From Bacteroidetes bacterium UKL13-3 (lineage in GTDB: Bacteria; Bacteroidota; Bacteroidia; UKL13-3): a stretch of 64,000 bases of DNA. Position 1 is the stretch's first letter. The number at the start of each line of letters is the position of its first letter. A program made the translations under genes and the position numbers. Positions 1 through 64,000 of the stretch are shown here, one piece after another. The stretch is from contig CP012155.1 of the NCBI GenBank assembly GCA_001602415.1, forward strand, positions 62,001 through 126,000. The letters run 5' to 3'. A model generated the notes under the pieces. The model ran no database searches, had not been told where the DNA came from, and was given only the letters and a program-made list of their open reading frames with translations.

Positions 1-120
1 CCCCGTAAAATTCGCGGTATTGAAAGCCAGGGAATGTTGCTTATGGCCGGAAATGATTTTGGTAAACTCTACAGTGTTGGTCCCGATAAAGATATTGAGC
101 CGGGAAGTGTGGTGAAATAA
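1..120 (+). CDS. metG: Methionyl-tRNA synthetase, C-terminal end (partial)
   Basis: The first 120 bases are an open frame of 39 codons plus TAA, entering from outside the window. The peptide begins PRKIRGIESQGMLLMAG and ends in EPGSVVK. This matches the end of the tRNA-binding (EMAP/OB-fold) domain appended to many bacterial methionyl-tRNA synthetases, where a G(I/V)ESxGMxLMA core and an EPGSxV ending are typical. The role would be nonspecific tRNA binding that helps aminoacylation. Other proteins carry this domain (CsaA, Trbp111), but the C-terminal position with this ending fits MetG best. Confidence 0.8.
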   Translation, partial: PRKIRGIESQGMLLMAGNDFGKLYSVGPDKDIEPGSVVK

Positions 121-207
121 TGTGTAGATGAGAGGATGTGAAAATGTGCAGATAATATAGCATCTTCGTGACTCTTCAAACTTAAGTCGTAATTCTCAAT
201 TACACTT

Positions 208-247
208 GGTCTCATAGTTCAACGGATAGAATAGATGTTTCCTAAAC
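208..247 (+). pseudogene. 5' fragment of a tRNA-Arg gene
   Basis: The first half of the tRNA-Arg(CCT) gene that follows is repeated here with a few changes (GGTCTCATAGTTCAACGGAT and onward through the anticodon arm), then stops. There is no T arm or 3' acceptor strand. This is the scar expected when an element integrates at, or recombines between, tRNA-derived att sites. Confidence 0.75.
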
Positions 248-259
248 TATCCGCAAAAT

Positions 260-334
260 GGTCTCGTAGTTCAATGGACAGAATAGATGTTTCCTAAACA
301 TTTGATAGCAGTTCGATTCTGCTCGAGACTACCA
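260..334 (+). tRNA. tRNA-Arg(CCT)
   Basis: A complete cloverleaf of 75 nt with encoded CCA. The acceptor strands GGTCTCG and CGAGACT pair, with a G-T at the end pair, followed by A and CCA. The anticodon loop TTCCTAA is closed by ATGTT/ACATT and gives anticodon CCT, which reads AGG. The T arm contains GTTCGATTC. It is followed by a hairpin terminator. Confidence 0.93.
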
Positions 335-360
335 CAAAACCAACGAGTTAGGATAAAAAA

Positions 361-387
361 AGTGAAGTCTAAAATCTTCACTTTTTT
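361..387 (+). terminator. Rho-independent terminator of the tRNA-Arg gene
   Basis: GTGAAG and CTTCAC pair around an 8-nt loop and are followed by a run of T, 27 nt after the tRNA 3' end. Confidence 0.75.
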
Positions 388-493
388 TGTTCTATCTGGT
401 CCCCAAAAACAGTTCAACTTCTTTGAACAGGACAAAAACAGGACAAAATTTAAACAATTGTATTTCAGCATGTTAAATATAAAAAATGGTATA

Positions 494-517
494 GGATAGA
501 ATAGATGTTTCCTAAAC
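494..517 (+). repeat. Third partial copy of the tRNA-Arg anticodon arm (att-like scar)
   Basis: GGATAGAATAGATGTTTCCT plus AAAC repeats the D-stem/anticodon-arm segment of the tRNA gene for 24 nt. With the copies at 208-247 and 260-334 it makes three direct repeats, as expected of att sites left by integrative elements that use the anticodon arm of a tRNA gene. Confidence 0.65.
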
Positions 518-599
518 CCCGCCCAAGTTAACATTACCCATTTCTCCCATGTTTTCAGCAGCTGCAGTTAGTATATCTCTTTGGGCTTTTAGTCAAAAC

Positions 600-1580
600 G
601 TATATCCGCAAATATACCACTCCGCAGATAGGATGCGAACAAAGGGCAGAACTTTGCAACATGAAATTAATAAACTTTATCAAACAATTTCCTGATGAGC
701 AAAGTTGCAAGGAACATTTTAGGCTTAAACGCGAGCAAGAAGGTATCAGTTGTAAAGAGTGTGGATGTACAAAACATTATTGGCTAAAAGCTAAGTATCA
801 ATGGCAGTGCAGCCGCTGAGATTTTAGAACTATACTGCGTAGCGGAACAATTATGGAGCATGCCAAATTACCTTTTCAAAAATGGTACATGGCGATGGCT
901 TTTATGAGTTTAACTAAAAAAGGAATATCTGCAACGGAACTCCAAAAGCAAATGGATCACTCACGTTATGCAAGCATATGGAACTTGATGCATAAAATAA
1001 GAGAATCAATGGGTAAACGAGATTCTTTATATACACTTACAGGAATGATAGAAATGGACGAGGGCTATTTTGAAAAAGCCACTCCTGAAGGAACAAAGTT
1101 AAAGCGAGGAAAAGGAAGCCAAAAGCAACAAAACGTAGCGGTTTTAGCAGAATCAACACCACTTGAAAATTTGGATACAGGTATTACATCGAAACATTGC
1201 AGGTACTTTAAGATGCAGGTTTTAAATAATCATAAGTCTGATGCAATCAATAGCTTGTTCATTAACAACATTGAAGATAGCAGTATTGTATTTACCGATA
1301 AAAGCACGAGTTACGTAGATATTGCTGATTATGTTGAGGTTCATGTAAGTGAAGTATCAACTGAGATTACAACCAACACTACACTTAAATGGGTGCATAT
1401 TGCAATTGCAAACGCCAAAAGAATGCTACTCGGAATTTATCACAAAATTAAAGGTCTATACCTGCAAAATTATCTCAACGAGTTTTGCTATAAACTCAAT
1501 AGAAGATACTTTGGAGATAAACTCTTTGATAGACTAACTCTTGCCGTTGCTAAAACTTACTGGTAATATAGCGGATATAC
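600..1580 (+). mobile_element. IS1595-family insertion sequence, defective
   Basis: A 981-bp element bounded by perfect 10-bp inverted repeats, GTATATCCGC at 600-609 and GCGGATATAC at 1571-1580. It holds one transposase frame with the zinc ribbon, helix-turn-helix and DDE-type catalytic order of the IS1595 (ISXO2-like) family. A stop codon inside the gene makes it non-autonomous as read. Confidence 0.85.
661..1566 (+). pseudogene. IS1595-family transposase interrupted by a stop codon
   Basis: The frame starts at 661 (MKLINFIKQFPDEQ) and encodes a zinc ribbon with two Cys pairs (CKECG and CSRC). It then meets an in-frame TGA at 817-819 just after the second pair, and continues in the same frame with SGTIMEHAKLPFQKWYMA to the end. 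The downstream part has the family's MDEGYF catalytic segment and a C-terminal Asn/Arg-rich segment. A single stop in the linker suggests recent inactivation, or a sequencing error. Confidence 0.8.
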
Positions 1581-1734
1581 ATTAAAAATAATAATTACTA
1601 ACTGAATTTTGAAATAATTCTTTTAACGTTGGTAAATGTGTGCGATAATCCCACCAAGATGGATTCTATCTGTAATCGAAAAAACGGTGTTGTATACGAG
1701 AACTGATTTTTCATATTTGCCCGATACCAGGCAT

Positions 1735-1764
1735 AAAAAAACCCGTTCACATGAACGGGTTTTT
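1735..1764 (-). terminator. Hairpin terminator downstream of hutU
   Basis: AACCCGTTC and GAACGGGTT pair perfectly around ACAT, with A and T runs on both flanks, so it could act in both directions. It begins three bases after the hutU stop codon on the minus strand. Confidence 0.8.
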
Positions 1765-1766
1765 GC

Positions 1767-3455
1767 TTAGTATCCTGCTTTGGCTGGTTTATCTTTTAAT
1801 CTTTCCTTGATATCGAGTCGATGTTTTCGCGCATTATCAATGGCAATATCGTATCCTGCATCGGCATGGCGAATTACTCCCATTGCTGGGTCGTTGTGTA
1901 ATACACGTTTTAATCTGCGTGCGGCATCTTCAGTTCCATCAGCAAGAATTACCATTCCTGCATGAATCGAATACCCCATACCTACTCCACCACCATGGTG
2001 AACAGAAACCCAACTAGCGCCTCCGGCTGTATTAATTAAGGCATTTAAAATCGGCCAATCGGCAACAGCATCACTGCCATCTTTCATTGCTTCTGTTTCG
2101 CGGTTAGGTGATGCTACTGAGCCGGTATCCAAATGGTCTCTGCCAATTACAATCGGGCCTTTTACTTTTCCGGTTCGCACTAATTCGTTAAAAGCTAATG
2201 CAGCTTTTTCACGATCTCCCTGTCCGATCCAGCAAATACGTGCCGGTAAGCCTTGGAACGCAATACGCTCGCGCGCCATATCCAACCAACGATGTAAGGA
2301 AGTGTTCTCGGGGAACAATTCTTTCATCACCTGATCAGTTACATAAATATCATTTGGATCACCACTCAAGGCTACCCAGCGGAAAGGACCTTTACCTTCG
2401 CAAAACAACGGACGAATATACGCTGGAACAAATCCGGGAAAATCGAATGCGTTCGATACACCGCGTTGGTCTTTCGCTTGTCCACGTAAGTTATTACCGT
2501 AATCAAACGTAATGGCTCCACGTTTTTGCAATTCCAGCATTAGTTTCACATGATGCGCCATTGTATCCAATGATTTTTCAATATACTTAACCGGTTCTGT
2601 TTTGCGCATTCTATCCGAAACCTCTTCTGCTATTCCTTCTGGATAATATCCGTTTAATGGGTCGTGTGCCGAAGTTTGATCTGTTAACAAATCTGGGGTG
2701 ATGTTACGATCAATTAAGCGTTGCAACAAATCAATAACATTACACAATACCCCAATTGATAAACGCCTGCCTTCAGCTTTTGCTTTTAAGGCCATATCAA
2801 TTGCCTGATCAATATCGCGGCTCATCACATCAAGGTAACGGGTTTCAATGCGTTTTTTTATGCGCCATTCTACCATTTCGGCAGCCAAACACACACCATC
2901 ACACATGGTAATGGCTAAGGGCTGAGCTCCTCCCATTCCACCTAATCCTGCGGTAACAGATAATGTTCCTTTTAATGTTCCACCAAAATGCTGGCGGGCT
3001 GCTTCGGCAAAGGTTTCATACGTTCCTTGCACAATTCCTTGAGATCCAATATAAATCCAACTTCCGGCCGTCATCTGACCATACATCATCAATCCTTTTT
3101 TATCTAGCTCGTGGAAGGTTTCCCAATTAGCCCATTTCGGCACTAGCATAGAGTTGGAAATAATTACACGCGGAGCATCTTTATGCGTAGGTAAAATGCC
3201 AACAGGTTTACCACTTTGAATCAACAATGTTTCGTCTTCTTCCAAATCCTGCAAGGCTTTTACAATCAGTTCAAAACTTTCCCAGTTGCGGGCAGCTTTT
3301 CCAATACCTCCATATACCACTAAGTCCTCAGGTTTTTCAGCCACATCGGGATCAAGGTTGTTGAATAACATGCGTAAAGCAGCTTCTTGTACCCATCCTT
3401 TGCAACTAAGTGTATTGCCTGTTGCAGCGTGTAAATCTTTTCTGTTCGTTACCAT
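1767..3455 (-). CDS. hutU: Urocanate hydratase
   Basis: Urocanase converts urocanate to 4-imidazolone-5-propanoate in histidine breakdown, in the cytoplasm, with tightly bound NAD+. The protein starts [14 protein letters not shown] and is 562 aa, the family's usual length. The frame is open for 73 codons upstream, but that stretch is AT-rich and unlike the family, so the start at 3455 is preferred. Visible family signatures are [16 protein letters not shown], the glycine-rich [14 protein letters not shown] near residue 170 (NAD-binding) and [19 protein letters not shown] with the conserved Cys in the C-terminal third. No other hut gene lies next to it. The upstream region carries the operator cluster of the divergent Fic gene. 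Confidence 0.95.
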
Positions 3456-3538
3456 ATTTAATACTAAAGAATTTTGAGCAAAAATAGTTTTAAAAATGCT
3501 CCTTTCCACACGGTGCAGTTTTTTGAACACATTTTCGT

Positions 3539-3690
3539 TATATGTCCAATTATTTAAATTAATTGGACATATAACTGTTTTGTGTTCAATTATTGGACAC
3601 GTTTTTGGTATATGTTTATTTTTATAAAAAAAATGAACATATAAGATTGATTCGTTCAAAAATTGAACATACATTTGCTATATGTCCAAT
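3539..3690. promoter_or_regulatory. Cluster of palindromic operators between hutU and the Fic gene
   Basis: Five related sites lie in 150 bp: a palindrome at 3539-3573 with arms TATATGTCCAATT, GTGTTCAATTATTGGACAC at 3582-3600, a palindrome at 3609-3643 with TATATGTTTAT and ATGAACATATA arms, GTTCAAAAATTGAAC at 3654-3668, and a half site TATATGTCCAAT at 3679-3690. The last ends 13 bp before the Fic ATG. The common half site is TGTYCAAT. The repeated spacing and symmetry point to cooperative repressor binding controlling one or both divergent genes. The winged-helix segment of the Fic protein is a natural candidate for the binder, but that is inference. Confidence 0.7.
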
Positions 3691-3703
3691 AAATAGCTAA
3701 AAA

Positions 3704-4831
3704 ATGAACACAACTAAAAAAGTGATATACGACAGAAATAAACCCTTCAACGAATTGCCGTTGTTGCCACCCAATGATAAAATATTGGATGGAGAGGTAT
3801 TGTTGAAGTGGGGATATGCTAGCAGGGCACTGGCTGAGCTGAATAGGAACGTACTACGTTTGCCAAATCCATTGATGCTAATAAACACCTTGGCACTGCA
3901 AGAAGCACGAAGTTCTACTGAAATTGAAAATATTTTTACCACCGAAGATGATTTGTATAAAGCCATTTCGGAAACAGTAAAGGAAGAACAAGCAAAAGGA
4001 AGTGTAAAAGAAGTATTGCGCTACCGCGAATCGCTTTGGGCTGGGTATAAAACGATTCAAAAAACAGGGAAGGTTGATGAGAAAGCCATTATACAAGTGT
4101 TTAAGCAAATCAAAAACCTTTCGCAAACGTATCGTTCTGCCCAATCAATGGTGGTTATTAAAAGGGGAAATTCAGAACTTAGACCTGGCGAAATTATATA
4201 CACTCCACCTAGAGGAAAGGGTGTGGTTGAGGCCAAAATGAAAAACCTAATTGCTTTTTTGAATGATGCCAAGAAATATCCAACGGATCCATTACTAAAG
4301 ATGGCAATTGCACACTACCAGTTTGAAGCTATTCATCCTTTTATTGATGGGAATGGTCGTACGGGTAGGGTACTTAATTTACTGTATTTGGTTAATCAGC
4401 AACTGTTGGCGCAACCTGTATTGTATTTGAGTAAGTATATCATTGAACACAAAGACGATTACTATCATTTATTAGCGGGAGTTACGCAGCGGCAAGCATG
4501 GAAGCCTTGGCTTTTATATATGATGGATGCAGTAGAGCAAAGTGCCACACACAGTAACCGTATAATTGACGAAATATTAGCACAAATGGATGCTACATTG
4601 GCTCACGGTAAAAAGCACCTCAACATATATAGCAAAGAATTAAATGAATTGTTGTTTTCGCAGCCTTACATAAAAGCAAAATCGGTTGGTGAGGTATTGA
4701 ATAAAAGCAGCCGAACTACCATTACTAAATACATGGGTGATTTGGTGAAACATGGTATTCTAACCCCCAAGGCAGACGGGAAAGAAATGTTTTACGTAAA
4801 CCAAGATTTGGTGAGGATATTAAACGGTTAG
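3704..4831 (+). CDS. Fic-domain protein with N-terminal inhibitory helix and C-terminal winged helix
   Basis: Fic proteins transfer AMP, or other phospho-moieties, from nucleotides to hydroxyl side chains of target proteins. The 375-aa product has the Fic active-site loop HPFIDGNGRTGR near residues 209-220. An N-terminal segment SSTEIENIF near residue 70 fits the (S/T)xxxE inhibitory motif of class II Fic proteins, whose Glu blocks the ATP gamma-phosphate site. The last ~90 residues look like a winged helix (KSVGEVLNKSSRTTITKYMG), as in the common Fic/DUF4172-type regulators. The operator cluster directly upstream suggests autoregulation. It is transcribed divergently from hutU and followed at once by a convergent broken gene. 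Confidence 0.9.
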   Translation: MNTTKKVIYDRNKPFNELPLLPPNDKILDGEVLLKWGYASRALAELNRNVLRLPNPLMLINTLALQEARSSTEIENIFTTEDDLYKAISETVKEEQAKGSVKEVLRYRESLWAGYKTIQKTGKVDEKAIIQVFKQIKNLSQTYRSAQSMVVIKRGNSELRPGEIIYTPPRGKGVVEAKMKNLIAFLNDAKKYPTDPLLKMAIAHYQFEAIHPFIDGNGRTGRVLNLLYLVNQQLLAQPVLYLSKYIIEHKDDYYHLLAGVTQRQAWKPWLLYMMDAVEQSATHSNRIIDEILAQMDATLAHGKKHLNIYSKELNELLFSQPYIKAKSVGEVLNKSSRTTITKYMGDLVKHGILTPKADGKEMFYVNQDLVRILNG

Positions 4832-4833
4832 TA

Positions 4834-5658
4834 TTAATCGCACTTACCGTCAGGCGTGCAAACAGCTCCTTCTACCTTTTCGTTTTGGGGAAGTTCACTC
4901 CATGCTTTTTGCAGGGCACCTAAAAATGTTTCAGGTTGTTGGGCACCCGATACTGCATATTTATTATTGAGCACAAAAAAGGGAACTCCACTCACGCCAA
5001 TTTGTTGCGATTCGTATATGTCCTGACGCACATCATTCGCATAAGCATCACTAGCTAATACTTGTTGTACTTCGGTTGAATCTAACCCAATAGAAACTGC
5101 AAGTGCTCTTAATGTTTGATGATCTGCTGTGTTTTTTCCATCTACGAAATAGGCTTTAAACAACTGCTCTTCTATTGCGTCATCTTTGCCTTTACTTTTA
5201 GCATAATGTTATAAACGGTGTGCATCAAACGAGTTAGACACAACTGCTTTGTCAAAATCATAATTCAGGCCAACTTCTTTTGCCATCGCTACCACGTTTG
5301 CCGTAACTTGTTTGGTATATTCCATTGTCCAACCTTTGCTTTGAGCCAAATGCTCCAGTGTGTTTTGAGTTGTGTCGGTAACCATATTGGGTTGGATCTG
5401 AAAACTTTTCCAAACTACCTCTACTTGATTTTTATGCTCAAATTGTGCAAGCGCTGCTTCAAATTTTCGTTTGCCGATGTAACAAAAAGGACACATCACA
5501 TCACTCCATATTTCTACTTTCATTACTTTTTTGGTTTTGGTTGGTGTTATCGTTATCAGAGGTTTTGGTTGCGCCAAGGCCTCTGTGTATGAGTACAAAA
5601 ATACACTTAGAATAACAACAGAGACGCGGAAGGTTTTAGTGATTTTGGTCAACATCAT
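4834..5658 (-). pseudogene. DsbA-family (FrnE-like) thiol oxidoreductase broken by a stop codon
   Basis: The frame starting at 5658 encodes a signal-peptide-like N terminus (MMLTKITKTFRVSVVILSVF), then MKVEIWSDVMCPFCYIGKRK with a CPFC redox motif typical of DsbA/FrnE proteins. At 5209-5211 an in-frame TAA follows DAHRL. The same frame continues with HYAKSKGKDDAIEEQLFKAYF and the cis-Pro region SGVPFFVLN to the end at 4834. Sequence on both sides is family-like, so one base change inactivated the gene (or is an error). If read through it would be a periplasmic thioredoxin-fold protein. It faces the Fic gene tail to tail. Confidence 0.85.
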
Positions 5659-5709
5659 TATTTGATGAGTACACAAAAGAACAAAAAGTTTGAAGAAATT
5701 TAGATATTT

Positions 5710-6111
5710 GTGCCGCAGTTGAAAACAATCAACCAACATATAGTCATTTTTCTCATTGCTTTGTTTGCGGTAACAATGTTGCCTTACAATGTTTTGCATC
5801 ATCATGCCGAAGATGAGCATGTTGCTGCGATGATTCACCATGAAAAGCATCCTGCACACCATTGCGAGTTAGATGATATGGCTTGTAAGATTGATTTGAC
5901 CACTGATTGCGGCCATGCCACACATATATCCAAGACGCATCCCAAATGTTTTTCGTGCGATTTTCATTTTGTAAAACTATATGAAGCGTCTGCCGAAACT
6001 CTTCTTGGTGGACAGGCATCAACCCTTTTTTCTTTCAAACAACCTCAGATCATTGCGCTTCATGGTGCGTCCTTATTTGTTGGAAATAAAGGTCCTCCTC
6101 AAGGAGTTTAA
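5710..6111 (+). CDS. Histidine-rich secreted or membrane-anchored protein of unknown function
   Basis: A 133-aa product from a GTG start. One hydrophobic segment (residues ~9-25) is followed by a His/Cys-rich stretch containing HHHAEDEH, HHEKHPAHHCELDD and further Cys and His, suggesting metal binding outside the cytoplasm. The next gene is a TonB-dependent receptor 60 bp downstream, then a His-containing lipoprotein, so the three probably serve uptake of one metal, perhaps zinc. I do not recognise a named family. Confidence 0.65.
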   Translation: MPQLKTINQHIVIFLIALFAVTMLPYNVLHHHAEDEHVAAMIHHEKHPAHHCELDDMACKIDLTTDCGHATHISKTHPKCFSCDFHFVKLYEASAETLLGGQASTLFSFKQPQIIALHGASLFVGNKGPPQGV

Positions 6112-6171
6112 TCTAACAATGTTCAAGTCTTCTGGATATTCATTTCATTTTTCATTCAATATACAACAACT

Positions 6172-8508
6172 GTGCATTTCAAACTTTTGATTGCGTGGTG
6201 TTTGGTAACGTTTGTAGCATCGGCTCAAACGGGTAAGTCGTTGTATCAATTAACGGTTACGGTAAAAGATAGTATTACCGGTAAACCATTAGAAGATGCA
6301 GTTGTAGGCCTTACCAAACATAAACACGTTCACATAACATCCCTTAATGGAACAACTGTTTTTGATACACTCAAATCAGGACATTATCATGTTGTAACTT
6401 CATTTATTGGATATCAAACAAATGAGTTAACAATCGATTTATCTGCTGAAAAGTCGATTGTTGTATTGCTGTGTCCGCTATCATATCATTTGCATGAAGC
6501 AGTAATTGAACAATCTGCATTGCAGGATGCAAAAACCTATTCGATACAAGCAGGATCAGTGATGAGTGCAATACAAATTGAAAAGCAACGGGGACAAAAT
6601 TTAGGCGATTTGCTTAAAAATGTAAACGGAATAACCACTTTAAATACAGGACCTGGAATTGCCAAACCTGTTTTGAGGGGGTTACATAGCAATCGATTGG
6701 TGTTACTCAATAATGGTGTTAAACAAGAAGGACAACAATGGGGCAGTGAACATGCTCCCGAAATCGATCCGTTCACAGTAAACAGGGTTGAAGTAATCAA
6801 AGGAGCAGCATCGGTTGAATATGGTCCCGAAGCCATAGGTGGAGCTATTCGTTTGTCTCCACGTGAGTACCGCAAAACAAATGGTGTAAACGGTGAAGTA
6901 GGGTTACAAGGATTCTCAAACAACCGTCAGGGTTCGGTTTCGGGATTGTTGGAAGGAACACATCTTAAACAACAGCAGTTCAGTTGGCGGGTGCAAGGAA
7001 CGTTGCGCAAAGCGGGTGATGCAAGGTCTCCGGATTATGTTCTGTCCAACACGGCCCTTAATGAGCAAAATGGATCAGCAGCATTGGCATACCGATTCAA
7101 GCGGTTGCAAGTGGAGGTATTGAGCAGTGTATTTAACAGTAAGATTGGTATTTTACGTGCGGCTCATATCGGAAGCTCCACGGATTTATACCGGGCTATA
7201 GATAGTGACCAGCCGCTTATCATTAAACCGTTTACCTTCACCATAGTTAAACCTTACCAACAGGTGTGGCATGAAACACAAAGTATAAAACTGAGTTATG
7301 CATTGAAAACAGCCGGCAAAATATGGGTACAGGCAAGTCGTCAGTTGAACGCTCGGCAGGAGTATGATTTAGGTGTTTCTTGGAATCCGCAATCGCTTAC
7401 CCAAATAAAACCGGCTTACGATTTAACACTTACAACCTATACCTACGATGGTGTATTTGAACACGCAAAATGGAAAAACATAACAGGCAAAATTGGTATA
7501 AGTGTAATGGATCAATCCAATTATACGGATGGTGTTCAGAAACCCTTGATTCCAAATTTTATTGCTTATACATATGGATTTTTTGCCATCGAAAAATGGA
7601 GCAAGGGCCGATGGACTGCGGAGTTGGGAACCCGTTTCGACAAACGAGATCAAACCATATATTATCGCAAAACCAATACTGAGATTGCACAACAATTTAA
7701 AACATTTCAACGTGCTACTTTTATTGTTGGTGCCGGATATGCTGTTACGAAGAACTTACAACTAAACAGTTCAATTGCCTCAGCCTGGCGACCTCCAGCT
7801 ATCAATGAATTGTACAGCAACGGACTTCACAACGGAACCGCAACATACGAAAGAGGGGATAGTAATTTAATACCGGAGCAAAGCCTGAATCTAGATGTAA
7901 ATGCCAAGTTTCACAACGAAAAGTGGATAGTAGAAATAAGCGCTTACCGCAATCAGATTGAACAATTCATATACCAGTTGCCAGTTCAGCCTCCAACTAT
8001 CACCTTACGTGGAACCTTTCCAACGTTTCAGTTTACCCAAAGCAATGTGGTAATGTGGGGAACAGAGCTGAACGCATCCCGATCATTACATCCTCATTTG
8101 ATGGCAACAGCTGCTGTTAGTTATTTGCATGCGCAAGATGTGATTAGAGATCAACCACTTATTTACATGCCCGCAAATAGAGGTCGTTTGGGTTTACAAT
8201 ATCAGCATGCACAGGTTTGGAAACTGGAACAATTTTTTGCTGAACTTAACTGGAACTATGTTTCCCGCCAATCGCGTTATCCTGTTGGTATTGATTACAA
8301 AAATCCACCTGCTGCTTACCACTTACTAGATGTAAATATTGGATGCGAAATTCCTGTTCAACAACAACATGTCATGGTGTCGGTGAGTGTTAAAAATGTA
8401 TTAGATGTTTCCTACCGCGACTACCTGAATCGTTTCAGGTATTTTACAGATGAGCCCGGGCGAAACATAATTGTCAGGCTTACTATTCCATTCTCAATCA
8501 TTCATTAA
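6172..8508 (+). CDS. TonB-dependent outer-membrane receptor (probable metal or metal-complex uptake)
   Basis: A 778-aa protein from a GTG start with a signal peptide ending near VASAQ. It has an N-terminal carboxypeptidase-regulatory-like domain (GKPLEDAVVGL), a plug domain (KPVLRGLHSNRLVLLNNGVK; VEVIKGAASVEYGPEAIGGA) and a C-terminal beta-barrel ending in an aromatic-rich strand. Substrate specificity cannot be read directly. The flanking His-rich protein and lipoprotein resemble sets around ZnuD-like zinc receptors, so zinc is the best guess. It is probably cotranscribed with both neighbours. Confidence 0.88.
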   Translation: MHFKLLIAWCLVTFVASAQTGKSLYQLTVTVKDSITGKPLEDAVVGLTKHKHVHITSLNGTTVFDTLKSGHYHVVTSFIGYQTNELTIDLSAEKSIVVLLCPLSYHLHEAVIEQSALQDAKTYSIQAGSVMSAIQIEKQRGQNLGDLLKNVNGITTLNTGPGIAKPVLRGLHSNRLVLLNNGVKQEGQQWGSEHAPEIDPFTVNRVEVIKGAASVEYGPEAIGGAIRLSPREYRKTNGVNGEVGLQGFSNNRQGSVSGLLEGTHLKQQQFSWRVQGTLRKAGDARSPDYVLSNTALNEQNGSAALAYRFKRLQVEVLSSVFNSKIGILRAAHIGSSTDLYRAIDSDQPLIIKPFTFTIVKPYQQVWHETQSIKLSYALKTAGKIWVQASRQLNARQEYDLGVSWNPQSLTQIKPAYDLTLTTYTYDGVFEHAKWKNITGKIGISVMDQSNYTDGVQKPLIPNFIAYTYGFFAIEKWSKGRWTAELGTRFDKRDQTIYYRKTNTEIAQQFKTFQRATFIVGAGYAVTKNLQLNSSIASAWRPPAINELYSNGLHNGTATYERGDSNLIPEQSLNLDVNAKFHNEKWIVEISAYRNQIEQFIYQLPVQPPTITLRGTFPTFQFTQSNVVMWGTELNASRSLHPHLMATAAVSYLHAQDVIRDQPLIYMPANRGRLGLQYQHAQVWKLEQFFAELNWNYVSRQSRYPVGIDYKNPPAAYHLLDVNIGCEIPVQQQHVMVSVSVKNVLDVSYRDYLNRFRYFTDEPGRNIIVRLTIPFSIIH

Positions 8509-8533
8509 TTTAAAAATATTAACTTAAAATATC

Positions 8534-9133
8534 ATGAAAAATAGCATCACAACGAGTCTTATACTCTCTCTTATTAGCTTAACATTCCTTAATTCTTGTA
8601 AAAAATCCGATGATGCAAGTCATCCACACGATCATGCTTCACAAGAACAAATAACAACGCTTATTTTGCGCGGAGTTAATAAAGCTAATCCAACTAACAG
8701 TAAGTATGTTGTTTTTGCTAAATGGGAAGATTTAGATGGCGAGGGAGGCAATGCTCCCTTAATCGATTCTTTAATACTCGATACTGGTATTTCTTATTCA
8801 ATGGATATATTGTTGCTCGATAAAACAAAAACACCTTACGATACTGTTTCAAATGAAATAATTGAGCGTGGCGATATTCATCAGTTCTTTTATACTCCTT
8901 CGCCTACATTGTTGGATAAACTAATTATTGAACGTTTGGATAAAGACAACAAAAATCCAGCCCTTCCTATCGGCATTCAAACGCAATGGAATGTACTTGC
9001 CAAACCATCCTATACTCTTCCTGTTTCTGGAACTGTTAATATTGTGCTAAGTCATTATCATAGTACTCCCAAAACAGCAATTCGCTCTCCCGAAAGTGAT
9101 ATCGATATCTCTTTTCCTGTAAAGCTAAAATAA
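8534..9133 (+). CDS. Lipoprotein accompanying a TonB receptor
   Basis: A 199-aa lipoprotein with signal peptide and lipobox-like LNSC, then a HPHDHASQEQ stretch. The body has a WEDLDGEGGNAP segment and an ERGDIHQFFYTPSP segment. These are typical of a small Bacteroidota family found next to TonB receptors and sometimes annotated as a periplasmic-binding-fold relative. It starts 25 bp after the receptor stop and is followed by a strong terminator, so it closes the operon. A metal-handling role is inference from the His cluster and neighbours. Confidence 0.7.
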   Translation: MKNSITTSLILSLISLTFLNSCKKSDDASHPHDHASQEQITTLILRGVNKANPTNSKYVVFAKWEDLDGEGGNAPLIDSLILDTGISYSMDILLLDKTKTPYDTVSNEIIERGDIHQFFYTPSPTLLDKLIIERLDKDNKNPALPIGIQTQWNVLAKPSYTLPVSGTVNIVLSHYHSTPKTAIRSPESDIDISFPVKLK

Positions 9134-9202
9134 TGTAATTGTGAGAGGCTACAGAGAATATTTGAGGCCACTGAAAAAGTCATTTGATTAACAAATGTTA
9201 GT

Positions 9203-9243
9203 AAAAGGGGTAAAAAACAGCAATGTTTTTTGCCCCTTTTTTT
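9203..9243 (+). terminator. Rho-independent terminator after the metal-uptake operon
   Basis: A long hairpin, AAAGGGG-T-AAAAAACA paired with TGTTTTTT-G-CCCCTTT around GCAA, followed by T residues. Confidence 0.85.
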
Positions 9244-9558
9244 GTTTCTTTATTAAGAAATTTAACGGCAGCCAAATGTTATTACAACAGCCACACTCAT
9301 CCGAACTTTTTTGAGAATCAATTAAAACTTCTTTGTAAACCTTTGTTAATATTAGATTCGATGTAAAAATCGAAAGAAATAAAGTCCTAAAAAACGATCA
9401 AAACAGTATATGATTACCATTAAAGTTAAAGACGATTTGTTTTATTCTAGCGCTTTTGGCTTTGGGTTGTATGCGGAGTATTACATAATCAAGCGTTAGA
9501 TAATAGCATAAGCAGATACGTATTTTCTCTACAAAATTAGAGAAGGCTGTTTTACCTT
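9244..9558. other. Gene-free stretch before an IS1595 remnant
   Basis: About 315 AT-rich bases with no convincing coding frame beyond a 29-codon ORF at 9411. It probably includes the eroded left part of the IS1595-type element that follows. I could not identify a terminal repeat. Confidence 0.4.
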
Positions 9559-10239
9559 TTGCTTTTACTCTTCTCAATAATTCTAAAAGTAGATAAGCAA
9601 GACAAGAAGGGAGTATCCAGTATGGAATTACACAGGGAAACAGGTATTCGCCAGAAAACGTGTTGGTACTTCAAAAGAAAGATACAAGAAGCCATGCGTA
9701 ACGATAGCCCAAATCTATTAAAAGGAGTAGTTGAAGTTGATGAGTGTTTGATTGGTGGTCCTGAAAAAAACAAACAAGGGAGAAGTTCTGACAGCAATAA
9801 ACATAAAGTTCTCGTAATGGTTGAACATGTTAAGAATAAGAAAGGAGAAATAACCATGGGTAAGGCTTATGCGGCACTGATTGATGGTTATGCGGCTGAG
9901 GATTTACTGATACCAATGCAAAAGCATATCTCTACAGAGGCATACGTATCAGCCGACAAATGGAGAGCTTACATCCAAAAAGATTTTCCGAACCTTTGTC
10001 AAGAGTATTTAGACAGCGGGAAAAATTTTCCATTAATTCATTTACACATTATGAATATTAAAGGTTGGATTAGAGGAGTACATCACCATTGTTCAAATAC
10101 TCATATTGGAGCATACTTGAATGAATACAATTTTAGATTTAATCTCAGGACGGATAGAAGGCAATTATTTAATAAATTGGTGGCAAATATGGTTGCTGCT
10201 GCACCTCTATTTATAAGCCTTCAAGCGTTATGCGCCTAA
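9559..10239 (+). pseudogene. N-terminally truncated IS1595-family transposase
   Basis: A 226-aa frame carries the family core: an IRQKTCWYFKRKIQEAM helix-turn-helix region, VVEVDECLIGGPEKNKQGR around the first catalytic Asp, VSADKWRAY with the second, and the C-terminal NTHIGAYLNEYNFRFN segment. The N-terminal zinc ribbon is absent. Its 3' end directly abuts a truncated IS3 element, so insertion or deletion joined the two. It is distinct from the copy at 600-1580. Confidence 0.75.
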
Positions 10240-10244
10240 TTCTT

Positions 10245-10758
10245 TTAAATTTTTACAATCGGGATTACCGGTCAAAGCCATTTTTAAGGCCTTTAATGGA
10301 CCTTTTGCCGATAAATCTTCACTCAAATAAAAGCCAACAATTTTATGGCTATATGCATCGGTTATAAGTGATAAATAAGCAAAGTCATCCGATAAATGAA
10401 TATAGGTTATGTCACTTACCCAAAGCTGATTAGGGGCAATGGGTATAAAGCCTTTAATGATGTTTGGGTGTTTTTTAAAACGATGTTTGGAAAGTGTGGT
10501 TATACATCCTCTGCGCTTGCGTTTTGTAATCAACATGCCTCGTTCTGCCAATAGATTAAACATTGCATCTCTTCCTATTTGAAAATTATGGGCTTCTAAA
10601 AAGCCTTGCATTTCATGCAATAGTTTTCGGGTGCCTAATCGCTTCTGATACTTTCGATAACGCAACACTTCATTAATGACAATATCTGCTCCGTATGCTT
10701 TTTGCTGAATAAATTTTATGCCTTGATAGTAACTTTGCCTACTATAACCAAGCAGCAA
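10245..10758 (-). pseudogene. IS3-family OrfB (DDE integrase), C-terminally truncated
   Basis: The frame starts MLLGYSRQSYYQGIKFI and includes the HTH_21 segment and the first catalytic Asp region (PNQLWVSDITYIHL). It is cut after NPDCKN, where the intact copy continues with the second Asp and Glu. It ends in a short foreign tail at 10228. Confidence 0.85.
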
Positions 10759-10802
10759 ACAAAGGTCGTTTATGCAACGAGGCTTCCTTTGCCCAACTGT
10801 TT

Positions 10803-11141
10803 CTACCGCTTGGTGCCAGACTTTTTTCTGATGTCAATTTTAAGTTGATCTTCGGCAATATCAATCATTGAGTTGAGCAGCTCGTTGTAAAGTTTTGCTT
10901 TACGTAATTCTTCCTGCAAAGTTTTTACATCAGTTGGTAAGGGCTCTGCTGAAATTGGTTGGATTTGTGTTTTTGGTTTTGTTTTTGGCACTGATTTACC
11001 TTGAAATTTTTTTACCCACGAATGTATCAATCTAAAATCAATATTGTACTGGGCTCCTAATTGGCGATAACTTTTTTCACCCAGTAAATATTCGGTTATG
11101 ATTGCCTCCTTTTCTTGAGCGGTTTTTCCTGTTTTTTTCAT
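10803..11141 (-). CDS. IS3-family OrfA (helix-turn-helix)
   Basis: 112 aa, identical to the OrfA at 37635-37973. It has an N-terminal HTH (EKSYRQLGAQYNIDFRLIHSWVKKF) and a C-terminal leucine-zipper-like segment. Its partner OrfB is truncated here, so the copy cannot transpose alone. Confidence 0.85.
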   Translation of the reverse strand: MKKTGKTAQEKEAIITEYLLGEKSYRQLGAQYNIDFRLIHSWVKKFQGKSVPKTKPKTQIQPISAEPLPTDVKTLQEELRKAKLYNELLNSMIDIAEDQLKIDIRKKSGTKR

Positions 11142-11185
11142 TTTGTTTACACTTTAAATGTGTAAACCTATTTTAGGACGAGACA

Positions 11186-11331
11186 CTAGCACCTGTTGGA
11201 GGGTTGTTGACTCTGTCTCCAATTGAATTCCACCTACTACCCAAGGTAAAAGGGCCAACAGAACCAAGTTCGACTTGGGTAATTACATCGTCAAAAACCT
11301 CAAGTCTCCCAACAGGATTTGTGGTCCCAAG
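11186..11331 (-). pseudogene. Fragment of a surface or tail-fibre-like gene between IS3 and a cassette remnant
   Basis: Read on the minus strand this encodes VGLGTTNPVGRLEVFDDVI followed by LGSRWNSIGDRVNN. This is the G(I/L)GTTxPxGRLEV motif seen at the head of repeated modules in Bacteroidota fibre-like and S74-type proteins. Both ends are cut, by IS3 on the right end of the gene and by repeat-cassette sequence on the other. It shows that the left edge of the array has been rearranged. Confidence 0.55.
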
Positions 11332-11470
11332 ACCAACTAAAAATACACCCACCAAGCAGCCAAAAATAATCCCAAACATTCAAAACACATAACTCGCAAA
11401 AAAAACCCGTCACGCTTCAGTCAACACACGCTTAAAACGAAGTGGGTACACTTCGTTTAAGCGCTATTTG
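11332..11470 (+). repeat. Fragment of the 0.8-kb repeat cassette with its short attC-like end
   Basis: The right-hand 139 bp of the repeat cassette, starting at ACCAACTAAAAATACACC. The short site occupies 11419-11470: AGTCAAC, then the stem CGCTTAAA-A-CGAAGTG paired with CACTTCGTTTAAGCG with one bulged A, then CTATTTG^TTAGCACC. The next cassette begins at 11471. Confidence 0.85.
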
Positions 11471-11494
11471 TTAGCACCAGCTCTTTTCTGTCTG

Positions 11495-12574
11495 TCAATA
11501 TGTTTTATACTCGTCACCTTTTTCGTACTCTTTGTAACCTATAAAAGTTGTCTTTGTGAAATAATTGTCTGCGTTGTAGCAATTGTCCAGAGCCATTGTC
11601 ACGCTGTAAAAACTTAACTTATATGTTCCGTCTTTTTTGTCTTTGAAAAATTGTACGAGGTCTTCTGTTTTTATTTCTGATGGTGTGTCTTTGCTCTTAA
11701 TTGTCACGGTAGAACTTTTAGAATCATAAGCAACTTTAATTGTGCCTGAGAATTTCAATTGATAAAGGATTTTTGCATTAATTCTTGTTGTCGGAGCAAT
11801 AGAATCACCCCAAACATTTTCTTTAGGATTTGAAAAAATTAATTTTGGCAATTCATTTTTTATGAATGCCGTGTATGTTTTGTAATCAGTAGCTTTGTCA
11901 CCTATTTCTTTTTGCCAGTTTGTTTTAAATTCTTTTGTTCCGTCTTTATTTAATATAATTTGCAAGCACTCGCTTGTAAACTCACATTTTTTTTGAATCA
12001 ATCCGTAATAAATTTCTTTTAGAAAAGTATTGCCTTCAATTAAAATAGGTTTGTTTTTTCTGTCAGAGTAGTCAACGGTAGTAGTTTTAAATTTTTTTAT
12101 GTCGTCTGCTTTAAATGAATTGTAAAGGTCTTTATTGATTTCTTCGTTTGTTTGTTTTTTCATGTCACAATACATAAGATAACCGATACTTTTTCTTACG
12201 GAAGGTTGATACCATTGAAGAGAGATTGAAAGTTTTACATTATACCATTCGGTAACTTCAACAATAATTCCTTTTGAGCAACTGCGATAAATTTTACTCC
12301 GTTGGTAATTGTCGCCCTCATTTTTTTTAACAAATTCGTAACCTAATTTATCAAATGCCTCATTGGAATATTTGTAATCTTTTATTAATGGGTCATTCCA
12401 AACAATCACTCTGTAATCTGTTTCATATTTTGTTTGCACATCTGAGTCTGATGGTTTGTTACCATTCATAGCGAATTTTTCAAAGTAAGTTACTGTTTTA
12501 GTATCTGTCTTCTGTGAAAAAGCAATCAAGGATAAAAGAAATGTCGAAAAGGAAAGGAATAATTTTTTGTCCAT
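11495..12574 (-). CDS. Secreted protein of unknown function
   Basis: A 359-aa product with a clear signal peptide (MDKKLFLSFSTFLLSLIAFS, cleavage near FSQK). The mature part is Lys- and aromatic-rich without transmembrane segments, so it is likely periplasmic or surface-exposed. It follows the glycosylase gene by 6 bp and shares its cassette (11471-13254). I recognise no domain. Confidence 0.6.
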   Translation of the reverse strand: MDKKLFLSFSTFLLSLIAFSQKTDTKTVTYFEKFAMNGNKPSDSDVQTKYETDYRVIVWNDPLIKDYKYSNEAFDKLGYEFVKKNEGDNYQRSKIYRSCSKGIIVEVTEWYNVKLSISLQWYQPSVRKSIGYLMYCDMKKQTNEEINKDLYNSFKADDIKKFKTTTVDYSDRKNKPILIEGNTFLKEIYYGLIQKKCEFTSECLQIILNKDGTKEFKTNWQKEIGDKATDYKTYTAFIKNELPKLIFSNPKENVWGDSIAPTTRINAKILYQLKFSGTIKVAYDSKSSTVTIKSKDTPSEIKTEDLVQFFKDKKDGTYKLSFYSVTMALDNCYNADNYFTKTTFIGYKEYEKGDEYKTY

Positions 12575-12580
12575 TGGAAT

Positions 12581-13123
12581 TTAGTTGTTAAGATAATTTC
12601 TGATTTGTAGCCATTCTTTTAAAACATAAAAGGAATTTGTCGTATTACTCGGGCTTGTCGAGGGAAGCGTGATGAATACTCTGTTGTCTGAAATAGCTGT
12701 TTCTGATTTATTTTTTTCAAAATACTCGCTCGCTTTCTTTCCGTTGAAAAAAACTGTCTTGATTTGTGAATATTTTTGAAAAAATTGTATAAAGTCGTTA
12801 TGGATTTGGTTTATTATGTCTTTATCTAAACTTCCTTTTCTGTCACAGAATTGAAGAACGTCCCAAACTGCAATGCGATTTGTCCGCAGTAATTTTATTT
12901 TTGTCTCGTAGTCAGCCGAAACGAGTTCATCATTTCTCCAGTCGGGAATGCAAACGCGAAAAATAATGTCCCAGAATAAATTGTCAGGGTGTCCGTAATA
13001 CTGTCCAGCTTTTAGTGAAGCAAGTCCTGGCATAGTTCCGAGAATTAAAACTGTCGCTTGATTGTCCGCTATAGGGTTGAAACATTTTATTTCCATTGCT
13101 TGATTGTCTACGAATGTCGTCAT
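12581..13123 (-). CDS. Uracil-DNA glycosylase superfamily protein, family 6 (hypoxanthine-DNA glycosylase-like)
   Basis: 180 aa. The motif LILGTMPGLASLKAGQYYGHPDNLFW matches family-6 UDG-fold enzymes, which remove deaminated bases such as hypoxanthine from DNA; its TMPG and N residues sit where the family binds the base. LPSTSPSN near the C terminus is the second conserved loop. It would act in cytoplasmic base excision repair. It is the first gene (in its own direction) of a two-gene cassette and its start lies about 8 bp from the attC-like site. Confidence 0.85.
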   Translation of the reverse strand: MTTFVDNQAMEIKCFNPIADNQATVLILGTMPGLASLKAGQYYGHPDNLFWDIIFRVCIPDWRNDELVSADYETKIKLLRTNRIAVWDVLQFCDRKGSLDKDIINQIHNDFIQFFQKYSQIKTVFFNGKKASEYFEKNKSETAISDNRVFITLPSTSPSNTTNSFYVLKEWLQIRNYLNN

Positions 13124-13130
13124 AAGAGTT

Positions 13131-13260
13131 GGTGCTAACGTTCGACAGCCTTGCGGCTGTTGGGTTTAAATGTATTTAAATTATCACACCAATTAACGAT
13201 TAAAAGATGAGAAATGCAACACGTTGAACTTTGCCCAATAGCGCAAGGGTGTTGTTGAAC
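13131..13260 (+). repeat. attC-like site 1
   Basis: R'' GGTGCTAAC at 13131-13139. An inner stem pairs ACAGCCTTGCG..TTGGG with CCCAATAGCGCAAGGGTGT. The closing G is at 13254. R'' is the exact complement of the cassette start TTAGCACC at 11471. A repeat cassette has inserted at G^TT. Confidence 0.8.
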
Positions 13261-14054
13261 TAAACCTGCGGTAGCATTTCATTGCAAAATAGGATAAACT
13301 TTGTAAGAAATAAAATCAAAACAATAAAGTTATGACATTAAAAAAAACACAACATCAACAATTGTAGATCAAGCAAAGTTATCGGTAATAGGCTTTAGCC
13401 AAGCTTACGATTATTTTTTAGAGCAGGTAATGGTAAAACAATTAAGCAAAGGATTGTTAACCAACTATGGTCGCTCGTTGGCTTACGTAGCCTTGCACTT
13501 TAATAGGTTGCCTCATCACATAAGTATTGATGAGTTAAACGCTTATTTTTACAGAAGCACCGAGGTAGAAGGAAAATCCATCAGCTACTTTAAGCATGCA
13601 GTTTTTGCATTACGTTTTTGGTTCAGAATATTGGGTATGGAAGATGCAGCCATTAAACTACCCAGTATCAAAAAAAAACCAAACCTTACCAGTAGTATTA
13701 TCAAAGCAAGAGTGCAAACAATTGTTTAAAGCACCACCATTGGCATTGCTACACCAAGCCCACCAGCAAGCGTTAAATATTGCATAACCTTAATTGCCTA
13801 AAACAGGCAACTAGGCCGCGCATTGCCCAAAACCTAAAACAACACACAAAAGTTACCAGCCTGCAAAACAAAAAGCACAAAAAAAGCGCATTAAAGCGCT
13901 AAAAAAGTAAAGCTGCACCAACTAAAAATACACCCACCAAGCAGCCAAAAATAATCCCAAACATTCAAAACACATAACTCGCAAAAAACCCCGTCACGCT
14001 TCAGTCAACACACGCTTAAATCGAAGTGGGTACACTTCGTTTAAGCGCTATTTG
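13255..14054 (+). repeat. Repeat cassette, copy 1 (800 bp)
   Basis: Starts TTGAACTAAACCTGCGG and ends with the short attC-like site at 14003-14054, in which the bulged base is T. It sits exactly at G^TT of attC 1; removing it restores GTTG^TTACAGG. It contains a decayed recombinase fragment, an AAAGCGCATTAAAGCGCT hairpin flanked by A runs, and on the minus strand a 21-codon hydrophobic ORF (MFGIIFGCLVGVFLV start). Confidence 0.88.
13430..13729 (+). pseudogene. Tyrosine-recombinase N-terminal fragment (repeat copy 1, frameshifted)
   Basis: Encodes MVKQLSKGLLTNYGRSLAYV..., the SAM-like core-binding domain of a phage-integrase-type recombinase. An extra A in the run near 13670 shifts the frame relative to copies 2 and 3. 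No catalytic domain follows. Confidence 0.8.
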
Positions 14055-14084
14055 TTACAGGTAGTTGTTTGTCACCGAAGTCTA

Positions 14085-14849
14085 TTATTTGCCAGTTGTG
14101 TATTGAATATAAAATAATTCTGGTCCACCAATTTTAGCAATTTTAATCATGTTCATAGTCTGTTTGTCGCAAACTATTTCAGGCTTAGTTTCAAAAACTT
14201 CGTTTTCTGGCATATTTGAAATACTTGTTACGTAAAAGTTATTTTCTAGTCTATTAGTGTCGCCCGATATGCTATAAGTAATTAGGTTTGAAAATGTAAA
14301 TGGGGAATTATTCTTATCAAATGTTAATGCCTTAATTTTTTTTCTACTCGGATATTTTAGCATGTCACAGCTATTTAGGAATGAACTTGTCACAACATAT
14401 TCAGATACTCTCCTTGAGGTTTTTGGTGGAACAATTATAACATTAGGTTCAATAAAACTTGTCGTATTTGAAGAAGATATTGTTCCGCCCACTGAAGTAT
14501 TGTAATAGCTATATGGATATGTTCTGTATGCAGTCATAGATGTCAGATTTGATGACCTTGTGAATGTTCTGTATTTAAAATAGTCGTATGCAGTCCCGTT
14601 TAGTACAAAAAATGATTTGTCTAAGTGAATTGTAATGTCTTGTGTTGACTTATTGTAAAACAGAAATCCCACATCGCCTCCATTATCCCACAAATTATAA
14701 GTAATCTGGGCATTGTTGTCTTCAAAAAGTATCTTGTTTGATTGTACTATTCCGTTTGCAGGAGCTGTCTTATAAACTTGATAGAAAGTTGATGTCGAGC
14801 ATGCGGTCAAAAGAAGACTGCTTGTAATTAGAATGATTGTCTTTTTCAT
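14085..14849 (-). CDS. Lipoprotein of unknown function
   Basis: 254 aa with a lipoprotein signal (MKKTIILITSSLLLTACST, lipobox LTAC). The body is rich in Ser, Thr, Tyr and Asn, with a central YRTYPYSYYNTSVGGTISSS stretch and an IVPPKTSRRVSEYV segment, suggesting a beta-rich surface or periplasmic protein. It is the only gene of its cassette (14055-15012). I recognise no domain. Confidence 0.6.
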   Translation of the reverse strand: MKKTIILITSSLLLTACSTSTFYQVYKTAPANGIVQSNKILFEDNNAQITYNLWDNGGDVGFLFYNKSTQDITIHLDKSFFVLNGTAYDYFKYRTFTRSSNLTSMTAYRTYPYSYYNTSVGGTISSSNTTSFIEPNVIIVPPKTSRRVSEYVVTSSFLNSCDMLKYPSRKKIKALTFDKNNSPFTFSNLITYSISGDTNRLENNFYVTSISNMPENEVFETKPEIVCDKQTMNMIKIAKIGGPELFYIQYTTGK

Positions 14850-14883
14850 AATTTTTATTTAATTGATTGTTGTTTAATAATAA

Positions 14884-15018
14884 CCTATAACGTTTTGCGC
14901 ACTTGTTTGGTTGGTGATTGCGGAGAGTTAATTTGTCAAGCTAATATAAATAAATTGCGTAAACGATATGTCAAAAAACAGAACAATAACGCCAATTTTC
15001 GGCTGACATGTGTTAGGC
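14884..15018 (+). repeat. attC-like site 2
   Basis: R'' CCTATAAC at 14884-14891, closing G at 15012 followed by TTAGGC. The inner pairing is weaker than in the other sites. R'' pairs with the unit start TTACAGG with one mismatch. Confidence 0.65.
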
Positions 15019-15023
15019 ACAGT

Positions 15024-15716
15024 TTAATTCGTCAGTTTGAGCTTTTTCAGGTCAATAAATTCTGTCGAAGCATTAGTTATTACCAAGGTGTCAATGTTGC
15101 CGCCAACTGTCGGGAAACGAGGTTCAAATCTCATCTGGTCAATAGTGGTTCTTATTAAATGTCTTGAATAATCTATTGCGTCTTGTAGATTCATAACTTC
15201 AAAAATTGGCATTGAGTTCTGTGTACTAAGTAATCTGCCAACTATGTCGCTGTCTCCACCCCAAGCCACCCCAAATATTTGTTGGGTTGTAAAGTTGTGC
15301 CTTGTGCTGGTATTATTTGCAACGTCAATACCATATATGAACTGGTCATTATTGTCATAGCCCGCAACTAAAAAACCAGTAGCTGGTATTGGATTAAAAG
15401 TTCTAAAATGTGCTAACAGATTTGTTGCAAGGTCAGTCGTTGTCGCTGGAGCTGGATTTGATGCTTCAAATTGTTCTATAAAATGTGCAATCGGCAAATT
15501 GTTTATGTGCGAATTGCCAAAGGTCGAAATACCAAAACGGTCATACATTTTGAAGATTTTATTTGTAAAATCAGAAACGACAATGTTAGTGTGAACGGTA
15601 AGATTCTGTCCCGGGCTTTGAGGATTCGGGATTTGGCTTGGTATAGTTCCAGTCGTCCTGCTGTCGCCTGACAATATTATACCTGTTGGAATATAAACTC
15701 CTATTATTAATGACAT
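15024..15716 (-). CDS. Ntn-hydrolase / proteasome beta-like protein
   Basis: 230 aa. The N terminus MSLIIGVYIPTGIILSGDSRTT resembles the opening strand-turn-strand of proteasome beta and HslV-like subunits (G-V-x-x-G-(I/V)-(I/V)-L-x-x-D-(S/T)-R). The central FLVAGYDNNDQFIYGID corresponds to the family's second core beta pair. The usual N-terminal catalytic Thr is not evident after the initiator, so activity is uncertain. A 70-aa partner gene lies 11 bp upstream in the same cassette. Assignment to a named subfamily is inference. Confidence 0.6.
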   Translation of the reverse strand: MSLIIGVYIPTGIILSGDSRTTGTIPSQIPNPQSPGQNLTVHTNIVVSDFTNKIFKMYDRFGISTFGNSHINNLPIAHFIEQFEASNPAPATTTDLATNLLAHFRTFNPIPATGFLVAGYDNNDQFIYGIDVANNTSTRHNFTTQQIFGVAWGGDSDIVGRLLSTQNSMPIFEVMNLQDAIDYSRHLIRTTIDQMRFEPRFPTVGGNIDTLVITNASTEFIDLKKLKLTN

Positions 15717-15727
15717 ATCTTCAGTTT

Positions 15728-15940
15728 TTAATTATACACTCCTGTTATAACATATACACCGTTTTGAAGTTCTACTTCTAAATACTTTCCAATAAACTGT
15801 GTCAGGTCGACACCGCCAAAGGAAACTCCACCACCGAAGCTAACTCCTGGACTCATTGTCACACCGTTAATGTGAACTGTTACTTTTGGATTTACCATAC
15901 CATTTTGGTTGGTGAATAATTCGTCAAAATGCTTTCTCAT
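15728..15940 (-). CDS. Small protein paired with the proteasome-like gene
   Basis: 70 aa, with a Gly-rich SPGVSFGGGVSFGGVDLTQF centre and a C-terminal LEVELQNGVYVITGVYN beta segment. It precedes the Ntn-hydrolase-like gene in the same cassette and is probably cotranscribed. It could be a substrate, pro-segment or regulator; nothing in the sequence decides this. Confidence 0.5.
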   Translation of the reverse strand: MRKHFDELFTNQNGMVNPKVTVHINGVTMSPGVSFGGGVSFGGVDLTQFIGKYLEVELQNGVYVITGVYN

Positions 15941-15992
15941 TGTTTTTATTATTTATTGTTTGAATACTGTCGTCATAAATTGTGCCTAACGT

Positions 15993-17729
15993 CAGAGTGT
16001 GAAAAAACACAATCCACAATCTTTATGGTAAAACTAGTTGAAAAAGGGAAAGAAACAATGTGAGTTGTGTTGTTTTTTTGCAGTAACAAAATGGACTACA
16101 TCACCGCACACAACCGCCACCAAGTGAGCTTTGGCAGCTTGGAAGATGCAATTGAAAACGATAATCCAGTAAGAGTAATTGAAGCATTTGTTGAAGCACT
16201 GGATTTACCTTCATTAAACTTTATAATAAAAAAAATGCAAGCAGAAGGTCGTCCTGCATTCAACCCTAAAGTGTTTTTAAAAATATACTTTTATGGTTAT
16301 GTAAATGGCATACGCAGCAGCCGCAGGTTAGAGAAAGAGTGCAAGCGCAATATTGAGTTGCAATGGCTAATAGGCAAGCTTGTTCCCAACTATCATAGCA
16401 TAGCAGACTTTAGAAAAGAGAATCCCCAAGCATTAAAAAACACATTCAAACTGTTTGTTAGCTTTTTAAAAGATGCATCTCTAGTATCAGGCAATACAAT
16501 TGCAATTGATGGAACAAAAATGCGAGCACACAATAGCAAGAAGAATAATTATAATCCAAAGAAAATAGAACGCCACTTAAAATACATAGAAGAAAAAACT
16601 AATGAATATTTAACAGCAATAGAAGTTAATGATGCAAATGAAAGCACAGTAAAAATTAGTGAAGTAACACAGAGGATAGCACTCCTGAAACAAAACAAAA
16701 TAGAGTATGAGCAACTTGCCCAACAACTCGAACAAAGCGGAGATCCTCAAGTGAGTACAACTGATACCGATGCAAGAGCATTGCTTGTACAAGGTCAAGT
16801 AGTAGAGGTAAGTTACAATATGCAAGCAGCGGTAGATGATAAACATAAATTGGTAGTAGCCACACACACCATCAACCGCAATGATCGCAATGCGCTATCC
16901 GATATTGCAGCCGAAGCTAAAGCCAACTTAAATGCAACTAGCCTCACAGCCATCAGCGATAAAGGTTACCACAATGGTCGCCAATTGCAAGAATGTTTTG
17001 ATAACAACATCACCACCATATGTGCGCATCAAGAGATAGTAAATAGCAATGTAAAAGGGACTACACCAGAATATTTAGTAACAAAATTTACATATAACAA
17101 ACAAGACGATACCTACACCTGCCCACAAGGCGAAACATTACGCACACAAGGAACTTGGCATACCAAAGTAAGCACAAACAGTTATCAGTTTAAAAAATAC
17201 CGCACACCATCATGCAAAACTTGTGCAGTAAAAAATCTTTGTACTGGAAGAGAAAAAGGCGGACGAGAAATAGATAGAAGTGAATTTGCAGACATAGTAG
17301 AAGCCAACAACAAACGCTACCAAGCCAACCAAGCATTATACCGCACACGTCAAGAAATTAATGAGCATATATTTGGCACCATCAAACGCAAATGGGGATA
17401 TTATTATACCAACCTTAAAGGTTTGGAAAAAGTAAACGGAGAATTTGCATTAATCATGACAGTTTACAACCTCAAACGATGCATCAATATATTGGGTGTT
17501 GAACCATTGATTGAAAAACTGAAAAAATGGGTACCCAATTACAAAAGGATAGCTCATACTTTTTCAAAACCGACCTTTTTAGAGTTGATACCGTGTACTT
17601 TTTTTCATCAACAAAAGTTAGCAGCATAAAAAATTGCTATGCTGAAATGCAAGCAAATCATTTCCAATCCAATTTTACGAAGTCAATTTTGATTGATTCA
17701 AGTGAAAAATTGAGTTTTTTCACATCCTG
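15993..17729 (+). mobile_element. IS1182-family insertion sequence
   Basis: A 1737-bp element with terminal repeats CAGAGTGTGAAAAAACACAA and, at the other end, CAGGATGTGAAAAAACTCAA (as complement). The 4-bp target duplication is ACGT at 15989-15992 and 17730-17733. It has one intact transposase gene and interrupts attC-like site 3. Confidence 0.88.
16091..17629 (+). CDS. IS1182-family transposase
   Basis: A DDE transposase of 512 aa from the Met at 16091 (MDYITAHNRHQVSFGSLEDA); a frame opening 8 codons earlier is less family-like. It has the N-terminal DUF772-type domain (GRPAFNPKVFLKIYFYGYVNG), a catalytic Asp in NTIAIDGTKMRAHNSKKNN, ISDKGYHNGRQLQEC, a Cys-rich stretch and the C-terminal INEHIFGTIKRKWGY with the catalytic Glu region. 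The gene appears intact. Confidence 0.9.
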   Translation: MDYITAHNRHQVSFGSLEDAIENDNPVRVIEAFVEALDLPSLNFIIKKMQAEGRPAFNPKVFLKIYFYGYVNGIRSSRRLEKECKRNIELQWLIGKLVPNYHSIADFRKENPQALKNTFKLFVSFLKDASLVSGNTIAIDGTKMRAHNSKKNNYNPKKIERHLKYIEEKTNEYLTAIEVNDANESTVKISEVTQRIALLKQNKIEYEQLAQQLEQSGDPQVSTTDTDARALLVQGQVVEVSYNMQAAVDDKHKLVVATHTINRNDRNALSDIAAEAKANLNATSLTAISDKGYHNGRQLQECFDNNITTICAHQEIVNSNVKGTTPEYLVTKFTYNKQDDTYTCPQGETLRTQGTWHTKVSTNSYQFKKYRTPSCKTCAVKNLCTGREKGGREIDRSEFADIVEANNKRYQANQALYRTRQEINEHIFGTIKRKWGYYYTNLKGLEKVNGEFALIMTVYNLKRCINILGVEPLIEKLKKWVPNYKRIAHTFSKPTFLELIPCTFFHQQKLAA

Positions 17730-17850
17730 ACGTTCCGCAGCTACCCGAAGGGCGGGACTTTTACCACAAAACTTGATTTGAAAAACTAATATTTGATTAA
17801 CCACAAAACTGTCTTTGGAACACGAAACCCCGCCTTTTGGGTAGGTGCTG

Positions 17851-18639
17851 TTGAACAAAACCTGCGGTAGCATTTCATTGCAAAATAGGATAAACTTTGT
17901 AAGAAATAAAATCAAAACAATAAAGTTATGACATTAAAAAAAACACAACATCAACAATTGTACATCAAGCAAAGTTATCGGTAATAGGCTTTAGCCAAGC
18001 TTACGATTATTTTTTAGAGCAGGTAATGGTAAAACAATTAAGCAAAGGATTGTTAACCAACTATGGTCGCTCGTTGGCTTACGTAGCCTTGCACTTTAAT
18101 AGGTTTCCTCATCACATAAGTATTGATGAGTTAAACGCTTATTTTTACAGAAGCACCGAGGTAGAAGGAAAATCCATCAGCTACTTTAAGCATGCAGTTT
18201 TTGCATTACGTTTTTGGTTCAGAATATTTGGTATGGAAGATGCAGCCATTAAACTACCCAGTATCAAAAAAAACCAAACCTTACCAGTAGTATTATCAAA
18301 GCAAGAGTGCAAACAATTGTTTAAAGCACCACCATTGGCATTGCTACACCAAGCCCGCCAGCAAGCGTTAAATATTGCATAACCTTAATTGCCTAAAACA
18401 GGCAACTAGGCCGCGCATTGCCCAAAACCTAAAACAACACACAAAAGTTACCAGCCTGCAAAACAAAAAGCACAAAAAAAGCGCTAAAAAAGTAAAGCTG
18501 CACCAACTAAAAATACACCCACCAAGCAGCCAAAAATAATCCCAAACATTCAAAACACATAACTCGCAAAAAAACCCGTCACGCTTCAGTCAACATACGC
18601 TTAAAACGAAGTGGGTACACTTCGTTTAAGCGCTATTTG
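17851..18639 (+). repeat. Repeat cassette, copy 2 (789 bp)
   Basis: Nearly identical to copies 1 and 3, but about 10 bp shorter because one arm of the AGCGC-ATTAA-AGCGC repeat is deleted. Short attC-like site at 18588-18639, bulged base A. It lies at G^TT of attC 3. Confidence 0.88.
18026..18382 (+). pseudogene. Tyrosine-recombinase N-terminal fragment (repeat copy 2)
   Basis: 118 codons. The core-binding domain ends in LPVVLSKQECKQLFKAPPL, where full-length relatives enter the catalytic domain, then runs into LLHQARQQALNIA and stops. No catalytic Arg, His or Tyr is present, so it cannot recombine by itself. It could be a remnant or a DNA-binding peptide. Confidence 0.8.
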
Positions 18640-18645
18640 TTTTAT

Positions 18646-19893
18646 TCAGTTCAGTAAAGATTGCCTTTGCATTAGCTTACTGTATAGAAATAGTAATAAC
18701 ACACTGAGGCCAAACAATGGTAACAATATTCCTAACATAACTACTATCACAATAAGCGGAATACCAAAAGAAATATGCTCAGGTACTTTGGGTATTGCCA
18801 GTGTACCGGGAGTTTTTCTATAGGCGTAAGAAATAATAGCAGACATACTCAACGTAAATAGTCCTATTGCTACAAAAATCATCAAATACCAATTCCACAG
18901 TCCAAATTCACCTTGGTGGAAAGCCATTGTCCACATTCTTGCTTTCATCAAAATCCCAACATCTGACCAAGTGTGGCTTGCTAAAACTTTGCCTGAATAT
19001 TGGTCTAAGTGAATTTTCTTTATTTCGCCTAATTCATTTGTTTCATTGTAAATGCTGTAAACACCTTTTGCACTTTGGGGCAAGTCTATCACAGTTTTAC
19101 CTTTCAAACATAATTCTTTGGCTTTGGTAATAATTTCATCTAATGGGATTGGATCGCCTTTCGGATTGGAATTAAACATTCTACTATCCCACGTTGCAGG
19201 AAAACCTGAACCTGTTTTTTGCTGTACCATTCTAAAACCCTCGCCCCACACATCTGTCCAAGGCAAACCTCCTGCAAGCACAAGCAGCAGTAAAAAAGAA
19301 AACCAAAAGCCCGATAACGCATGAACATCCCTAAACAAAATACGTTTAGATTGATTTGTACGAACCGTAAAAAAACCTTTCCATCCTCTGCCACGTGGCC
19401 AAAAAAGATAAAGCCCTGTTATTATTAAAACCACCATCCAACTAGCTACCAATTCCACAATTTTTGTACCGACACTACCCAATAAAAGCTCACCGTGTAC
19501 TTTACGTACTGTATGCATATCAGTATCGCTAATGTTTATTTGCCCTTTTACCTTTTGAGCATAAGGGTCAATGTATAAAATAGATTTATGAGAAAATTTA
19601 CCAGATATAAATTCTGTACTCTCATTCTCCGAAGTGGGTAAAATTACACCACTAGGTTTTTTCTTCCACTCTTTTTGGGCAAATTCCCATTGCTTCTGAA
19701 AACTCATTTTGTTTTCAGTTTTTTGTTCAATTTGCAACAACTCTCTTTTTTGTGGAGCTTCGTAGTTGTCTTTGAATAAATAAATGATACCTGTAATCGC
19801 TAAGATTACCACAATAGGTGCTGAAACAATGCCACCAATAAAGTGCCATTTCCAAATTAAAGGATATATGTTTTTTTGAATGAATTTTTTCAT
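18646..19893 (-). CDS. PepSY-domain inner-membrane protein (TonB-receptor partner)
   Basis: 415 aa with four hydrophobic segments: near residues 18-40 (FIGGIVSAPIVVILAITGII), ~150-170, ~195-215, and a C-terminal pair. The extracytoplasmic loops have the PepSY-associated pattern (FLFWPRGRGWKG, DVHALSGFW, HQGEFGLWNWY). Such proteins sit in iron or siderophore uptake loci, where some act as periplasm-facing ferric reductases. It follows the TonB receptor gene by 57 bp on the same strand. Its stop lies 7 bp from the cassette boundary. Confidence 0.85.
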   Translation of the reverse strand: MKKFIQKNIYPLIWKWHFIGGIVSAPIVVILAITGIIYLFKDNYEAPQKRELLQIEQKTENKMSFQKQWEFAQKEWKKKPSGVILPTSENESTEFISGKFSHKSILYIDPYAQKVKGQINISDTDMHTVRKVHGELLLGSVGTKIVELVASWMVVLIITGLYLFWPRGRGWKGFFTVRTNQSKRILFRDVHALSGFWFSFLLLLVLAGGLPWTDVWGEGFRMVQQKTGSGFPATWDSRMFNSNPKGDPIPLDEIITKAKELCLKGKTVIDLPQSAKGVYSIYNETNELGEIKKIHLDQYSGKVLASHTWSDVGILMKARMWTMAFHQGEFGLWNWYLMIFVAIGLFTLSMSAIISYAYRKTPGTLAIPKVPEHISFGIPLIVIVVMLGILLPLFGLSVLLLFLYSKLMQRQSLLN

Positions 19894-19949
19894 GTTTTTA
19901 AAATATTTAAAACCTCTGCCTAAAATCTGCAGAGGCTTTTGTTTAGAAA

Positions 19950-22307
19950 TTACTTTTTACCTTCAAAATTGTATTGGATACCAAAAACAAACGTTCTGGG
20001 TGCACCTGGATTAAAGGTTGTGCGGTCTGTCAAGTTATCACCTCTTGATGCTGAATTTGCATAAAGTTCATTGGCAATATTCATCACATTAGAATAAACT
20101 TCTATTCCCTTCCATTTGTAACCAATTCTAAAATTCAAAAGATTATATCCTTCGTATTTTACCGTATTAATTTGGTTTTGATACCAACCCGAAACATACT
20201 GCCATTCTAAAGAAGTTCGCAAGTTTTTAACCCATTTTGGGTAGTATGAAAACTCCGTATTCCATGACCAACGAGGTGAACTTGGCATTTCAAACCCTGC
20301 TAGGTTTTGGTATTGATCGGTCGGTTTATTACTTATTTGGAAATCTTCAAAGCGATGTAAAGCAGTTGTTCCGCCAAATCTAAACCAATATTGTTCGCTT
20401 GGTTTGGCAGTAACTCCAAATTCAACTCCTCTATGAAGTGTTTTTCCTGCCGATTGATAATCAAATGAATTATCTGCTTGGCGAATATTTAATAATTCGT
20501 TTTTCCCATCCATTTGATATAGGGTAACATCTACATATATTTTGTTTTTCCAAAATGCTGCCCAACCACCAATTTCATAGTTATTAAAATAAGCAGGATT
20601 CAGATTTGTATAAAATTCGACAGGATTAGTATTCGGTCTTGGTCTGAAAATTGCCGTCAATGAAGGTGGCGAAAAGCCTTGAGAGAAATTTGCATACAAT
20701 CCTTTATCTTTCCCTAAATCGTAGGTTGCACCAATTTTTGGTGTAAATCTTTTATAACTTATATTGCCTGATGTTGAATTGATATTGTTGATATAATCTA
20801 AATCCATTACATCATAACGACCGCCCAAAGAAAATCGCAATTTTTTTAAAGGTTCAAAATCATACTGAACGTAACCTGCGTAATTTTTTATATTCCCATT
20901 ATAATTAGCAATTGGTAATTCAGGGCGTTCTTTGTTAATGGTATATTTTTCTACAAATTTATTGGTAGGGTCTAGTTGTGCGTTCAAGTCTATTCTATAT
21001 GACCAATAATCATTTTTAGTTAGGTCAATAACTCCACCTGCAATCAATTTAGAGTTTAGGAAATTGAATTTTTGACTGTGTTGAGCAATAACTCCATAAC
21101 TTTCAAAGTCATTTGAATTGATTTCTCCTCTCGCTTTAGTTGGGTCGTTAGTAGCACTAGGTATGGGATTCCAACGGATTGCATAGCTTGGGTTTTGTCC
21201 ATGTTTATTATTACGTTGGAATAGTGTAATAAATGATTTTGAACTACTATTCCAATCATGCTCTAATGTTAGACGAGAGCGATAAGCGTCAGATTTACGA
21301 TAAGTAAAATCAGAAGTACTCACATATTTTCTACTGTAAAACATAGTGCTATCTACACTACCCGACATTTGAGAGTAATATTTTCCGTAGATAAAATTAC
21401 CGATAAGACGCGTTTTTTCGGTAAAGTTATATTCAAGTCTTGCATTTACTGATGTTTTATCATAGTCCGAATTTGCCATCCATGAATTATTTTGCTGACT
21501 ACTTAATCCACCAACATAAAAACCAAACTTCTTAATTTTTGCACCTGCCCCAAATTGTACTCTGCGAAATCCCCATTGGTCGGCTTGAATCCCAATTTTT
21601 GCAGTTGGCACAAGGGTTGGCTTTTGCATAATAAAATTTACTGCACCGCCAACAGCTTCTGGTCCATAAATAGAAGAAACTGGACCTTTAACCACTTCAA
21701 TATTGCTAATTGCAAATTGATTAATTTCTAATAATGCATTGTGGTTAAAAACGCCTAATGGACGAATAGGTACGCCATCTTCCATATACAAATAGTAAGC
21801 ACTTGTTCCCATTGGTTGGCGTATAGCCATGCCATGCTGTTCGTTGTTGTAACTTGGCATAATCACACCTGGCGTTTTGTTGATGAGTTCAAAGACCTGA
21901 TTGGCTTTTGATTCATCTATCAATTTTGGCGATAGCTTTGATATTGCCATTGGGCTTTGTGTTCTTAAACTTGCTTCACGATTGGCAGTAACAATGACCG
22001 ACTGTAATTCTTGTGCATTAGGGGTAAGAGCAATTACCATATTTTCAGAAGCAATTTTCACTAAGGGGGTGTATCCAATAAAAGAAATTTTTAATGAATC
22101 CGATTGATTATTTACAGTAATAGTAAATAATCCTTCTGAATTACTTGTTGCACCTATTTGTGGATTAGATATTAATTGAACCATTGCTCCTACAATCGGT
22201 TCTTTGGTTTCACTATCAAATACTTTTCCTTTGAAAGTGGTTGATTGGGCAAATATATTTACCGATACTAGGCATAAGAATGCCAGTAGAATATTTTTGA
22301 AACTCAT
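19950..22307 (-). CDS. TonB-dependent receptor (siderophore/metal type)
   Basis: 785 aa from the Met at 22307 (MSFKNILLAFLCLVSVNIFAQ signal peptide); 18 upstream codons are open but not signal-like. Domain order: carboxypeptidase-regulatory-like (SETKEPIVGAMVQL), plug (IEVVKGPVSSIYGPEAVGGAVN), beta-barrel with terminal NPGAPRTFVFGIQYNFEGKK. With the PepSY protein downstream and a Cys/His small protein upstream it forms an uptake operon for a chelated metal, most likely iron or copper. The substrate is not readable. Confidence 0.9.
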   Translation of the reverse strand: MSFKNILLAFLCLVSVNIFAQSTTFKGKVFDSETKEPIVGAMVQLISNPQIGATSNSEGLFTITVNNQSDSLKISFIGYTPLVKIASENMVIALTPNAQELQSVIVTANREASLRTQSPMAISKLSPKLIDESKANQVFELINKTPGVIMPSYNNEQHGMAIRQPMGTSAYYLYMEDGVPIRPLGVFNHNALLEINQFAISNIEVVKGPVSSIYGPEAVGGAVNFIMQKPTLVPTAKIGIQADQWGFRRVQFGAGAKIKKFGFYVGGLSSQQNNSWMANSDYDKTSVNARLEYNFTEKTRLIGNFIYGKYYSQMSGSVDSTMFYSRKYVSTSDFTYRKSDAYRSRLTLEHDWNSSSKSFITLFQRNNKHGQNPSYAIRWNPIPSATNDPTKARGEINSNDFESYGVIAQHSQKFNFLNSKLIAGGVIDLTKNDYWSYRIDLNAQLDPTNKFVEKYTINKERPELPIANYNGNIKNYAGYVQYDFEPLKKLRFSLGGRYDVMDLDYINNINSTSGNISYKRFTPKIGATYDLGKDKGLYANFSQGFSPPSLTAIFRPRPNTNPVEFYTNLNPAYFNNYEIGGWAAFWKNKIYVDVTLYQMDGKNELLNIRQADNSFDYQSAGKTLHRGVEFGVTAKPSEQYWFRFGGTTALHRFEDFQISNKPTDQYQNLAGFEMPSSPRWSWNTEFSYYPKWVKNLRTSLEWQYVSGWYQNQINTVKYEGYNLLNFRIGYKWKGIEVYSNVMNIANELYANSASRGDNLTDRTTFNPGAPRTFVFGIQYNFEGKK

Positions 22308-22367
22308 TTTAAAATTTAATTGAATGTTATAAATAATGTACTTGGGGTAAGTGCATAACATACCCTA

Positions 22368-22428
22368 AAAGCACGCTGCCGAAGGCAGCGTGCTTTGCTT
22401 TTTGTTTAGGCTTTGCCCAAACAAAAAA
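22368..22428. terminator. Two adjacent hairpins between the small metal-binding gene and the receptor gene
   Basis: AAAGCACGCTGCC pairs perfectly with GGCAGCGTGCTTT (22368-22396). Beside it TTTTTGTTT-GGC pairs with GCC-AAACAAAAA (about 22399-22428). Either could terminate or attenuate minus-strand transcription between the two genes. Confidence 0.7.
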
Positions 22429-22429
22429 A

Positions 22430-22816
22430 TTAAATCAAACTGAATTTTGGCGGACGAAAAATGTCGGTGTGATAAGATGAAGAATATTGAAATTTATAAT
22501 CAAAAAAGGATTGTTTTTTGTCTGCAAAATAAATTTTTCTGCAAATGCTGAAATTTGTTAAATTATGGCAATATAAAACTTCGTATTTTTCTTTAAGTGT
22601 CTGCGGTATTTGTTTTTGTTCTTCCTTGTCGGCTTGTTTCAATTTTTTCATCAACTGGCATTTTCCGTTACAGTGCATTTTAGGTTTAGCTCTGTTCTCA
22701 CAAAGGTTTTTTGCAATATAGTCTTGGTTGATTTTAAAAGACACAAAAATCCACACCTTGCTGAATGGTTGCAACAAAATGAGTAAACTAAGAAATATGA
22801 CAACTATATTTTTCAA
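22430..22816 (-). CDS. Small membrane-anchored Cys/His protein upstream of the receptor
   Basis: 128 aa with one N-terminal hydrophobic segment and a NLCENRAKPKMHCNGKCQLMKK stretch containing three Cys and one His. Proteins with this MxCNGKC pattern are common next to TonB receptors in Bacteroidota and probably bind metal. Two hairpins separate it from the receptor gene, so expression may be differential. Function unknown. Confidence 0.6.
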   Translation of the reverse strand: MKNIVVIFLSLLILLQPFSKVWIFVSFKINQDYIAKNLCENRAKPKMHCNGKCQLMKKLKQADKEEQKQIPQTLKEKYEVLYCHNLTNFSICRKIYFADKKQSFFDYKFQYSSSYHTDIFRPPKFSLI

Positions 22817-22915
22817 ATCGGTTGCAAAGGTAAAAATTTATTGTCGTTTATTTTTGTCAAAATGATTGTTTTTGTCGTTGGTTGGGTTTGTTGTTTGTAG
22901 GGTGTCTCCTAAAAT

Positions 22916-23052
22916 GGCATATAACGTTTTGCCTTTAGTTTGCATCAAGAAGTTGGCGATTTCGAAGACGAAAACTGTCTGCCAGCACTAAACTTGATAC
23001 GAAGCACAAAACTTCATTTAACCACTGAACCGCCAATTTCTTGTAGGTGCTG
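22916..23052 (+). repeat. attC-like site 4
   Basis: R'' GGCATATAAC at 22916-22925; the inner stem CAAGAAGTTGGCG pairs with CGCCAATTTCTTG; closing G at 23052. It is very similar to site 5. Repeat cassette copy 3 is inserted at its G^TT; without it the junction reads GTGCTG^TTATGCC. Confidence 0.85.
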
Positions 23053-23851
23053 TTGAACTAAACCTGCGGTAGCATTTCATTGCAAAATAGGATAAACTTT
23101 GTAAGAAATAAAATCAAAACAATAAAGTTATGACATTAAAAAAAACACAACATCAACAATTGTACATCAAGCAAAGTTATCGGTAATAGGCTTTAGCCAA
23201 GCTTACGATTATTTTTTAGAGCAGGTAATGGTAAAACAATTAAGCAAAGGATTGTTAACCAACTATGGTCGCTCGTTGGCTTACGTAGCCTTGCACTTTA
23301 ATAGGTTGCCTCATCACATAAGTATTGATGAGTTAAACGCTTATTTTTACAGAAGCACCGAGGTAGAAGGAAAATCCATCAGCTACTTTAAGCATGCAGT
23401 TTTTGCATTACGTTTTTGGTTCAGAATATTTGGTATGGAAGATGCAGCCATTAAACTACCCAGTATCAAAAAAAACCAAACCTTACCAGTAGTATTATCA
23501 AAGCAAGAGTGCAAACAATTGTTTAAAGCACCACCATTGGCATTGCTACACCAAGCCCGCCAGCAAGCGTTAAATATTGCATAACCTTAATTGCCTAAAA
23601 CAGGCAACTAGGCCGCGCATTGCCCAAAACCTAAAACAACACACAAAAGTTACCAGCCTGCAAAACAAAAAGCACAAAAAAAGCGCATTAAAGCGCTAAA
23701 AAAGTAAAGCTGCACCAACTAAAAATACACCCACCAAGCAGCCAAAAATAATCCCAAACATTCAAAACACATAACTCGCGAAAAACCCCGTCACGCTTCA
23801 GTCAACACACGCTTAAATCGAAGTGGGTACACTTCGTTTAAGCGCTATTTG
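23053..23851 (+). repeat. Repeat cassette, copy 3 (799 bp)
   Basis: Complete copy, TTGAACTAAACC to CTATTTG, with its short attC-like site at 23800-23851 (bulged T). Confidence 0.88.
23228..23584 (+). pseudogene. Tyrosine-recombinase N-terminal fragment (repeat copy 3)
   Basis: 118 codons, differing from copy 2 at one visible residue (NRLPHH versus NRFPHH). It is the same truncated core-binding domain without catalytic residues. Confidence 0.8.
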
Positions 23852-23897
23852 TTATGCCTTCGTTGTTTCTTGTCCACTGTTGTCCCAGTGCGTTGGC

Positions 23898-23961
23898 TTG
23901 GTGGCTCTTTTGATTTTTTTGTTTGGCTTTGTGCTGTTGGGAAAAGCAAATGTGCCACCAA
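23898..23961 (+). repeat. Module-edge hairpin 1
   Basis: TTGGTGGC pairs with GCCACCAA over 8 bp, with TCT opposite TGT, an inner TTTG/CAAA stem and a GGCTTTGTGC apex. It lies 22 bp from the 3' end of the COG0523 gene. Confidence 0.72.
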
Positions 23962-23982
23962 AAGCAGTGGCACATTTTCAAG

Positions 23983-25197
23983 TTAAATGTCTTGCGGGAA
24001 GGGGTCGGCAAATCCCTTTTTACTTTCAAATTGTATTTGTTCGCTGTCCTGCAACAAACATTTTTCAAGGTCAGCTATCATTTTTTCTTTTTCAATGTCT
24101 TGTCCAATAAATACCAACTCGTTCATTCTATCTCCCCATTGCTTACTCCATTTACTTTCAATATATTCTCGGTTGTCGGCAAACGATTGGTATTTTAATC
24201 GCTCATTAAAAGTCATACTTGCCCACCAAACGCCTGCTTTTTCAAGTCTTAAAGAACCGCCTGCTTGACTAAAATTAATTGCGTCATTGGGGCGTGATGC
24301 CAGCCAAAAAAGACCTTTGGCTCTGATTATACTGCTCGGATATTCTTCATTGATGTATTTCCAAAATCGTTCTGGGTGAAAAGGTTTTTGGCTTCTAAAT
24401 ACGAAAGATGAAATTCCGTATTCTTCTGTTTCGGGTGTATGTGTGCCACCTTCTAATTCCTTTTGCCAACCTGCCGAAGATTGCGCCTCTTCAAAGTCAA
24501 ACAGTTTGGTGTTTAAAATTTCTTTTGGTTCTACTTTACTAAAATTGGAACTGATAATTTTTGCACTTGGGTTGAGCTTTTGAATAGATGCTTTTAAAAG
24601 TCCAACCGTTTTAGCATCTACCAAATCAGTCTTGTTTAGGATAATCACATTGGCAAATTCTATTTGGTCGGTCAGCAAATTTACAATGGTTCTGTAATCG
24701 CCTTCCATATCGGTTAATTTGCGGTCAACCAATAACTCGTTTGTTCCAAAGTCGTTGAAGAAATTGAAGCAGTCCACAACTGTAACCATTGTGTCAATAT
24801 AACTGAATTTTGAAAGGTCAATTCCTTTTTCTTCGTCCACAAAACTAAATGTTTGGGCTACAGGAACTGGTTCGCTAATGCCCGTGCTTTCAATTAGTAA
24901 ATAGTCAAATCTGCCTTCGTTAGCTAATTTTTCAACTTCTATCATCAAGTCTTCTCGAAGTGTGCAACAAATACAACCATTGCTCATTTCTACCAATTTT
25001 TCTTCTGTGCGTGAAAGAACATTTTGTTCATTTACAAGCCTAGCATCTACATTTACTTCGCTCATATCATTCACAATAACGGCAACTTTTAAGCCGTCTT
25101 TGTTATGTAAAATATGGTTGAGTAATGTTGTTTTTCCTGCTCCAAGAAAACCGCTTAAAACGGTTACGGGTAATTTTTTAGTTGCTGTTGATGTCAT
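23983..25197 (-). CDS. COG0523/CobW-type metal-chaperone GTPase
   Basis: 404 aa. P-loop [12 protein letters not shown] near residue 18, the family's metal-binding CxCC motif in [10 protein letters not shown] near residue 74, an NKTD guanine-recognition motif, and a C-terminal CobW_C domain. These GTPases deliver metal, usually zinc, to client proteins under limitation. The Fur-family gene and operators in the same module favour zinc over cobalt, although cobalamin genes lie in the adjacent module. It overlaps the next upstream gene by 20 bp. Confidence 0.92.
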
Positions 25198-25858
25198 TGA
25201 AACTATTTATTTTTATGATTTGAATTTTGTTGGAACGAGAGATAAGTCCTGGATTTATTCCTAGTTTTCCTTCGGGAATTTCTGTTTTGAGTTCTTTGTA
25301 ATAATTTACCCAAGTAGGGAAAAATGTTTTTGTTTTTGGGTCTATAAATGTCATTGGCTCTAATTCAAAAAAGTCATTTTGATTGTTAGCTTGTTTGAAT
25401 GTTTCATAAATCAACTCACTACAATACCACTTGCCATTGCCTAATAAAAATTCATCGTCATAAGTCTGTCCTATAAGTTGCTTTGCGTTTGATATTGCAT
25501 TTGGGATTAAATTTTCAAACTGATGTTTAACTCTGCCAACAGTGATATTTTGAATTACGGTTGTGTCGCCACTTCTTGCAAAGAATTTCTTTATAGAATT
25601 TACATGCACCTTGTAGCCAATAGCTTCTATAACTTTTAATGTGTCGTTTACATTTACCACCATTGCACAATGAGAAAAATCTTTGCCATTAACACCTTCG
25701 GTTACTGCTTCAATGGCGTTGCACAAGTCTCCACAGTTTAAGTTTTGAAACAGTAAATCTCCTTCCTGTAATTGTTCGGAATGGTGAGAATGATTGCAAC
25801 TTGGTGCTAATGTGCAGCAATAACAAAACAATATTATGTTGAATAATCTAATTTTCAT
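25178..25858 (-). CDS. YiiX-like permuted papain-fold amidase, lipoprotein
   Basis: 226 aa with an N-terminal lipoprotein signal (lipobox near LAPSC) followed by HSHHSEQ. The core has LQEGDLLFQ, the His of [11 protein letters not shown] and the Cys of [13 protein letters not shown], the circularly permuted order of YiiX/YebB-like NlpC/P60 relatives. It probably cleaves a peptide or lipid-linked amide in the envelope. It overlaps both neighbours, so it is translationally coupled. Confidence 0.8.
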
Positions 25859-26222
25859 TTTCGTTTAGTTTTGAGCATTCTCTGCAATGTTTGATGTTTA
25901 GAATGTGTCCAATAATAATTAGGATTGCAAATAAATATCCCGAATAATGCAACCATGCATACTCTTCTTGAAATAATGTAGAAAACAAAAAGCCCCAAAA
26001 CGAAATCCAAAGTAGAAGTGATATTTTCTTGCTGGTTATATTTTCGGTTGCTTTGAAAATTGATACAAAAGAGATAATTAAGAATAGATATTTGAAAAAT
26101 GGATTTGTTATAAAACCCGCTCCAAATGCTATTAATAAAGGCGTAGCTACGCAATGCACCAAACATATTGATGAACTTAAAATACCTATTAGGTCTGCTT
26201 TATTGATTTTAGTATTGTTCAT
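25848..26222 (-). CDS. MerC-domain membrane protein
   Basis: 124 aa with four hydrophobic segments. The first carries SSSICLVHCVATPLLIAFG, the Cys-His-Cys pattern of MerC-type metal transporters. The C terminus has NIKHCRECSK. In a zinc-type locus it is likely to move or sense a soft divalent metal. It overlaps the amidase gene by 11 bp and the upstream small gene by 14 bp. Confidence 0.8.
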   Translation of the reverse strand: MNNTKINKADLIGILSSSICLVHCVATPLLIAFGAGFITNPFFKYLFLIISFVSIFKATENITSKKISLLLWISFWGFLFSTLFQEEYAWLHYSGYLFAILIIIGHILNIKHCRECSKLNENEN

Positions 26223-26418
26223 TATTTTTGATTTTTTCTAGCCAATTAATAATATTTGAAAGATGTTGTTCGCCATAAAGAGAGATGAATTTTTGTGTTT
26301 CTTTATTTTGATTGTCTTTATAAACGGTCAAGCGTTGGTGTGCAAAATCCGTTGTTAGATTTATTTTGCAGTCGTTAACAATGCAGTTTGTCCAGTCGTT
26401 GAATGTTTGTGGTATCAT
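26209..26418 (-). CDS. Small hypothetical protein heading the zinc-type operon
   Basis: 69 aa (MIPQTFNDWTNCIVNDCKIN...), soluble. It overlaps merC by 14 bp. It starts 21 bp from a Fur-type operator and is transcribed divergently from the Fur-family gene, so it is the first gene of the operon 26418 to 23983. No domain recognised. Confidence 0.65.
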   Translation of the reverse strand: MIPQTFNDWTNCIVNDCKINLTTDFAHQRLTVYKDNQNKETQKFISLYGEQHLSNIINWLEKIKNNEQY

Positions 26419-26438
26419 TTTAAAATAAGTTTATTTAA

Positions 26439-26491
26439 TGCAACAATGTTGCAAAAGTAATCATTATCTTTGTAAACGCAACACTGTTGCA
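26439..26491. promoter_or_regulatory. Twin palindromic operators and promoter for the Fur-family gene
   Basis: TGCAACAATGTTGCA (26439-26453) and CGCAACACTGTTGCA (26477-26491) are near-identical 15-bp palindromes 38 bp apart. Between them lies a Bacteroidota-type promoter: TTG inside the first operator and TATCTTTG at 26465-26472. The layout indicates control of both divergent transcripts by the encoded Fur-family protein, probably in response to zinc. Confidence 0.78.
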
Positions 26492-26506
26492 TTAAAATTA
26501 AAAAAA

Positions 26507-26884
26507 ATGAAGTCAGCAAGAAACACCACTGCTAAAACTGAAATTCAAGAGTTGATTGCTTCATCGTCTGTGGCTTTGTCTCACAGCGAAATTCAGAAGT
26601 CGTTGGAAGGACTTTGCGATAGAGTTACAATATACCGTGTCTTGGAAAGGTTGTTGGAAGAGGGTTTTATTCACAAAATTGTTAATGTAGATGGTGTTGT
26701 GAAATATGCGGGTTGTCATTCGTGTTCGGCAAAACACAGCCACAACCATATACATTTTAGTTGTCAAAAGTGTAAGTCTGTAACTTGTCTTGATGATGTT
26801 GAACCGTCATTTAAGTTGCCCAAGAATTATAAAGTCAGCGAAATGAACTTTACCCTTTCTGGTCTTTGTCCACAATGTTCGTAG
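26507..26884 (+). CDS. Fur-family metalloregulator (Zur-like)
   Basis: 125 aa from the ATG at 26507; the longer frame would run through the operators. Winged helix SHSEIQKSLEGLCDRVTIYRVLERL, then CHSCSAKHSHNHIHFSCQKCKSVTC with the HxHxH-type site and two Cys pairs, one completed by CPQC at the end. Palindromic operators at its promoter and the adjacent COG0523/MerC operon support zinc sensing. No SD is visible, as usual in this phylum. Confidence 0.88.
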   Translation: MKSARNTTAKTEIQELIASSSVALSHSEIQKSLEGLCDRVTIYRVLERLLEEGFIHKIVNVDGVVKYAGCHSCSAKHSHNHIHFSCQKCKSVTCLDDVEPSFKLPKNYKVSEMNFTLSGLCPQCS

Positions 26885-26944
26885 TGTCGTGGTGCGGTTG
26901 GGTAAAATTAAATGTGCTGTTTTTTGGTCGGCAAGTGCGTTGCC

Positions 26945-27009
26945 TGATGGCTCTTTTGCTGTTTTTTGCTCGGCTTTGTGCGTTTGGAAAAACTGCAAAT
27001 GTGCCACCA
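26945..27009 (+). repeat. Module-edge hairpin 2
   Basis: TGATGGC/GCCACCA outer stem with one mismatch, TCT opposite TGT, inner TTTGCTGTTTTT/AAAAACTGCAAA, apex CGGCTTTGTGCG. It lies between the convergent 3' ends of the Fur-family gene and cobC and is preceded by GTGCGGTTGGGTAAAATTAA. Confidence 0.72.
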
Positions 27010-27020
27010 AATTAGTTGAC

Positions 27021-27584
27021 TTAACCTATTTTTTTTATGCTGTCAAGATTGTGTTCTGTTGATAAATTGATAATTAATTTTTGTCCGTAGTCAACCGGAA
27101 TTTTAAAAATGTTTGTCAAAGGTATTTGAAGTAAATATGTCCATACACAGCGAATAACTCCTGCATGGGTTATAAGCAATACTTTTTTGTGTTGTTGTTT
27201 TCGCAAGTTGTCAAGAAACTGTTTTACTCTGTCAAAAAGTTCAATTAAATTTTCTCCATTGGGTGTTTTTACTTTAACAAAATCAGTCATCCAATTATTT
27301 AGGTCTTCTTGGTTTAGGTCGTTCCATTTTTTATTTTCCCAGTCGCCAAAATTCATTTCCAATAAAGCATTGTCAATATGAATACTAGTATATTCCAAGG
27401 CTGTTGCTAAATCTTTGCATCGTTCCAAAGGACTACAATAAATGGCATCAAAGTCATTCGGCAATTGGTTTTTAAGTTTTTCTGCGTCTTGTAAAAATGT
27501 GTCGGCTAATGGAACATTGCTTTGTCCGTAACAAGTGTCTTTGCCTATGGCAACAGGTGTATGACGAATTATATAAACTTCCAT
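27021..27584 (-). CDS. cobC: Alpha-ribazole phosphatase-like histidine phosphatase
   Basis: 187 aa from MEVYIIRHTPVAIGKDTCYG. RHTP is the RHG-type catalytic motif of the phosphoglycerate-mutase-like superfamily, CSPLERC and LLITHAGVIRC supply the other active-site residues. The CobS and CobT genes directly upstream identify it as the CobC-type enzyme that removes phosphate from alpha-ribazole 5'-phosphate or the cobalamin 5'-phosphate product. It overlaps cobS by 16 bp. Confidence 0.88.
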   Translation of the reverse strand: MEVYIIRHTPVAIGKDTCYGQSNVPLADTFLQDAEKLKNQLPNDFDAIYCSPLERCKDLATALEYTSIHIDNALLEMNFGDWENKKWNDLNQEDLNNWMTDFVKVKTPNGENLIELFDRVKQFLDNLRKQQHKKVLLITHAGVIRCVWTYLLQIPLTNIFKIPVDYGQKLIINLSTEHNLDSIKKIG

Positions 27585-28360
27585 AATGCTAAAAAAGTTA
27601 AAAGACAAACACACTCTGCTATTTGCTCAACTGCCCCCAAGCAGTCACCTGTGTAACCGTCAATCCATTTATTGAAATATCGTTTTGAATAAAAATAAAG
27701 TAGCGTTAATGGGAAAATTACAAAGCAAAATTTCCATTGAATGATACACAATACAATTAATGGAATGAGTCCAAAAACATAAGCACCAACAATTTCTTTG
27801 TAACTATGTGACTTTGCTATTGGTTTGGCTTTGCTTGTTTCATCTTCTCTTGAATATTGTGAGGTGAAAACGATATTTATAGCCGTCAACCTTGCCAACG
27901 AGTGGTAAGTAACAAAGATTAGGGCAATGAGTAAATAATCAAAGTTGCCAGTTTTTGAGAGTAGATTATTTAAACCAAAAAACTTTAGACAAAACAAAAA
28001 TATCAAAGCAATAACGCCATAAGCACCCACTCGACTGTCTTTCATTATTTCTAGAATCTTGGCTTTTGTCCATCCGCCACCAAAGCCATCAAATACATCT
28101 GCCAAGCCATCTTCATGAAATGCCCCTGTTAGCAAAACTCCAGCAATAAGAGACAATAAAACAGAAATATTCGTATCGAACAAATATGAACTCAACCAAA
28201 ATACAGCAAAGGAAATTACGCCAATTATCCAGCCAATTAAAGGAAAATATCTTGTGGCTTTGTTTATATATTCAGGCGAATGGTCAATATTTCTCGGGCA
28301 GGGTATTCTTGTATAAAACATTAAAGCCGTAAAAAATATTTTTATTTCTTCTTTCATCAT
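27569..28360 (-). CDS. cobS: Adenosylcobinamide-GDP ribazoletransferase
   Basis: 263 aa, an integral membrane protein with multiple hydrophobic segments. It joins adenosylcobinamide-GDP with alpha-ribazole to make adenosylcobalamin or its phosphate. Family signatures: FYTRIPCP at the N terminus, GAFHEDGLADVFDGFGGGW and DSRVGAYGVIAL. The stop overlaps the cobC start and the start adjoins the cobT stop, a tight operon. Confidence 0.93.
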   Translation of the reverse strand: MMKEEIKIFFTALMFYTRIPCPRNIDHSPEYINKATRYFPLIGWIIGVISFAVFWLSSYLFDTNISVLLSLIAGVLLTGAFHEDGLADVFDGFGGGWTKAKILEIMKDSRVGAYGVIALIFLFCLKFFGLNNLLSKTGNFDYLLIALIFVTYHSLARLTAINIVFTSQYSREDETSKAKPIAKSHSYKEIVGAYVFGLIPLIVLCIIQWKFCFVIFPLTLLYFYSKRYFNKWIDGYTGDCLGAVEQIAECVCLLTFLALWKFI

Positions 28361-29367
28361 TAGTCTTTATTCGTTACACCTGCACTTTCAAAACTTGCCA
28401 TATTGTTTAAAAATGAAACCGCACTTTCAATAAGTGGGTAAGCAACGGCACAACCTGTGCCTTCACCTAATCTCATATTCAATTTTAAGAGAGGTTCAAC
28501 TTTCAAATATTTCAATAAATTTTGATGCCCAAACTCATCGCTTAAATGACAAAAAACCGCGTTGTCAATAATTGAAGGATTGATTTTGTATGCCACTAAA
28601 AAAGCATTACTAGCTATAAAACCATCAACTAAAATCAGCATTTTATTTTCAAACGCTGTAAGCATTGCTCCGCACATTTGGGCAATTTCAAATCCGCCAA
28701 AATATTGTAAAACATCTTTTGTGTTTTTAATTTCACCGTGAAATGTTTGTGCTTGTTTTAGAATTGCAATTTTATTTTCTAATTGAGTATCATTCAAACC
28801 TGTGCCACGCCCCACACATTCATCAATAGGCAAATTACACAAATAACTCATTAGCATTGTGGCAGAGGAAGTATTGCCAATACCCATTTCTCCGAAACCA
28901 ATAATGTTGCAGCCGTTTTCAAATATTGAATTGACAACTTCATTTCCTTTATCAAAGCATTGTTGCAATTGAGTTTCAGTCATTGCCTTTTCGTTTAAAA
29001 AGCTTTTAGTTCCGAAATCAATTTTTGCATTGAATAAATTGTCGTTTGGTTCAAAATCAAAAATTACTCCAGCATCAACTATTTTTAAACTAATACCATT
29101 TTGTTTAGAGAATACATTAATAGCTGCACCGCCTAGTAAGAAATTCATCACCATTTGAAAAGTAACCTCTTGTGGATATGCACTTACGCCTTCTTTTGCA
29201 ATGCCGTGGTCGGCTGCAAAAACTACAATAGTTGGATTTTGTAAAGTTGGCGAAAGTGTATTTTGAATTGTCCCAATTTGTAACGCTAAATTCTCTAGTG
29301 TACCTAATGACCCTAGTGGCTTGGTTTTGAAATCTATTTTATGCTGGATTTGTTCTTTTATAGTCAT
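28360..29367 (-). CDS. cobT: Nicotinate-nucleotide:dimethylbenzimidazole phosphoribosyltransferase
   Basis: 335 aa, normal length. It makes alpha-ribazole 5'-phosphate from the lower-ligand base and nicotinate mononucleotide. Signatures: KPLGSLGTLENLALQIG, FAADHGIAKEGVSAYP, FGEMGIGNTSSATML and the C-terminal LGEGTGCAVAYPLIESA. No cobinamide kinase (CobU) gene is in the window, so the set covers only nucleotide-loop assembly and depends on functions elsewhere. Confidence 0.95.
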   Translation of the reverse strand: MTIKEQIQHKIDFKTKPLGSLGTLENLALQIGTIQNTLSPTLQNPTIVVFAADHGIAKEGVSAYPQEVTFQMVMNFLLGGAAINVFSKQNGISLKIVDAGVIFDFEPNDNLFNAKIDFGTKSFLNEKAMTETQLQQCFDKGNEVVNSIFENGCNIIGFGEMGIGNTSSATMLMSYLCNLPIDECVGRGTGLNDTQLENKIAILKQAQTFHGEIKNTKDVLQYFGGFEIAQMCGAMLTAFENKMLILVDGFIASNAFLVAYKINPSIIDNAVFCHLSDEFGHQNLLKYLKVEPLLKLNMRLGEGTGCAVAYPLIESAVSFLNNMASFESAGVTNKD

Positions 29368-30335
29368 TGAGCAATTATTTTTTTAATAACAGTTCCTTTA
29401 TCTGTTTCAATTTTTAATAAATAAACCCCTTGTTTGAGTTGTATGTTTAAAGGTGTTGTTTCTCTTCCCTGATAAATGATTTCACCTTGACAATTGTAAA
29501 TAAAAATTGCATTTATTTTTTCTTCGCATTGAATGTTTAGCTGTTGGTTATGTGCAACAGGATTAGGAAATACTTGAAAATTAAAAGCACTAATAGGTTG
29601 CTCATTTACCAAAGTTGTTTGTTGGTGAATTACACCAACCGCATCTAAATCAAAACCGCTTGAGGCAAAAGCTGTTGGGAAAGGGTCGTTGATAGGATTA
29701 TTGTTGATGTCGTAAGTAGCATACAATGGATTGATGCTTCCTACTACATCAATTATTTTAATGTGAGTAATTGCATTTATATTTAATAATGGATTGCCTG
29801 TTAATTCTTGAAGGTCAAACGGTGTTCCATATTGTGCTCTGTATTTTCCTGCGAGATTATTAAGTTTTGTTGCATCTCCAGTATTATCAAATGGGCCAAT
29901 TTGAGTTGTTGTTTGTGCGTTAGATGTTGCTGGAAAACGAATATAATTAACTCCATCACTGCTCACTTCTACAAAAGCTAATTCTAAAAAAACATCATTA
30001 AATGAGTTTTCAAAAATGGCAAAGTCAAAACCTGTTCCATTAGAGATTGGGTTTTGAAATGTAAGAATTGCTGAACCTCCATCGCCTAAACTAACTACTC
30101 CATTAGCACCTGCTTGTCCAAGAGCCATTGAGCTGTTACCCACACTTGCAAAACCTAAAGATGTATTTGAAATGTCTTGAAAGCCCCTTGTTACGTTACA
30201 TTCATTAGCCCAAGCTACAAAAATACTGCTGTCCTTGAAGATGGCCGTTGTTCCAATAGTTCCAACTGGTCCAGCAAATTGTGCTAGTAAATTGTTGCTT
30301 ATTATTAATGCCAAGAAAAATGAAAGTTTATACAT
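29364..30335 (-). CDS. Secreted T9SS protein in the cobalamin operon
   Basis: 323 aa with a signal peptide (LSFFLALIISNNLLAQ) and a C-terminal type IX sorting tail (FNFQVFPNPVAHNQQLNIQC through the terminal KGTVIKKIIAQ). The middle (DFAIFENSFNDVFLELAFVE, VSSDGVNYIRFPA, SGFDLDAVGVIH) is a beta-rich domain recurrent in Bacteroidota B12 operons. It is probably displayed on the cell surface and involved in corrinoid capture; that role is inference from context. It overlaps cobT by 4 bp. Confidence 0.8.
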   Translation of the reverse strand: MYKLSFFLALIISNNLLAQFAGPVGTIGTTAIFKDSSIFVAWANECNVTRGFQDISNTSLGFASVGNSSMALGQAGANGVVSLGDGGSAILTFQNPISNGTGFDFAIFENSFNDVFLELAFVEVSSDGVNYIRFPATSNAQTTTQIGPFDNTGDATKLNNLAGKYRAQYGTPFDLQELTGNPLLNINAITHIKIIDVVGSINPLYATYDINNNPINDPFPTAFASSGFDLDAVGVIHQQTTLVNEQPISAFNFQVFPNPVAHNQQLNIQCEEKINAIFIYNCQGEIIYQGRETTPLNIQLKQGVYLLKIETDKGTVIKKIIAQ

Positions 30336-30720
30336 CTAAGAGTATTTTAGTTGGTTTTTTATTTTCATCAAGTGCTACAAAAGTGAAATTTCCTGTTATC
30401 GCTTTAGTTCGTTTTTCGCTATACATTTCTTCAATGAAAATTTCCACTTTTACATCTAAACTGGTGTTACCTATTTTAGATACTCTGCCCACCAGTTCTA
30501 TAATAGTTCCTGCTGGTATCGGTTGTTTAAAGTCTATTCTGTCAGACGAAACCGTAACACATATTTTTCGTGTAAATCTTGTAGCAGTAATAAAAGCCAC
30601 TTCGTCCATTAAGTGCATTGCTGTTCCACCAAAAAGTGTGTCGTAGTGGTTAGTTGTGTTGGGAAATACAGCTTTGAAGATCCTTGTCTCGGAGTTTTTT
30701 ATTTTATCTTCTAATGTCAT
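30328..30720 (-). CDS. Hotdog-fold acyl-CoA thioesterase (YciA/BFIT-like)
   Basis: 130 aa. NHYDTLFGGTAMHLMDEVAFITATRFTRK is the helix with the catalytic acidic residue of the AcotB-type hotdog family, and SSDRIDFKQPIPAGTIIEL follows as expected. It hydrolyses acyl-CoAs in the cytoplasm. It overlaps both neighbours in the riboswitch-led operon; why it is there is unclear. Confidence 0.85.
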   Translation of the reverse strand: MTLEDKIKNSETRIFKAVFPNTTNHYDTLFGGTAMHLMDEVAFITATRFTRKICVTVSSDRIDFKQPIPAGTIIELVGRVSKIGNTSLDVKVEIFIEEMYSEKRTKAITGNFTFVALDENKKPTKILLDV

Positions 30721-31073
30721 TTTAATATTTCTTTTTTAAATCCATAAACACAGTGTCTGCAATTGTTTTTGCAACAATATCCGCGAAGCGTGTGATACAA
30801 TTCGGTAAATACCCAATAAGAATTTTCTTTATAAAAATGTAGCCCTTCTATCAGCAATTCCTTTTGAGTTGGGAAACTATGCTTTGCAGAAACCTTTAAC
30901 AAAGAAATAAAGTGTTGTAAGCAATTTGCACATAAGCAATCGTAGTTTGTTTTTGCCAAAAACTCTTTCGTGTGATGGCTTAATTCAATGTTGCATTGGC
31001 AGTTTGCTACATCACCAACTTTACATTCAAAAGTGTTTGAGCATCGTGGGCAAATTTTAATTTCGTGCTTCAA
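30717..31073 (-). CDS. Cys-rich protein: CWC-type zinc domain fused to a DUF5522-like domain
   Basis: 118 aa. The N-terminal half has ICPRCSNTFECKVGDVANCQC and CLCANCLQHF. The C-terminal half has YKENSYWVFTELYHTLRGYC, then CKNNCRHCVYG. The two halves often occur as separate small proteins in Bacteroidota. Eleven cysteines suggest bound zinc or an iron-sulfur cluster. It overlaps both neighbours by a few bases. Confidence 0.75.
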   Translation of the reverse strand: MKHEIKICPRCSNTFECKVGDVANCQCNIELSHHTKEFLAKTNYDCLCANCLQHFISLLKVSAKHSFPTQKELLIEGLHFYKENSYWVFTELYHTLRGYCCKNNCRHCVYGFKKEILK

Positions 31074-31638
31074 AATTGGCTAATCTCAATACTGGAAATT
31101 TATATTGTGCCAAAGCAAAAGTTCCGAATAACACTCCTGAATAAAATAAATCCCCCAATAATGTTCCTTTTAAAAATGGAATACCAGCCGCATAGCAAGT
31201 AATTAAACCACCAAAATTTTGGGGATAGGTTGTGCTCCCAATCCAGCAACCAAAATTTGAAACCAAAAAGAAAATTGCAGTAGAAGCCAATGTTCCTGTT
31301 AATACTTTTGGAATATTTATTTTGTTCAATATTCCAAGCCCTGTTAGTGTGATTAAAAGATAGCTTCCATATTGCCAATAAAATCCTTCGTAAAACCAAG
31401 TGAATTTAGGGTAATATTGAGCATAAATTACATTGTTTATAAACAAATCACTCAACCAAGTTGCTGCAATTGGAATTAAAAATGCTTGCCATTTTTTAGA
31501 AAAATGTGCAGCGCCAAAAAGCCCAATTGCACCCAATGGCGAAAAGTTGGGTATGTGTGGAATGATGCGACTGAAAGCACACAATAAAATAAGTGCCGTA
31601 AGCAATGAAAAGCGAAGATTGATTTTTTGTTCTGTCAT
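31057..31638 (-). CDS. DUF6580-like polytopic membrane protein, first gene after the cobalamin riboswitch
   Basis: 193 aa with five or six hydrophobic segments and the sequence SRIIPHIPNFSPLGAIGLFG typical of DUF6580 proteins. They resemble ECF-type substrate-binding membrane components and often lead B12-controlled operons in this phylum. A corrinoid or cobalt transport role is inferred. The start lies about 115 nt downstream of the riboswitch. Confidence 0.75.
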   Translation of the reverse strand: MTEQKINLRFSLLTALILLCAFSRIIPHIPNFSPLGAIGLFGAAHFSKKWQAFLIPIAATWLSDLFINNVIYAQYYPKFTWFYEGFYWQYGSYLLITLTGLGILNKINIPKVLTGTLASTAIFFLVSNFGCWIGSTTYPQNFGGLITCYAAGIPFLKGTLLGDLFYSGVLFGTFALAQYKFPVLRLANFEARN

Positions 31639-31754
31639 TTTTTTTCAATTTTTAAATTTATTGAAATGCGAAAAGACAGAAACGATTACCCGTAAAAATT
31701 TAGGATAAAATGAATTTGTCAAAGCACATTTCGTGATGCTTAAACATAAATCAA

Positions 31755-31860
31755 TTTGTATGTATCTGGCTTATTCTTTTACAAGAAATTACAGTTGCAC
31801 GACAGCCCAAGAATTTACTTGGTTCCATACTTTTAGTTAAAATTGTTTGACTATTAAATT
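31755..31860 (-). ncRNA. Cobalamin riboswitch
   Basis: On the minus strand: GGAACCAAGTAAATTCTTGG, in which CCAAG pairs with CTTGG, then GCTGTCGTGCAACTGTAA (the GCAACTGTAA core at 31789-31798), then AATAAGCCAGATACATAC (B12-box-like, 31761-31772). The order and spacing fit a compact cobalamin riboswitch core. The downstream operon holds cobT, cobS and cobC, so it should turn the operon off when B12 is plentiful. Confidence 0.8.
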
Positions 31861-31929
31861 GATTTTGGTCAAAGAACTAGGGCAAAGATACAATTTAATT
31901 TTTAAAGTTGTGATTTAATTTTTAATTGC

Positions 31930-32092
31930 CCGTATTGTCTTTTGGTGGGTGGGCTTTGGGTGCGGTTGGCCAAAATTAAATGTGGTGTTTTTGGGTCGGC
32001 ATGTGTGATGATAAAACAGCTCTTTTAATTTTGAGAGGGTTGGCTTTTGTCGTGCATTGTGAGCACAAATGTTGATGGTTAAACGGTCGCCC
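31930..32092 (+). repeat. Module-edge hairpin 3, degenerate
   Basis: GTGCGGTTGGCCAAAATTAA at about 31960, followed by CAGCTCTTTT, GGTTGGCTTTTGTCGTG and CACAAATGTTGATGG, repeats the landmarks of the other hairpins in order, but the stems no longer pair well. It marks the outer edge of the cobalamin module. Confidence 0.45.
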
Positions 32093-32151
32093 TACAATTT
32101 AAAGTTAGAATTATTTTCTACTTTTAAATCGTACTATTTTTGGGGATGCCT

Positions 32152-32360
32152 ACAAAAGTTACCAGCCTGCAAAACAAAAAGCACAAAAAAAGCGCATTAA
32201 AGCGCTAAAAAAGTAAAGCTGCACCAACTAAAAATACACCCACCAAGCAGCCAAAAATAATCCCAAACATTCAAAACACATAACTCGCAAAAAAACCCGT
32301 CACGCTTCAGTCAACACACGCTTAAATCGAAGTGGGTACACTTCGTTTAAGCGCTATTTG
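32152..32360 (+). repeat. Fragment of the repeat cassette with short attC-like end
   Basis: The right-hand 209 bp of the repeat cassette, including the AGCGC hairpin and the short site at 32309-32360 (bulged T), closing G followed by TTATAGGGC. The left part is missing. Confidence 0.85.
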
Positions 32361-32378
32361 TTATAGGGCGTTTTTGTT

Positions 32379-33101
32379 TCATACAGTTTTCACTTTTTTA
32401 ATTGAATGTCGTCCAAAAGTAACTCCACCAATATTGAAAAGGTCGGAAAGCACGTTTATATGATATCTTGACTGTAAATTTGTTATTATCCTTGTGGCGT
32501 GTTTGTTTGATTTTCCAGAAACCATCAAAGTAGTCGAAATATGAGACACTCCACTTTGTTTTACAGGTCGTAATAAATTTGGTCTTAGCTCATTTACAAC
32601 ACCAATAAAATTGAATAACAATTCTGGATATGGATTAAAGTTTTTGACTTCACAAAAAGAAATTAATGATTTATTACTTACGTAGTAATATTTCATTTTA
32701 CTATCGTAAAAATCATCATCTTCTTCTATAGAATTTGGTTTAATTATACAAATGTCAGGAGTTGTAAAGGTGTCAGAGTTATGGTAGGATTGAACATTCA
32801 AATTATGTCGTATTTCGAAAATAAATTCTGTCGTACCTATTTTTCTCTTTACTTCGAAAAATGAATAATTTGCAGGATTTCCGGCTGTAGTACATTTATA
32901 TTTAAACTTACTCTTCTGTAGATTTTTAATTTCAACATCGTAGTTGTTATTTTCATAGAAACGAACAATATTATTGTAGCAAGCCATTTCAAAAAAATCA
33001 CTTATACGTTTTGAATTGTTATAGATTGCAGAACGATTTTTACGCAAATAACTTTCCACGTCTCTTGTTAGTTCTTTTATATCTTTAAAAGGATTATCCA
33101 T
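32379..33101 (-). CDS. Possible PD-(D/E)XK-type nuclease
   Basis: 240 aa. The arrangement TTPDICIIKPNS ... LISFCEVKNFNPYPELLFNFIG gives an Asp, then E-x-K, then a helix, the layout of a PD-(D/E)XK active site, with an earlier FFEVKRKIG strand. It overlaps the next upstream gene by 8 bp; together they fill cassette 32361-33685. A restriction or defence role is inferred from fold and setting only. Confidence 0.5.
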   Translation of the reverse strand: MDNPFKDIKELTRDVESYLRKNRSAIYNNSKRISDFFEMACYNNIVRFYENNNYDVEIKNLQKSKFKYKCTTAGNPANYSFFEVKRKIGTTEFIFEIRHNLNVQSYHNSDTFTTPDICIIKPNSIEEDDDFYDSKMKYYYVSNKSLISFCEVKNFNPYPELLFNFIGVVNELRPNLLRPVKQSGVSHISTTLMVSGKSNKHATRIITNLQSRYHINVLSDLFNIGGVTFGRHSIKKVKTV

Positions 33102-33537
33102 TGTCTGTTTCTCGTGCTAAACTGTCCTTATAAACTTTTATTTTTCTTAGAAGTTCCTTTGTTTCTAAATACTCGAAAAGACCAATTGGAATAGAATAGT
33201 CTTCCAATAGTTTTTTAAAAGTCAGAACAGTTTTGTTTAGTTTGAAAATTTCTTTTGCAGATAAATCATAAGTTCCTAATTGAACAGATTCGGCTTTACT
33301 CTTGAATATAATTCGAGAAGTAAATTTAGTTGCTGAGTCAAAATTGGATAGAACTCTTTTATAAAAAATTGACAGTGCCAAAAGGAGTTGTATTGTTTCA
33401 ATATCCTTTTTTAATGGAGTATAATAATCGTATCTGCCTGAAAGAAAATAATTAATATCATTAATTCTTCCATTGTATTCAAACGTCATTTGTTCACTCA
33501 ACTTATATGGTAGATTGTCTGTAAATAATTTTATCAT
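33094..33537 (-). CDS. Hypothetical protein paired with the possible nuclease
   Basis: 147 aa, mostly helical, charged, with no signal peptide or membrane segment. It overlaps the nuclease-like gene and starts 20 bp from attC-like site 5. The two-gene layout recalls toxin/immunity or nuclease/partner pairs, but no motif identifies it. Confidence 0.55.
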   Translation of the reverse strand: MIKLFTDNLPYKLSEQMTFEYNGRINDINYFLSGRYDYYTPLKKDIETIQLLLALSIFYKRVLSNFDSATKFTSRIIFKSKAESVQLGTYDLSAKEIFKLNKTVLTFKKLLEDYSIPIGLFEYLETKELLRKIKVYKDSLARETDNG

Positions 33538-33556
33538 TTGTGTTGTCAGTTAAAAT

Positions 33557-33691
33557 GGCATATAACGTATTGCAGCTACAAGAAGTTGGCGATTTCGGAG
33601 ACGAAAACTGTCTGCCACCACAGAACTTGATACGAAGCACAAAACTTCATTTAACCACTGAACCGCCAATTTCTTGTAGGTGCTGTTATGT
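33557..33691 (+). repeat. attC-like site 5
   Basis: R'' GGCATATAAC at 33557-33566; the inner stem CTACAAGAAGTTGGCG pairs with CGCCAATTTCTTGTAG, 15 of 16; closing G at 33685 followed by TTATGTGC. Confidence 0.87.
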
Positions 33692-33737
33692 GCTGGGCTA
33701 TTGTCCGTCAGAAGGTCTGCTGTTTTTTGTATTGCTG

Positions 33738-35909
33738 TCATTTTTCTTGTTCGTTGGTGTCGTCTGTTACTTTTTCCATGCAATATGGGCAAGCAACCCA
33801 AAGTTTTTCAAGTTGGCTAAAGCATTTTTTGCAAGTGATTACTTTTTCAACTACTGACTTAATTGGTATAGTTGTCCGAACTGTGAAAATGGCTGGAATT
33901 TCTTTTAAGAAACTTGATTCGTTACCTTTCTCTGTTATTAAAAAAAGTTTGTCTTTGGCTCGTGTTATTGCAACATAAAATAGTCGTCTTTCTTCCTCAA
34001 TTAGTAAGTCGTGATTTGCTTTTTTAATTACTTGAAAAATTCTGTCCTCCAACCAAATGTCGGGAAAACCACCGCTTCCCTCTGACAAACCAAGTATAAA
34101 AACAACCTTTGCTTCAAGTCCTTTTGCTGCATGAATGGTTTTTCCTTGAACTTTTATTCCCTCGTTTTTGAACCGAAAGAAGTAAGGTGTAAACATTTTA
34201 CTTCTTCGGTAGAGAAACAAAATATCATCGTTTGTTAGTCCATCGTCTAATAACTCTTTCACCTTGTCAAAACAGAATTGTATGTTTTCATCATCACTAC
34301 TGCCTGAATAAACTACAATTTTATGTTCTGACTGTTTTGATGAGTGAATTTCCTTATCAACTTTGAATTTATTGTGCTTGATTACTTCGTTGCTTGCTCC
34401 AACAATGTTTTGAGTGCTACGATAGTTCAAATTGAGTTTTACAACTTTTGCATTTGGAAAGTGATTTTCAAAGTCAACTATGTAACTCACATTAGAACCT
34501 CTGAAACCATAAATACTTTGCCAATCGTCACCAACGCAAAACAGTTGTGTTTGGTCGGTCAGTAAAAGTTTGATTAACTCAACTTGTAAATTGTTTACAT
34601 CTTGAAACTCGTCAACTAAAATGTATTGGTATTTACTTTTGTATTTATTAGCAATGTCGTCATGGTTCTGAAACAATGAAGTGCTTCGTGAAATCAAGTC
34701 GTTAAAATCAAGATAAGATTTGTCTGTGCAGTAATGAATATACTTTTCAACTACTGGTATGGCTAACTCATAGAAATGTCTAACTCTTTCGTGTTGGTCT
34801 TGTTTAGCATCATGTAATACTTTTTTCAAATCTGTATTCTCAACTTTTATCATGTCCGTAATCCGCATGATTTGAGTAACGAAATCCTTTATGCTTTCAT
34901 GGTATCCGTTAAATTCTTCTTTGTAAGTCAATGAAACTGTCTTGTGATAATTTGAAGGCAAACGGTTCTTTACAACGCTGTCCAGAGTGTGGTTGAACAA
35001 AGCAGAGTCTTTAGTCATGCTTTCAAAGGTCTTTACTAAAAGTAAATTTCCCTTTTGAAATTGTTCTTCTTTGTCCTTTGTCGAATAGCTTTTATCACTT
35101 ACATGCTCAATATAAAGATTCGCTTCAGGAATATAAAAGTCGGGATGAAACGCAAAGTCTTTAACATTTAGTAAAGGTTCATATTCATACTTAATGCTGT
35201 GGCGATAAAACCAATCAGCGATAAATTGCTCCGACTTGGAACGGACTTTTGTTCCATCAAGAGTTGTGAAATATTTGCCGTCTTTCGGCAAATATTTTCC
35301 ATCTGTTTTCTTGAGGTGTATTTTGTCTATGACGTAATCTAAAACATAGCGTTTCAATTGAAGCAAAAACTCTGTGTCCTCGCATTGCTCAATTAGAAGT
35401 TTGTGGACTACTTCAAATACAGTTTCGGGTGCAACATGTTTTGCAAGTTCATCTTCTTCGTCCCTTTTTTCATCTCCTATAATTCTAAACTTGTTGTCAA
35501 ACTCGTTTACACCATAATTCCGTAAGATGCTGTAACAAAAGCTGTGAAATGTTCTGACGGTTAAACCGTCAATCCATTTATATTTTTTTTGTTGGTTATA
35601 TCTTTCCTTGTCTTTTTCTAATTTGCTTAAATGTTTATCAGACATCAAGATTTCATATTGTCCTGTTGTGTCTGCCGAAACAATTAAGCGGTCAATCATT
35701 TCGTTTGTGGCGTTCTTGGTAAAGGTAATTGCAAGAATGCTTGATGGACTTACACCTTTTTCCTCAATTAAATAGATGATTTTTTGTAGAAGTGTTTTTG
35801 TCTTTCCCGAACCTGCACCAGCTAAAACCAAAATGCGTTTGTCTTCGCTAACAACAGCTTCGCTTTGTTTGTCGTTAAGTGTGCTTAAATCAGTTTTAGT
35901 TGTTGTCAA
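33738..35909 (-). CDS. UvrD/Rep-type helicase with inserted nuclease-like segment and C-terminal zinc finger
   Basis: 723 aa, superfamily 1A. Walker A LAGAGSGKTKTLLQK near residue 30, Walker B YILVDEFQDVNNLQ, GDDWQSIYGFRGSN, HAAKGLEAKVVFILG and RRLFYVAITRAKDKLFL. Between the first helicase motifs lies KVRSKSEQFIADWFYRHSIKY, then FHPDFYIPEANLYIEHV, which resembles the E..D..ExH core of Vsr/PD-(D/E)XK nucleases (residues ~220-270). The end has CKKC...CPYC. It shares a cassette with an RNase HI gene 41 bp upstream. Roles in repair or defence are both possible. Confidence 0.85.
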   Translation of the reverse strand: MTTTKTDLSTLNDKQSEAVVSEDKRILVLAGAGSGKTKTLLQKIIYLIEEKGVSPSSILAITFTKNATNEMIDRLIVSADTTGQYEILMSDKHLSKLEKDKERYNQQKKYKWIDGLTVRTFHSFCYSILRNYGVNEFDNKFRIIGDEKRDEEDELAKHVAPETVFEVVHKLLIEQCEDTEFLLQLKRYVLDYVIDKIHLKKTDGKYLPKDGKYFTTLDGTKVRSKSEQFIADWFYRHSIKYEYEPLLNVKDFAFHPDFYIPEANLYIEHVSDKSYSTKDKEEQFQKGNLLLVKTFESMTKDSALFNHTLDSVVKNRLPSNYHKTVSLTYKEEFNGYHESIKDFVTQIMRITDMIKVENTDLKKVLHDAKQDQHERVRHFYELAIPVVEKYIHYCTDKSYLDFNDLISRSTSLFQNHDDIANKYKSKYQYILVDEFQDVNNLQVELIKLLLTDQTQLFCVGDDWQSIYGFRGSNVSYIVDFENHFPNAKVVKLNLNYRSTQNIVGASNEVIKHNKFKVDKEIHSSKQSEHKIVVYSGSSDDENIQFCFDKVKELLDDGLTNDDILFLYRRSKMFTPYFFRFKNEGIKVQGKTIHAAKGLEAKVVFILGLSEGSGGFPDIWLEDRIFQVIKKANHDLLIEEERRLFYVAITRAKDKLFLITEKGNESSFLKEIPAIFTVRTTIPIKSVVEKVITCKKCFSQLEKLWVACPYCMEKVTDDTNEQEK

Positions 35910-36732
35910 TTGCGTTTAATTTTTATTTGTGCAAGGTAGTTATATCAAAATTATTTTCGTCCAAAGTCAGCAGGATTTTCACCCCATGCTCTTGTTTCCC
36001 ATTTCAAAACTTCGTTTTCATATTCGTTTTCGTTAAGCCATTTTATTGCTCTGTCAAGAAGCTCAAAAAGTTTTTTGTTTCTTTCGCTGCGGTCATGGTT
36101 TGTTCTTGCTTCTTTGTCACGAACCCAACCGATTGCATTTCTACTGTCCGAATAAATTGGAAGAGAGATATTATGTTTTTTGCAATGTGCAAGTGCATGA
36201 ACAATTCCTAAAAATTCTACTATGTTATTTGTCCCGTCCTCTAATGGTCCGACTTTAAAAATTAGTTCTTTTGTTTTCGTGTGAACACCTTGATACTCTA
36301 CAACACCCGTTGATGTGTTCCAAGCACCATCAACTGAAATGCTTTCGTCTATTGGTTTGCCAACTAAAAGTAATTGTTCAGGGGTTAATTCAGTTTCAAA
36401 AATGTCTTTGCCTATGTAGTCCCACCATTCGTCTTTGAATGCTTGTTCTGCTAATTGTCGTGTCTTGAATGATTTGTAAACCGTGTCTCGTCCTGAAAAA
36501 AGTTTACACTTATTGTTTAATAATCCTGTTACAAGTTTACACATTTTTTAAAATCCTGAATACTGTTTACATTTGTTTTACTGGATGAAGCGGAAGCGAG
36601 CTCTGCTGAGGAGCAACTCGCCAGGAATAATCCGGTCAGATGAGCATATAAATCCGTTATTAGGTTTACACTTGATAATGGATTTTCTTTACATATGCAC
36701 TTCTGGCATGCCTAATAAAACCTATTTTATAG

Positions 36733-37590
36733 CTACCTCCTTCTTTTTTGTTTATTGATTTGATAATAATTTTTCCATCTTTTGTTGAGTTCTCCGGTTA
36801 TTTGGTGTGCTTCAACGGGTTTAAGATTATCAATGCTCCCATGCGGTCTTAAATGATTGTAAGTGCTACAAGCTACAGCTATTGCTTGCTGTGCTATTTT
36901 AAAATCGACAAATACCTCTTCTAAAAGTTCAGATTTCAAAATACCGTTTACTCTTTCTGCAAGCGGGTTTTCCAAGGGGTCTCCATTTTCAGTCATTGAA
37001 ATTTTTATAGTATTATCTTGTAATAACTTTACATATTCATCGCAGCAGTATTGCACTCCTCTATCACTGTGATGAATTAAATTTTTACAATCGGGATTAC
37101 CGGTCAAAGCCATTTTTAAGGCCTTTAATGGACCTTTTGCCGATAAATCTTCACTCAAATAAAAGCCAACAATTTTATGGCTATATGCATCGGTTATAAG
37201 TGATAAATAAGCAAAGTCATCCGATAAATGAATATAGGTTATGTCACTTACCCAAAGCTGATTAGGGGCAATGGGTATAAAGCCTTTAATGATGTTTGGG
37301 TGTTTTTTAAAACGATGTTTGGAAAGTGTGGTTATACATCCTCTGCGCTTGCGTTTTGTAATCAACATGCCTCGTTCTGCCAATAGATTAAACATTGCAT
37401 CTCTTCCTATTTGAAAATTATGGGCTTCTAAAAAGCCTTGCATTTCATGCAATAGTTTTCGGGTGCCTAATCGCTTCTGATACTTTCGATAACGCAACAC
37501 TTCATTAATGACAATATCTGCTCCGTATGCTTTTTGCTGAATAAATTTTATGCCTTGATAGTAACTTTGCCTACTATAACCAAGCAGCAA
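36733..37590 (-). CDS. IS3-family OrfB (DDE integrase domain)
   Basis: 285 aa as an independent frame. HTH_21 segment, then QLWVSDITYIHL (first Asp), HHSDRGVQYCCDEYV (second Asp) and NPLAERVNGILKSELL (Glu), ending with the LRPHGSIDNLKPVE tail. It is normally made as an OrfAB fusion: a slippery A_AAA_AAG (minus strand, around 37653-37659) near the end of orfA would give a -1 shift into this frame. Confidence 0.92.
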   Translation of the reverse strand: MLLGYSRQSYYQGIKFIQQKAYGADIVINEVLRYRKYQKRLGTRKLLHEMQGFLEAHNFQIGRDAMFNLLAERGMLITKRKRRGCITTLSKHRFKKHPNIIKGFIPIAPNQLWVSDITYIHLSDDFAYLSLITDAYSHKIVGFYLSEDLSAKGPLKALKMALTGNPDCKNLIHHSDRGVQYCCDEYVKLLQDNTIKISMTENGDPLENPLAERVNGILKSELLEEVFVDFKIAQQAIAVACSTYNHLRPHGSIDNLKPVEAHQITGELNKRWKNYYQINKQKRRR

Positions 37591-37634
37591 ACAAAGGTCG
37601 TTTATGCAACGAGGCTTCCTTTGCCCAACTGTTT

Positions 37635-37973
37635 CTACCGCTTGGTGCCAGACTTTTTTCTGATGTCAATTTTAAGTTGATCTTCGGCAATATCAATCAT
37701 TGAGTTGAGCAGCTCGTTGTAAAGTTTTGCTTTACGTAATTCTTCCTGCAAAGTTTTTACATCAGTTGGTAAGGGCTCTGCTGAAATTGGTTGGATTTGT
37801 GTTTTTGGTTTTGTTTTTGGCACTGATTTACCTTGAAATTTTTTTACCCACGAATGTATCAATCTAAAATCAATATTGTACTGGGCTCCTAATTGGCGAT
37901 AACTTTTTTCACCCAGTAAATATTCGGTTATGATTGCCTCCTTTTCTTGAGCGGTTTTTCCTGTTTTTTTCAT
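37635..37973 (-). CDS. IS3-family OrfA
   Basis: 112 aa, HTH plus leucine-zipper-like C terminus (LQEELRKAKLYNELLNSMID), ending KKSGTKR. The programmed frameshift heptamer lies within its last codons. Confidence 0.9.
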   Translation of the reverse strand: MKKTGKTAQEKEAIITEYLLGEKSYRQLGAQYNIDFRLIHSWVKKFQGKSVPKTKPKTQIQPISAEPLPTDVKTLQEELRKAKLYNELLNSMIDIAEDQLKIDIRKKSGTKR

Positions 37974-38181
37974 TTTGTTTACACTTTAAATGTGTAAACC
38001 TATTTTAGGACGAGACACCGCTTTGGGAAACTTGTCTGTCTGTGCTTTGCAGTCGTCCCAAGTTTCAAAAACTCCGGTTTGTCGTCCTTTCCATACTACG
38101 TAAAATTTTGGTTTCGCCATTGTCTCAAAAAATGTTCTGTTCTATTATGCAGTCAGTTCAAAGTTAGCAGTGTCTAAGCCT

Positions 38182-38317
38182 TGCACATAACGTTTTCGGG
38201 CTTGGCGAAGGTGGCGATTTTCACCACAAATATTCATACGAAGAACGAATGTTTGTGCCACCACAAAACTGTCATACGAAGCACTGAACCGCCAATTTCT
38301 TGTAGGTGCTGTTATAA
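38182..38317 (+). repeat. attC-like site 6
   Basis: R'' TGCACATAAC at 38182-38191, the exact complement of the unit start TTATGTGC at 33686. The right arm GAACCGCCAATTTCTTGTAG is the same as in sites 4 and 5, while the left arm has diverged to GGCGAAGGTGGCG. Closing G at 38311. Confidence 0.82.
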
Positions 38318-38461
38318 GCTGGCCTTCTGTCGTCTGTCCTTGCAAACCATTGTCAACACTATGTTTTACAGCCTTTGTCGTGTTGGGATGTGCGGTTGGG
38401 TATTTTTTATTTTCTGAAGGGGAGGAGATTTTTTTTAATTCAATTTTGTCTGCGTGGGAAA

Positions 38462-38528
38462 GGTGGAAGCTCTTTTGCAAGCTTTGGTCTGTGCTTGGGC
38501 TTGTGTGGCTTGCAAATGTGCTTACACC
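38462..38528 (+). repeat. Module-edge hairpin 4
   Basis: GGTGGAAGC/GCTTACACC with one mismatch, TCT opposite TGT, inner TTTGCAAGC/GCTTGCAAA 9 bp perfect, apex GGGCTTGTG. It ends 14 bp before the 3' end of the WYL gene. GTGCGGTTGGGTA lies some 70 bp to its left. Confidence 0.75.
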
Positions 38529-38541
38529 TGTGCGATGGCTG

Positions 38542-39459
38542 TTAATATTGTCCATACGCTTTTTCATGTGCTTGTTTAATTTGGTCAGCCAATGATTTAG
38601 GTTCAATAACTTTCATGTTGTCACCGAATGAAAGTAGTTCCATTAAAAGGTCATGTGTCAGGCAAAGTTTAAGTTTAATTTTTATTTCTACGTCATTGTC
38701 CACCAATACTTGTTGAGTGTCGTGTAATGGAAGTGTCTTGATATACTTACCTTGAAAAGGGTTAAATGATAGAATGATGTCTTGCGGTTCTTCTTCATTT
38801 GGGCTAATAATACCAAAGCAGTAGCGGTAACTTTGCTCAATGCTGTAATTGTCGGGATACTGATAAGTTTGATTTGTTATTTCAAGGTTTGTCAAACGGT
38901 CAAGTGCGAAACTCTTTATGTTATTGTCTTTGCTGTCTTTAGCCATGATATACCAACGGTTTTTAAACTCCTTCAAAGCATAAGGTTCTACTATACGTTG
39001 ACTTAATTCTTCTTCCCAAAATTTCTGATAAGTGAATTTGATTTGAAGTCTGTTTTTTATAGCATGAAGCAAACCATACAAATTGTCTGTTCCTTGTGGT
39101 CTGCGTTTTTCCAAATGAATAAACGGTGTTAAATCTTGTGCAAGGTTTAAAGAATTGAACATATCAAATGCCTCCATCATCCTTTGGAAATTCATGTTTT
39201 CATTTTCGTTTTGGCTTATGAAATATCCTTTTTGAGATTTTGAATATTCAATGTCAATTCCAAAAACGTTTCTGATTTCCTTTATGTCACGTTGAAGTGT
39301 TCGTTTTGAAAAACCTATTTGCAAATTGTCGTCTTGCATTTGCAGATAGTCAAACTGATTTTCAATATAGGCTTGCAATTCCTCATAAGTTGAATAAGGT
39401 TTTACTTTCAGCTTTTTGAGAATAAGCAGGTACCTTGATATGTAGCCTCTTTTTGACAT
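38542..39459 (-). CDS. WYL-domain transcriptional regulator
   Basis: 305 aa. N-terminal HTH-like region (MSKRGYISRYLLILKKLK; SKRTLQRDIKEIRNVFGIDI) and a WYL domain (IKFTYQKFWEEELSQRIVEP, LKEFKNRWYIMAKDSKDN). WYL proteins sense nucleic-acid ligands or nucleotides and often repress bacterial defence loci. It ends the operon beginning with the DnaQ-type/DUF262 genes and starts 3 bp after the DUF262 stop. Confidence 0.88.
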   Translation of the reverse strand: MSKRGYISRYLLILKKLKVKPYSTYEELQAYIENQFDYLQMQDDNLQIGFSKRTLQRDIKEIRNVFGIDIEYSKSQKGYFISQNENENMNFQRMMEAFDMFNSLNLAQDLTPFIHLEKRRPQGTDNLYGLLHAIKNRLQIKFTYQKFWEEELSQRIVEPYALKEFKNRWYIMAKDSKDNNIKSFALDRLTNLEITNQTYQYPDNYSIEQSYRYCFGIISPNEEEPQDIILSFNPFQGKYIKTLPLHDTQQVLVDNDVEIKIKLKLCLTHDLLMELLSFGDNMKVIEPKSLADQIKQAHEKAYGQY

Positions 39460-39462
39460 TAA

Positions 39463-41406
39463 TTAAAAGATGTAATAATGTTTTGTTAGAATTTCAATCA
39501 TTTCTTGTTGATGTTGTTTGATGTTTTCAATTCCCCAACTATTTATGTTTGGCGATGAATAAATTTTTGCCAATTTTAGCGAATCATAAGTTTGCTTGTT
39601 GTCAAAGTCCACTTTTTTCTTTCTTACGTCTTGATTGTTGTATGAAGAATTTTCCCCTACGGATAGCAGCCCTAAATTGCCAAAACTGTTTAGCCAATCA
39701 GATTCGGTATTTTCTAATTTATTTCCAAATTCGGGGTTTTGTGGAAAAACGTGTTCAATTGAGTTTTTAGATGTTATGCGGAATTGCTTTATTTTATTGT
39801 CGTTTTTGTCCCAAGTTTTCCAAAGCAAATATTCTAATTTGTAAAACCAATAATGATGAAAACTTGTACCGTGTGATTCATTTAGGATGTTCAAAGCATT
39901 TAAATCAATTTTTTCATTGCGTTTCGCCAGTGAAACCAATTCTAATGAAATTTCTTTTTTGTCACCAGGCAACATTAGATTATCTATTTTTTCTAGCTCT
40001 ATAAGGATTGGTTCACTGGTTAAATTTTCATTTTCTAACAAGAAATATAGAAATGGTGTCAGCCAATATTGTTGTGTAAAACCACCTGTAAAATACAATA
40101 CGGATTGAAGCATTTGAGAAGATGAATAAGATGAATTAGTTCTTGAAAAATAGTTTTTCTCATAGCTTCTACTTGTGTTTATTTCTGTCAAGAGTAATTT
40201 CTCGTCATTATCGTCATCTTCTTCAATTCTCCATTTTACAACGTGTTTGTCAAATACATAACGTACTTTCCATAATAATTCAAAAAATTGTTCTGTGTCT
40301 TCGCTTGAAGGAAAGTCATCAAGTTTTATGGTTAAAAGTAGTATTTTTGGGTCTATGCCGTGTTCAAATTTTTGACGTTGTTTTTGCAAATTAAAAATTC
40401 TGTATGTGTGAATAAGCAAGATGTTAAACGAAATGATAGAACGACATTTAGAACTATTGTCAGAATTTGTAGTTTCAACTTTGATGTCAACTTCATCACT
40501 ATTAATTATTTCACTGATTGTTTTTGACTGATAATTACTTTCAGAAGAATTTGAATTATCATTTACAGAAAAAAACGTTGTATCGTAAAATTTAAAATTC
40601 TCAGGTTTGACGTTTGCCCTTTCAATATTGAAAACATCTGCAACATTTTTTTCAAAATAATTACTCATATCCTCACAGGCATCCCAAATTTTAGAATACT
40701 TTATACGTGAAGTTTTACTTACTTTTTCTAGTAGTCTTGCCTTTAAAATATCAGATTGTTGTAGTTGTATGCCCGATGTACCCAAAGCCGTAAACAACGC
40801 ATTCAAATCTGTATTTTTTGGGGCGATATTGAAAACAAAGCATACATTTTTGTAAATATAATTACCAAAATTAGCACGTTGTTCTTCTTTTATTTCTGAT
40901 GTGATAAAGTGTTTAATTGTTTCAACGCCTTTGGCTATAAATTTTAAAAATTCCTTTTCGCTAACGTCTGAAAACTTCAAGTATGAACTATTGTCTAATA
41001 AACCTTTTAGGTAATTAGCAACTTCAATTCGTATATCAAAATCAAAACGAATGTCTTTTGTCTTATTGGGATAAGTAATCTCCAAATAGTCGGTTATATC
41101 AGTTTTGATATTTAATAACTTAAAAGCATTAGCGATTAGCCAAAATGTTGTAAAACGCTGTTGTCCGTCTATCAATTCGAATTGATTCTCACGAATTTTG
41201 TTTGATGATTTAATCACATAAGTATTTCCTACGAAATAATTTGAAATATCGGAATTTGTATTGGTGAAAGTGTTTAAAATATCGCCTAAGAGTTTTTTTA
41301 TTTCTTCATCGTCCCAAACAAAAGGTCGTTGGTATACGGGAACAATAAACTCATAGTTTTCTTTTACAATTTGTTCAACTGTTTTTATGGATGTCTCAAA
41401 TTTCAT
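39463..41406 (-). CDS. DUF262/DUF1524 protein (GmrSD-type), large
   Basis: 647 aa. The N-terminal DUF262 domain has VPVYQRPFVWDDEEIKKLL and ELIDGQQRFTTFWLI (DGQQR, the nucleotide-handling ParB-like motif). The C-terminal DUF1524 region has NSIEHVFPQNPEFGN, the His-Asn core of an HNH-like nuclease, followed by NSFGNLGLLSVGENSSYNN. GmrSD-like type IV enzymes restrict modified phage DNA. It overlaps the next upstream DUF262 gene by 11 bp. Confidence 0.87.
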   Translation of the reverse strand: MKFETSIKTVEQIVKENYEFIVPVYQRPFVWDDEEIKKLLGDILNTFTNTNSDISNYFVGNTYVIKSSNKIRENQFELIDGQQRFTTFWLIANAFKLLNIKTDITDYLEITYPNKTKDIRFDFDIRIEVANYLKGLLDNSSYLKFSDVSEKEFLKFIAKGVETIKHFITSEIKEEQRANFGNYIYKNVCFVFNIAPKNTDLNALFTALGTSGIQLQQSDILKARLLEKVSKTSRIKYSKIWDACEDMSNYFEKNVADVFNIERANVKPENFKFYDTTFFSVNDNSNSSESNYQSKTISEIINSDEVDIKVETTNSDNSSKCRSIISFNILLIHTYRIFNLQKQRQKFEHGIDPKILLLTIKLDDFPSSEDTEQFFELLWKVRYVFDKHVVKWRIEEDDDNDEKLLLTEINTSRSYEKNYFSRTNSSYSSSQMLQSVLYFTGGFTQQYWLTPFLYFLLENENLTSEPILIELEKIDNLMLPGDKKEISLELVSLAKRNEKIDLNALNILNESHGTSFHHYWFYKLEYLLWKTWDKNDNKIKQFRITSKNSIEHVFPQNPEFGNKLENTESDWLNSFGNLGLLSVGENSSYNNQDVRKKKVDFDNKQTYDSLKLAKIYSSPNINSWGIENIKQHQQEMIEILTKHYYIF

Positions 41407-42721
41407 CTTTGTGGTTTTTTACAATTTCTTCAATTTTTACTTTTAGTTTTTCATCAAAATTTGCTTCACTTGGATTATCTAATGAAAAGAAGTCACAGCA
41501 CTTATTAAAAAAACGTTGTTTTACTTGACTACCGTTAATTTTTATTTCAGTTGTTTTATATTCTTTCAAGTAAGTAATGATTTCCTGATAATTATAGGCG
41601 TGAAAAATGCGTTCTATAATCTTTGTGTTATCAACGTAATTTCTTACTGTTGGTTCATAAATCCGACTTTGCTCGTTTAAACGTAAACTAAAAATATGTC
41701 GGAATAGCCATAGAGAAAACTCTATCATATTGTTTGTTCCGAACATATCAACAAAGCATAATAAACATAATTGATAAAAACTTCTTAAATCAACAGTGCC
41801 GTCAATTTGCTCTATCATTCTATTGTTGAATTTAGAATAGAAATCTTCTCTGTTTTTTGTGTCAAAAATTGCGTTATAGGCGTTGGAAAAACTCATTAAA
41901 TAGTTGATGTAATTTTTGCCTTCATTTAAAGGTTGTCTAATTGAGTATTTGTTTGAAATAATTCGGTGCGTGTTTTCTTCAATTTCAACTAATGAATAAC
42001 CAATGTCTAACTTTTCCTTTCCTATATTTTCGGCAAAATCTTCCGTTAATACATTTTTCCAATTTTCAGCACTTGCAAATTTGTCTGGTATGTTTTTGGG
42101 CTTCAAATAATCAATTCTACGTGCTTTAGCCAATAATTTATTTACTGCTTCTAAATTCCTTTGTCGTTCTTCCCAGTTGTAAGCATATTTATTTCGTTCT
42201 GCAATTTTTGTAATGCTTCGTAAATGATGTGCTTTTAAAATATCAGTACCAGACAATCGCTTACCACCAGTATTTAGCGTTTCAAAAAAACTATACGCCA
42301 AGTCTTCGCTTTCAACAATTACAATGGTTACGTTTATACTTTGTAAATCAATTGTTTCATAGTTATTATTGGAAAAATGACTGTGATTTGATTTTATGTT
42401 TTCTAAAGAAATTGGGTGGCTGTATTTTATTCCAAAATCAGAATTTGATTTAATCACTGATAAAATCTGTAAGGTTGTAAGCCTTTGCTGTCCGTCAATA
42501 ATTTCAAGTGAGTTGTCTTTTTTGTGTAGTACAATACTGCCTAAATAGAATAGAGGCTTGTCGTCAGTTCGTTCTTGATGTTGTTTAAATTGCCCTAAAA
42601 GTTTGTTTATTTCCTTTGGTGTCCAAACATAAGGTCTTTGATATTCGGGAATAGCAAGCGTTTGTTGCTTGTCAAACAATTCTTTTAATGTTAGACTTTC
42701 AACTATTATTTCTTCCATCAT
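41396..42721 (-). CDS. DUF262 protein (GmrS-like), smaller partner
   Basis: 441 aa. AIPEYQRPYVWTPKEINKLL and EIIDGQQRLTTLQIL define the DUF262 domain, and the rest is helical. No IEHxxP-type DUF1524 motif is evident, so it may be the NTP-hydrolysing partner of the larger protein. It overlaps both flanking genes by a few bases, which suggests coordinated expression. Confidence 0.85.
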   Translation of the reverse strand: MMEEIIVESLTLKELFDKQQTLAIPEYQRPYVWTPKEINKLLGQFKQHQERTDDKPLFYLGSIVLHKKDNSLEIIDGQQRLTTLQILSVIKSNSDFGIKYSHPISLENIKSNHSHFSNNNYETIDLQSINVTIVIVESEDLAYSFFETLNTGGKRLSGTDILKAHHLRSITKIAERNKYAYNWEERQRNLEAVNKLLAKARRIDYLKPKNIPDKFASAENWKNVLTEDFAENIGKEKLDIGYSLVEIEENTHRIISNKYSIRQPLNEGKNYINYLMSFSNAYNAIFDTKNREDFYSKFNNRMIEQIDGTVDLRSFYQLCLLCFVDMFGTNNMIEFSLWLFRHIFSLRLNEQSRIYEPTVRNYVDNTKIIERIFHAYNYQEIITYLKEYKTTEIKINGSQVKQRFFNKCCDFFSLDNPSEANFDEKLKVKIEEIVKNHKDEI

Positions 42722-43203
42722 TTTTTATTTCTTCTCAAATATAAATTAAACAAATCTGAACAAGCCATAGCATCACTCAAAGCATCATGATGATTTAAGT
42801 TGATTTTATATTGCTTGCAAAGTGAGGCTAAATTTTCTCCGTAAATTTTGTAAGTGCAATGTCCGGTAAATTCTGGGGATAAAATTTCATAGTATTCTAG
42901 GGTTTGCTTTAAGCAATGAAAGTCAAACGCAAAACCGTTATGAGCAACTACATTTTGATTCTTGATGAATGGCTCAATTTGATGCCAAATTTTATCAAAT
43001 GTTGGTGCATCTGCCGTTTGTTCGGGAGAAATTCCGTGAATATCAATGAAGTTATTCCAATAGTAATTATCAGGGGGTTGAACCAAAATTGATAACTGCT
43101 CCGTAATAATTTGATTTTCTACACGAACCAAACCAACTTGACAAATGCTCCAACGCTTGCCCTGTGAGGTTTCAAAATCTATGGCAGTGTATGAGCTAAG
43201 CAC
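42718..43203 (-). CDS. DnaQ-type 3'-5' exonuclease
   Basis: 161 aa. ExoI motif AIDFETSQGKRWSICQVGLV, ExoII VAHNGFAFDFHCLKQTL, ExoIII LNHHDALSDAMACSDLF: the DEDDh arrangement of the epsilon-type exonucleases. It is a single domain without BRCT or polymerase parts. Its stop overlaps the DUF262 gene and its start overlaps the repeat-protein gene. Confidence 0.9.
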   Translation of the reverse strand: MLSSYTAIDFETSQGKRWSICQVGLVRVENQIITEQLSILVQPPDNYYWNNFIDIHGISPEQTADAPTFDKIWHQIEPFIKNQNVVAHNGFAFDFHCLKQTLEYYEILSPEFTGHCTYKIYGENLASLCKQYKINLNHHDALSDAMACSDLFNLYLRRNKK

Positions 43204-43495
43204 TTTTATAACTTATTCTTTTGCAGTTTTCATCATAGGTTTCAATAAGGCTTCCGTTTTTTACTGTAAACGTATTACCTGCTGCACCTCTTACCATTTT
43301 GCTTCCTTGGCTCATGTATGATATACGTTTGCATTTTTCGTCATACACTTCAATTAACGAACCGTTGATAATTACAAAGAAGTTGCTTGCAACGCCTACA
43401 AGTTCTTTGCTTCCTGCACTCATGTATGAAATTCTTTTGCTGTTTGCATCAAAAACTTCAATAAGGCTTCCTTTTTCTCTTACATCTGAAATCAT
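43196..43495 (-). CDS. Small protein of three tandem beta repeats (DUF6150-like)
   Basis: 99 aa built from three copies of a ~33-residue unit, GSLIEV(Y/F)DxxxKRISYMSxGSK followed by a small hydrophobic loop. These would form a short beta solenoid or sheet. It overlaps the exonuclease by 8 bp and follows the AAA+ gene by 33 bp. Function unknown; repeats of this type could bind the exonuclease or nucleic acid. Confidence 0.7.
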   Translation of the reverse strand: MISDVREKGSLIEVFDANSKRISYMSAGSKELVGVASNFFVIINGSLIEVYDEKCKRISYMSQGSKMVRGAAGNTFTVKNGSLIETYDENCKRISYKSA

Positions 43496-43528
43496 GTTTT
43501 ACTTTTTTTATATTAATGCCTACTCTGT

Positions 43529-44677
43529 TCAGTTTTCGGCTAACCTGTTATTGTTTATTGCTTGAAATCCTATTGGATTACTTTTTCTTGATTGTTGAAA
43601 ATCTTTTTCGTCTTGGTTATATATTGATGTTAAAGTCATTGGACTTTTGATGTTTGTATCAAAGCCTAATTTATTTGAAAGTTGTTGGGCTTTTTCAATT
43701 TCCAATTCTTTAAATTCATATTTTGCAATCAATCGTCCTTTTCTCATTAAGGCACTATCAATTTTTGAAATGTCAGTATTGAACGAACAAATTATTTGAA
43801 CGTTCAAACAGTCGGCAAGTAAGCCGTCTGAAATATTTAATAATGCCGAAACTGGAGAACTGCCATCCTTTTCTCTATCAACTACAATGTTTTCTGCATC
43901 TTCAATTACAAAAATTGAATTAGGATTGTCTATGAGAATTGAGATGAGACTTGGGTTAGTAATGGCACTCGCCATATTTGGAGGCAAGAAAATAACATCC
44001 TTTTTTAGAGAAGCAATTAAGTAACGGATGTATGAAGTTTTTCCAGTTCCAGGTTTGCCATGAAGTAACACTAATCCTTTATCGTTTTTGCGAGAAAGTC
44101 TTTTTAATATAGTTCCATGTATTTCCTTAAAGTCTTCGTTATAGTTGTCTTCGATACTTAATTTAGGCTTAGTAATTTGCAAAGATTTTGTTTCAATGCC
44201 AGTCATGCTATTTACAAGCAATGATATTTCGGGTTTTTGTTTTTGCTTCCTTTTCTTGAATTTGTGGATTGAATTTATAATGTCTTCAACTTTTGAAAGG
44301 TCGGTTTTACGGAATAAAAAACGAACTGTTGAACAGTTTGTGTCAAAGTCAACAATTAAATCATCATAGAGGAAATAGAAAATATCATCTATCTCAGCTT
44401 TTTTGCTTCTGTTGAAATACCGTTTGTCATAATAGAAGTCTTTTATTTCTGATTTGTAGTTTTCTGAAAACCACGAGTTGGCTTTTTTGCAGTCAATGTC
44501 AACTTCATGAATAAAGTTAGGGATTGAATTAAAGTGAGCAACAAAAAGCGTAAACTCGTTTAAGTATGAACCCTTCCGTTCTGCAAAAACTTCTGAAATA
44601 GTCATTTTTGCTGATGTCTTAGCAAGTTCAAAAGGTCTGTCAGTTGTTGGGCTAAGTGTTAAATTATTTGTTTGCAT
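43529..44677 (-). CDS. AAA+ ATPase
   Basis: 382 aa from the Met at 44677 (MQTNNLTLSPTTDRPFELAK); a further 96 codons upstream are open but run through a repeat hairpin, so they are not used. Walker A LLHGKPGTGKTSYIRYLI, Walker B SIFVIEDAENIVV, sensor ICSFNTDISKID and an arginine-finger-like RKGRLIAKYEF: a classic AAA domain resembling BCS1/FtsH-like proteins. N-terminal ~170 residues unassigned. First gene of the WYL/DUF262 locus and possibly its effector motor. Confidence 0.82.
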   Translation of the reverse strand: MQTNNLTLSPTTDRPFELAKTSAKMTISEVFAERKGSYLNEFTLFVAHFNSIPNFIHEVDIDCKKANSWFSENYKSEIKDFYYDKRYFNRSKKAEIDDIFYFLYDDLIVDFDTNCSTVRFLFRKTDLSKVEDIINSIHKFKKRKQKQKPEISLLVNSMTGIETKSLQITKPKLSIEDNYNEDFKEIHGTILKRLSRKNDKGLVLLHGKPGTGKTSYIRYLIASLKKDVIFLPPNMASAITNPSLISILIDNPNSIFVIEDAENIVVDREKDGSSPVSALLNISDGLLADCLNVQIICSFNTDISKIDSALMRKGRLIAKYEFKELEIEKAQQLSNKLGFDTNIKSPMTLTSIYNQDEKDFQQSRKSNPIGFQAINNNRLAEN

Positions 44678-44768
44678 ACTTTCTTTGTTTCTAATTTCTG
44701 CAACAAAAGTAGAAGCATGAAACGCCAAAGTGTGTCGCTCTGAAAATTTCTTTCTGTGGGTGGGAAAA

Positions 44769-44830
44769 TTTGGCTCTTTTGGTTTTGCGAAGGGTCGGCT
44801 TGTGTGTCGGGCAAAACCAAATGTGCCAAA
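44769..44830 (+). repeat. Module-edge hairpin 5
   Basis: TTTGGC/GCCAAA, TCT opposite TGT, inner TTTGGTTTTGC/GCAAAACCAAA 11 bp perfect, apex GGTCGGCTTGTGTG. It is followed by TGTGCGGTTGGCTAAAATTG. It lies 92 bp upstream of the AAA+ start. Confidence 0.78.
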
Positions 44831-45035
44831 TGTGCGGTTGGCTAAAATTGAATTAAAATAAATGTGCGGTGGGGAAAATAAAAAATACTGAAGCGTTGGC
44901 AATGAGTGGCGGCTTACTCGTTGTCCGTTTGAAATATGGTCTCTATGTTTTTGGTCACCTGTCAAAATGGTTTGTCTTCGTGTTTAATGTTTAGATTTTA
45001 GTCGGTCTGTCGTCTTGTTAACGGTCGTCCTACCA

Positions 45036-45174
45036 TTGGCTATAACGTTTGGCGGCCTTGCGCTGTTGCCGACTGCGAAACGTTTAATTGTCGAGCTAAG
45101 ATAAAGAATTTACGGAAACGAAATACCCAAACACTGAACACTAGCGCCAATTGCCGCCACGACCGCTGTTATAA
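45036..45174 (+). repeat. attC-like site 7
   Basis: R'' GGCTATAAC (to 45046), left arm GGCGGCCTTGCGCT pairing with AGCGCCAATTGCCGCC, closing G at 45168. Its right two-thirds is almost identical to site 11. Confidence 0.87.
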
Positions 45175-45291
45175 GCTGGCCTGCTGTCCGCCCCGACAAG
45201 CGGTAAAACTGTCGAGGTTATGTCCGCTGCCTGTTTGTGCGGTCTGAGTAAATTATTTTTATTAAGAATGGGAAAATTTAAATTTGAAATT

Positions 45292-45774
45292 ATGGAAAAA
45301 GAATATTTTGAAATGTGTCTTACTGAAGCTAAGGAGCAACTAAAACATATAAATTCATCAATAAAAGAAACAAGATCAAAGATTTATTTTCTGCAAGGAA
45401 TATTAATCGCAGTAGTCGGGTATTTATTGAATGATATTTTTAAAGAAGATTATTTCAGTCTTAAAAGTAATATGCTTTATGTCACAATACCATTTATGAT
45501 ATTTATAATCTATTCATGTCGTCATGCAATAGTGCCATTAAGCTTACGATTTGAAGGGATGTCACCAAATGGATTTAAGTCGATTATTGAACAGGAAGAC
45601 ACTTTAACACATGAAAACGTTTTAAATACCTACCAAGTGTCAATTGAAACAAATGGTAGGCATTTAACAGTAATGTCAAAAGGTTACAATAATGCTTTTA
45701 AGGCCCTATTGTTTTGGCTTTTTTGTTGCTGTCTCTGCATCATTGTGGTCATCACCAAAAGTTTGGTATGTTGA
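45292..45774 (+). CDS. Membrane protein of unknown function (SLATT-like layout)
   Basis: 160 aa from the Met at 45292 (MEKEYFEMCLTEAKEQLKHI); an upstream frame from 45220 is less likely. N-terminal helical segment, two close hydrophobic segments (FLQGILIAVVGYLL; MLYVTIPFMIFIIYS), a soluble middle and a C-terminal hydrophobic segment (ALLFWLFCCCLCIIVVI). A helical lead plus paired membrane helices recalls SLATT-type effectors, but no firm family match. A tiny convergent ORF follows. Confidence 0.65.
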   Translation: MEKEYFEMCLTEAKEQLKHINSSIKETRSKIYFLQGILIAVVGYLLNDIFKEDYFSLKSNMLYVTIPFMIFIIYSCRHAIVPLSLRFEGMSPNGFKSIIEQEDTLTHENVLNTYQVSIETNGRHLTVMSKGYNNAFKALLFWLFCCCLCIIVVITKSLVC

Positions 45775-45846
45775 ACCCCCGTCTTTTGGTTTTACTGTTG
45801 TGTCAACTTTAATTGGCTCTTGTGTGTTTTCTGATTCCTTTGTCAT
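45706..45846 (-). CDS. Tiny charged ORF convergent to the membrane protein
   Basis: 46 codons: MTKESENTQEPIKVDTTVKP, then a segment containing GGSTYQTFGDDHND and a Lys-rich end. It is hydrophilic and low in complexity and overlaps the 3' end of the membrane-protein gene antisense by 69 bp. The same convergent layout occurs at 56038-56677, which argues weakly that it is real. Confidence 0.35.
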   Translation of the reverse strand: MTKESENTQEPIKVDTTVKPKDGGSTYQTFGDDHNDAETATKKPKQ

Positions 45847-45913
45847 AATTGTTAAATTTAAATGTGCGGTTGATAAAGAACTTACATAGTCGGCCTAACG
45901 CGTGGATAGGCTT

Positions 45914-46038
45914 GCTTATAACGTTCCGCAGCCAAGAGCTGTTGCCGATTGCGATGCGTTTAATTGTCAAGCTAAGATAAGAAAATTACGGAAACGAAAA
46001 GCCCAAATGCAACGAACTAACGGCAATAGCTTTTGGGT
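45914..46038 (+). repeat. attC-like site 8
   Basis: R'' GCTTATAAC at 45914-45922 is the exact complement of the unit start TTATAAGC at 45169. CAGCCAAGAGCTGTTGCCG pairs imperfectly with CGGCAATAGCTTTTGGGTG. Closing G at 46032 followed by TTACCACC. A second GGCCTAACG lies just outside at 45892. Confidence 0.83.
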
Positions 46039-46056
46039 GATGTTACCACCAGTGCT

Positions 46057-46561
46057 TTAAGTTAGTTCAGATAACTTTGTTTGGATGTCCCGCCAAAATT
46101 TGTCGTTAATGTCTTTGGCGTTTGACGTCAATTCAAAACGAATATTGTTTATTCTCCAGTATTCTTTGTCGGTGAGTGAGGCGAGATCATTTGCACCATT
46201 AGTTTCTTTCACTTTGTCTTTTACAATAGGATAGGAATATAGATAGTTAAATCGACAATCGTTGTCAGCATTGAAACAAGTTTGAAAGTAAGGAATGATT
46301 TCACGAAAGATTGTCAGCTCTATGTCTTGCGTGAAAGCAATGACAATATAAACTAGGTTTCGGAATCCATTCATCAGAGGTCTCCTTGTGAGAATACAAA
46401 CTTTGAACTTTAGGATTTTCATTTATGGCAATAAGAATGTCCTTGAGGCCACTACTAATTCCCCAAAAATCGTCTGTGCATGTCAAGACTTTAGTGTTAA
46501 AGTCGTCCATGTAGTACTTTTTTAGGTCTGGTGTAAGAAAAATGTCTTCCATGAATTTCAC
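46057..46561 (-). pseudogene. Hypothetical protein split by a frameshift
   Basis: One frame runs from 46561 (MKFMEDIFLTPDLKKYYMDD) to about 46360 (HKETSDEWIPKP). The protein then continues in another frame, NLVYIVIAFTQDIELTIFRE, to 46057. The change is near 46357-46364. Joined, it is about 165 aa, soluble, with an AFTQDIELTIFREIIPYFQ helix-like region. It is either a recent frameshift or a sequencing error. It shares a cassette with the gene at 46568. Confidence 0.6.
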
Positions 46562-46567
46562 AATGCC

Positions 46568-46867
46568 TCAATCGTCTTCGCTTTCTGCCTCAAATGGATT
46601 TATACTCCATTGTTTATGTTGTTCTTCCCTTTCAGCGAAGTATCCAACCTCCATGTTAATAATTTCGTTTATTGAGGGGTCTGTATCTAAAATTTCTTGA
46701 AGAGAAACTAACATTATGTTCTCATTTGAGTTTGTCGAAACTGCGTCAAAAAACTGCCAAGAACCATCATGGTCATGATAAGTGCGTACGATTGTCATTT
46801 TGTTTTTCATGACATTTTTTGTCGTAAAAACAGCTTGATCTAGGTCTATGTTGTTGTCTTTATGCAT
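46568..46867 (-). CDS. Hypothetical protein (DUF2185-like size), partner of the split gene
   Basis: 99 aa from the Met at 46867 (MHKDNNIDLDQAVFTTKNVM); the longer frame would start inside the attC-like site. Contains NKMTIVRTYHDHDGSWQFFD and ends GYFAEREEQHKQW, then an acidic tail. Soluble and probably cytoplasmic. No certain family; immunity-type proteins of polymorphic toxin systems have similar size and composition. Confidence 0.55.
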   Translation of the reverse strand: MHKDNNIDLDQAVFTTKNVMKNKMTIVRTYHDHDGSWQFFDAVSTNSNENIMLVSLQEILDTDPSINEIINMEVGYFAEREEQHKQWSINPFEAESEDD

Positions 46868-46868
46868 T

Positions 46869-47003
46869 GGTGGTAACGTTTCCACGCCTTGCGCTGTTGC
46901 CGAGTGCGTGAAATTAAACTGTCAACCAAAGTAAAATTAATTATGCGTAAAATAAATATAATATTTAGTGGTCAACGGCAATGGCGCAAGACGTGTGTTA
47001 TAG
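46869..47003 (+). repeat. attC-like site 9
   Basis: R'' GGTGGTAAC (46869-46877) is the exact complement of the unit start TTACCACC at 46033. CACGCCTTGCGCTGTTGCCG pairs with CGGCAATGGCGCAAGACGTG. Closing G at 46997 followed by TTATAGCC. Confidence 0.88.
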
Positions 47004-47071
47004 CCTGCCTTTCTTCGGCTGTCTGCAAGTATTTTTGTCGGCACGAAAAACCTGAACCGTATAAAAACGGA

Positions 47072-47242
47072 ATGAATGAAGCCTTTAAAAAAGTCTATAC
47101 AATTGTCAACCCAGATGAATACGATAAACAATACGGTCTGCTTGTCGAAATAGGGAAGATGTCTGTTGAAGAATACTATTTTATTAAGGGTTATCATCGA
47201 GGTCAAGAGGTTTTTCAATTACTTCATCAATGTAAGTTATGA
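47072..47242 (+). CDS. Small hypothetical ORF
   Basis: 56 codons from ATG at 47072 (MNEAFKKVYTIVNPDEYDKQ) to 47242, overlapping the end of the minus-strand gene by 59 bp. The frame is open upstream into the attC-like site, but that part is not protein-like. Acidic/aromatic composition looks coding; it may be a truncated gene. Confidence 0.35.
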   Translation: MNEAFKKVYTIVNPDEYDKQYGLLVEIGKMSVEEYYFIKGYHRGQEVFQLLHQCKL

Positions 47243-47669
47243 GAAAGTCTGCTGTAGTTGGGAAATACATTCTTATTTCTGCGTTGCGTTCAAATTTGTC
47301 TAAGAAATTTTGTTGTGAAAAATATATTACAGCAAAGTCTGAAAACTCTTTATATGTCTTGTCGTATTTAGGTTTTAGTTCAATTTCAAATCGTTTTGCC
47401 CATTCTTTTTGTAAATATTCATTTGTCTGTGTGATGTGCTGTCTGCGTTTGATTTCTGTTTCTTGCTCCATAAGTTTTAATTTATTGTCAAGAATTTTTT
47501 CTACCTCTTTAGGGTCTGCAAACTTTTTAAGAATGTCAAGGAAAGGATTTAATGTGTCAAGCTGTGCTTTTAGAGTAGATATAACTGTCGCTTGTGCTTT
47601 GTTTTCCTTTGTCAACCAGTATGCACCAATTAAGATTGCAACTGTATTTAAACCTATTAATATTTCCAT
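47184..47669 (-). CDS. Membrane-anchored coiled-coil protein
   Basis: 161 aa. One N-terminal transmembrane segment (ILIGLNTVAILIGAYWLT) followed by a long Lys/Glu-rich helix (residues ~25-110) likely to form a coiled coil. Only recognisable feature is this anchor-plus-coil layout. It is the main gene of cassette 46998-47818. Confidence 0.6.
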   Translation of the reverse strand: MEILIGLNTVAILIGAYWLTKENKAQATVISTLKAQLDTLNPFLDILKKFADPKEVEKILDNKLKLMEQETEIKRRQHITQTNEYLQKEWAKRFEIELKPKYDKTYKEFSDFAVIYFSQQNFLDKFERNAEIRMYFPTTADFLITYIDEVIEKPLDLDDNP

Positions 47670-47690
47670 GCTGTCTGTCGTATTTAAGGT

Positions 47691-47824
47691 TGGCTATAAC
47701 GTTCCCACGCCTTGCGCTGTTGCCGTTTGCGGAGCAGGAACTGTCAACCAAGATAAAAAATAATGCGTAATAAAAAGCTTGAATTTAGCACTTTAACGGC
47801 AATAGCGCGAGACGTGTGTTATGA
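47691..47824 (+). repeat. attC-like site 10
   Basis: R'' GGCTATAAC (to 47700) is the exact complement of the unit start TTATAGCC at 46998. CACGCCTTGCGCTGTTGCCG pairs with CGGCAATAGCGCGAGACGTG. Closing G at 47818. Confidence 0.88.
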
Positions 47825-47830
47825 GTAGTT

Positions 47831-48844
47831 TTACTCTAGGCTGTCAGTGTGTGTGTAATACAATCCCTTGCTTGTAGAGGCAAATACCTTGTCTCCCAAC
47901 TTTACTATACTGTTAATTTCTTCTTGGTTCATATTGTCCAAAAGTCCGCTGTTGTTAATCGGGCTTAGGCTATAAGTGCCTTTCGAAAAGTCGAAACGTA
48001 AACGTGCCACTTGTCTGTAAAAACTGAATAAAATGTCATTTTGGAGTTTGTGGATATAGTAATAGTCTAATCGAAGGTTTGAAATCAATTGTGACCATGT
48101 AATTCCTTTATCAGTTGAAAATATTAATCCATCACCGCTAGAATTAGTCCAAAAGAGTGTTGCATATATGGTGTCATTTAGTGTTGTTAAGTTACTAATT
48201 CGGAAGTTTCCTATTGATTCAAATGTTGAACTTTTATTGCTGTATCTTACTGTCCATTGGTCATAAGAAGTCATAAAGTGATTTTCGCCAGAACTAAATA
48301 TACCCGAATATGTATTGCTTGTTGAAATTGTGTCAATGGTGTGAGTTATTTCATTTCCGTTGGTTCCAAAAGTGAGTAGGATTGTCTTGTTGGTTTTTAA
48401 CCCTATTAATAGTTCGTTGCTAGAATTAAGTTGTCCAAAAGCGTCAATAGAATAACTCGGGTCTACAAGTATTCTTTTATTAATTTGAGGGTTTTCAAAT
48501 TCGAAAACAAAAATTGAACGTTTGTCTGAATTAACTTGAATAACATATCTGTCATTATAAGTCGGCCTGTAAAAAAACGCTGAACTCAATTTATAGAATA
48601 TTGGTGTCGAGTTTACTATATTACGGTTACTGTCAATAGCAATAAGTGCCCCATCTGAAATTAAATAAAGAATATTGTCTTTAACAAAGGAGTTCTTGAT
48701 GTTCAAGTCTGTGTTCCAATACTTGTCTATTCTTTGCCAAGTATTTTTCTCTTGAAACACAGATTTAACGGGTGTCTCAATGGGATTGTCTTTTTTGCAT
48801 CCAGCTAAAATGCTGATGCACAAAATTAATATTAGGTATTTCAT
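47831..48844 (-). CDS. Lipoprotein, probable beta-propeller (sialidase/BNR-like)
   Basis: 337 aa from the Met at 48844 (MKYLILILCISILAGCKKDN, lipobox LAGC); a start four codons upstream lies in the attC-like site. Repeated strands such as GLIFSTDKGITWSQLISNLR (BNR/Asp-box-like) and terminal GDKVFASTSKGLYYTHTD suggest a propeller. It is anchored to a membrane facing the periplasm or surface. Sole gene of cassette 47819-48981. Confidence 0.7.
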   Translation of the reverse strand: MKYLILILCISILAGCKKDNPIETPVKSVFQEKNTWQRIDKYWNTDLNIKNSFVKDNILYLISDGALIAIDSNRNIVNSTPIFYKLSSAFFYRPTYNDRYVIQVNSDKRSIFVFEFENPQINKRILVDPSYSIDAFGQLNSSNELLIGLKTNKTILLTFGTNGNEITHTIDTISTSNTYSGIFSSGENHFMTSYDQWTVRYSNKSSTFESIGNFRISNLTTLNDTIYATLFWTNSSGDGLIFSTDKGITWSQLISNLRLDYYYIHKLQNDILFSFYRQVARLRFDFSKGTYSLSPINNSGLLDNMNQEEINSIVKLGDKVFASTSKGLYYTHTDSLE

Positions 48845-48850
48845 AAAATT

Positions 48851-48987
48851 ACTCATAACGTTCTGCGGCCTGGCGCAGTTGGCGCTTGCGAAACGTTTAA
48901 TTGTCGAGCTAAGATAAATAATTTACGGAAACGAAATACCCAAACACTGAACACTAGCGCCAATTGCCGCCACGACCGCTGTTATAA
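48851..48987 (+). repeat. attC-like site 11
   Basis: R'' ACTCATAAC (48851-48859) is the exact complement of the unit start TTATGAGT at 47819. Right arm and interior nearly identical to site 7. Closing G at 48981. Confidence 0.88.
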
Positions 48988-48998
48988 GTAGTGCTATT

Positions 48999-49796
48999 TT
49001 ATGGTGTCGCTGAGTAAATTTCTGTCGGCTTAAATTCTTGAATGAAGTATAGTTTTTTATTCTCAATAATCACATAGTCTACATGAGTTTTGAATGCGAA
49101 GTCATAACGATTTTTACCGTTAAAAAGTTTAACTTCTTGTGGCCAGCCGTTTGATTTGTCACGCCAAACTTTTTGAAAATAAGTCCTATCAGCGCACTTA
49201 TATAAATAAATCCAATCGTTGTCCTCATTTCTCCATGCGCTAATGGTGTCTTGGGTCGTGATCTTGCTAATCTCAAAATTATATAAGTTGAATAATGAAT
49301 CAAATCGATTGATACTGTAGTCACAAGTCTTATTGAGAAAAGGAGTAAGATATACAAGAATTGAATCAACGTCTGCGTGTTCAATTTGTCTGCCACGAAT
49401 TAAGTCACGGTCAAAGCGTTTTCTGTAAAGTCCGCGCAAGTAATGGTAGAACCAATTAGAGTCAGCTACTCCGGTTTGATATGCTGAATAAAATATTGGG
49501 AAATAATATTCATTTACGAATGTCGATTGCTGATGAACAGCAATAACAAATGGAATTTTCGATTGTGCTGGAAATCCATGATGTTTGATTGTAAGAATAG
49601 CTTTCTTGTAATTATTGTTGTCATTAGTATCTATGGCTTCTAAGCCTCTATGATTTTGGTCTAATTCTTTTAATCTGAGCCAATAATTTTGTATTTCCTC
49701 ATTAGTTTTGAGATTTCTAATTTCATTCTCAAAGTCTTGCGCAAATAAGTCTACATGAACTACAAGATAAATAACTAATAGCGTGTAAATTTTCAT
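48999..49796 (-). CDS. Secreted protein of unknown function
   Basis: 265 aa from the Met at 49796 with a signal peptide (MKIYTLLVIYLVVHVDLFAQ). The mature part contains IPFVIAVHQQSTFVNEYYFP, a GRQIEHADVDSILVYLTP helix and a C-terminal beta-rich stretch. No membrane segment. Sole gene of cassette 48982-49948. No family recognised. Confidence 0.6.
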   Translation of the reverse strand: MKIYTLLVIYLVVHVDLFAQDFENEIRNLKTNEEIQNYWLRLKELDQNHRGLEAIDTNDNNNYKKAILTIKHHGFPAQSKIPFVIAVHQQSTFVNEYYFPIFYSAYQTGVADSNWFYHYLRGLYRKRFDRDLIRGRQIEHADVDSILVYLTPFLNKTCDYSINRFDSLFNLYNFEISKITTQDTISAWRNEDNDWIYLYKCADRTYFQKVWRDKSNGWPQEVKLFNGKNRYDFAFKTHVDYVIIENKKLYFIQEFKPTEIYSATP

Positions 49797-49818
49797 TTTA
49801 ATGGGTCGTTTTAGCATT

Positions 49819-49954
49819 ACTTATAACGTTTCTCAGCTATACGCAGGCAGGGATTTTCACCACTGAACTTCCTACGAAGGACTGAACTTCAAATATAGCA
49901 CTTTTCTGTCTATCGAAGCACAAAACCCCTGCTTGCGTATAGGTGATGTTGTAA
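49819..49954 (+). repeat. attC-like site 12
   Basis: R'' ACTTATAAC (49819-49827) is the exact complement of the unit start TTATAAGT at 48982. CTATACGCAGGCAGGGATTTT pairs with AAAACCCCTGCTTGCGTATAG with few mismatches. Closing G at 49948 followed by TTGTAAGC. Confidence 0.88.
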
Positions 49955-50118
49955 GCTGGCCTTCTGTCCACCGTCATTGTTAAGTCGTTGTATTTCTGTG
50001 TTTTTTCAGTCATTTTATTGTTTCTGTTTTTCTGTCTGTTTGGCGTATGTGTAGGCTGTTTTAAAAATTTTAGAGGGAAGGTGTTTTAAAAAATAATTTT
50101 TCCTTTGGGTGGCAAAGG

Positions 50119-50181
50119 TGTAAGCTCTTTTGCAATTTTCGGGCTGTGCTTTGGTTTGTGGGAATTGCAAATGTGCTTACA
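50119..50181 (+). repeat. Module-edge hairpin 7
   Basis: TGTAAGC/GCTTACA, TCT opposite TGT, inner TTTGCAATT/AATTGCAAA perfect, apex GGGCTGTGCTTTGG. It lies 75 bp upstream of the XRE-type regulator that heads the restriction module. The number follows a count in which 6 is a fragment (GTGCGGTT tail only) near 45863. Confidence 0.77.
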
Positions 50182-50255
50182 ACTGTGTGCGAATTTTTGT
50201 TGTTGACAGTTGTCCGTTGTATAATCGTCAACATATATAGACCTTTGTATCAATT

Positions 50256-50462
50256 ATGGATATTAAAAAAAAATTCGGTAATCAGGTCAAGAAGCTACGT
50301 CTTGAAAAAGGTTTGTCGCAGGAAAAACTTGCATATGAAGCCAACCTAGACAGAACATACATCCCTAGCATAGAGAAAGGTGAAAGGAATGTGTCTATCA
50401 CTGTTATAGAGAAAATTGCTAAAGCTCTTCAAGTTAAAATATCTGTACTATTTGAAGAATAA
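50256..50462 (+). CDS. XRE-family regulator (restriction control-protein-like)
   Basis: 68 aa, essentially one helix-turn-helix domain: VKKLRLEKGLSQEKLAYEAN then DRTYIPSIEKGERNVSIT. Size and position 11 bp before a restriction endonuclease gene fit a C-type controller that delays nuclease expression after transfer of the system. Confidence 0.88.
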   Translation: MDIKKKFGNQVKKLRLEKGLSQEKLAYEANLDRTYIPSIEKGERNVSITVIEKIAKALQVKISVLFEE

Positions 50463-50473
50463 ATAAATACTAA

Positions 50474-52084
50474 ATGAATAAGGAAATATTAATTACTAAT
50501 TACAGTCCCATCAAACTTAAACAAGCTAGAGAATTAGCGGGGTTAACTTTTGATGATTTTGAAAATGATGATGCTATCGATATAGAAAAGCTCGAAATGT
50601 ATGAGAGAGTCGACCCAATAACACCTATGGATATTTTTTTAATCGCTTATTTGTTTGTTTTATACCAAGAAAAAGCTTGGGAAAAAGGTGCCGAATTTAA
50701 ATTGAGTCTAACTAAAGACATATTGCATCCTCATCCAAATGGGTTGAAATACCAGGAGTTTATTGCTACACATAATAATTACAAAGGAATGCCATTAAAA
50801 AGAAGAAGTGATGGCACAATACAATGGGTTTCAACAATTCAAACTAATGACGGGAAAGAAAGAGTAGAGTTTTGGGAGAATAAAAGAAAAGAATTGAAAA
50901 TTAAAGCTAATCACGTCTTAGATGCTGGATTTAGACAAAAAGTAGCTTTCGCAAATCATCCTACGAAAATACATATTTGTTTGTTTTCTGGAAGTGAGTT
51001 GTACATTGATTATAGATATCCCTCGCCTAGTCGAATTGACCTCCTAAATAAGGTTTATGATCAAGATTTGAAATATTATGACTTAGATGTATATGAAATT
51101 GCCAATTTACTATATGATGTTGATGGTTGCAGATTGTTTTGTGATGTTTTTAAATTGAGTAAAGAGTTTAGTAATGTTGAACAACTTATTGAAATACTAA
51201 AAGTTGATTATGTGATAGCTGAATATTCTCCTTTTGTTTCACCTGGTGTAATGAGTAATTCACCTGACCGCTTTGATGGATATCATTCATACAACAATGA
51301 TGTAAGAGCAATTACGGATACAGGTAGATACAAGGATAATTTAAAAAGATATACACAAGATAGAAGAGTTTATGAAATGTGGTCAGGTGGGAATTGGAAA
51401 ATGGCTGATAGGCTTTATGCAACTTTTGTAAAGAACGGAGTTAGTCCAGACCATATTGGACCTATGTCATTAGGCTTTGCACATAGACCTAAATTCCAAC
51501 CAATGACCTCAAATGAAAATAGTGCGAAGGGAAATAGAATGACTTTAAGTGACATTCAAATTTTAATTGCTGATGAGTCAAATGGTGATGAAGTTATTAC
51601 TTGGCATTCAAAGTATGTTTGGGATAAATTAAAATTAAAGGTTAAAAATGATACAGATGCTCTAAAATTAAGTGGGCTAATGCGTAAAAATTTGCATCAC
51701 GTGCTAATTATTTTTTCAATTATAAATGAAAATGGACATAGAGCATTTTTACAGCAATTTTTAAATCCTGATTTTTCTTATTTTGATTATGAATTCGAAA
51801 AATTTAACCCAAAAACAGGAAGTTTTCACAACGTTGTTTCTAAAAAGCTAGAAGGACAAAACCAAAAAAATAATGCAGAAAGGTATGTGCGCATTGCTTT
51901 TGAATCTTTAGATAAATACAGGGATATAGAAAATAGAAATACTAAAATTTGGGAGTCGGAATTAATAACGAAAAAAGTTAACCAAGTATTAGGACTATTA
52001 GATGAAAAAAAAGATGATGAGGCATTACTTTTGCTTCATCAAATATTTCAAGAATTATCAAGTATTGCTGAAAGCAACTGGTAA
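50474..52084 (+). CDS. Type IIS restriction endonuclease, Alw26I/Eco31I/Esp3I family
   Basis: 536 aa. It contains HPHPNGLKYQEFIATHNNYK, GMPLKRRSDGTIQWVSTIQT and EFWENKRKELKIK, the conserved block of this family, whose known members cut outside GTCTC-type sites. The C-terminal half is less conserved. The two methyltransferase genes that follow, one cytosine and one adenine, are the known complement of this family. The recognition sequence is not readable. Its end overlaps the convergent m5C gene by 27 bp. Confidence 0.85.
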   Translation: MNKEILITNYSPIKLKQARELAGLTFDDFENDDAIDIEKLEMYERVDPITPMDIFLIAYLFVLYQEKAWEKGAEFKLSLTKDILHPHPNGLKYQEFIATHNNYKGMPLKRRSDGTIQWVSTIQTNDGKERVEFWENKRKELKIKANHVLDAGFRQKVAFANHPTKIHICLFSGSELYIDYRYPSPSRIDLLNKVYDQDLKYYDLDVYEIANLLYDVDGCRLFCDVFKLSKEFSNVEQLIEILKVDYVIAEYSPFVSPGVMSNSPDRFDGYHSYNNDVRAITDTGRYKDNLKRYTQDRRVYEMWSGGNWKMADRLYATFVKNGVSPDHIGPMSLGFAHRPKFQPMTSNENSAKGNRMTLSDIQILIADESNGDEVITWHSKYVWDKLKLKVKNDTDALKLSGLMRKNLHHVLIIFSIINENGHRAFLQQFLNPDFSYFDYEFEKFNPKTGSFHNVVSKKLEGQNQKNNAERYVRIAFESLDKYRDIENRNTKIWESELITKKVNQVLGLLDEKKDDEALLLLHQIFQELSSIAESNW

Positions 52085-53245
52085 TTTCTCTGAACACCTT
52101 TCATAGAATTCGGTAAAATCAATCTCGCCCGACATTAGTTTTTCATAAGCCGAAATAGGTTTGTAATTGCAAACCATTTCAAATTCGCCTTCGCCTGTTT
52201 TTAACTCTGGTAAACTTCCTATTGCTTGTTTTACGTTTATAGGTTTAGGTAAATTTTCATCGTTTGAGGAAAATAATTTTTTTGGTTGATTGATTTTTTC
52301 CTTTTTTAAAGAACCGATAATTACTACCCGTTTGCGTTTTTGTGGAACGCCAAATTCTTCAGCATTTAGCTTGAATGGTTTGTTTATATTGTAACCAATT
52401 GCTTCAAATGAAGCTATGATCTCCTTAATAGCTTCGCCTTTTCGCATTGTCAGAATTCCCGGTACATTTTCCATTACAAAAATTTCGGGTTGCAATTCAT
52501 CAACTATTTGAACAAACTCTTTAAACAATTGATTTCGTTTATCATTAGGGTTTCTCCAACCTGCGTTAGAAAATCCTTGACAAGGCGGACCTCCAATTAC
52601 AACACCGATTTTCTTTTGCTTGGAAGCAACAGAAACAATTTGTTGTTTTATTTCAGGCAAAGTAATATCTCCTAAAATTAAATTATCTCCATTATCAAAC
52701 TCTAAATGATTTTGTTTGTATGTTTCAAAATAATTTTTTTCAATTTCGTTAGCAGCTATTAGTTTAAACCCTTCGGAAATAAACCCTTCAGACATTCCTC
52801 CTGCACCTGCAAATAAATCAACGAAAGTTTGGTTTTGCAAATGTGGTTTTAATGTTTCGGCAACGGCTCTTGCCAACAAAGGTGGAACTGCATTTCCGAT
52901 TTGCTTGTATTGAGAGGTTTTACTCCCCAAAAAAATAAAACTATCTCGGAAAGATTGTAATCTTGCTCCTTCTCGAGTTGAAATTATGCGGTCTTGTTTT
53001 GGGTGAAGATTACATCCATTACCCAAGCGGTTAAAATAGGTTGTAATTGTATAACTCGGTTTATCGAATTCAAGTCTACCGTAGTAGGTTGTTCTCCCTC
53101 CCGAAAGTCTAATTTGTTTTAAGCGTTGTGATGGAATTGTGTCAGGTATATTTTGCCAATTACCACCTTCTGGAATGTGTTTTGCCATTTCCCATTCCAA
53201 TTCGCTTAATCTCGGAGCAATATGATTATACAGTTTCGTGCTCAT
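52058..53245 (-). CDS. DNA (cytosine-5) methyltransferase, circularly permuted
   Basis: 395 aa. Motif order is unusual: the N-terminal ~135 residues hold the target-recognition side and motifs IX-X (GRLEFDKPSYTITTYFNRLG; YKQIGNAVPPLLARAVAE). Then come motif I FVDLFAGAGGMSEGF, IV GGPPCQGFS with the catalytic Cys, VI ENVPG and VIII QKRKRVVIIG. This is a circular permutation of the standard I-to-X order. It would protect one strand of an asymmetric type IIS site. It overlaps the adenine methyltransferase gene by 20 bp. Confidence 0.92.
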   Translation of the reverse strand: MSTKLYNHIAPRLSELEWEMAKHIPEGGNWQNIPDTIPSQRLKQIRLSGGRTTYYGRLEFDKPSYTITTYFNRLGNGCNLHPKQDRIISTREGARLQSFRDSFIFLGSKTSQYKQIGNAVPPLLARAVAETLKPHLQNQTFVDLFAGAGGMSEGFISEGFKLIAANEIEKNYFETYKQNHLEFDNGDNLILGDITLPEIKQQIVSVASKQKKIGVVIGGPPCQGFSNAGWRNPNDKRNQLFKEFVQIVDELQPEIFVMENVPGILTMRKGEAIKEIIASFEAIGYNINKPFKLNAEEFGVPQKRKRVVIIGSLKKEKINQPKKLFSSNDENLPKPINVKQAIGSLPELKTGEGEFEMVCNYKPISAYEKLMSGEIDFTEFYERCSEKLPVAFSNT

Positions 53246-55220
53246 ATTTTAATATTGTTTTCTCTTTGTTTTTGTTACCTAAAATGTAATTGGTTTCTAC
53301 TTCTGTTAGTCCGTATAGTTCACAAATAATTTCATTGTTTGAGTTTTCATCTTTTGAAAAATCACTCAATTTAATATTCTCCATATTTACAATAGGTAAT
53401 TCGTCTAACTCGTAATTATTAATATGATTGTTACTACTCGTTATTTTAAATCGCCAATTCAATAACTCACTATTCAAAATGAAAAATAGTCTTTTCAAAT
53501 CTTCCTCTTCGCGAGTTGAAACGATGTAATTACAAGAGTTTGCAAGTATGTCTGTCTTTTCGGAAAACACAAACTTTAATCGTTTCTGCATATCTACGTT
53601 TGAAATTTGCTGACAAATCAAACGTTCTTTGTTATAGTCGCTTGTTTTAAAATCTTCTGATTTTTTATTTAAAAAGTTTTCAATATCAACAAACTCTCCG
53701 TTCTTATCAATCACTCCATTTGTGCTAATCATATTTCCACGAACCAAACGCCAACCTGTGTTTTTAGTTGTAATAAATGGTTTGAACAAAGTCAAATCCA
53801 ATTCGCCTCTACGGTTACGGATAAATGAAATTTCTTTTACTTTTTTGAATTGCGAAATTTTCGAAAGTATTGACCAACCTGTTTTGTCAATCAACGGAAT
53901 TTCAAAATTACTTGGGAAAACATTTTTGATTGTTTCTAAATCAATTTTAAAAGAGTTGTTTTCTATTTCAATTCCAATTTCTTCTGTTTTACCATTTTTC
54001 TGCAAATAGAAAATTACTGTTGATTGTGATACATTTTCAAACAATCGGGCTGACTCGGGGTAGTAGCGAATGAAATGTAACTTGTGCGAAGTCAAAATGT
54101 ATTTGCGAAGTTTTGCAGAAGTTAAATCGGCAAACAAAGACGAAGGACAAATAATACCAATTTGCCCTTTTGTTTTTGTCAAACGCAAAATCATTTCAAT
54201 TGAAAGTTGATAGTAATTCAACATACCCTCAATAGAATACTGATAAACTCCCGAAGTTCTGAAAAAGTTAATCTCGTTTTGTACTTTGCTTTGAAGGCTT
54301 ACATAATAACCGTTTAGTTTCTGTTGTTCATTAGCCTTTTTATTTACTTTCAGTAAATAATATGGAGGATTAGAAAATACAACGTCAAAACCGCCTTTTG
54401 CAAAAATGGTTTTAAAGTCGTTTGTAAGGTCTATGCTGTTTTCATTTTCCGAAAGCAAAGTTGCTTTTGGAATAAGTGCATTTCTGTTAATGATGTTGGT
54501 TGAAAGAGCATTGATGATTTCAATATTAATTTCATCAAACAAAGAAATGACTTTGCAACGCAACACAGATAAAGCAGTTTCATCAATGTCAATAGCGAAC
54601 AGATTGTTGCAAACAATCTGTTGCAAAGCCAAGTTATATTTATCTTTTAAAACTTTAATCGCTTCAAAATAAAAACGACCTGTTCCGCTTGCAAAATCAA
54701 GACAAGTAATTTCTTTTGGTTTTGCATTTTGCTGAATAGCTTTATCAATGGTGTTTTCAACCATTTCGTTTGTAATTTCTTTTAGAGTATAAACTGCACC
54801 ACTTTCTCTTAAATGATGTTTTGATTTTTTTCTTGTCAGTTTGCCGTTGTTAATTGAAAATTCGGAGTTTAAGAAAGTAATGTGCAATTCTTCAACGATT
54901 GCAGGAATTTCTAAAATGTGTTTTTGTGTTAAATCCTCAATAATTCCGATTTCCTCAAATGGAAAAACGGATTTTAATTCGTTTGCTTGATTTGGGAATT
55001 TTGAGTTTACATAAAAGCTATTCAAAGAATTGATAAGTTGTTTATGAACTTTAAAAGCAACATTCGTTTCATCAGTCAAAAGCAAATTAGCATTTATCAA
55101 ATGAATATCTTCTAACGAAACAGGTTTCATTTCATCTATACCCGATAGGAAATTTTTCTGAATTTCAAATAAAATCAGTTGTTCCTCTTTGATTAAAAAA
55201 TAGTTGATTACGCTGTTCAT
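53226..55220 (-). CDS. DNA adenine-N6 methyltransferase of the type IIS system
   Basis: 664 aa. SAM-binding motif ITCLDFASGTGRFYFEAI near residue 175 and catalytic FSNPPYYLLKV (NPPY). The C-terminal region with RLVRGNMISTNGVIDKN, QQISNVDMQKRLKFVFSEK and SSNNHINNYELDELPI is TaqI/Eco57I-like target recognition. It methylates the adenine-bearing strand, the counterpart of the m5C enzyme. It overlaps the upstream regulator gene by 4 bp. Confidence 0.9.
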   Translation of the reverse strand: MNSVINYFLIKEEQLILFEIQKNFLSGIDEMKPVSLEDIHLINANLLLTDETNVAFKVHKQLINSLNSFYVNSKFPNQANELKSVFPFEEIGIIEDLTQKHILEIPAIVEELHITFLNSEFSINNGKLTRKKSKHHLRESGAVYTLKEITNEMVENTIDKAIQQNAKPKEITCLDFASGTGRFYFEAIKVLKDKYNLALQQIVCNNLFAIDIDETALSVLRCKVISLFDEINIEIINALSTNIINRNALIPKATLLSENENSIDLTNDFKTIFAKGGFDVVFSNPPYYLLKVNKKANEQQKLNGYYVSLQSKVQNEINFFRTSGVYQYSIEGMLNYYQLSIEMILRLTKTKGQIGIICPSSLFADLTSAKLRKYILTSHKLHFIRYYPESARLFENVSQSTVIFYLQKNGKTEEIGIEIENNSFKIDLETIKNVFPSNFEIPLIDKTGWSILSKISQFKKVKEISFIRNRRGELDLTLFKPFITTKNTGWRLVRGNMISTNGVIDKNGEFVDIENFLNKKSEDFKTSDYNKERLICQQISNVDMQKRLKFVFSEKTDILANSCNYIVSTREEEDLKRLFFILNSELLNWRFKITSSNNHINNYELDELPIVNMENIKLSDFSKDENSNNEIICELYGLTEVETNYILGNKNKEKTILKYEHETV

Positions 55221-55537
55221 TTTGCATTCTTTTTAATGGTTCTTTGATATTCAATTTTCGCTTCGGCTACTTGCAGAATTTCAGAAAATGCTTTTTCCTC
55301 CTGAATTTCATATGCAACAACATCACTATAAAATGCGATAAGTAACTTTTCTTTATCTGCCTTAAAAATCTTGGCAATTTGTTCAATCATTTGAGTATTT
55401 GCTCTGCGTTCATCTCGCTCAATTTTACTCAAAGTAGATTGGTCAATGTCAAGTAATGCAGCAAGTTTACGCAAAGGCATTTCTGCCTCTTCTCGTAACT
55501 TTCTGATTTGAGTACCGATACTGTCCAAATTTTGCAT
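55217..55537 (-). CDS. XRE-family regulator upstream of the methyltransferases
   Basis: 106 aa with N-terminal HTH (IGTQIRKLREEAEMPLRKLA then LLDIDQSTLSKIERDERRAN) and a ~35-residue helical tail. Its position at the head of the methyltransferase operon, with a second regulator before the endonuclease gene, gives the system two controllers. Confidence 0.87.
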   Translation of the reverse strand: MQNLDSIGTQIRKLREEAEMPLRKLAALLDIDQSTLSKIERDERRANTQMIEQIAKIFKADKEKLLIAFYSDVVAYEIQEEKAFSEILQVAEAKIEYQRTIKKNAK

Positions 55538-55633
55538 AGAATAAATTTATCTTGACAAATAATGTCCAAAATTAGAGAAGTTTCTTTAATCAGACAAGTA
55601 AAATCTGAAAAAAAGTTATTAACAGAGTTGGAA

Positions 55634-55695
55634 ATTGGCTCTTTTGCAAAACTTGGATCGTGTGTCGGCTTGTGCGGTTTTGCAAATGTGCCAAT
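55634..55695 (+). repeat. Module-edge hairpin 8
   Basis: ATTGGC/GCCAAT, TCT opposite TGT, inner TTTGCAAAAC/GTTTTGCAAA perfect, apex GTCGGCTTGTGCG. It is followed by GAACGGTTGGCTAAAATTAT. Upstream of the methyltransferase operon by 97 bp. Confidence 0.78.
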
Positions 55696-55860
55696 GAACG
55701 GTTGGCTAAAATTATTTTTTAAAATGTGCCTTGGGAAATTTTTTTAAAACATTCGGGTTGGTTGGTGTGTCGCCAAGGTCAGTACTTAAGTTTATGTTAA
55801 GATGTCAAAGTTCGTTTTTCAGATGTCTGTTTTTTCGGAGTACTGTCGTTCTTTAGGCTT

Positions 55861-55995
55861 GCTTACAACGTTTCCACGCCTTGCGCTGTTGCTGATTGCG
55901 TGAGGTTAATTTGTCAACCAAAAATAAAATAAATATGCGTAGAATAAACATAAAATTTAGAGCTTACCGGCAATGGCGCAAGACGTGTGTTATAA
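55861..55995 (+). repeat. attC-like site 13
   Basis: R'' GCTTACAAC (55861-55869) is the exact complement of the unit start TTGTAAGC at 49949, a pair that differs from the usual TTATAA type on both sides. CACGCCTTGCGCTGTTGC pairs with GCAATGGCGCAAGACGTG. Closing G at 55989. Confidence 0.9.
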
Positions 55996-56037
55996 GTAGG
56001 CCTTTTTCGTATTTGTCAAACAGTAAAAAATAGTAAT

Positions 56038-56502
56038 ATGGAAACAAATTATATTCGTGTCATGGTAGACACAAACCGAGATAGAAAACAGATGGCATGG
56101 CAAGGTTGGCTTTATGCTGTTCAACGTATAGATTTATTAATAATATCAATCAGTGGAGCAGGTGTTTATGTCTGTTTGGAAACACTTAAATACCATAAGC
56201 AAACGCCACTTGATTTTATACTGTCTATAAAAATAGCAGGTCTATGTTTTGTAATTGCCATTGTCGTAAATCTTATTAGTCAATTTACAGGCAAATCGGC
56301 AAATATGTATGATATGCGAATGAGTCAAGCTAAAATAGACGATCCTACCAGCCCAAGCGAACAAACAAAAAATGATATAGTCAAACTTGATCGTAAATCC
56401 GAAGCATTTTCAACGTGGACCGATTGGCTTAACCTTTCAAGTCTTGTAGTAATGTTTGTCGGTCTAATAACGTTGATTACATTTTTTATGATTAGTTTTT
56501 AG
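56038..56502 (+). CDS. Membrane protein of unknown function
   Basis: 154 aa. Three hydrophobic segments: RIDLLIISISGAGVYVCLE, ILSIKIAGLCFVIAIVVNLI and the C-terminal LSSLVVMFVGLITLITFFMI. The loop between the last two is charged. It sits in the cassette closest to the integrase and is followed by a convergent Pro-rich ORF that overlaps it by 11 bp. No family recognised. Confidence 0.65.
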   Translation: METNYIRVMVDTNRDRKQMAWQGWLYAVQRIDLLIISISGAGVYVCLETLKYHKQTPLDFILSIKIAGLCFVIAIVVNLISQFTGKSANMYDMRMSQAKIDDPTSPSEQTKNDIVKLDRKSEAFSTWTDWLNLSSLVVMFVGLITLITFFMISF

Positions 56503-56677
56503 GAGGTCTACCACCGCCTCTGCCTGGGTTGGGTTGATTTGTGCCAGGAGACGGAGACTCTCTTCTAAAAGGCTGAGGTGTCGGCTTTGACGGTGGTGGT
56601 GGTGTCGGCTTTGGTGTCGGCTTTGGTGTTGGTTTTGGTGTTGGTGTTGGTTTTGGGTTGTTAGGTTTTTCGCTCAT
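56492..56677 (-). CDS. Proline-rich small protein
   Basis: 61 aa: MSEKPNNPKPTPTPKPTPKP continuing as KPT/PPP repeats, then RRESPSPGTNQPNPGRGGGR. Disordered and basic. It could be a real short protein or the result of a GGTGTT tandem repeat in the DNA. Convergent with the membrane gene, like the pair at 45292/45706. Confidence 0.45.
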   Translation of the reverse strand: MSEKPNNPKPTPTPKPTPKPTPKPTPPPPSKPTPQPFRRESPSPGTNQPNPGRGGGRPPKN

Positions 56678-56709
56678 AATTATTTAATTAATGTGTCGTC
56701 AATAGGCTT

Positions 56710-56796
56710 ACTTATAACTAGCTTATAGGAGCAACTTTTGCATCCTTTAACTACCGTATTAGGAGTTAAAGGATGCAAAAGTGCTCTTTGTTTGCT
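56710..56796 (+). repeat. attC-like site 14, last site, next to the integrase gene
   Basis: R'' ACTTATAAC (56710-56718) is the exact complement of the unit start TTATAAGT at 55990. The stem GAGCA-A-CTTTTGCATCC..AACT pairs with AGTT..GGATGCAAAAGTGCTC with a single bulged A. It ends CTCTTTG^TTTGCTC with G at 56790. It is shorter and more perfect than the other long sites and may double as terminator or attI-like site for the integrase gene. Confidence 0.72.
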
Positions 56797-56812
56797 CAAA
56801 TGTATGTGGGGT

Positions 56813-57895
56813 TTAATAGTTATCCAAATCATCAAATGGACTTTTAATATTTTTAATACTTTTGGTAGACACATGCGTATATATTTCAGTCGTTTTTGAG
56901 TGGCTATGACCCAACAATTCTTGAATATACCTCAAATCAGTTCCGGCTTCCAATAAGTGTGTAGCATAGCTGTGCCTCAACCAGTGAAGTGTAACCGGTT
57001 TTTTTATATTAGCCATTGTTACAGCTCGTTTAAGTACGCTCGCTAAACTTCGTTCATCATATTGCCCTCCATACATACCTTCAAATAGGTACTTTTGGGG
57101 TTTGTAGGCTTTATAATAGTCGCGTAACAGTGCCAACACTTTTTCGGATAGCGGAGTGATACGATCTTTATTTCCCTTAGCGCTTTTTATGATGAGTAGT
57201 TTACGGTTGGCATCAATATGTTCAAAGGTTAGATTTAGCAACTCGCTTCGTCTAAGTCCACATGAATAGATAAGTGTAAGCATTGCTCTATGTTTTAAAT
57301 TGGCGCAGGCTTCCAGTATTTTCTTTACTTCTTCTTTGCTCAAAACATTAGGTAGCTGTTTTCCCGATTTTGGTCTGTGAATGGTTTCTGTTTCCATCTT
57401 GGAGTTGAGTACCGTTTTAAAAAAAAGCTTAATGGCATTTACCGTTTGGTTTTGAAACGAGGCAGAATAATTGTGTTTGCGGATGTAGTCGTTATTGTAA
57501 TCAATTACATCCTTATTGGTAATATCTTCAATATCTTTCGCAGTGTAATATTTTAAAAATGTTTTAAGCGCATCACAATATGTTTTAATCGTGTTTTCAC
57601 TGTACCGTTTCGAGCGCATCCACCGCACAAACGATTCTATTTTATCTGTTGCGTGTTTCGGATAGTCATCACTGCTTTTCGGGGTGTAGTGTTGTGCAAT
57701 ACTGTTTATACCACACCAATCGCGGTTAGCTCTGGTATCGGCAATATGCCAAGCTCTTAAACGCGAACTCCAGCGCGAACCAACCAACGTTCGAACCAAC
57801 GTATCCCAATCGGGGCGTTTACTAAATCGTAAGGTTATGCGTTTTTGACCATCATGTTCCACCGGTTCGGCTATCCATTCAGGGGGCATATTCAT
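56813..57895 (-). CDS. Tyrosine recombinase (candidate cassette integrase)
   Basis: 360 aa. An N-terminal ~90-residue domain (RFSKRPDWDTLVRTLVGSRW, then LRAWHIADT) precedes the SAM-like core-binding domain (IESFVRWMRSKRYSENTIKT) and the catalytic domain: Arg in SCGLRRSELLNL, Lys in SAKGNKDRITPL, HWLRHSYATHLL, His in LLGHSHSKTT and Tyr in EIYTHVS. The tail IKSPFDDL resembles the SPLDAL end of IntI proteins, but the IntI-specific insertion before HxLRH (RRHH-type) is missing. The stop lies 23 bp from the last attC-like site. Confidence 0.9.
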   Translation of the reverse strand: MNMPPEWIAEPVEHDGQKRITLRFSKRPDWDTLVRTLVGSRWSSRLRAWHIADTRANRDWCGINSIAQHYTPKSSDDYPKHATDKIESFVRWMRSKRYSENTIKTYCDALKTFLKYYTAKDIEDITNKDVIDYNNDYIRKHNYSASFQNQTVNAIKLFFKTVLNSKMETETIHRPKSGKQLPNVLSKEEVKKILEACANLKHRAMLTLIYSCGLRRSELLNLTFEHIDANRKLLIIKSAKGNKDRITPLSEKVLALLRDYYKAYKPQKYLFEGMYGGQYDERSLASVLKRAVTMANIKKPVTLHWLRHSYATHLLEAGTDLRYIQELLGHSHSKTTEIYTHVSTKSIKNIKSPFDDLDNY

Positions 57896-58003
57896 AGGCT
57901 GTAGGGTTTAATCATGTAAATATAGCTACTTCTTTGAAAAAATCAATTGGTAGCAAGTTGTTATGGATAAGAAAATACAACCGCAGGCACAACCCCCTTG
58001 TTT

Positions 58004-58025
58004 GCGCTAACGTCACGTTAGTGCG
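58004..58025. repeat. REP palindrome downstream of the RAYT gene
   Basis: GCGCTAACGTCACGTTAGTG plus CG, the reverse complement of the core palindrome in the tandem array at 58626-59060. It lies 18 bp beyond the RAYT stop. Confidence 0.85.
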
Positions 58026-58043
58026 ATTTAGCATTCCCATTGG

Positions 58044-58577
58044 TTATCTCAACGGTAAAACGTTTAAAGGACTCTCTTCAGATGCTGAACTGGGCAGGTA
58101 ATGTTTTGGGCGGCTCAGCAATCCCATTTCAACAGGATTCATCAATATATATAACTCTTTTTGATTGATGAATTTTTCGGAATATAATTCTTCGGGATGA
58201 TTACTATGTTGCCAAAACAGATACGCTTGCTTTTGACTTGATAATGAACCTGCTTTTTTGAATGCTTCCAACAACCATTCACGTCTGCTCTCTTGTGGGT
58301 TCAACTTTATTTCCGATAAGATTTTCCGTGCGGTAAATCCTTTTAAGTCCCTCAATAGTTCGCCCAACGTTCCTTCATCAGCTCCAGCTATCATTTGAAT
58401 ATGGCTTGGTAGGATGCAATAGGTATAAAGCAACAACCCCTTCTTCTGTTGACAATACAGTATGCTTTCCAATAAAATATTCACGTAACTGTCTCGGGTA
58501 AAAACAACAATCCCATCAACAACGCTAAACGTAATAAAATAGGCTTTTCCTTCTTGGGTTTTAAGATATTCGGACAT
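58044..58577 (-). CDS. REP-associated tyrosine transposase (RAYT, Y1/HUH superfamily)
   Basis: 177 aa. KAYFITFSVVDGIVVFTRDS, YTYCILPSHIQMIAGADEG and LLRDLKGFTARKILSEIKLN give the TnpA_REP layout; NPVEMGLLSRPKHYL is the typical end. The HUH metal-binding motif usually reads HIHxI; here the second His is Gln (HIQMI), and the nucleophile segment has no Tyr, so activity may be altered. REP-type palindromes of one sequence lie on both sides, as expected for a RAYT with its substrates. Confidence 0.88.
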   Translation of the reverse strand: MSEYLKTQEGKAYFITFSVVDGIVVFTRDSYVNILLESILYCQQKKGLLLYTYCILPSHIQMIAGADEGTLGELLRDLKGFTARKILSEIKLNPQESRREWLLEAFKKAGSLSSQKQAYLFWQHSNHPEELYSEKFINQKELYILMNPVEMGLLSRPKHYLPSSASEESPLNVLPLR

Positions 58578-58625
58578 GAAACTAATATAATTTTTAACTT
58601 AACGATTCATACTTTTAAATGCATG

Positions 58626-59060
58626 TTATTGCTGTGGTCCGTTCGAGCATTAATGTATAGGGGAGTTTTGTCGTTCTAAATTCGCACTAACGTGACGTTA
58701 GCGCGAACAGAGTTATTGCTGTGGTCCGTTTGAGCATTAATGTATAGGGGAGTTTTGTCGTTCTAAATTCGCACTAACGTGACGTTAGCGCGAACAGAGT
58801 TATTGCTGTGGTCCGTTCGAGCATTAATGTATTGGGGAGTTCTGTCGTTCTAAATTCGCACTAACGTGACGTTAGCGCGAACAGAGTTATTGCTGTGGTC
58901 CGTTCGAGCATTAATGTATTGGGGAGTTCTGTTGTTCTAAATTCGCACTAACGTGACGTTAGCGCGAACAGAGTTATTGGGGAGGTCCGTTCGAGCATTA
59001 ATGTATTGGGGAGTTCTGTTGTTCTAAATTCGCACTAACGTGACGTTAGCGCGAACAGAG
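58626..59060 (+). repeat. Five tandem 87-bp units carrying the REP palindrome
   Basis: Units begin TTATTGCTGTGGTCCG at 58626, 58713, 58800, 58887 and 58974 (the last reads TTATTGGGGAGGTCCG). Each contains TTCGCACTAACGTGACGTTA then GCGCGAA, a near-perfect palindrome. Few substitutions separate units, so the array expanded recently. No gene lies in 58578-59108. Confidence 0.93.
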
Positions 59061-59108
59061 AGGTATTTATTCTTCTAAAAAAGCAGTAAGCGCAATTGGA
59101 TTATTCCA

Positions 59109-59786
59109 CTAAGTATTGGCATACGCAATACAAGCCACACTCAATGTGGTTCCGGGTGCTGCTAAAATCGCTTTCCCGCAAGCTTCTAATGTGGCACCTG
59201 TGGTGATTACATCATCAACCAATAAAACATGTTTCCCTTCAAATAAGGCTGGTTCATCAAGCATAAATACTTCTTCCACATTTTCCCAACGCTCAAAACG
59301 GTGTTTGCGTGTTTGCGTTTCGGTGGCTTTTAACCGTAGTAACGAGTTGCTTATATCTTCAACACCCAATGCTTCTGCTAATCCTTTTGCAATTAATCCA
59401 CTTTGGTTGTAGCCGCGTTTTTTAAGCTTACTTTTATGCAACGGAATGGCAGCAACAGCATCCCAATGAAGCATATTCTGTTTTAATATCGAACCATAAT
59501 ATCTGCCAATAAATTGAGCCAAATCGGTATTGTTTTTATACTTAATCTCATGTAGGATATGCTGCACCGAATTTCCTTTTTTAAAAAACAGAAAGGCCAT
59601 TGCATGTTGAACGGGTAAACGTCCCCAAAAAGTTTTGGCAATTGGGTTTTCGGGTAAGGTATGAAAATGTGTTTGGGGTAAATGAAAAAGGCAACCTGTG
59701 CACAAAAATGTTTCATTGTGTAACAGGTTGCCATTACAAGCAATACATAATCTGGGGTAAAATAAATGTATTAGCTCACGGAGCAT
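59109..59786 (-). CDS. comF: ComF-family phosphoribosyltransferase-like protein
   Basis: 225 aa. N-terminal double zinc ribbon (RLCIACNGNLLHNETFLCTG) and a C-terminal PRTase domain with HVLLVDDVITTGATLEACG, the PRPP-binding loop; KSKLKKRGYNQSGLIAKGLA is also typical. ComF proteins aid ssDNA handling in natural transformation in competent species. It precedes the tandem REP array and follows the M6 protease gene by 7 bp. Confidence 0.92.
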   Translation of the reverse strand: MLRELIHLFYPRLCIACNGNLLHNETFLCTGCLFHLPQTHFHTLPENPIAKTFWGRLPVQHAMAFLFFKKGNSVQHILHEIKYKNNTDLAQFIGRYYGSILKQNMLHWDAVAAIPLHKSKLKKRGYNQSGLIAKGLAEALGVEDISNSLLRLKATETQTRKHRFERWENVEEVFMLDEPALFEGKHVLLVDDVITTGATLEACGKAILAAPGTTLSVACIAYANT

Positions 59787-59792
59787 ATTGTA

Positions 59793-62138
59793 TTAATTTT
59801 TGAGTATGCGTTGCACACCCGATTGTTTATTGGTGGTTACTTTTACTAGGTATAAACCATTTGCGGTAAGTGTATCTAACTGCCAATCGTGAGCGCCTGT
59901 TGTTTGGTTTAACAGGGCTTTATGCATTACTAACTCTCCAAGTAAATTATACACTTCAATAGTTACATCAGAGGGTTGTTGCAAGGTGTATGAAATGGCT
60001 GTTTTATCCGAAAACGGATTAGGGTAAATGGTTAAACCAATGGTGTTGTTGGTAGCTTCGTCTAATCCCGTTTTCCATATCATACCGCTAATAGTATCTT
60101 GGCAGCCATTGTTGGAATAAGCGGTTAGTTGGAATGTTGCTGGTCCCTTTAATTTTAATTTAGGAGCAAAACCTTGTGAAGTCATTCCATTGCTAAATAT
60201 CCAATAATAATAATCGGCACCTACTGATTTATTTACAAATACTACCGAATCTGCTGTTTGGGTAAAATACGCTACCGCGGTTGGCGATGAATAAACGGAG
60301 ATGTTAGTGCTAAATGAATCAACAGGTTGTTGTGCCGAATCATAAACAGTTAAGGAGATTCTATAGGTTCCGGGTTTGGTATATGTTTTTGATGGACTTA
60401 TGTCTGTTGAAGTTGTACTATCGCCCATATTCCAAAAATAAGTTGAACTGAATGAGGATTGATTATTAAACGTGATGGTAAACGGTGCACAACCATTTGT
60501 AGACGAGGGTCTGAAGTCTGCTTTGGCTTTTCCGCCCAAATCAAATGTGATTACACTATCAGTTCGTTGGGTGATAGAAGTGATGAAAATATTGGACGAA
60601 AGTGGGTTTCCCAAATTATCAACCTCATGCAACAACGAAGCCGGTTTGGAAATGGGCGTGAATGAACGGTTAACAGAAGTTCCCGGAAATACATCCCCGG
60701 CATCACCTCGGTTAGAAGAAAGTTCTAAATTCCTTCTGTTATCTGCTTGCACAATGCCAACTCCGTATATTGCCGTATCGGTATTTACATTGTTGGATCT
60801 ATACTTCGAATAGTTATCTGCTCTGTCGGTATTAATATGCCAGATGGCCATACCTCGTCCGGGTATAAACCTGTCCCAACCTTTAAGTTGTCTGTTTTCC
60901 AATAAAAAATACTCGTTAGGAACAGGTGTGTTGATACGATAAGCAACTAAACTATCGGTAAAGTTTTTGAGTTCATATGACCCTTTTTTGGTGATAACGG
61001 TTGGCGTTATCCAACCCAATTCCGATTTGCTCCATGCATTTAGTTGGCAAGGAGTGCGCTCACTATTCATCCATGGCCCACCTGCCATTAAACACCAGTT
61101 TCCGGCACCTTCTGAACTTTGATCAGTATCATACAAATCAGGTAAACCAAGTATGTGACCGAATTCATGTGTTGCCACACCAATGCGCACCTGCGTAATA
61201 CCGCCAAAATCTCTTTTAGATGGATTGATACAATAGTTGCTAATGTTTACACCATCATAAGTGCGTGCACTACCACCCCAAAGGGAAGAGCGGTGCGACC
61301 AAATATATCCGTTTTTACCTTGCTCGGCACCTAAGCCCGAGTGGAAAATAACCAACCCATCTAACTCTCCATCTTTGTTATTGTCGTAATCCGAAAAATT
61401 AACGCCTTCAAACTTAGCAGAGTCAACCGCTTGTCCAACCAATTCTCTAACATTTGCGTTGTAACTTGGGTTGTTTGTTCCTGAGTTGTCTGTTCTGCCA
61501 TATTCAATCCTGTTCCGATTGGCTGTATACCACCCCATCACAGTAATATCTAAATCAAACTGTCCGAATGAGTTGGCCTCATAAAACTGACGGAAACTTC
61601 CTGTTCCACCATTGAGATTGTATCCATCTTGCGTGAGCAAATCCATAAAACTTTGTTTGGTGTAAGTAGCAGGTTCATCTTTAAACTCCATCAACACAAC
61701 CAATAATTTCATTTTGCCTTTTGATGGGAAAGCTCCGTTTGCTGCTTTGTGAAAATGAAGTGGTTTTTCATTCGCATAAAACGATTCTTTGGCAGCTTTA
61801 ACTTGATTTGCAGAGTACTTCAATCCTTTTGCAAAAGGGTTGTTTTTTTGTAAACCCGTTTGAACCATCATACCGCTAGGAACCAAATTTCCTTGTGCAT
61901 CGGTTTTTGCATATTCATACGCACCGTTGTTTGCTGGGTTTTGCAATACAGTATATCCATCGGGAGTTTGATAATAATGAAGCACTTCATTGCCTTTAAT
62001 ATAGGCACTTATAACAGTTCCGTTAGGTTGTGTTAATTGAATAAGATCGGGATAAGCCGAGCAGTTTGAACGTTGCGCAACAGCAATATTGCCAAGCAAC
62101 AGCAACGCAATCAATAGAATAGTATATGTTTTTTTCAT
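59793..62138 (-). CDS. Secreted M6-family metalloprotease with PKD domain and T9SS tail
   Basis: 781 aa. Signal peptide (MKKTYTILLIALLLLGNIAV), pro-region, an M6 catalytic domain with VATHEFGHILGLPDLYDTDQ (HExxHxxGxxD zinc site), a PKD-like domain (APFTITFNNQSSFSSTYFWN) and a C-terminal type IX sorting domain (GLTIYPNPFSDKTAISYTLQ to QRILKN). It would be exported across the outer membrane by the type IX system and act on extracellular protein. Confidence 0.93.
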   Translation of the reverse strand: MKKTYTILLIALLLLGNIAVAQRSNCSAYPDLIQLTQPNGTVISAYIKGNEVLHYYQTPDGYTVLQNPANNGAYEYAKTDAQGNLVPSGMMVQTGLQKNNPFAKGLKYSANQVKAAKESFYANEKPLHFHKAANGAFPSKGKMKLLVVLMEFKDEPATYTKQSFMDLLTQDGYNLNGGTGSFRQFYEANSFGQFDLDITVMGWYTANRNRIEYGRTDNSGTNNPSYNANVRELVGQAVDSAKFEGVNFSDYDNNKDGELDGLVIFHSGLGAEQGKNGYIWSHRSSLWGGSARTYDGVNISNYCINPSKRDFGGITQVRIGVATHEFGHILGLPDLYDTDQSSEGAGNWCLMAGGPWMNSERTPCQLNAWSKSELGWITPTVITKKGSYELKNFTDSLVAYRINTPVPNEYFLLENRQLKGWDRFIPGRGMAIWHINTDRADNYSKYRSNNVNTDTAIYGVGIVQADNRRNLELSSNRGDAGDVFPGTSVNRSFTPISKPASLLHEVDNLGNPLSSNIFITSITQRTDSVITFDLGGKAKADFRPSSTNGCAPFTITFNNQSSFSSTYFWNMGDSTTSTDISPSKTYTKPGTYRISLTVYDSAQQPVDSFSTNISVYSSPTAVAYFTQTADSVVFVNKSVGADYYYWIFSNGMTSQGFAPKLKLKGPATFQLTAYSNNGCQDTISGMIWKTGLDEATNNTIGLTIYPNPFSDKTAISYTLQQPSDVTIEVYNLLGELVMHKALLNQTTGAHDWQLDTLTANGLYLVKVTTNKQSGVQRILKN

Positions 62139-62247
62139 GGTGTATTTTTAAAGACCTCTTTGAATAGCAATTAGTTGCAAAATATTTAAAAACTGTGCAA
62201 ATCCAATCATAAATTGTTAATTTCGATTTCCTTATAACAAACAATAT

Positions 62248-62967
62248 ATGAAACAGGTTTTTTACGATGCCGAAATCATTCACATTATTGATGAATCGGA
62301 AGCAGTTAAACGTTTCTTTTTCCGGATGCCTCATTTAGAGAAGTTTCATTTTAAGCCAGGGCAGTTTGTTATGGTTAATCTTCCCATCGAATCTAAAATT
62401 TCGTACCGCAGTTATTCCATTGCCTCAGCTCCCGGAAACGATAATGTGTTTGAATTGATTATTGTATTGAATCCTCCTGGATTAGGCACACCATACATGT
62501 GGGAGAACTACAAGGTAGGAATGACCGTTCCTGTTGCCGGACCAATAGGCAAGTTTACGTTGCCCGAAAAACTTGAACACGACTTATGTTTAATTGCAAC
62601 CGGTACAGGCATTGCACCGCTGCGCAGCATGTTGCATCATGTAATTAATAACGATATCGAACATCATAATATTTACATGGTGTTTGGCAGCAGGTACGAA
62701 AAAGATCTTTTATACAAACAGGAAATGAACATGTTCCAAGAGCAGCATGAGAAGTTTAGGTTTATTCCGGTATTGTCCAGAGAAGATGCTTCAACCTGGA
62801 ACGGACGAACAGGTTATGTTCATTCAGTATATGAAGAAATATTTGCTGATAAACGCCCCGCATCTTTTTATTTATGCGGTTGGAAAAATATGATTCTGGA
62901 AGCTCGCGATCGATTGACAGGAATGGGTTATACCAAAGAGCATATCAAATTTGAATTGTACGATTAA
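62248..62967 (+). CDS. Ferredoxin-NADP reductase-like flavoprotein
   Basis: 239 aa. FAD-binding ISYRSYSIASAPGND (RxYS), phosphate-binding KVGMTVPVAGPIGKF, NAD(P)-binding CLIATGTGIAPLRSMLHH and a terminal LYD. No iron-sulfur domain is attached, so it is a stand-alone FNR module that passes electrons between NAD(P)H and a separate carrier. Divergent from the protease gene. Confidence 0.9.
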   Translation: MKQVFYDAEIIHIIDESEAVKRFFFRMPHLEKFHFKPGQFVMVNLPIESKISYRSYSIASAPGNDNVFELIIVLNPPGLGTPYMWENYKVGMTVPVAGPIGKFTLPEKLEHDLCLIATGTGIAPLRSMLHHVINNDIEHHNIYMVFGSRYEKDLLYKQEMNMFQEQHEKFRFIPVLSREDASTWNGRTGYVHSVYEEIFADKRPASFYLCGWKNMILEARDRLTGMGYTKEHIKFELYD

Positions 62968-63047
62968 TTGCCAGTGGTATCGAGTTTGTCAAAACAGTTT
63001 GCTTTATCCAATAAACTTTAGGATGTTGCATGGATAAATTCCATAGC

Positions 63048-64000
63048 ATGAAGAAGTTTTTCGTTTCCCTTTTTTGTTTAGCCACTGTATCTCTTTTGGC
63101 TCAGAATAGTTACCGCAGTTATCTAAAAGATAATCTTTCCTACCGCGAACACTCACTCGATATTACCCGCATGAAAGTGGAGGTGAGTTTTGTTCCCGAA
63201 AAGGGATTGGTGAAAGGAAAAGTAACCCACTCATTTACCGTATTGCAAAAACAAGTTGACTCAGTTTTTTTTGATGCTCCCGGTATTCAAATTAAAAACG
63301 CATCGCTCAACAATCAAACCTTGCCATTTACGATAGTTAAAACTGGTGTTTGGGTTAAACCTACTAAAGCTTTTCAGTGGGACCAAACAGGTGCTATCAC
63401 CTTTGAGTACGAGGCAACACCGCGCAAAGGAATTTATTTCATTGGGTGGAATGTTCCCGAAAATCCGGAGAAAAATCCGTTTGCCGTGCGCAATCAAATA
63501 TGGACGCAAGGTCAGGGAATTGATAACCGTTATTGGATTCCCATGTATGATGATATGAATGATAAATTCATTACCGAAACAACTATTACGTTTGACAAAA
63601 ACTATGAAGTGCTATCCAACGGTTTGTTGCAAAAGAAAACCGTGAATAAAGACAATACCATTACCTGGCAATACGCAATGACCAAACCGCATGCAGGTTA
63701 TTTATTGATGTTGGGAATAGGGAAGTATGGCATCAAAAAAACCAAGAGTGGAAAAGGTGTTCCCATGAACCAATACTATTATCCCGAGTTTGCAGATAGA
63801 GCAGAACCAACGTATCGCTATTCAGAACAAATGGTTGATTTTTTAGAACGTGAAACAGGCATTGCATATCCATGGGAAAGTTATTCGCAAATTATGGTGC
63901 AGGATTTTTTATACGGTGCCATGGAAAATACGACTGCAACGATTTTTGGAGATTTTTTTAATGTGGATGCACGTGCTTACACCGACAGAAACTATGTTGG
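63048..64000 (+). CDS. M1-family metallopeptidase (partial, runs off the window)
   Basis: 317 complete codons from the ATG at 63048. Signal peptide MKKFFVSLFCLATVSLLAQN, then the M1 N-terminal beta domain (VSFVPEKGLVKGKVTHSFTV) and the exopeptidase signature LYGAMENTT near residue 295. The zinc HExxH site would follow beyond the end. Typical for periplasmic or secreted aminopeptidases of Bacteroidota. Confidence 0.9.
   Translation, partial: MKKFFVSLFCLATVSLLAQNSYRSYLKDNLSYREHSLDITRMKVEVSFVPEKGLVKGKVTHSFTVLQKQVDSVFFDAPGIQIKNASLNNQTLPFTIVKTGVWVKPTKAFQWDQTGAITFEYEATPRKGIYFIGWNVPENPEKNPFAVRNQIWTQGQGIDNRYWIPMYDDMNDKFITETTITFDKNYEVLSNGLLQKKTVNKDNTITWQYAMTKPHAGYLLMLGIGKYGIKKTKSGKGVPMNQYYYPEFADRAEPTYRYSEQMVDFLERETGIAYPWESYSQIMVQDFLYGAMENTTATIFGDFFNVDARAYTDRNYV

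Follow-up and report, generated by a model that had tools for sequence, protein, structure and literature searches.

A decaying RAYT element in Bacteroidetes bacterium UKL13-3, a member of a family that probably transposes as a REP-bounded unit

Does a RAYT gene that lies between its REP palindromes, carries an altered HUH motif, and is accompanied by five 87-bp repeats belong to a tame system or to an element that moves as a whole? The question is raised by a locus in the window, i.e., the whole stretch of 64,000 nucleotides analyzed here, which is part of the genome of Bacteroidetes bacterium UKL13-3 (3.24 Mb, one contig). The parts of the publications available to us describe RAYTs flanked by REPs as domesticated single-copy genes that are inherited vertically and spread nothing but their REPs (PMC3116915, PMC8049555, PMC6006769). 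In the accessible text of the 2010 RAYT paper, neither multiple copies nor changes in location were found (PMC2817692), and that of another study discusses, for pseudomonads, the duplication or horizontal acquisition of RAYTs (PMC3686654). In the literature searched, whose coverage excludes many journals, we found no report of a RAYT moving together with its REPs. Our analysis indicates that the feature is very probably a decaying copy of a small mobile element that was transposed as a complete unit in its own genome. This element consists of a RAYT gene between two outward-facing REP hairpins and is of the Bacteroidetes type; its family appears to be a mobile REPtron resembling subclass 2.6 of Quentin et al. 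Its mobility matters, since RAYT genes of this kind are in print as tame and no longer moving.

The RAYT gene and its active site

The RAYT gene (positions 58044 to 58577, minus strand) encodes a protein of 177 amino acids. This open reading frame (ORF) scored 73.4 bits against the NCBIfam model REP_Tyr_transpos, below the cutoff of 80, and a Pfam search returned no family at an E value of 0.001. Its translation bears out the HIQMI segment that the first-pass annotation had read, so that the HUH motif is HIQ (H59, Q61). The same annotation had pointed to the lack of a Tyr in the segment LKGFTARKIL. This is literally correct but irrelevant, because position 81 of this segment is F, H, Y, or N across 42 loci; the Tyr at the catalytic position is Y143, within YILMNP. 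The 42 loci, a subset of all the matches listed, comprise the RAYT loci recovered by homologue searches and the copies of the UKL13-3 genome, of which those at 556 and 1662 kb share an identical protein. Y143, which forms part of a Y---NP motif, is present in all 42 loci, the window copy included, and N147 of this motif in 41. The first His of the HUH motif is likewise found in 42 loci and the second in 41, the Gln of the window copy (H61Q) being the sole exception. A profile of 33 sequences finds the Escherichia coli TnpAREP 4er8 (E value of 1.5e-6), and its YIHxNPV segment aligns with YIYINPV of 4er8. As far as the accessible text of the sources goes, Y---NP is the class 2 signature of the TnpAY1 superfamily (PMC6006769), and, for the E. 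coli enzyme, Y115F is given as a catalytic mutant (PMC8266576). The Tyr is thus in place, and the window copy has lost the second His of its HUH motif.

Three substitutions of the window copy, namely, H61Q, W22G, and D24V, fall in nearly invariant columns of the 33-sequence alignment. With the 521-kb copy as the reference for polarization, we assigned 12 nonsynonymous and 6 synonymous changes to the window lineage and 3 nonsynonymous and 8 synonymous changes to the 556-kb lineage, which represents the other copies; 12 further changes could be assigned to neither. The window RAYT is a broken member of its family, and this copy, its enzyme included, is probably inactive. The first-pass annotation had left a choice between a dead enzyme with a relic array and a lineage with a variant active site. 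The dead enzyme fits the window copy, as seen in the three substitutions and in the ratios of 12:6 versus 3:8. The other branch failed on the comparison that the annotation itself had proposed as a refutation: the close homologues have a normal HUH motif, which reads HIH or HVH in the copies at 556, 1662, and 521 kb and, by eye, also in the truncated copy at 1433 kb. A lineage that employs HIQ without a Tyr has only the HIQ of the window copy in its favor; H-x-H in 41 of the 42 loci, including the full-length close copies, and the Tyr in all 42 render it vanishingly improbable, and we ruled it out. The Gln, private to the window copy, is thus a sign of decay rather than part of a variant site.

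The window RAYT also possesses the WQ motif (FWQ), the SS motif (LSSAS), and the length of 177 residues. It shares several features with TnpAREP/RAYT subclass 2.6 (Bertels group 5; Quentin et al. 2018, PMC6006769), a likeness of motifs rather than of a subclass profile. According to the accessible part of that paper, subclass 2.6 has the HUH, WQ, and Y---NP motifs and a median length of 179 amino acids; hairpins without a GT[AG]G head flank the gene, and copies of these hairpins are found elsewhere in the genome. The HUH context differs, since it is SH in the window family and NH in subclass 2.6.

Copies of the element in its own genome and in other bacteria

The genome contains four full-length RAYT copies, at 120 (window), 521, 556, and 1662 kb. 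Also present are a truncated copy with a TAG stop (1433 kb), a 3' fragment (3130 kb), and a distant (41%) paralogue (3013 kb). The elements at 556 and 1662 kb measure 710 bp each from hairpin outer edge to hairpin outer edge and are identical at 709 of the 710 positions; the single differing base lies inside a hairpin. To the right of both are extra end units of the element. BLAST at an E value of 1e-3 detected no similarity between their flanks, either in 1 kb to the left or in the 1 kb that follows the 3' end units. Such copies in unrelated flanks indicate therefore that the RAYT gene and its two REPs moved as a single unit, a pattern that, judged from sequence, marks a recent insertion sequence. 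The core element of the window, which extends over about 708 bp from the 3' REP to the innermost 5' REP (58000 to 58708, minus strand), is 92% identical to both. Intact, nearly identical copies had not been among the expectations of the first-pass annotation, and their presence in the same genome argues that the element is mobile. The mobility of the family in its own genome is thus well supported by sequence comparison.

RAYT relatives were detected in 28 of 64 genomes in a search of the order (E value of 1e-20) and in 65 of 392 genomes in a sample of the phylum (E value of 1e-25), the UKL13-3 genome being included in both. We compared 90 RAYT pairs within 26 other genomes that have at least two matches, 14 from the phylum sample and 12 from the order search (G060, with a partial second match, was excluded). 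Duplicates extending from REP to REP were found in 5 of these 26 genomes. They form seven pairs with nucleotide identities of 75 to 96%, namely, 95 to 96% in G435, 90% in G048, 88% in G083, 87% in G042, and 75% in G276. In all seven pairs, the similarity spans the element from one terminal hairpin to the other and ends within a few bases outside. Beyond the hairpins, no second match was obtained at an E value of 1e-5 in the available flanks of the G435, G048, and G083 pairs, and only short extra end pieces were present in those of G042 and G276. No REP-to-REP duplicate was found in the remaining 21 genomes: the G041 pair has a hairpin edge at the right side only, the alignments terminate within the gene in G344 and G387 and fall short of the hairpins in G040, G208, and G033, and 15 genomes gave no alignment of 350 bp. 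Within the phylum sample of 392 genomes, only that of UKL13-3 yielded two equally scoring matches, so that evidence of very recent movement is confined to this genome. As a separate observation, three RAYT elements that are 95 to 96% alike lie within 3.5 kb on one contig of G435 (C77:96857-100268; L141, L142, and L144), each of them having REP ends of its own and flanks unlike those of the others, which resembles local hopping.

These data bear on two other explanations of the locus. It could be an ordinary domesticated RAYT, single-copy and immobile, with a BIME-like REP array alongside. This would agree with the published description cited above and with the tandem REP clusters already known next to RAYTs (PMC3116915, accessible part), and 50 of the 65 phylum-sample genomes with a match have only one. 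However, the several copies in the UKL13-3 genome, two of them nearly identical in different flanks, and the REP-bounded duplicates in five other genomes do not match a single-copy, immobile gene, and we consider this explanation improbable. Alternatively, the copies could stem from ordinary recombination, that is, from segmental duplication or gene conversion of old copies with no transposition. Gene conversion is able to render old copies identical, and the only difference between the 556- and 1662-kb copies is confined to a hairpin, but the similarity ends at the hairpins on both sides in this pair as well as in the seven pairs from five genomes. There is no reason for recombination to halt at hairpins, and we give this explanation little credence.

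Transposition of the complete unit is also compatible with what is found at individual loci. The gene adjoining the window element is comF, and RAYT is present at comF in the UKL13-3 genome only; the comF neighborhood (3.6 to 3.7 kb) contained no RAYT in 11 of 11 relatives. This comparison covered 12 of 26 loci, one of them that of UKL13-3, and the relatives are too distant for an exact junction. In genus g14, the same thioredoxin-like gene has a RAYT next to it in G055 and G060 but not in G063, the right (far) flank of which differs. A precise empty site was seen neither at this locus nor at comF in the 11 relatives. As a separate observation, the 521-kb RAYT has on one side an intact GTPase gene, presumably TypA/BipA-like, and on the other a 119-bp duplicate of the 3' end of this gene (94% identical), as if the insertion had been accompanied by a duplication of the gene end (L038, 520000 to 524000 of the genome; the two stretches at 1362 to 1480 and 2323 to 2441).

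Mobility is also what sets the window family apart from its closest published counterparts, as far as the accessible part of PMC6006769 goes. Subclass 2.6 has 1.8 copies per genome with a mean identity of 40.7%, and its REPtrons are said not to seem to transpose as a unit, whereas the window family has near-identical REP-to-REP copies. TnpAY1 subclass 2.3 is likewise class 2 and RAYT-like with several copies per genome (mean of 3.9, 74.8% identity), and its spreading is termed recent and active; unlike the window family, it occurs in Chromatiales and Alteromonadales, has a median length of 325 amino acids and extra domains, and lacks adjoining REP-like hairpins. TIRYT elements (Di Nocera et al. 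2013, PMC3733652) resemble the window family in having a RAYT-like gene between inverted repeats that are also found elsewhere in the genome, but these repeats carry GGGGWSAS motifs; 20 of 26 TIRYTs belong to subclass 2.1, with an extra C-terminal domain (PMC6006769). A mobile RAYT unit makes it possible to test how an IS200-like transposon became a REP/RAYT system and how REP arrays form.

The terminal hairpins and their G·T wobble

The 3' end of the window element is a terminal REP hairpin at 58000 to 58026, with its head on the plus strand, and the 5' boundary of the core element is the innermost 5' REP hairpin at 58681 to 58708 (minus strand). The head of the latter is GTTC; that of the former is GTTT, which is GTTC in the other copies. 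The palindrome that had been noticed on both sides of the gene was indeed located there, with its core at 58005 to 58023 and at five places from 58685 to 59051, and the two flanking palindromes are mutually inverted. With up to three mismatches and on both strands, the core has 12 matches in the window, compared to 0.09 expected by chance. The genome-wide count that had been suggested yielded, again with up to three mismatches, 32 forward and 31 reverse matches, many hairpins matching on both strands, versus 2 and 1 for a backwards control. The window family is thus one in which the gene is flanked by hairpins that have copies elsewhere in the genome. An oriented 26-mer, GTTCRCGC-N13-GTGYG, has 34 exact matches in this genome (control, 0) and 69 in the 14 genomes searched; among the 69, at least four of five positions of the inner N13 are paired in 65, and R is paired with Y, as G-C or A-T, in 67. 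The copy at 521 kb has a palindrome of its own, yet the same GTTC head. The canonical 5' GT(A/G)G head of REPs is therefore replaced by GTTC, in line with the published text on subclass 2.6.

Inverted repeats (score of at least 18) joined both flanks at 28 of 40 RAYT loci, compared to 3 of 120 mismatched flank pairs. The element might be moved in trans by a resident IS200-type transposase rather than by its RAYT, and the genome does encode three IS200-type Y1 transposases with identical scores (1047438, 2537944, and 2718804), possibly a second set of active HUH elements. Yet the palindromes are diverse among RAYT genes whereas the two flanks of one gene are alike, which suggests a dedicated enzyme, and we regard movement in trans as quite unlikely. 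Elements of the IS200/IS605 type (IS608, ISDra2) are similar to the window family in having HUH and one Tyr, terminal hairpins, and several near-identical copies per genome. The window family differs from them in its inverted end hairpins, in having Y---NP instead of Y---Q, and in the absence of tnpB from its 710-bp element. Both end hairpins of IS200/IS605 are recognized on the same strand; the ends of RAYT elements are inverted REPs by both sequence and wobble.

The wobble referred to is a G·T pair in the hairpin stem. We read the 5' palindromes on the strand whose 5' end points outward and the 3' ends likewise from outside. Among 44 distinct 5' palindromes, 31 had only G·T, 2 only A·C, 1 both, and 10 neither; the corresponding numbers for 50 3' palindromes were 35, 1, 2, and 12. 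Other loop limits gave 31, 1, 2, and 11 for 45 5' palindromes. The palindromes are mutually related, so that 31:2 does not stand for 33 independent events. These counts omit loci with a terminal repeat score below 18, no hairpin, short flanks, or a palindrome already counted, and 15 loci that are present twice were left out of both these counts and the array-edge counts given below. The 5' set contains 35 wobbles, most of them at pair 7 (23) or pair 8 (6), counted from the loop; the G is on the 5' arm in 34, and the one reversed wobble is at pair 3. The other stem pairs of the 5' palindromes are variable, with compensation. A matched control with the same arm and wobble limits, consisting of 193 hairpins more than 500 bases away, showed no such bias (66 G·T, 66 A·C, 20 both, and 41 none), and G·T was at pair 7 in only 6 of the 193. 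With a higher score cut, 79 control hairpins gave 17, 13, 8, and 41, and stricter limits gave 34 G·T versus 31 A·C. As a result of the wobble, the strand with the head folds better than its complement (-11.4 versus -9.2 kcal/mol for the UKL13-3 REP and -10.2 versus -8.0 kcal/mol for that of G055).

In the accessible part of PMC8266576, group 2 enzymes are said to require a bulge in the stem, and GTAG serves strand discrimination in group 3. By analogy, the G·T wobble could be a third solution to strand discrimination. We found no paper in the literature searched that connects TnpAREP with a wobble and no mention of it in the available text of PMC6006769. The REPtron/REPIN/BIME systems of Pseudomonas, Stenotrophomonas, and E. 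coli (groups 2 and 3) also have a RAYT between inverted REPs and tandem REP arrays alongside; the window family differs from them in its GTTC rather than GTAG head, in the mobility of the gene itself, and in its strand mark, which is possibly the G·T wobble instead of a bulge or GTAG head. With such a mark, a subclass whose hairpins were termed atypical would gain a concrete recognition signal that can be mutated. For the chemistry and the strand rule, as well as for the origin of the array, we infer the following course of events. The HUH/Tyr enzyme of an intact copy would cut single-stranded DNA beside the GTTC-headed hairpin, would rely on the head and on the polar G·T wobble of the stem to find the correct strand, and would move the segment between the two REPs without target duplication. 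The ends of the window copy could still be substrates for intact copies.

Arrays of element ends

The five near-identical tandem 87-bp units described in the first-pass annotation were recovered as an array of 5'-end units at 58625 to 59060 (minus strand, 97% matches). Each unit is composed of a REP hairpin (28 bp with its head) and a leader of about 59 bp. Outward from the innermost REP, the hairpins of units 2 to 5 are at 58768 to 58795, 58855 to 58882, 58942 to 58969, and 59029 to 59056 (all on the minus strand), the last of which is the 5' limit of the element. Contiguous arrays of 5' or 3' ends, with units of 64 to 285 bp, were present at 17 of 101 RAYT loci. The outer edge of the array is 3 to 12 nt from the terminal hairpin in 11 of these 17 arrays and the inner edge in none, compared to 7% for random positions; the count retains the 1662-kb locus although its gene is equal to that at 556 kb. 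The 1662-kb array has six copies of an 81-bp unit made of the gene end and the 3' REP, and the unit of the G060 array takes in approximately the first 50 codons. The window array of 5' ends, the 1662-kb array of 3' ends, and the G060 array show therefore that the process works on either end of the element, often with one edge fixed and the other free. These edges fit an enzyme cut at the REP joined to a second, internal cut.

The 87-bp array may accordingly have arisen from repeated end-only events, in which one cut falls at the outer edge of the REP and another within the element, or else from replication slippage at the hairpin. That the array is a mere product of such slippage, unconnected with the transposase, is a substantial possibility, to which we assign somewhat less than an even chance. 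The units stand head to tail, shifted self-alignments are 93 to 98% identical, by eye, a few bases at the junctions are common to the alternative edge in both the window array and that at 1662 kb, and hairpin-primed slippage could yield part of the edge pattern. On the other hand, arrays recur at 17 RAYT loci and at both ends of the element, and the fixation of the outer but not the inner edge near the terminal hairpin exceeds that at random positions. Extending the enzymatic origin, we tentatively propose, as a view that falls just short of an even chance, that RAYT systems in this phylum still live as insertion sequences, in which the RAYT and two REPs would move together, a wobble at about pair 7 would mark the strand, and arrays would grow by terminal plus internal cuts that copy ends in place. 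If true, this would make them a living link from IS200-like ancestors to domesticated RAYT/REP systems.

Element ends also occur in other combinations. The genome contains miniature elements of about 175 to 205 bp, bounded by a GTTCGCGC hairpin on one side and by a GTTCACGC hairpin on the opposite one (559542 to 559714, 1662037 to 1662209, 2914160 to 2914332, and 2981869 to 2982041). With ends like those of the RAYT element, they look like REPIN-type derivatives; one adjoins the remnant of a Y1 transposase gene. At 559.5 to 560.0 kb (L031), right-end units of the RAYT element and a miniature element form a composite cluster in one tandem run.

Beside the window RAYT, at 56813 to 57895, is a gene for a tyrosine recombinase that is XerA-like or integron integrase-like. 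We considered the array as a set of integron-like attC sites of this integrase and set this aside: inspection of the ORFs of at least 90 amino acids around the 556-kb copy (8.0-kb locus) and the 1662-kb copy (5.5-kb locus) revealed no such gene, and the palindrome spacing of the window array does not fit attC. A fragment of a recombinase paralogue adjoins the truncated RAYT at 1433 kb (L033), by eye in the other relative orientation. At 56594 to 56660, a minisatellite with 6- and 12-bp periods (TGGTGT and TGGTGTTGGCTT) forms part of a small ORF whose translation contains a Pro-Thr-Pro-Lys repeat.
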